26,914 nt of DNA from Saccoglossus kowalevskii (Eukaryota; Hemichordata; Enteropneusta; Harrimaniidae): contig NW_003141310.1 of NCBI RefSeq assembly GCF_000003605.2, positions 20,687-47,600 of the forward strand. Direction: 5' to 3'. A program made the translations under genes and the position numbers. The notes beneath the pieces are model-generated. The model ran no database searches, had not been told where the DNA came from, and saw only the letters and a list, made by a program, of their open reading frames with translations. Below are positions 1 to 26,914 of the stretch, piece by piece. How positions within the stretch are numbered: the first letter of the stretch is position 1; each line of letters opens with the position of its first letter.

Positions 1-758
1 AGCAACGGAAGTTCACGTGAATAATTCTTAGATACTTACTATTTTAACTCACACAGAGTTGTAGTTATACAGTCACGAAGTCCGATACCTCCTGTTGTAG
101 TATTTCACACAGAAAATGCAGTAACCATCAAATTTACGAAGCACACAGCTTGGCCTTTTTGACACATAGTCTGCAGTACAACAACCGTCCGTGGAAAAAA
201 ATTTCGATTTTTCACCTTAAGGTCATTCCTGTTATCCTCGTCGCCATTTATGTAGTAACCGAGTGTTTGCCTATCCACCACCGCAAAGATCCACACAGGA
301 AAAACGGCAATTAACACGTTAACTCAGTTTTATTCTGTGGAACTGCAGACTACAACTTGGCAAGCTTTGCCGCCATTACAAACTCAAAGGTGGTCATGTG
401 ACCACTAACAAAAGAACATCTAGCGTACTAAATATAGATACGAAGTTATCACACTGATGATTCTAATAATTAATCATCAGACTGTACTATATAAACCAGA
501 TCTGGAAGAAAAAGACATGTTACTGGGAATAGCAATTCACTACTGGGGAAAATAATATTTATGTACCAGTACTGTTGGATTAAAACACACAGATTAATTG
601 TAGTGTAATATTATGATATAATATGTATTTGTTTACATAATAATAATATAGTTTTATTACACCGTGATGAAATTACAAATTCATTTTTGGCTGAAAATAA
701 TAAAAGGTAAGGTAAAACAAACAGAACATTAAAATAAGATAAGATTAGGCAGTAAAAA
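1..758. other. Non-coding flank, no gene recognised
   Basis: I see no supportable gene here. A 70-codon open frame on the minus strand (105-317) has no ATG start and matches nothing I know. Two small motifs stand out: a near-palindrome GTGGTCATGTGACCAC (390-405, E-box-like) and GCCGCCATT (369-377, resembling a YY1 site). Together they could mark a minus-strand promoter, but nothing else supports that. Confidence 0.3.
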
Positions 759-2900
759 TTAATGCAGTTTATGTTTCTCAAAACCCACTTTCAGATACCG
801 TGTCACATGTCTAATTTAGTTAAGATAGTCAGTATTAATAAGAATAATGAACTTGTTGATATTGTTTTCAGACTGTAAAGTGGGGATTTCCTTGGTAAAT
901 TCAGTGTACATAATACATAATATCCCTTTCATCAGTGTAATAGCTACAGTCTGTAATAAAATGAACTTCGTCTTAAATACTTTCACTCCTACACTTATCA
1001 CAAATCCTGTTCTCTGCCGGATTTTATGTCTTTTATGTCTGCCTACTTCTATTGTCTATTATTTAACAGTTGTAGGTATTTAGCTGGATTAATATCACTT
1101 TTAAGTAGACTGTAAGATCTGAGTTTGGCATCTGGTCTCTTGAGATTATTAATCCACATATTAGTATGATGGTTTTTAGTTTTCTGGTAGATTGCATTAC
1201 TAGAAACAGTCAGTAGATCAATATTATACAGGTCTTTAATTTTGTTAATGTCTTCCAACCATGATCCTTTATAGCAGTTGTTTTCAAGTTCTTTAACTGC
1301 ATGGAAAGTAAAATTAATTGGACCATTGTATTTAGTGTTTTGGTAGTACTTGAAGGCTTGAATTTGAATCTTTGAAATTAAAGGTAGCCTGTCAGTTTCA
1401 ATGCTACAGCCTATTGTACTACTTCTATTATTAATATTCAAAATGTGCCTACAATATTTTAGGTGAAATGTTTTAGTAACAGTGGTGTCCAACGTTTCTG
1501 TCCTAACCGATATACCCTATATCTCAGATGCATATAGTAAAATAGGTAGTTGTAACATTTCAAAAAGTTTGGCCTTAAGTTTAAAGTTGTTGTAGTTGTT
1601 ATCATAAATATTAGCCATCATTCATTCTGCTTGTCTAGCCTTATCTGAGAGTCTCTCTATAGTATGTTCAGTATTGCTGCTTAATGTCATACCCAAGTAT
1701 GTGGATGTCTTAGTATGGTTTAGTGTCATCTGATCTCTGCTTGAATGTAGACAATGTCATGGTCTTAATAGTGGTGTTGACTTCCAAGCCCCATTCAGTA
1801 GTATAATTGGAAGTTGATGTGAGAACAATATCATCTGCAAATAATAAACTAGATATTTTCATCTTATCTAGCTCAGGTTGGTCAGTAGTAGTCTTATTTA
1901 TTACTTCAACAAGGTCAAGGTGAAAATACTGAATAAAGCGGGACTAATCCTTGTTTGACTCTATTGGTTCTTTGAAATTCGGGTGTAATTTTGTCATTAA
2001 GCTTGACATTGAATTTAATATTTGAGTACATACTTTTAATAATGTTATATAATAAGCCACTGATGCCATTAATTTGCAATTTGTATAAAACACTTCTTTA
2101 GGTCCACAAAGCAGAAGAACAGTTATTTATTTTTAGACTGGTATTTTTTCACCATAGTCTGTAAAGTTAAAATATGATCTATGGTCCTGTGTTTTTTCCT
2201 AAAATCTCCTTGATTCTTGTGGAAAATGTTGTTGTCTTCAAGATGTTTGTTAATTCTTCTATATCATAAGTATCATAGTGAAGATCTTACCAATGAAACT
2301 ACTGGTTGAAATCCCCCTATAGTTTCCTGGATTCAGTGGATCATCTTTCTTGTGAATTGGAGTAATAGTGTTTTTATTCCACATATCTGGATATGATCCA
2401 GTGAGTAGGATATGATTGTATATTTTTTAAAGTGCAGCAATTAACAATCCCATCCATTCCTGAAGATTTCCCAGTTTTCAATTTATTGAGAGCCTTACTA
2501 ATTTCTTGTGTTGATATCTCCATGTTTAGAGATATGTTGTGATTATTGTTTTCCTCCTGAATGAGTAATTGGTTGCTGGTATGTTGCAATTATTACTAAT
2601 GGATTGTAAATGTTTCATCCATTCCTCAGCTGCAATATATGGTAGCTGGTTAACATTCATTTCGTGTAGTTTTTAATCACTTTCCAGAAGTCCTGGGTAT
2701 TTTTTCATGGAATTCAACTTGTCAATTGTCTCATGAAAGTTTTTCCTTTATTGTTTCTGCAGGTTCTTGACAAATTTCTTAAAAGCCTTATTATTTGAAT
2801 GTTAGGTATGTCTCATTGCTGTCTCTTGCTGGCTCATGTATTTTGAAAAGCATGATATATTTTTGTAGATGGATGCCAGTATTTGAATAATAGTCATGAA
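759..2900 (-). pseudogene. Decayed non-LTR retrotransposon (LINE) ORF2, copy A
   Basis: Read on the minus strand, from high to low coordinates, this is the 3' two thirds of a LINE ORF2 broken by many stops and frameshifts. In order: part of the endonuclease-RT linker (about 2600-2830), the RT entry motif with LKTGKSSGMDGI (2446-2481), NPGNYRG (2313-2333), the catalytic box FADDIVL with FADD at 1830-1841, a thumb-like region with PILLYASEI just before a stop, and a longer open stretch (1492-1049). After that come a CDKC pair (991-1002), then His and Cys (about 945-963), giving the C-terminal CCHC-type zinc motif. The reading ends in YLKVGFEKHKLH and a stop at 759-761. The domain order and motifs are typical of jockey/CR1-like LINEs; the exact clade is not determined. 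The endonuclease domain is missing, as in a 5'-truncated insertion. It cannot be functional. Confidence 0.85.
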
Positions 2901-3395
2901 CCATTCCATTCATGACATATAAATCGACAAATTTTATCTCCGATATGTATTACAGCAGATTGTACTTATTATGCAAATGCAACTTTTACACCACATTACT
3001 TCATACCCTGATTATTCAAATGTGATCTTTAAAATGTAATTATCTTAAGCCATGATTACGAATATAGTAATATTCGATCTAGCAGTGGTGTAGCTAACAC
3101 CTTTCTACTCAGGTGTGAAGATACAACCTATGGTTCTCCACTGCAATGTTTGGCTACAAGGCAGACCTTTCTTCCCCATCCACCCTTCCCTTCACAGTAT
3201 ATTTGGCTTTCTTTGCTATAATTTTAATCTTTTTAGTGTAGGTTTTATAGTAGTATAGTATAGTATATTTGACACTAAATCATATATTTAGGTACATTAT
3301 CTGTGGTCAAAAGACATTAAATATAATTAAACACAAGTACACACAGGAAACAAAAGAAAATACATAAAAGACTAAAGTCTAAATAAAATTACTTA
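2901..3395. other. Spacer between LINE relics, no gene seen
   Basis: AT-rich sequence between the two retrotransposon relics. It holds a short imperfect TAGTA-type run at about 3246-3268. I found no open frame or motif that extends either LINE. Confidence 0.4.
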
Positions 3396-4790
3396 TATAT
3401 TACTTACGTCAACAAATTTACTAGCACCATTGGCAATGAACCCATCTATTGAACTTAAAATTTATGGAAACATTTGTTGTTTTGATAATGTACTTTCATT
3501 ATAAATGCTAACTGTATTCAGAAATTCAGTACGAGCGTTTGGTATACCAGTATGGTTATAGTCTAAGAGTGCATGGATTTCATTGGCAATAGCCCCATTA
3601 TTACAAAGTTGGCACTTTCTTTCCTCTGTAGGTACCCCTTGATATCTAAGTTTTTTAATTGGTAGGGTATGTGCAGACATTTTGATGCAGCTGATTCTAT
3701 GTTGTACATTTTTTACTAGATTCAAATATGGTTCAAATTCATATGTAGTTTTGTACGTAATGTATTATTTTGGGTTGACTGGACTGTTTGTAGTCAAACA
3801 TTTACAACATAGATTTCTTTTAATTTTGACTTAAGCAGAGTATTGTCATCAGCATCACCAGTTTTAGTTATCTCCTCTAATTTATTTACAATTGTTGCCC
3901 ATGTATTACCTTTGATTTTGGTTTCTGAGATGTATGCACAATGTACTAAATGACTGCAATTGCCGGTGTTATTTTCAATTCTTTTCTTGTATTTCATTAA
4001 TTGTGCACATATTTCAGTAATGACAGGATAACTTCCAAGTTCAGTTTTCTTTGAAATGTCTTTCAAGTTCTTCCTGATAGTTTCCAGGTCATTGTCAAAC
4101 CATTTATGTTTAGTATTTCTTTTTGTATTTTTATTAGAATTCTTAATTTTGACAAATATCATAGATTTGTCTGCACCAGAATAAATTATGTCACTGAACT
4201 CGAATACCAAGCTATCACCGTCTTTGTGTTCAAAGTTAGTTCCCAGCAATTTTTTAATTTTACTAGGGAATTAAGTTGCGAAATGATTTTTATTTTGAGC
4301 TTGATTTTGAAGAATTGTTCTAGATATATGTTTTGTAAGGAAGCAATGAGGTGTCAATGTCCTTGTTATATAACTGTTATATAACAATGATCTGGTGGTG
4401 GTTTAGCTGGTTAACTCTAAAATATCTAATGGAAGATCTGTTGAACAATAAAATAGTCTACCTGACTTACACAATTGTACTGGTAACATGTAACTTTACC
4501 AGATAGATCTCCAACTATTCTACTGTCATAAATTAGTTTTCGTGTATCTGTATCCATGGTGTGTCTAATGTCATTATTGAATTCTATGTATGGTATTATA
4601 GCTGCAACTTGCAAGTGTAGATTTAAATAGAATTACTAGACCTCCAGAGGATTTTTTTATTCTTCTGCCTGTCTAATCTAAAATACAAATAATTATCTGG
4701 TACACTAATCTTAACACTACTGTCTGTATGATTGTAGAATTTTCTTCACAGGTATGTATTTACCCCAAGTTAGGGTTGTTCGTTCAGCCA
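3396..4790 (-). pseudogene. Decayed LINE ORF2, copy B, with the RT core deleted
   Basis: A second minus-strand LINE relic. From the 5' side it shows fragments of an apurinic-type endonuclease (KSSGGLVILFKS near 4620-4670, then GDLSGKVTCYQYNCVSQVDY at 4453-4512, matching the region before the conserved DY and SDH motifs). The linker follows as a 151-codon open stretch (4249-3794) containing KWFDNDLETIRKNL. Without any RT core, the sequence passes to the C-terminal part: YEFEPYLNLVKN, then SAHTLPIKKLRY and the zinc pair CQLC with NEIH (3573-3614). Reading dies out near 3396 after GASKFVDVSNI. The RT palm, including any xADD box, is absent between linker and zinc motif, so an internal deletion has joined the two ends. 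Copy B cannot be the missing 5' half of copy A because both contain a linker and a C-terminal zinc motif. Confidence 0.75.
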
Positions 4791-5039
4791 CAAGCCTATC
4801 TATTTAACAAGTCATTGTGAATGACTTATTCCCCGTTGGAAATGTTATTCATGCCAAAAATAGTTGTGGACCAAATGTAATTAGTAATTTAGAGTGAATA
4901 AATGGCTGGTCTAGTATCAACAGAAATTATAAATATATGGTCAAAAATTAAATATGATATGAAATTCATGCATTTTTTGTATCCAAACTGAATTTCTTTT
5001 GTCTGGGCTCATGTACAAAGATATAGTATTATGGATAAA

Positions 5040-5893
5040 AAGCAAGATAACATGCAATCAACCATCTTTGGTTCGATTTTGGAACTAATTGTCATGAAAA
5101 TGTATCATAACATGTATAATTTGAAGAGAGAAAAAAACATGTAAACAATAGATTTTGAAGAAACAAGGTGGCTGCCAGTTAGTCATTTTGGATTTGAACA
5201 TGAAAGAAATCATCAATGACATGTATCTCAACATAAAAATGTTTGTATCAAATTTGAACAAAAAACGGCAAATCCTGTCGAATAAGCCATATTTTTTCAA
5301 AAAATAAGATGGATACCAGTCGGCTATATTTGGTCTGATTATGGAACAAAATGCTATGAACATATTCTTATATTTATGATGTATGTACCAAACATGAATG
5401 GAAATGGTCTAAAAAACCTTGGTGATATAGTTGTATGGTCAAAAAGAAAGATGGCCATCAGTCGGCTATCTTTAGTCCGACTGTAAAACAAATTTTCGTG
5501 GACATGAAATCTAAAAAGTACAATACATGTGCCACATTTTAACGAAAACTGACAAAGCATGCATAAGATATCACATTTTCAAAAAAAGCAAAGTGGCTGC
5601 CAATCGGCGAGTCGACATAGACATGTATCGAAACATGTATAATGTATGCACAGTGAATGTATGTACCAAATTTGAACAAAAAACTGACAAAGCATGCTTA
5701 AGATACCACATGTTCAAAAAAAACAAAAGGGCTGCCAGTCAAACATATTGGATTGAATCAGTAAACCACTACATGTGCACATGCCCCAAGTAAAGTACTA
5801 GGCACATGCAAGGAATGAACAGATTTGGTCCACAGGGCTCTGAAATATATTACTCTGGGTGGACGGACGGACGGACGGGCGGAAGGACGGACG
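5040..5893 (-). repeat. About 142-bp tandem repeat array ending in (GGAC)n
   Basis: Degenerate tandem units share a core like 'aaggtggctgccagtcggct' followed by a tract resembling 'tggaacaaattgtcatgaacatgtat' and 'accaaatttgaacaaaaaac'. The core CCAG (or equivalent) falls at 5175, 5316, 5458, 5600 and 5735, giving spacings of 141, 142, 142 and 135. A weaker unit lies near 5055. The array ends in a GGAC-rich simple repeat (5861-5893). Its reverse complement resembles the repeats in AMT intron 1 (20128-20900 and 21527-22100), so strand '-' is relative to those. Short open frames across it are by-products of the repeat. Confidence 0.75.
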
Positions 5894-6031
5894 AACTTTG
5901 TTCTGGCAGTCTCTGATTGCCCAAACATATATCTTCAAGTTGGTATCATATGCATTTTTATAGGTTTATTGTTTAAGTTAGTTTTGAATTATATATCTTC
6001 ATTCAACATTACACTGATTCAAGAGAGAAAT

Positions 6032-6073
6032 ACACTGAAGACGATTTGGTGAACACTGAAGATGATTTGGTGA
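6032..6073. repeat. 21-bp direct duplication
   Basis: Two head-to-tail copies of ACACTGAAGAYGATTTGGTGA (21 bp) differ by one base. It is probably slippage or the edge of an unknown repeat. Confidence 0.7.
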
Positions 6074-6399
6074 ATAATTTCAATTATTCAACGATTCTCT
6101 GTGTGTTTTGTTCAGTGAAAAGGTGGCGAACTCCCCGAACCCTGGAATCGGTTTAATAACACGATAATTAAGCCATCATAATACTGTGTATGTACCACAT
6201 TAGGGTGATACATACACTATTTTACTGGCACCTTTATAAGTGCTGTGTGTTGAATCGTGTGCATTCTTTAAAATACGAGATACACATGCACATACACAAT
6301 ACCACCATTCTATATTTTTATTACATACTTTAGTTATACACTTTTTATAACAACACTGAGATTCAGCAAATATTACTCTGGTCTAACGAATTTTAGTAA

Positions 6400-6602
6400 T
6401 ACTGTAAAATGACTAATTTTCACTGGGTTTAAATTTCGCTGATTTATCATTTCAGGCATATTCAGTTGTTTTTAAATTCTCGGTTTTATAATTTAGATAA
6501 TGTGTTCTATAGTGAATATCCCTGGGTTTTAATTTAGCGCATTTTCCAGTCAGCGAAAAAAGCAAATTTATAACCAAGTGAATAATTAACACATTTACAG
6601 TA
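6400..6602. mobile_element. MITE-like element with TACTGTAAA terminal inverted repeats
   Basis: The left end (6400-6445) begins TACTGTAAAATGACTAATTT. The reverse complement of the right end (6602 back to about 6557) begins TACTGTAAATGTGTTAATTA, and the likeness continues through 'cactgggttt-aaatttcgct' against 'cacttggttataaatttgct'. The arms are about 45 bp and the whole element about 203 bp. There is no coding capacity. Non-autonomous elements starting TACTGTAAA with TTAATTTTCGC-like motifs are, to my knowledge, widespread in marine invertebrates. The superfamily is not assigned because no clear target-site duplication is seen. Confidence 0.6.
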
Positions 6603-6885
6603 ATTGCAAAAGTATCGAGAAGCCTTTATCCAAAGATTGTTGAAAGACTTGTCCACAACACAGTATAAATATGTTAATGGGAAAAAGGAATCTTATTCAC
6701 CAAATGATATGCTATGAATTTTATTCAGTACAATGGCCTCAGGCCTATGGTACAATAAATCAAAAAATAGAAAAATACATACAGAGGGATTCCTTTAAAT
6801 AATTGTTGAATCTACTAGTCACAACTGGTTACTTAAAGTAGATTGACTCTGTGTTTAGAAGCGTAGAATACAAATTTTGAAATTC

Positions 6886-7138
6886 GGCCGAATTCGGCAT
6901 TTTTGTGTGGAAAAATCTCTTGCATACGAACACCTAATTACACGAAGAACATAGAACACTTTCCCGGGGTGTTTGAAACCGAAATTGTCATCTGACTGTA
7001 AGGCCGTCGCTAATTGGCTGCTGAGCTGGAATGAAAATTTTTGGTTTCAAATACCCCAGGAAAGTGTTCTATGTTCTTCCTGTTTTTAGGTGTTCGTAAT
7101 TAGGGGATTTTTTTAACACAAAAACGACGAATTCGGCC
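6886..7138. mobile_element. Foldback (long inverted repeat) MITE
   Basis: Two arms of about 106 bp (6886-6991) and 108 bp (7031-7138) are imperfect reverse complements around a 39-base loop (6992-7030). The best block is perfect over 20 bases: GAAGAACATAGAACACTTTC at 6944-6963 against its complement at 7060-7079. The outer ends pair through GGCCGAATTCG, and both arms share CGAACACCTAA-like and GTTTGAAACC-like stretches. The transcript would fold into a long hairpin. It has no coding capacity and no convincing target-site duplication. Confidence 0.8.
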
Positions 7139-9610
7139 GGTTTTTTTTTATCGGCTGGCTTAATATTATCCCAATGGATCGTATTTCTGTGAAAGATTGG
7201 TATTTTTGTCCTGATTTGTAGGAATCTGAAAAACGCGTTTCACAACTTGTCTCTTATTCAGTTTCATGCTGCATTCAAGATGGCGTTCCCATATAGTAAA
7301 TATCGTATTTATTTTATTATCACGTGTGCGCCAGCTGACTGTGCACTCACTAATCCCCTAACATACGAATGAGCCTGATAATGACAAGTTATGAGCAGGT
7401 GTGGGTTGGTAACGTCCAGATCTTCCATCAGATACCAACTATACAGGGGTCATCAGTGAATGTCGTTATAATTCAGCGGGCTCACATCTGACAGTGTCAT
7501 ACATTGTTCTCTTCTCAATGAGAGCTGAGCTAACAGATTGAAGTAGAAAAGTTCTAAGCTGTGTAGTAGAACATCAATTAGTATGTAAATATAGTTTTAA
7601 TACATGTACTATCCTTATACTTAGAAGGAGGGGTCACAATTGTTCATGCACCATTCAAGGGGGGTCAGCAACTTTGATGCAAATGTTTGTGAAGGGTCAT
7701 ATATTTTTATGTACGCGACTTTCCAAAAACACCGGCCTACCATCCCCCTGTGCTTTTTGTCCAGTCCCTTAGCTCCATGGTTACTTTTAAGTGCCTATGA
7801 AATGTCTGCTACTTTCTGACCCAAATCATTTATTGGTGCATCAATAATATTATTTTTTATGTTAATAATTACAAAATAAATTTGAACAAATCGGTTTCAA
7901 AGTACACCAGCGAGGATTGGCACGAGTGGGCGCCGTCCGATCTGAATGGAACGTTTCGAAGTCAGTCGTGCGTAGCCCGCTGTCGAAGCAACAACGTTCC
8001 GAACAAATGAAATAATTTATGCGATTTCTTTACAGAATAATTCTCTACAAAATATAGAAATATTCAGGTTCTAAAATTATGCCGATTGCAAAACATTTCA
8101 ACCTACAACCAGTTGGACACCACAAGTTTCTTGCTAGAGTTCTACGCGTGATTTTATTGCGTTCAAAATAGGCTATAAGAAAGCATTTTTGCAGAATTTT
8201 ACTGAAAAGACGAGTTTTTTAATACTCGTGAATATTAATTTTGCAAATGAGATAATTATTTCAACCAATCGTGTCATGCACATCCGGTCTACGCCAATTT
8301 TATAGGAGGGCAAGGGGGTAGCTGGTACAGCTTACAGGAAATACAAAATGCATTTTACGTTTTTATAGGATATAAAATGGAAAGTTCAATTTACAGTAAA
8401 AAATAGATTTTTACACACGGATAAAACAAATTCCTAATTACATTTTACATGTTTGAGAATTTGTGTTTGAAAATCAAAATTAGAAATTGCGTACGAGTTA
8501 CAACATTTAATGTGGAAAATACTTTATAATGTTTACAAAAAATAAAATCTTTGTAAAAATTACGGACGAATAAAATAGCTGATTACATTTTACAACTTAC
8601 CCATGTCTACGAATTTACATGTTTTATTTATTCAAATTATTACGAAAATAAAAACAATTGATTACAGCTTACCTGACCCTACTTTTGCCCCTTTCTATTA
8701 TCCAAAAACCGATCCGAGCGCCTATGTTTCGGCCTGCGTTGTAGGATTGACTCTGGAATTTGGTTCTTTTTAAAAGTATTCGTACTGGGCTAGGTTTAAT
8801 TTTTCATCACTTGTCTTTTAATCCATGTTGTTCTTTTATAACAGTTGTTCGGCGAATCTGCGGTATGATGGTGTATAGAGAGAATGTTCATCGCAATTTG
8901 TTCTCATTGATTTTACGGCTTTCGTCTACTAATGTCACCTTCGAATCGTTCAGAAACGCGTAAATTCTCACACTATTACTACAAGTATTGCTGCATCCGC
9001 CGAAAATACGTTTCAAAAATAGCGGAGACCGAAAAATATGTATCGTTAATAGTATTTTGGCACTTTTACTTCGGCTCAGTAATGTCAGAAAGCCGGAAAC
9101 AGCCGACTGTTTCAGGAAAGGCGTGGCTACAACACGAGAAATATCTCAAATTTACTCGGATACGAGTAATCATTTTCAACAATAAAAATCAATAACTGTC
9201 TATTTCAGTGAGACACAAATCCAAAAAGGGAAATGTGTGGGTATGCATTTCAAATTAAACTTAAAGGGCGATGATCGTCGCGCTACGAAATGTTGAAACT
9301 TTATAATCGTTGAAACTTTAATCACTAGTTTAGTATGTTCTAAATTTATTGTTACATGTTCACGTATTTCAACGGCAAACAGTTATAACTGAGCGCTTAG
9401 TGCGAGTTAATTTGTCAAATTCACGTGAATTCTATCTATGCCAATTAGTATTATGTTGCTTGTACTTCTTTATCATTCCGATCTGTGTTTATCTTTTGTT
9501 GTGAAATACGTCATTACGTGTGTCAACTTGAAGCAATGTTCCAGAGTTGTTGTCAATAAGTTGAACGAAATAGGGACATGTTCTATTTCATGCAACATGT
9601 TGCAGGTTGT
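7139..9610. other. Intergenic region without recognised gene
   Basis: Mostly AT-rich with no coding pattern I can support. A G-rich stretch near 7625-7790 ('ggaggggtcac', 'ggggggtcagc', then 'caccggcc') looks like a decayed interspersed repeat. Between about 8320 and 8690 several similar fragments recur ('attacattttac', 'tacagctta', 'ataaaa'), suggesting old degenerate repeats. Overlapping 65-87-codon open frames at 8760-9195 show no motif and are probably chance. Confidence 0.35.
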
Positions 9611-9619
9611 TGATTGACA

Positions 9620-9722
9620 ATAACCAATCAAATACATAGCCCGATGTCATGTGACCATGTTTTATATAGCTAGTATGTCCATTCTACTACATTACCCGTA
9701 TTTTCCTGACTCTCTGTGAGTA
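9620..9722 (+). promoter_or_regulatory. Possible core promoter (CCAAT, TATA) with a donor-like site
   Basis: The order is CCAAT box (9624-9628), TATA-like TTTATATA (9661-9667), and about 48 bases later CTCT|GTGAGTAA, a strong splice-donor match with GT at 9716-9717. This could be the promoter and a tiny non-coding first exon of the transporter gene whose ATG lies 4.3 kb downstream. Each element is common by chance in AT-rich DNA, so this is speculative. Confidence 0.15.
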
Positions 9723-10764
9723 AATTGTTTTCAGAAAACTGAGCACTTATTCATCTGAATGATAGCCGAGTTGATTTTTTTCAACGGACGTAAAAAATGT
9801 TTAATTCCAAGGCCCAAATATCAATTCACCTTTTTTGTGCCTGTAAAACTGAGTTGATTTACTCAATGAAAAAGATGCCGTTATAAATAAAGTTTAGGAA
9901 TGTCTTAATATTTGAACCATTAGACAGTCATACAAGGGATACAAGTGTAATTTGACCCGACTATTTATTCCAATCGGAATAAGAAAACAAGTAGCCAAAA
10001 ATTGCAATGTGATCATAACATCAAAACACCAAAGAAGGTGTTGAAAAAAGTGTACATCGTGTACATAGCTGTTTCCATGTGTTCATTTAATACACCGAAG
10101 TGTTCGAACTATTTCTTTAGTATGTTGCACAAGTTTGCCCAAGACATCCTATTTCCAAACCTTTTTGTTTGTATTTCGGGGGAGGAAAGTGTACCCCACT
10201 TTTCCATGTAGTAAAGTGTGCCAACACAATCTAGCTATTCGATAATTGATTAATACATCCCCGGATACATACCGACACCGCAATAGCGACCGATATAATG
10301 CCACCTTGAAAAATAGGAACAGTTTCAATCCGGTAAGTAGGTCATTGCTTTCAATTGCAATGGTCAAACCATCCTCTACTGTGAGTCAGTATATTTAGTT
10401 GGTTGTAGTAACACAATAACTAATTATAATATAAATATATGTGTTGGTATTACATTGAAGCACTTTGTTCGAATACCATGTAAACACGTCACATGGGATC
10501 ACTAACAAACACGACGTGACGCAATGATTTACGTAAATAAAAGAAAGTAGTGGTAGTTGTATCATTCGTTTTATATGGGTATACAGTTATATGTATAACC
10601 ACTTATCGTTGAATCACCAACTGTAGCATATTTTTAAAACAAATTATACATCAATATCCCAGTTATATTACAAATATATCACCAAATAAATTAATAGTAA
10701 AATTCTACATCTTGTTAAATTTAAATATAGAAAAAAATTAAATACTGAATTATTCACAGTCTTA
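9723..10764. other. Intergenic, nothing recognised
   Basis: AT-rich sequence. Open frames near 10002-10211 (plus) and 10149-10367 (minus) overlap each other in opposite directions and show no recognisable motif. Confidence 0.35.
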
Positions 10765-12324
10765 TTAAGGTAGCGAGACTATTATTTGTGTTGAAAATTA
10801 CGATTTTCACATTTATTTATTAATTGATGAAATGCACTATAAACTTTCATATGATAAAGTCAACATAACATAGAATGTCATGTAAGTTGGTTAAAATGTA
10901 TATTTTCTGAAGGGAAGCAAGGCAGCCTCAGTAGTGTTTTCCAAAATCAACAATACAGGTTTAATCTGTGTGCCTATAAGTTTCAAAGATAAACTCAAGA
11001 CAAAGCAATGTTAGGATGTGTTATCAGTAGCTATCTGACACACAATGAGTGTTTCCAAACATTCCAGTGGTTTGTCTCCGCCCCTGTTTGTTTCACAGAT
11101 TAGTCATTTGCATATGAATGTGTCAGACACAAGGTCACCCAGCCACTGAAAAAATCATTGATTNNNNNNNNNNNNNNNNNNNNNNNNNNNNNNNNNNNNN
11201 NNNNNNNNNNNNNNNNNNNNNNNNNNNNNNNNNNNNNNNNNNNNNNNNNNNNNNNNNNNNNNNNNNNNNNNNNNNNNNNNNNNNNNNNNNNNNNNNNNNN
11301 NNNNNNNNNNNNNNNNNNNNNNNNNNNNNNNNNNNNNNNNNNNNNNNNNNNNNNNNNNNNNNNNNNNNNNNNNNNNNNNNNNNNNNNNNNNNNNNNNNNN
11401 NNNNNNNNNNNNNNNNNNNNNNNNNNNNNNNNNNNNNNNNNNNNNNNNNNNNNNNNNNNNNNNNNNNNNNNNNNNNNNNNNNNNNNNNNNNNNNNNNNNN
11501 NNNNNNNNNNNNNNNNNNNNNNNNNNNNNNNNNNNNNNNNNNNNNNNNNNNNNNNNNNNNNNNNNNNNNNNNNNNNNNNNNNNNNNNNNNNNNNNNNNNN
11601 NNNNNNNNNNNNNNNNNNNNNNNNNNNNNNNNNNNNNNNNNNNNNNNNNNNNNNNNNNNNNNNNNNNNNNNNNNNNNNNNNNNNNNNNNNNNNNNNNNNN
11701 NNNNNNNNNNNNNNNNNNNNNNNNNNNNNNNNNNNNNNNNNNNNNNNNNNNNNNNNNNNNNNNNNNNNNNNNNNNNNNNNNNNNNNNNNNNNNNNNNNNN
11801 NNNNNNNNNNNNNNNNNNNNNNNNNNNNNNNNNNNNNNNNNNNNNNNNNNNNNNNNNNNNNNNNNNNNNNNNNNNNNNNNNNNNNNNNNNNNNNNNNNNN
11901 NNNNNNNNNNNNNNNNNNNNNNNNNNNNNNNNNNNNTTTACCAACGAGTTGTGGTTTGAGTTGGGGGCAATGTGACTAAAACAGTAATTGAAATTCAGCA
12001 CACTATTTTTTAAAACGCGTTGCTTGAATAAAACTGACCAGACACATTCAATTTACCAGACTATTGAACAACTAGGAAAAGTGAAAAAAATACTTCTTAT
12101 CGCCAGCGTAAATGCGTAATTATTTTTTTTACAGAAAAAGTAATTTTTCACCTTTGATTGAGTAACGCGTCGTAGAATGCAGATACGGGCATGCAAAATA
12201 CACTTGTGAAAAGCTTGAAATCTGGCGATTCTAAAAATATATACTTTCCCGGGTCTATTTGTAGTCATTTAGTCACAATTAGAAGATGAAAAAAAGTATG
12301 CAAATAATAGTCTCGCTACCTTAA
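10765..12324. mobile_element. TTAA-flanked element with perfect 20-bp terminal inverted repeats
   Basis: TTAA (10765-10768) is followed by GGTAGCGAGACTATTATTTG (10769-10788). The exact reverse complement occurs at 12301-12320 and is followed by TTAA (12321-12324). Counting TTAA, which is its own complement, the match is 24 bases without mismatch. A 4-bp TTAA target duplication is the hallmark of piggyBac-type cut-and-paste transposons, although their ends usually begin CC, so the family is uncertain. The span is about 1.56 kb, of which 773 bases are unsequenced. The visible 375 bases on the left and 384 on the right contain no recognisable transposase, so it is either non-autonomous or hides its ORF in the gap. 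Confidence 0.65.
11164..11936. other. Assembly gap (773 N)
   Basis: A run of N inside the TTAA-flanked element. Apparent long open frames across it are artefacts of the unknown bases. Confidence 0.99.
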
Positions 12325-13997
12325 AAAACATTATCATGATCATATCAACTATTTGAAATAGCAACCAACATAATTTTATTTATATTATTAGTAAAAAAAA
12401 CGGCCTTTTTTATAATGCATTCTTAACATTCCTATTTTCCAGCATCAATAACTTTTACATAACTCAAGCGAGTGCTATGTTTAGGGATTTCGGTGGTATA
12501 CAAATAACTTATTCAGAATGTTAGTAATTTGTGTTGTATTCAACAACTGTAATATAATAAAAAAAACTTTGGACATAATCTCGAACCACGGTATGACACA
12601 GTAGGACGGCGACCCAGCACTCCATTATTCTTCATGTTATAGATGTATTATAACAAATATGCTGGTACATCATTTGACAGCTCTACTGGTCGGCATCACA
12701 CAGTACTATAATAGCATCTGCGTACAAGTATCATGAGATATTTCTTTCTATCAGCAACGCGGAATTTTTTCAACTCTATCTATCATAAAACCTCATTGCA
12801 ATTATTAAGACATTGCCTTTCGTAAATAAAAAATAGATAAATAATATTCATTTTTAAAAAGAGCCGCGTGCGCCAACATGCGTCAGAGTGAGTGTACACA
12901 GTGCCTATGTAAAATATTAAGTGTTTTTTATCTTCAAATCACAATCTATTTACAAACTACTACTATAATCATATATAATTATAACGAATTGTCAAATATT
13001 AATTGAATTCATAAATCGCTAGTGTGTTTTATTGATTGATTTATTGATAGGTTCGACTTCTAATTAACCGTCCGTGACCTGTATCTGACTCAATTCATAC
13101 TCGTATCGTGACAACAAATAATTCAACATCAATATCGGACACCAGCTGAGAATAAAAAAGAATTTACAATAGAACTAGTAGTAGTGGCAATATTGCTATC
13201 GAAATAAGGACCTTTGGAGTAAAGTTATGGTAATGTAGAAATTGAACGTTGATCATGTAAATTTTCAAAACAAAAAAGTGTTTGACATAACCGCATATGT
13301 GGACAGAGGTTTACTATTTTACTATTTTAAGTTTCGTTATGCCAAGAATTTGTTTACAAGAAGTTTCTAAACGATGTTTTGCTTAACGCTGCACAGTAGG
13401 TCTGGTTGTACGGTGTCACTCAAGATTCACTCTTTTGTAGATAAGAAAGGGGATAATAACACTGATTATGTGATACAAAGCAGTTGTCAAAGTTAACTCT
13501 ATTCATATAAGTATTACAATACATTTCCAGGAGGTCTGCTACTTGACAATTGAGACATATTGTCATCTCCCGATTCAAAAAAAACACGTGTCAACAATAC
13601 ACGTATGCCGTAACACGCCTACCTGAAGCTGGGTCAACAGGGGATCCGCCTATTTGAATGGAACTAACCCACCTATTATACGGTGATTAACGCTATGACG
13701 TGCCTTATTATCATCCCACCACAGGAACGTTAGAAATCTTTTCATGTGACCACTTCACTGATATATTACATGCGATGCCCGCTGTCACTTTCACAGTAAT
13801 ACAATGGCATTCTGATGCCACCACACCTTACGTATTACACTGGTCTGTCGCCCGTTGACTGTATCCGACCAACATTGTATTAACGGAAATCCTGTGTCCG
13901 ACCTTCAATCGTTGTGTATGCTTGCGTGATATATTCAAATGTATTTCCTCGACGTAAAAACAATTCTTGGCTGTTATTATTTTTATTTTTAAAAAAT
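12325..13997. other. Upstream flank of the transporter gene, no gene seen
   Basis: AT-rich, with no coding pattern on either strand. The two minus-strand open frames at 13828-14221 lie antisense to exon 1 of the transporter and its 5' flank and are shadows. The 5' UTR and promoter of the transporter presumably lie in or beyond this stretch, but I see no decisive signal. Confidence 0.4.
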
Positions 13998-16886
13998 ATG
14001 GATCTGCAACGAAGGAAGTCAGAAATCCAACCTTCATGGAATATCTCTGCAGATGGTGGATGGGGATGGTTTGTTGTGATCGGCAGTAATATTGCAATAA
14101 TGATATGTGCCGGACTACCTCCAAGTATGGGACCGGTATTGTCAATTTTATCAGAAGTCTTCGATTCCAATGTGTCAGATACGTCATGGGTACTTTCCTT
14201 GGCAATTTGTATGGTCAACATAACAGGTACAGTATATATTCAGAGATTTCCAATCAGAGGGAGATATTTTAATAACTCGTTATTGTAGTATATTCTTCTT
14301 GTAGGATCAAGCCATAGTAATTACTCACTCTGATGGGTAGATGCGAAATCTGAGTAAAGTCAGATTGTTTGCTTTGTCAATATTGTTTAAATGAATTAAT
14401 ATGATGTATTGCTTCATAACAGCAAGACACACGGTACACTATCGAATTCGATCTGGTTCTCACTCACTTGCACAAACCCACGATATATATATATATATAT
14501 TACATAAAGATGTGTACATTGAAGCGCGTGCCGCATGGGATTTTCATTAACCGAATACAATAGAAACTGTTAACAGCGATGTACGTAACATTATAGTAGT
14601 TCTGAGCAATCTTGTTATTCACTATAGGACCATTGGCGAGTGCATTGACTAACAAGTTTGGAACACGTTCAGTGGTGGCGCTTGGTGCCATGTTATCATG
14701 TATTGGAATGATTATGAGTTCATTTGCGTCAAGTGTATCGTATTTATGTATCAGTTACGGTTTTATAACAGGTACGATGTCATACGTTATGTATTTACTT
14801 TGTGATAATATCTGAGTAGTGTCAAATAACAAATGTTAAACCAAACAAATGTCATGCAAAACTATATACAAAGCTATATTCTATTTATTAAATTATTATT
14901 TCCACAAAACGCATCGCTGAATGGGGAAGGATCACTTTTTAGCCAATCGCACGTTTTTCGTGTTTTGATTTTAAATACAATTTACTGTCATTTGTGAATA
15001 TTTATAGAATGTGAAAAGCAGCATATATTAACATGCATTGCTGAACCATTGTCAGTTGTACATTGGGATGTGATTCATACAGGTTAACATGACAAAAAGA
15101 CGTCATTTTGGAAATTATTGCTGCTGTATAGCAATATTAATTCAAGTGTCCGAGAATTTGTTACACTTAACAGTCTGTATAATAAACAAGTATACGTATT
15201 TGTAACGAGCACAGGACAGGACAGTAATAAAACAATAATATTGTGTTACAGGAATTGGTTATGGCCTAGCGTTTACGCCAAGTATCGGTATTCTCGGGGT
15301 GTATTTCCATCGTCGCTTTGCCCTGGCTAACGCCCTCGCATTTACCGGTACCAGCACTGGATTCTTCATCTTTCCGTCAGTATTACGCTATCTTCTCGAC
15401 ATCTATGGATGGACTGGTACTTTTGTCGTACTTACAGGTCTTTCTGCAAATCTATTTGTATGTGCTGCCCTGTTTCAACCCCGAACATGTCACATCATTG
15501 AGACAGGTCGTCAAACTGATGACTCAACGACACCACAATCTCCCAGATTATTTAGCGTCTCCAATTCTATGGCTCATTGTACATATATAGAGAATAGTGA
15601 AACGTGCGACGTTGGTGTCTCTGCTTACAATATCCCGTCATACTCACCACACTGCCATCGAGGGTCGGTCCTTTCAAATCACAGAAATATCGTGTCTTGG
15701 AAAAATGAACTGAATAAAAACAATTCCAATTGTCGCGGCTCGAAGACAAGTGGTGATGAAAGTCAACATTATGGTAACGTAGCAGACACTAAGTTGGGCA
15801 GCACAGGGAACCTTATGCTGTCTGAATTGAAGAATAATGATCAAACCCGAAGGCGACTCTCAAGTTCTGTTAATAAAAGACAATCTATGTCCCAAAAATT
15901 GTTAACTTTCCTCGACTGGGGTCTATTTTGTGAAAATCGATTATTCACAGGATTTACCTTCACTCTTTTCCTTATCGGTATTGGTTTTAACGTTTCCCTA
16001 GTACACCTTGCATCACGAGGTATCAGCTACGGTTTAGCGCCAACGGAAGCGGCACTCATCTCTTCAGTCGTCGGAATATCAAACGTTGTTGGCCAATTTG
16101 GACATGCGTGGTTGGTACAGGCAAAATGGACAACAGGCTCGCAGTGTTATTTCACCTCGTTGTTTGTGTGTGGTGTGGCGTCACTGTTTAGTGTGTTAAT
16201 GAAGAGAGCCGTTGAGTACGGTATATACTGTGCCATTCTTGGTCTGACTAGTGGTGTATACATGACAGTTATACCGGTAGTCTTAAAAGAATATGTCGGC
16301 AATGCTAAGATGACAGACGCATTAGGACTCTCCCTTCCAGCCCTTGGAATTGGCAGTCTGATTGGCCCACCCATTTCAGGTAAAACACATTGTTACATGG
16401 GGTGGATGAGTGCCATTCGTTGTGTGGTTGTTTTCAATAACACAACAATAAATATATAACAAAAATGACGGACGACTCTGACCACAAAAAGGGTGAATTC
16501 TTACATACAGTCTTTTGTTGTTGCTGTAGTATTTTTGGTGTTTTTTTTCTATAAAGTACTATGCTAGTGTATAAATGGTGTAATGTAATTTGTAATTTCT
16601 ATTTACAGGGTGGATCTTTGACAAAACAGGGAGCTATAACGGTCCATATTATTTAGTTGGATGTACGTTCCTATTATCTACGACGTTTGTCTTCGCAGAG
16701 TTATATTACTGCCGATGGTGCACCAAGTGTGACGATAGTATTCAAGATGATAAAACAGCGCCACCTACGTTACACAATTGTCTGACTCCACACCAAGAAT
16801 CTGAAACTTCATATGCGAATACTAATTTTATATACGTAAATACTGCTTTCCTGGCCGATAACATTATGTCAGATACGTGGATTTAA
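13998..16886 (+). CDS. Monocarboxylate transporter-like protein (SLC16/MCT family), 4 exons
   Basis: Coding exons are 13998-14226, 14628-14771, 15252-16379 and 16609-16886 (1779 nt, 592 residues plus TAA). All introns are GT-AG and phase 1, each splitting a glycine codon. The ATG is the first in its frame and has A at -3 and G at +4. The MCT signature DGGWGW is at residues 19-24, leading into TM1. TM2-3 contain GPLASALTNKFGTR (77-90), and the TM5 motif YFHRRFALANALAFTGTSTG is at 142-161. TM1-6 end near 199. A long Ser/Thr/Asn-rich loop (about 200-345) precedes TM7-12, which start at DWGLFCENRLF (346). The C-terminus is hydrophilic and ends DTWI. The family carries monocarboxylates and related solutes across membranes, usually the plasma membrane. 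By my alignment, the MCT1 residues Lys38, Asp302 and Arg306 (rat numbering) correspond here to Pro42, Asn402 and Gln406, so proton-lactate symport is unlikely. It is closer to the orphan MCT group (MCT9/12/14-like); its substrate is unknown. Confidence 0.92.
14483..14501. repeat. (AT)n microsatellite in transporter intron 1
   Basis: An uninterrupted AT dinucleotide run of about 19 bases lies within the first coding intron. It is likely length-polymorphic. Confidence 0.9.
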
Positions 16887-17100
16887 ACAGAATCAGTCGT
16901 GACTGTGTGCTTTAAACAATTGATATATGATATACAGTTACATTTATTGAGATTTATATATGATGACAATTTCATTCAAAGGTCTTTTCGGCACAGTCAC
17001 GTGATTCTGGACGGTGTCACATTTATTCATAGTATTTATTCATCAAACATTTAATATAATGACTTTGAAATTAACGATGATGTTAATACCATTTTTATAA

Positions 17101-17106
17101 ATTAAA
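17101..17106 (+). terminator. Candidate poly(A) signal of the transporter gene
   Basis: ATTAAA, the commonest variant of AATAAA, lies 215 bases after the stop codon. About 20-50 bases later comes a GT/T-rich tract ('tttgtgtt', 'cttgtttttttcttg'), as expected for cleavage-factor binding. No AATAAA occurs between the stop and this point. Confidence 0.4.
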
Positions 17107-18900
17107 TAATTACTCAGAGCATTTGTGTTCGATACACACTTGTTTTTTTCTTGTACGAACTTGATTCTGCTTCGCACGTATATCTGATTTACTTGTGAAA
17201 TATTGTTATGTTTTAACAAAATATGTGTGTATTACCGATATCATAGCAATTACACTGTAAGTGTCTGTATTGTAATACTAGTATATGACGAATGACGTCA
17301 CCTGCCACGTGAATGTGTTGAGTACAACATGTATTCAAATGCTGTACTCTGAGTATATCATGTGCAATGCGTTATGGGAGATAAATTCGAAATATATTGG
17401 AAATATATTATCACAATGACACTCACTAGATTCACTAGATTAAATGTATTTTTTTTTTAGAAAATCGTTTACAATACTAGTATCGCTATCAATACTCATC
17501 CAACCGACGTCAATATTTTGACAATGAATATTTTACAATGAAAACCAATGCACAAAGGCAGTTAATATTACCAGATTAAGACTCTATATTGGATGACGCC
17601 CTCAACTGCCAGTAACTTCATTTACTGATTTGTCGAGATAACATTCGATACCATTTTATATGTGGATGGCCGGCTGCCATAGAAACTGGTAACAATTTTC
17701 ATAACATTTTCAAGGTACATGTATAACGTTCCAGCTTACTGCCTCCATAGTTTGCGGACTTCCGCACCGTGGAGCCGACATCTTAGCGGAATTTCCTGAC
17801 TAGTTTGGGTAACTATGTATAATAGTGGAACATGATTTCAACTTATAATTGTATGTATAGTGTACATATGCTAATTCACATATATTGTTTTACAAAAGTA
17901 ATAATAAGGCCTACATATGTATAACCTGTAACAGTTTATATTTCTATACCTCAATTGCAGCCAACAAATTTAGTTTTTTATTTATAAAAATATGATCCAT
18001 ATCTATGAAATTCCCCGCTTTGCAGACTATTCAGCAAAATGGAAACTGTCAATAAATACTAAAAAAAACTTGAAAAATTATATTTAACAAATCAAACAGA
18101 CTTATGAATAATGATGTTGAGCTACTCATTTTTAGTTACTTCGAGAAGATACTCGTGTCAGTGGAGGAAATAAAAAGAGGATATAATAGTACAAAAAAAC
18201 AACAACAAAAAACAGCCAAGTTCTTCCATATTTTATTATGCACGCATGCGCAAGTGCAACAAGTAAACCTACATAAACTCACAGACCAATAAGATGAGGT
18301 CTTACACTTACTTGTTTTCAAATGCTACTAAACAAAACTTTTTTTTTGAAGGGATGAGTACAGTCAAGCAATTTAACTACTTCGGCCTAGTTATCACTCT
18401 AAATTAAAAAAAAATATTATTATTTATCTTTATTTCAGACTGTCAAGCTTTTGAAAGTCCATATAAAACTAGTATTAAGTGAATAAATAAAGAATTGAAC
18501 CGACTTGTCGAAATTCAAAACACTTCTTCAAGTTTTTAAATTTCAAATAAATAAAACTGTTCTTAAGACATCACAAATTTTGAAATATGTTTACCTTATA
18601 ACTTGTAAAAAAACAAATTAATAATAAATTGAAACAATTATTTATCATACAATGGCAAATGGAATTAATGACTACAGCTGGCCGAATAATGCTAAAAATA
18701 AACAAAGAATTCAAAGCAAAGCAGCGACCGCTGAACAAATTAGAAAACTACCTGATAAATATTAACACTGCATGAAGTCTTTATGACATGTAGACTTAGC
18801 AACCACTTTCTAAAAATATAAATATAACTCATTGAAAAAATATCCATCCATGTCAACTTTAACATTTGGCTGGTCCCCGCTTCTGCACACAAGCTCAAAG
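17107..18900. other. Intergenic between transporter and AMT
   Basis: No gene seen. A perfect CRE-like TGACGTCA (17293-17300) stands six bases before a CACGTG E-box (17306-17311). Open frames near 18104-18321 are antisense pairs of low-complexity sequence (Lys/Gln-rich against Phe/Cys-rich) and are not credible genes. Confidence 0.35.
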
Positions 18901-18915
18901 ATCACGCCCAGCCGG

Positions 18916-18996
18916 GTCACGTGATCTGACGCGCAGTTCAGCGAACTTTAACATTCGCTGATATGGCGAATCCGCCCTCTGGTGTCAACCGGAAGT
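18916..18996 (+). promoter_or_regulatory. Likely AMT promoter with E-box, YY1-like and GABP/ETS-like sites
   Basis: Just upstream of the AMT start, the sequence becomes locally GC- and CpG-richer. It carries GTCACGTGA (18916-18924, USF-type E-box), ATGGCG (18963-18968, core of a YY1 site) and ACCGGAAGT (18988-18996, GABP/NRF-2 ETS site). ETS and YY1 sites close to the start are typical of nuclear genes for mitochondrial proteins. No TATA box is evident. Site identity is by consensus only. Confidence 0.5.
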
Positions 18997-19048
18997 ACAA
19001 TTTGGAAGCTGGTTTATGACTGATGTTTTTTGCTGGAGAAATAAAAAA

Positions 19049-22000
19049 ATGTCTGGAGTTCGTTTTTCTAGTTTGTTGCCAAGATTGATTAGCCGTGGGA
19101 CTAAATGGAATAGTCAGCACCCCATGTGGGTTACACAAAGACTATTTGCATCAGAGGTAAGTCGTTTCGTTCACGTTTAAATAAGTTGTCTAAACCTCCC
19201 ATCGTCAGGTCGAGGCCCGGATATGAAGCGAGTGAATATGCTGTCTGCTGCGGTTTTACTCACAGACTACCTGTAGCCCAGACCATCACCAACTATTTAC
19301 GTAGCATTTAAACAAATGCATGTTATTCCCACCATCGTATCTGCGAGCAAGTAGTCCGGCACCAGTTGGTTAACACATGTTAACGTCAGCCCAGTGATAT
19401 ATTTTTTGAAGTAGATGTGATTCGTATCTCTCTCTGTACTAGGTTCGTGCTTTGTTTTGATGATACGCCCTGTTACCACCATATAGTGATCGCTACATTA
19501 GTAGCATCTGTGACCCATTTATTAAATATCAATGTCACTATCTTGTATAAGCGTCTCCCGCATTTGAATACTGGGATAGGATATGCTTGATGGGGGTGGG
19601 ATGGGGTGGAGTGTTCATGCTTGAGGATGGGTCCACAGAATTGCCAGTGGTATAAAAGTAAAATTTCCATGACAAATTATATAAAAGAATTTGGGAAAAT
19701 ATGAATACAAAAATTAGTGTCAGGCATATAGTAAATATAAATAAAAGAAAATTTGTCATTTATAAAAACAAAAGCAACGAGTCAGTTCCAGGTGGATTAC
19801 CTATATTTTTCAAAATATAAGATTAAAATGTAATGGAACAATAGCAGATAGAATCAATCAATTATGTATGTTTCATTGATTTATTTGCTTTTTGAGTTAC
19901 AGAGATTTTTGCAGAGTTTGTACTTAACACTAAAATTTGAAATTCAAAAAATATTTATAATTTTGTTATGTCTTTTGCGATCAGTGACATTTGTGAAAAT
20001 ATTTGTTTACAATTGTCTAGACATTTTATAACTGGCTTTGCAGTTCCCCACCACCAATTAGATATACTTTTGTTGATGTTACAGCATTTCAAAATTCAGG
20101 CTTATTTTTACCAAATCTCATATTACAGGGGATAATTAGTCCCCATTTGGACACAGTCCAAAATGGGGGAATTTTGGACTGACCTCTGTTTGTCCGTGAA
20201 TGCATGATCCAGATCTATATCTTAAATATTCATGGACCAATTACATTTAAACTTCACGCATGCATCATACATAATATTATACATATGCACATCAATTTGT
20301 TTCACTTTCTGATTCAAAATGGCCAAATGGTGTCCAGTTTGTGCTAACAAATCATCAAATACCAAGCATTCATGCCATTTCTGAGGGGATTTTGTTCAGA
20401 CTTGGTACATATATTAGATATTATGGGTTTCTGATGCACATCATTTTATTTTTCAGATTGGATTTGAAATGGCCGACTGGTAGCCATTTTATTTTAATGA
20501 ATGCAGTTCTAGTGCCACATCTCTGCCATGCTTTGACTGATTATGTTAAAATTTTATATATTCATTATACGTCATGATATAGATATACAGGTACATGTAT
20601 ATTGGTTTGACTATCTGATTCAAAATGGCCAAATGGCGGCCATTTTTGTGCTAAAAAATCATCAAAAATTAAGGATTTGTGGCATTTATTGATTAATATT
20701 GTTCAAACTTGTACATACATTAGACATTATATGGGTTCCTGCTGCATGTCATTTTATTTTACAAAATGGCTGACTGGCGGCCATTTTGTTTTAATGCATG
20801 CGCTTCTAGAGCCATATCTCTGACATGCTTTGACTGATTGTTCAAATTTTATATATTTATTATACATTATGTTACACATATATAAATGTTTTAATTAATG
20901 CTGTTTCAGAGCAATATCTCTCAATGTGGACAAGTACTCGTTTGATGATCACATACAAGATGTCAATCAATTAATGTTAAAAAAATCATAATCATATTAC
21001 TATAAACAAAACTATATATCTTAAATTTGATAACTAACGGGGACTGTACCATGCATGGCTTGTATGTATGCATTCAGAGTTTTGATAATTTTAATGGGTA
21101 TATTATAATTTTAGTTCTTACATTAAATATTATTATTATACATCTGTCACCGTAATGCCATAAGTTACAGCGTGTCGTAATTTTGCGATATTTTAGTGGG
21201 TATTTTCTTGTGTTTATGAGAGAAAAAATGTTGAGACTAAAAATGAGAAATCTCTGTCTAAACTTCAATGAAATTTTGATATGAGCATGAATTCTGTCCA
21301 GTGGCTAGAAAGAATATTCATTAGAGAGGTTTGAGAAATGGAATTTTTTTCCATGATGAGAAATCAGTGGTAATACTATAGCCAAGGGTATTGAGGAAAG
21401 GTAATGAGGAACTACATTGGAAAAACATATTTAATATAATGGGGTATATAAACATTCATATTTTTATGAAATTTACTGTAACACTAAAATATTTACTGGT
21501 CTCACAGTATTGTGATCATTTTTAGACTCGTTCGAACACCCTTGAGGGTCCGTGCGTGTGTGCGTGCGTCCGGACCTGTATCTTAGACATGCCCGGACCA
21601 ATCACAATCAAACTTAACACATACATCATATATAATATTATACATATGCACATCAATTTGTTTCACGATCTGATTCAAGATGGCTGAATGGTGGCCATTT
21701 TTGTACTAAAAAATCATCAAAATCAAGCATTTATGGATGGATTTTGTTCAAACTTGGTACATACGTTGGACCTTGATGCACGTCATATTATTTTTCAGAT
21801 TCGACTGGCGACCATTTTGTTTTAATGGTTGCAGTTCTAGTGTCATATTTAGTGTCAATGCTTTGACTGATTGTCAAATTTTATATATTCATTATACATC
21901 ATGACATAGATATATTGGTTTGACTATCTGATTCAAAATGGCCAAATGGCAGCCATTTTTGTGCTAAAAAATCAAGCACTTCTAGCATTCCAGAACTGGA

Positions 22001-25000
22001 TCTTCGCATTTATAGATGGATTTTTTTTTCAAACTTGGTACATACATTGGATATTATGGGACCTACTAGTAGATAATCATGGATTGTTTAATCCAAAATG
22101 GCCCCCAGCATAGGGGTTTTTTTTGCCAAAGGGAAATCACAAAATCATTCTTCTCCTTAGCAAAGTATCAGTAATCTGTTTTTTCAACTATCCACATGTT
22201 TTATAGTTTTCTGTGTCTTTCCTTAATTCCTCCATAGGCAGATGTAGACTTAACAAAAACCTGTCTTTATGACTTTCATCTTGAACATGGTGGTAAAATG
22301 GTGCCATTTGCTGGTTTTAGTATGCCAGTACAATACAAAGAGGGACTCTTAGCAGAACATCTACATACTAGGAACACCGTATCATTATTTGATGTCTCAC
22401 ATATGCAGCAAAGTAAGGTTTATGGTAAAGACAGAATCCAATTCATAGAAAGTCTGATTGTGGGTGAGTGTAGAAATAACATTTAATATAAATGAATTAC
22501 TGTGAATGTATTAATTATTTACTAGTATTTATTTGGCTCATTTTGTAACAACAAAAATACTCTGTACTAAATCCAAATAAGACAAGAAAACTGGTGATGG
22601 TTGTAGAACCATAACTGCCTCAGCTCAAAGATTTTATGTAATACAGGGGAATGTGAAGGGAAATGTATTGTAATGTTACCTCTGTGTAATTTACAATATA
22701 TCTGCATTAACCTTTACTGTGAAGGACAATATGGGAATTGACTTAAATGACTGGTAAAAGCAATGCTGGTCAAATTCTGCAAAATAGTAGTTAGAATTTC
22801 CAGATACGCAATCAACACATTGTGAGATATCAAAATATGGATGATAAACAGCAAGTGATATTTCCAGAGATGTAGTTGGAATTGAAGCAAAGGAGTGACC
22901 TATTAATCCATGAAACATACTCACACATATCCGTACATATCATCCTGTCTTATTGTGTGTGGACAAAGCTGTCATGCACACAATCGAAAAAATATGTTAT
23001 TACTAGAAAATAATTATGAACAATAAAAACTGAGAATAAAAACTATGAACAATTAATAAGGAAAATATGTGATTTGCTATGCAGTTTCCAGAAAATTATT
23101 ACAAGTCCCAGAAGTGCATATGAGTCGTCAAAACGTACAGTTTGGTGACAGTTGGGAATGATACCAAGATTTAACAATTCCATGAGAACATCGCAATGTT
23201 CTGTTAACACATAAAACAGATGTGCATTGGTTAAATTTTGTATAGTTTCAATAGGCATACAAGCACCTGTATATATTTTGACAATAAACCCCTCATTCAC
23301 ATTGTGCAAATACAAACAAGACATTAAACCTTCTTGATAGTAATATGATAAGTGTTGAATAAACCCAAATGAGAAGTCTGGAGTCACGGCGAATACTTCT
23401 AGTGAGTCCACCCCTCTAAAAACGTCATTACTGTGCCAATGACATTGAACTTTGCTCTTCCATAAAGTAGCAGTTTCCATCTTCAAATAATCAAAATAAA
23501 CTTGATACCCTGGCGAAGCACGTCTATTGTTTCACAACGACTGTCCCAAGGGATTTTCGTCTTCTAAATTTCCCAAGATAAACGTCCCAGGGTTGTTTTG
23601 TCTACTAGAAGGACATGTTTATTGGCAACATTTCTTGTATTAATTTCCATTGCACAAAAAAAGAAGCAAATATTGTTACTGAAGCACAGAATTTGCATAA
23701 ATTTTTCTCCCCGGCCATTCACGCAAACTGCAAACGTAGTCTTTTACCTCATCCCTAGTGGTTGACACTTTGCAACCACCTTGATGGATGTATTGTGACG
23801 TATTTTGACCCCGGATTCTGACCTTGCGTTCTGGCTACATGTACTGCCCTTTCATACCAGTTCAATTTCCTTTCATTATTACATCCAAATGTCATGTATT
23901 TACACATCATGTTGAGTGGCGAGACTGAAGACGAAGGATTTAATTTGCATACTGATTTGTTGACCATCCAGCTTTATTATATCCTGTGTAATCTATAAAT
24001 AGTGTTCGTTACGCGAACGCGATCGAAGCACAAACAAACATTACGCTATGGAATTTTAAGCATGTCTCTGTGTTTTAATAACATAATATAATCATGGGAA
24101 GGAGTTCTAAAAATGAAAAAACCTAGTCGCCAAAAACACTGACACTGTTAAAAGACATCTAATTGGCAGTGACCTGAGTGGTTTGAAGACAAGCCTATTA
24201 ACAGTTACAACTAAAGTTTTGCGGCGCAAAAAAAATTGTCCTGAGTGATTATGAGGTGACACCGACAGTTCAGACAACGACGACGAGATGGAAATCTTGG
24301 ATACAGACGCTGGTTCATAGTAGAATTACAGTCTGTAAATAAAATTGGCAGTGATATATTGATGTGTCGTTATTGTAAAAAGAAGAAAGTCATTTTGGCA
24401 GAAAACACAAACACCCGTCATGGCTGGGGAAGTCATCTGTACTATAAGTATACAAATTCAAAATGCAAGTCCGTGACTGACATTTTTCCCGATGTCGAAA
24501 AAAAGTGGACATGTGGACGATGTAAACCGTAAGTTGGTGATCGCAGCTTGTGGCATTGCAAAAGGTCATGGTCAACGCTACATTCCGTTTTTCATGGGGA
24601 GGAAAAAAACAGTGCTGACTTGGAGCTAATTGATTATAACAAAGGCAGAAAGAAATGCAAACATATCTGTACTTTAAGGCATGTATATCTCGTAAGTAAA
24701 TATATGCTGTCATGAAGGCCCGCCCTATGTTTAGAGAACCGATTGTACTGTTGATGCTGTTCAACATAACAAAGGGACATGAATAAATTAATTGCACGGT
24801 ATGTCATCTTGTTCAGCACCCACTTTGTCACTTTTTAAGAAACAAACAACCATTTGTTCACGATATACCGGTAACAGTCCACGCAGATTAGATACTTGTA
24901 TATTTACAAAGTATGATCGAAATGGCAGACATTTGGTCATTAATTACCTGTTTATAAGTGGCCAAATTCGAAGAAACGTTTTATTGAGTTTTTTTTTGGT

Positions 25001-26309
25001 GTTTTTGAACACTGAGACACATCAAAACCAGCCTATACCAACTCATAAACATCTAGTTCCTTCCATGTAAGAATTAATATTGGGAATTATGTTCATCTTC
25101 TAGTTTGAATAGGGAAAAAACTTTGCGTACCAACATGCTGACATTGCTAAACAAATCTTGTCAAAATAGTGCTGTTCATGTTAACGTGGTCGAACGAAAA
25201 ACCTGTGATATTTCTGATTCTTGGGGGTTCATAACAATTCAAGTCAAATATGTAACAACTAATGACTTTACTTAATGAAAAGTATAAAACAATGCTTCAA
25301 TTTTTGTATATAAAGGATTGTTTTTTGCACTGAATAGCGTACATTGTCATGCATTTACGATCGAAAAAGCATCCATAAAAATCGTCCAATTTAACATTAA
25401 TAAAATGCGGTGTGACAAATAACAAATCAGCCCACCAATTTTTAATGATATGTTTCGATCATAAAATGTCAAAATCGAAGACAAATATTTGTTTCAAGTT
25501 CATTTCAATCACCCCTAAATCAAACAAGAAACATTTCTGGGTAAAGGTATGAAAATTTGTTGCGAAAATGTGTCGCTGCTGGTAAAATAGATGAATTAAA
25601 GAACGACTTGCCGGCTAAAATATGACCTTATACAGATATCTTGATTAAAAAATTATGTGAAAAAGCACGAATTCTGGAATAAACAACTAAGTTGTAAAAA
25701 ACACATAGCAATGACAATGTCAAAAATAGTGGCCGGCTGCGTACTGATCACGTGACAATGCTTTGCCCATACCCGCAACATGCCTTTGCCAGGGAAGGAG
25801 ACAAATTCACACCTAATACAATGACCGTTTCCAGACTGGGGATAGAGGGATTGTGGTTGCAAGTACGACTTCCTGCTAACTCTGGAACATTAAATTTATC
25901 ACTGTTTTCAATTTAGTCATTTATACTTACAGGTGATGTAGCAGGGCTACCTGATAACACTGGTACATTATCACTGTTTTCAATTTAGTCATTTATACTT
26001 ACAGGTGATGTAGCAGGGCTACCTGATAACACTGGTACATTATCACTGTTTTCAATTGAGTCATTTATACTTACAGGTGATGTAGCAGGGCTCCCTGATA
26101 ACACTGGTACATTATCACTGTTTTCAATTGAGTCATTTATACTTACAGGTGATGTAGCAGGGCTCCCTGATAACACTGGTACATTATCACTGTTTACAAA
26201 TCACAAAGGTGGAATACAAGATGATTTAATAGTTAGTAAAACAACAGAAGATTATCTTTATATTGTATCTAATGCTGGCTGTATAGACAAAGACATTGCA
26301 AATATGAAG
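19049..26309 (+). CDS. AMT: Aminomethyltransferase, mitochondrial (glycine cleavage T-protein), exons 1-3, 3' partial
   Basis: Coding exons are 19049-19156, 22238-22463 and 26149-26309; the gene continues past the right edge. They give 165 residues, roughly 40% of the usual ~400. Exon 1 (residues 1-36) is an Arg- and Ser-rich leader without acidic residues until its end, fitting a mitochondrial presequence. Exon 2 carries [16 protein letters not shown] (47-62), SMPVQY (64-69) and SLFDVSHM (85-92). Exon 3 carries [13 protein letters not shown] (117-129), GGIQDDLIV (132-140) with the Asp pair that includes the catalytic aspartate, and YIVSNAG (149-155). These match T-proteins, which transfer the methylene group from aminomethylated H-protein to tetrahydrofolate and release ammonia in the mitochondrial matrix. 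Intron 1 is phase 0, intron 2 phase 1, and the exon 3 donor phase 0. Gln135 replaces the usual hydrophobic residue before DD. The exon 3 acceptor at 26149 was chosen because it is the only one that continues directly into the conserved TNHKGG, but three identical-looking acceptors precede it (see the 72-bp array). Confidence 0.95.
19157..20127. other. AMT intron 1, unique part
   Basis: Intronic sequence with no gene or repeat I can name. The short antisense open frames (19297-19759) lack motifs. A G-rich stretch at about 19590-19615 is the only compositional feature. Confidence 0.4.
20128..20900 (+). repeat. Dimeric intronic repeat, copy 1
   Basis: It starts near GGGGATAATTAGTCCCC and a perfect hairpin (20154-20181), then reads 'gtccgtgaatgcatgatcc', 'attcatggaccaatt' and 'acatatgcacatcaatttgt'. 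Two tandem subunits begin at GATTCAAAATGGCC (20311 and 20617, 306 bases apart). Each has blocks resembling AAATGGCCGACTGG-GGCCATTTT and 'tttgttcaaacttggtacatac'. The open frame at 20341-20577 is a by-product. It shares its head and both subunits with copy 2 (21527-22100), and its reverse complement resembles the 5040-5893 array. Confidence 0.75.
20154..20181. repeat. Perfect 11-bp stem-loop
   Basis: CAGTCCAAAAT (20154-20164) and ATTTTGGACTG (20171-20181) are exact complements around a GGGGGA loop. It sits at the head of the intronic repeat, copy 1. Confidence 0.85.
20901..21526. other. AMT intron 1, spacer between repeat copies
   Basis: AT-rich intronic sequence with nothing coding. A 64-codon antisense open frame (21074-21268) is unsupported. 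Confidence 0.35.
21527..22100 (+). repeat. Dimeric intronic repeat, copy 2
   Basis: It opens with a GTCCGTGCGTGTGTGCGTGCGTCCGG-like stretch (about 21549-21574), then 'atgcccggaccaatcacaatcaaactt' and 'acatatgcacatcaatttgtttcac', as in copy 1. Subunits start at GATTCAAGATGG (21672) and GATTCAAAATGG (21930), 258 bases apart. Same orientation as copy 1. Confidence 0.75.
23043..23480 (-). CDS. Unrecognised antisense ORF in AMT intron 2
   Basis: From ATG at 23480-23478 the minus strand is open for 145 codons to a stop at 23043. The same frame stays open upstream to 23531 (a TGA lies at 23534-23532), so the open stretch is about 162 codons. The residue mix looks protein-like rather than low-complexity: [35 protein letters not shown] and [18 protein letters not shown] recognise no domain. 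A further 77-codon minus-strand frame (22924-22691) may belong to the same unit, since both run the same way and are 118 bases apart. It could be a nested gene exon, a transposon relic or a decayed retrocopy. Length alone in AT-rich DNA makes chance possible but not favoured. Confidence 0.25.
   Translation of the reverse strand: METATLWKSKVQCHWHSNDVFRGVDSLEVFAVTPDFSFGFIQHLSYYYQEGLMSCLYLHNVNEGFIVKIYTGACMPIETIQNLTNAHLFYVLTEHCDVLMELLNLGIIPNCHQTVRFDDSYALLGLVIIFWKLHSKSHIFLINCS
24094..24660 (+). pseudogene. Broken Mutator-like transposase N-terminal fragment in AMT intron 2
   Basis: It begins [10 protein letters not shown], then a stop. In the frame from 24329 it reads [18 protein letters not shown] and [10 protein letters not shown] with KCKS, which fits the 'CxxC ... 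G.(a/s)(t/h)L ... C' pattern. After a frameshift, from 24519, it reads [18 protein letters not shown] then QRYIPFFMG. The order 'zinc-like CxxC, then a (D/N)xNrr.v.A...G.G...l..f' is that of the N-terminal domain of Mutator-like transposases that are abundant in invertebrates. At least one stop and one frameshift interrupt it, and no DDE core was seen downstream. The family assignment is from memory of the pattern. Confidence 0.5.
24661..25855. other. Remainder of AMT intron 2
   Basis: No gene recognised. The open frames at 24390-25070 are short and mutually antisense, without motifs. I could not extend the transposase relic into this stretch. Confidence 0.35.
25861..26196 (+). repeat. AMT: 72-bp tandem array spanning the AMT intron 2/exon 3 splice site
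   Basis: Each unit holds the start of exon 3 plus the last bases of intron 2: acceptor ...TTTATACTTACAG, then GTGATGTAGCAGGGCT... and ...ACATTATCACTGTTTTCAAT. Exon-start copies lie at 25933, 26005, 26077 and 26149, exactly 72 apart. The fourth runs into the full exon. An older, diverged copy is recognisable upstream (about 25866-25920, CTTCCTGCTAACTCTGGAACATTA) but without a clear acceptor. Units 1-2 have GGCTACCTG and units 3-4 GGCTCCCTG (both Leu codons). Because 72 is a multiple of three, every acceptor keeps the AMT frame. The minus-strand 63-codon open frame here is a mirror of the periodicity, not a gene. Confidence 0.95.
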
Positions 26310-26391
26310 GTAATTAGGAATTGAATAATCCATTGTGATTCTGATTACACTGTCACTGTGGTTGCTTACAACGAGATTTTGTTTTTCTTTC

Positions 26392-26914
26392 ATAATGAAA
26401 TGTCAATGGTGAGGTAAAAGGGTTACCATATCTGTTGTTATCATCATCGTTGCATCGCTGGCATGGAAATATATGGTAATATCATCGGCCCCATGTATTT
26501 TTACCTTGCTCGTACCATCAAAGATGGAAGGGAAAGGTATATTAAGGGAAACATTTTGTCCGGCGTTAACGTTGTTGTTGTTGTCGTCGTCGTCGTCGTT
26601 AATAATTATTATTGTGTGCATAATAACTTTACTAATTCTATTCCAAACTTCATCAAACTTGGTCACCTTATTCATCAGTATAAAGTTATAATTATATTAT
26701 ATTATTAAAATAATGAACAATGGTGAGGTAAAAGGGTTACCATATCTGTTGTTATCATCATCGTTGCATTGCTGGCATGGAAATATATGGTAATATCATC
26801 AGCCCCATGTATTTTATTAAAATAATGAACAATGGTGAGGTAGAAGGGTTACCATATCTGTTGTTATCATCATCGTTGCATTGCTGGCATGGAAATATAT
26901 GGTAATATCATCAA
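26392..26914 (+). repeat. Triplicated segment at the start of AMT intron 3
   Basis: Three near-identical copies share TGGTGAGGTAAAAGGGTTAC and then 'atctgttgttatcatcatcgt', 'gctggcatggaaatatatgg' and 'gccccatgtatttt'. The TGGTGAGG block is at 26407, 26721 and 26833. Copies 2 and 3 are in 112-bp tandem register; copy 1 is 314 bases upstream of copy 2. The third is cut by the window end, so more copies may follow. Each carries donor-like GTGAGG and GTAAAA (GTAGAA in copy 3). Open frames across it (26403-26708, both strands) are by-products. Confidence 0.85.
26571..26600. repeat. (GTT)n(GTC)n compound microsatellite
   Basis: About four to five GTT triplets pass into five GTC triplets, between copies 1 and 2 of the intron 3 repeat. 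Confidence 0.85.

Follow-up and report, generated by a model that had tools for sequence, protein, structure and literature searches.

A 72-bp tandem repeat across the junction of intron 2 and exon 3 in an aminomethyltransferase gene of Saccoglossus kowalevskii

The aminomethyltransferase (AMT) gene of Saccoglossus kowalevskii carries an array of 72-bp units in which the 3' splice site of intron 2 is itself repeated, and the question raised by this locus is which of the repeated sites would serve the mRNA, and with what effect on the protein. The window, meaning the whole stretch of DNA analysed, is 26,914 nt long; positions refer to it unless they are preceded by a locus number. The coordinates of the features are collected in Table 1.

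The AMT gene and its repeated border

The protein encoded by exons 2 and 3 contained a Pfam GCV_T domain (E 4.5e-39) and aligned without a gap across the 26149 junction to the aminomethyltransferase structure PDB 1wsr (E 9.9e-49), which we take to be the human enzyme. An insert at this junction was also absent from four further structure alignments (five alignments from 10 matched chains). The domain and the colinearity with AMT structures identify the gene as AMT. Exon 2 ends in GTG G at 22463 and is followed by the donor GTGAGT from 22464, in phase 1. Exons 4-8 lie downstream, at L011 3749-6404, and when joined to exons 2 and 3 they gave a frame that was open to the stop codon. The codon counts reported below cover exons 2-8 only, starting from 22241, as exon 1 was not located.

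A GCV_T profile search of the 572-Mb assembly returned 21 matches on six contigs, four of them within this AMT gene, whose exon 2 was the best match in the genome (1.7e-19). The frames around four of the 17 other matches (L019, L021, L022 and L024) were inspected by eye and rejected as a second AMT; they resembled other members of the family, presumably sarcosine- or dimethylglycine-dehydrogenase-like or related proteins. As these four look like other family members, the AMT at this locus may be the only one in the genome and constrained. The other 13 of the 17 matches, C4173 and C4134 included, lie outside the inspected set, so that a second AMT may be found among them.

Table 1. Features at the AMT intron 2/exon 3 border, in window positions
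Feature	Position	Strand	Remarks
AMT exon 2	22238..22463	+	start at 22238 (after ATAG) or 22242 (after GCAG), not certain
AMT intron 2, given the last acceptor	22464..26148	+	
Candidate decayed fifth copy	25868..25891	+	20/24 bases shared with the unit's exon part
Copy 1 of the 72-bp unit	25896..25967	+	type A (TTTAG, CTA); acceptor end 25932
Copy 2 of the 72-bp unit	25968..26039	+	type A; acceptor end 26004
Copy 3 of the 72-bp unit	26040..26111	+	type B (TTGAG, CTC); acceptor end 26076
Copy 4 of the 72-bp unit	26112..26183	+	type B; acceptor end 26148; exon 3 starts with its second half
72-nt GT...AG pseudo-introns (n = 3)	25933..26004, 26005..26076, 26077..26148	+	
TTATCACTGTTT	26184..26195	+	identical over 12 bp to the array's left end; breakpoint homology or partial copy possible
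AMT exon 3, ordinary acceptor	26149..26309	+	161 nt; donor GTAATT

A first-pass annotation had placed a 72-bp unit over the AMT intron 2/exon 3 border. This was borne out by alignment of the copies and by Tandem Repeats Finder, which reported a 72-bp repeat at 25896-26199 with 4.2 copies, 98% matches and 0% indels. The units are nearly identical and lie head to tail, as in a minisatellite or VNTR. Counted from the left end of the array, the acceptor falls after base 37 of each unit, leaving 35 bases beyond it; the approximately 47 exon bases annotated as repeated are accounted for by these 35 together with a 12-bp continuation at 26184-26195. When the array was cut in register, copy 1 was identical to copy 2 and copy 3 to copy 4, giving the order A-A-B-B. 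The two types differ at two of 72 positions, with T or G at 25914, 25986, 26058 and 26130, and A or C at 25949, 26021, 26093 and 26165.

The 12-mer TTATACTTACAG ends at 25932, 26004, 26076 and 26148. The identical acceptors annotated before 25933, 26005, 26077 and 26149 were thus recovered, those positions being the first exon bases. By itself the 12-mer is common, occurring in the genome at 56 places on the forward strand and 54 on the reverse (76 and 70 for the reversed control), and it is the 72-bp repeat, not TTATACTTACAG alone, that goes beyond chance. The predicted RNA structure of the array was of ordinary stability (z -1.18), being equalled by 13 of 100 shuffled sequences.

The sequence TTATCACTGTTT that starts every copy recurs after copy 4, where the likeness runs for 12 exact bases. 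This match at both ends of the array may represent the homology that started it. The segment directly to the left of the array (25868-25891) is in register with the unit except for a 6-nt insertion. One of 2000 shuffles reached its local score, and among 491 overlapping segments of the window six, located at two places, tied it; in an anchored test, 23 of 5000 shuffled sequences reached its score, as did 244 of the 24,696 66-mers in the window (~1%). These values lend moderate support to the suggestion that the segment may be an older, decayed copy of the unit. The near-identity of the copies in the array suggests that the array is young. The A-A-B-B order can result from slippage unit by unit, from exchange between alleles, or from an assembler joining two alleles.

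Several other features surround the gene. AMT intron 3 contains a second tandem array at 26698-26913 (112-bp unit, 1.9 copies) with N directly after it, and a stretch near 26405-26500 appeared by eye to be related to that array. The N run extends from 26915 onward for 10.7 kb, and a further 773 N occupy 11164-11936 of the window. Frames in intron 3 at L011 1-2860 resemble, by eye, a retroelement that includes a reverse transcriptase and a recombinase-like segment. Downstream of AMT, L011 8461-9181 holds 4.7 tandem copies of a 158-bp unit at 81% matches. Frames upstream of AMT at 13884-16886, on the plus strand, presumably belong to a gene for a monocarboxylate-transporter-type membrane protein (by eye), and broken reverse-transcriptase-like frames at 1049-4270, on the minus strand, presumably to a decayed LINE-type element (by eye).

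Reading frames and splice-site scores

All four acceptors enter one frame. The joined exons 2-8 comprise 377 codons when 26149 is used, 401 with 26077 and 425 with 26005, consistent with the annotated addition of 24 or 48 residues without a stop. From 25933, a TAG is reached after 18 residues of new sequence, as the annotation had also predicted and as was seen on the joined exons. The array is therefore a set of tandem acceptors sharing a frame, three of the four staying open to the gene end and one meeting a stop. The prior chance that a period is divisible by three is one in three.

GTGATG follows directly after each of the four acceptors, so the sequence between any two successive junctions forms a GT...AG interval. 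Combining any CAG|GT with a CAG further along the array gives six pairs, all of which yield a GT...AG interval of 72, 144 or 216 nt; three of these end at 26148, and their removal leaves the ordinary exon 2/exon 3 mRNA, while the other three end at an inner acceptor. The array shows two of the features of intron gain by border duplication, namely a duplication over an intron-exon border and GT and AG at the ends of the unit. The annotation had read the locus as an enlarged NAGNAG choice. The four identical in-frame acceptors in that reading stand, but the adjoining donor-like GT sites, which make the unit a pseudo-intron, had been overlooked. Intron gain or growth in which an AG|GT border is duplicated in tandem would fit at least as well.

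Donor scores were obtained with a rough matrix, in which CAG|GTGATG scored 3.23 relative to 4.56 for the exon 2 donor and 4.39 for the exon 3 donor. The donor regenerated after joining of exon 2, TGG|GTGATG, scored -0.71 relative to the same two values. By these scores, the unit donor is mediocre as long as it sits in the pre-mRNA and becomes poor after the joining of exon 2. Recursive removal of units after intron 2 splicing would consequently be weak, and removal before intron 2 splicing is easier to credit. With a matrix of the same rough kind, the acceptors of copies 1 and 2 scored 3.62 and those of copies 3 and 4 scored 1.49; extra AG dinucleotides at 25916 and 25988 scored 1.40. The higher scores of copies 1 and 2 count against a simple preference for 26149.

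Preferred and competing explanations

Which splice sites are used we infer from the sequence of the locus. Our preferred explanation, held with moderate confidence, is that a young, minisatellite-like duplication of the AMT intron 2/exon 3 border is tolerated as extra intron, with the ordinary mRNA still being reached. In each unit, an intron tail ending in the CAG acceptor is followed by the first bases of exon 3 (GTGATG...), and the gene would tolerate the array because the added 216 bp would behave as additional intron. The ordinary mRNA could be produced by two routes. The spliceosome may take the last acceptor, 26149, next to which lies the complete exon 3 together with its donor; alternatively, the units may be excised as introns of 72, 144 or 216 nt, with the same mRNA as a result. 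Against this explanation, a 72-nt intron whose branch point lies about 30 nt from the AG (a guess by eye) would be close to the lower end of animal intron sizes. Isoforms with 24 or 48 additional residues would be minor products. We favour direct use of 26149, or removal of units before intron 2 splicing, over the long isoforms. The array probably lengthens intron 2 in a neutral or near-neutral way, and there is a genuine chance of alternative AMT isoforms.

A variant of the preferred explanation, which we consider unlikely, would make the array a self-erasing, expandable intron end, in which each unit is spliced out as its own small intron and occasional escape yields proteins with 24 or 48 extra residues. 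As the units are GT...AG intervals bounded by identical AG|GT borders, such an intron end could grow or shrink by 72 bp without changing the mRNA.

It is doubtful that the inner acceptors are used to an appreciable extent as in-frame alternative sites, producing AMT with 24 or 48 extra residues and, from 25933, a truncated and probably degraded message. The sites are identical over 12 bases and the 401- and 425-codon frames are open to the gene end, as is the 377-codon frame, and the insert resembles native AMT sequence; among 641 stop-free tails taken at AG sites throughout the window, one reached the local score of this likeness. However, this likeness was spotted post hoc, an earlier global test was ordinary (148/672), and the matching codons of the insert and the native sequence agree at 8 of 18 bases (by eye). 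The insert would also sit in the folate-binding domain, at a junction that is insert-free in the five alignments (10 chains matched), and the shared frame had the one-in-three chance noted above. Whether the intron tail derives from coding sequence of exon 2 (IESFILT compared with IESLIV) was considered separately on the same local, global and base-level values (1/641, 148/672 and 8/18), and the likeness was treated as chance. We give less credence still to the idea that the first acceptors, being nearest to exon 2 and the best scoring, act as poison sites whose frequent use leads to TAG, decay and a copy-number-dependent drop in AMT. The stop 18 residues after 25933 and the higher scores of copies 1 and 2 (rough matrix) point in this direction; however, 25933 is the only one of the four acceptors to meet a stop, 26005 scores equally and stays open, and a strong loss of AMT would be selected against if this is the sole AMT gene.

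The copy number itself may be an assembly error, arising if the two alleles of a heterozygous individual, A-A in one and B-B in the other, had been fused one after the other. This possibility arises from the A-A-B-B order, with the same two differences, and from the sequence ending nearby, N beginning 715 bp past the array and inside the second, 112-bp tandem array. A whole-genome DNA search with 25830-26330 found a single place, with no separate haplotype contig, which is in keeping with such a joining; on the same result, a second haplotype elsewhere in the assembly was rejected. However, slippage or unequal exchange between alleles yields the same order, and the N stretch may stand for sequence that was withheld rather than for a gap. 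We regard the error as improbable, and the figure of four copies in the animal is not secure. Even with such an error, two copies per allele would remain, so that the duplicated splice border would still be real.

Relation to known tandem acceptors and intron gains

NAGNAG and other tandem acceptors place several acceptors in a row in one frame. The AMT acceptors are likewise serial and in one frame, but they are spaced 72 nt apart rather than 3, and a donor-like site follows each.

A closer parallel is the potato RdRp gene, for which the portions of PMC4974935 drawn on here describe a duplication of an intron-exon border that made a new intron, the exon part having provided the donor and the parent intron the remaining signals. 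In AMT, as in potato RdRp, the duplication crosses the 3' border of an intron, the copies inherit the acceptor and the intron tail, and the exon part supplies the donor. The AMT array differs in having four copies instead of two, and in that its donor-like GT abuts the acceptor, so that an entire unit amounts to a pseudo-intron, which need leave no new piece of exon behind; it is also known from the sequence of one genome alone, in contrast to the new potato intron (PMC4974935). The same portions describe fission yeast genes in which repeated 24-bp AGGT units are spanned by an intron (PMC4974935). The AMT array shares with such Rogers-type AGGT duplications a multicopy direct repeat with an AG|GT in each unit, and an intron spanning several units may leave the protein unchanged; unlike in the Rogers type, the AMT AGGT straddles an existing intron border rather than lying within an exon. 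Tandem duplication of a proto-splice site has been proposed for seven Drosophila introns, as stated in the sections of PMC2891723 consulted.

The adjoining GT also recalls recursive splicing. RS-exons are exons that start with a donor-like sequence, and recursive splicing of hundreds of them is repressed by the exon junction complex; their share is similar across the deuterostomes examined, from sea urchin to human, and their donors were scored by MaxEnt with a species threshold (PMC6224609, in the passages used). In Drosophila, the outcome of recursive splicing is influenced by donor strength, exon sequence and earlier splicing, according to the passages used from PMC8605326. As in these systems (PMC6224609, PMC8605326), the AMT acceptor adjoins a GT and the exon start is donor-like, but the regenerated AMT donor scores low and the steps would be of 72 nt within an array, as opposed to steps through a long intron. 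Among the matches listed in a search of the literature on splice acceptors in minisatellites or tandem duplications, judged by titles and the starts of abstracts, there was no such array.

We place the AMT array with the known tandem-duplication intron gains, as an unproven case; its unusual part is the four-copy form running from AG|GT to AG|GT. Recent intron gains with a known source sequence are few, as noted in the portions of PMC4974935 drawn on here. A four-copy array that offers an AG and a GT in every unit, within a conserved enzyme, provides a natural test of what becomes of duplicated borders, which may turn into new introns, alternative acceptors or neutral intron length. If the units do erase themselves as small introns, the locus would represent intron multiplication in progress at minisatellite scale.
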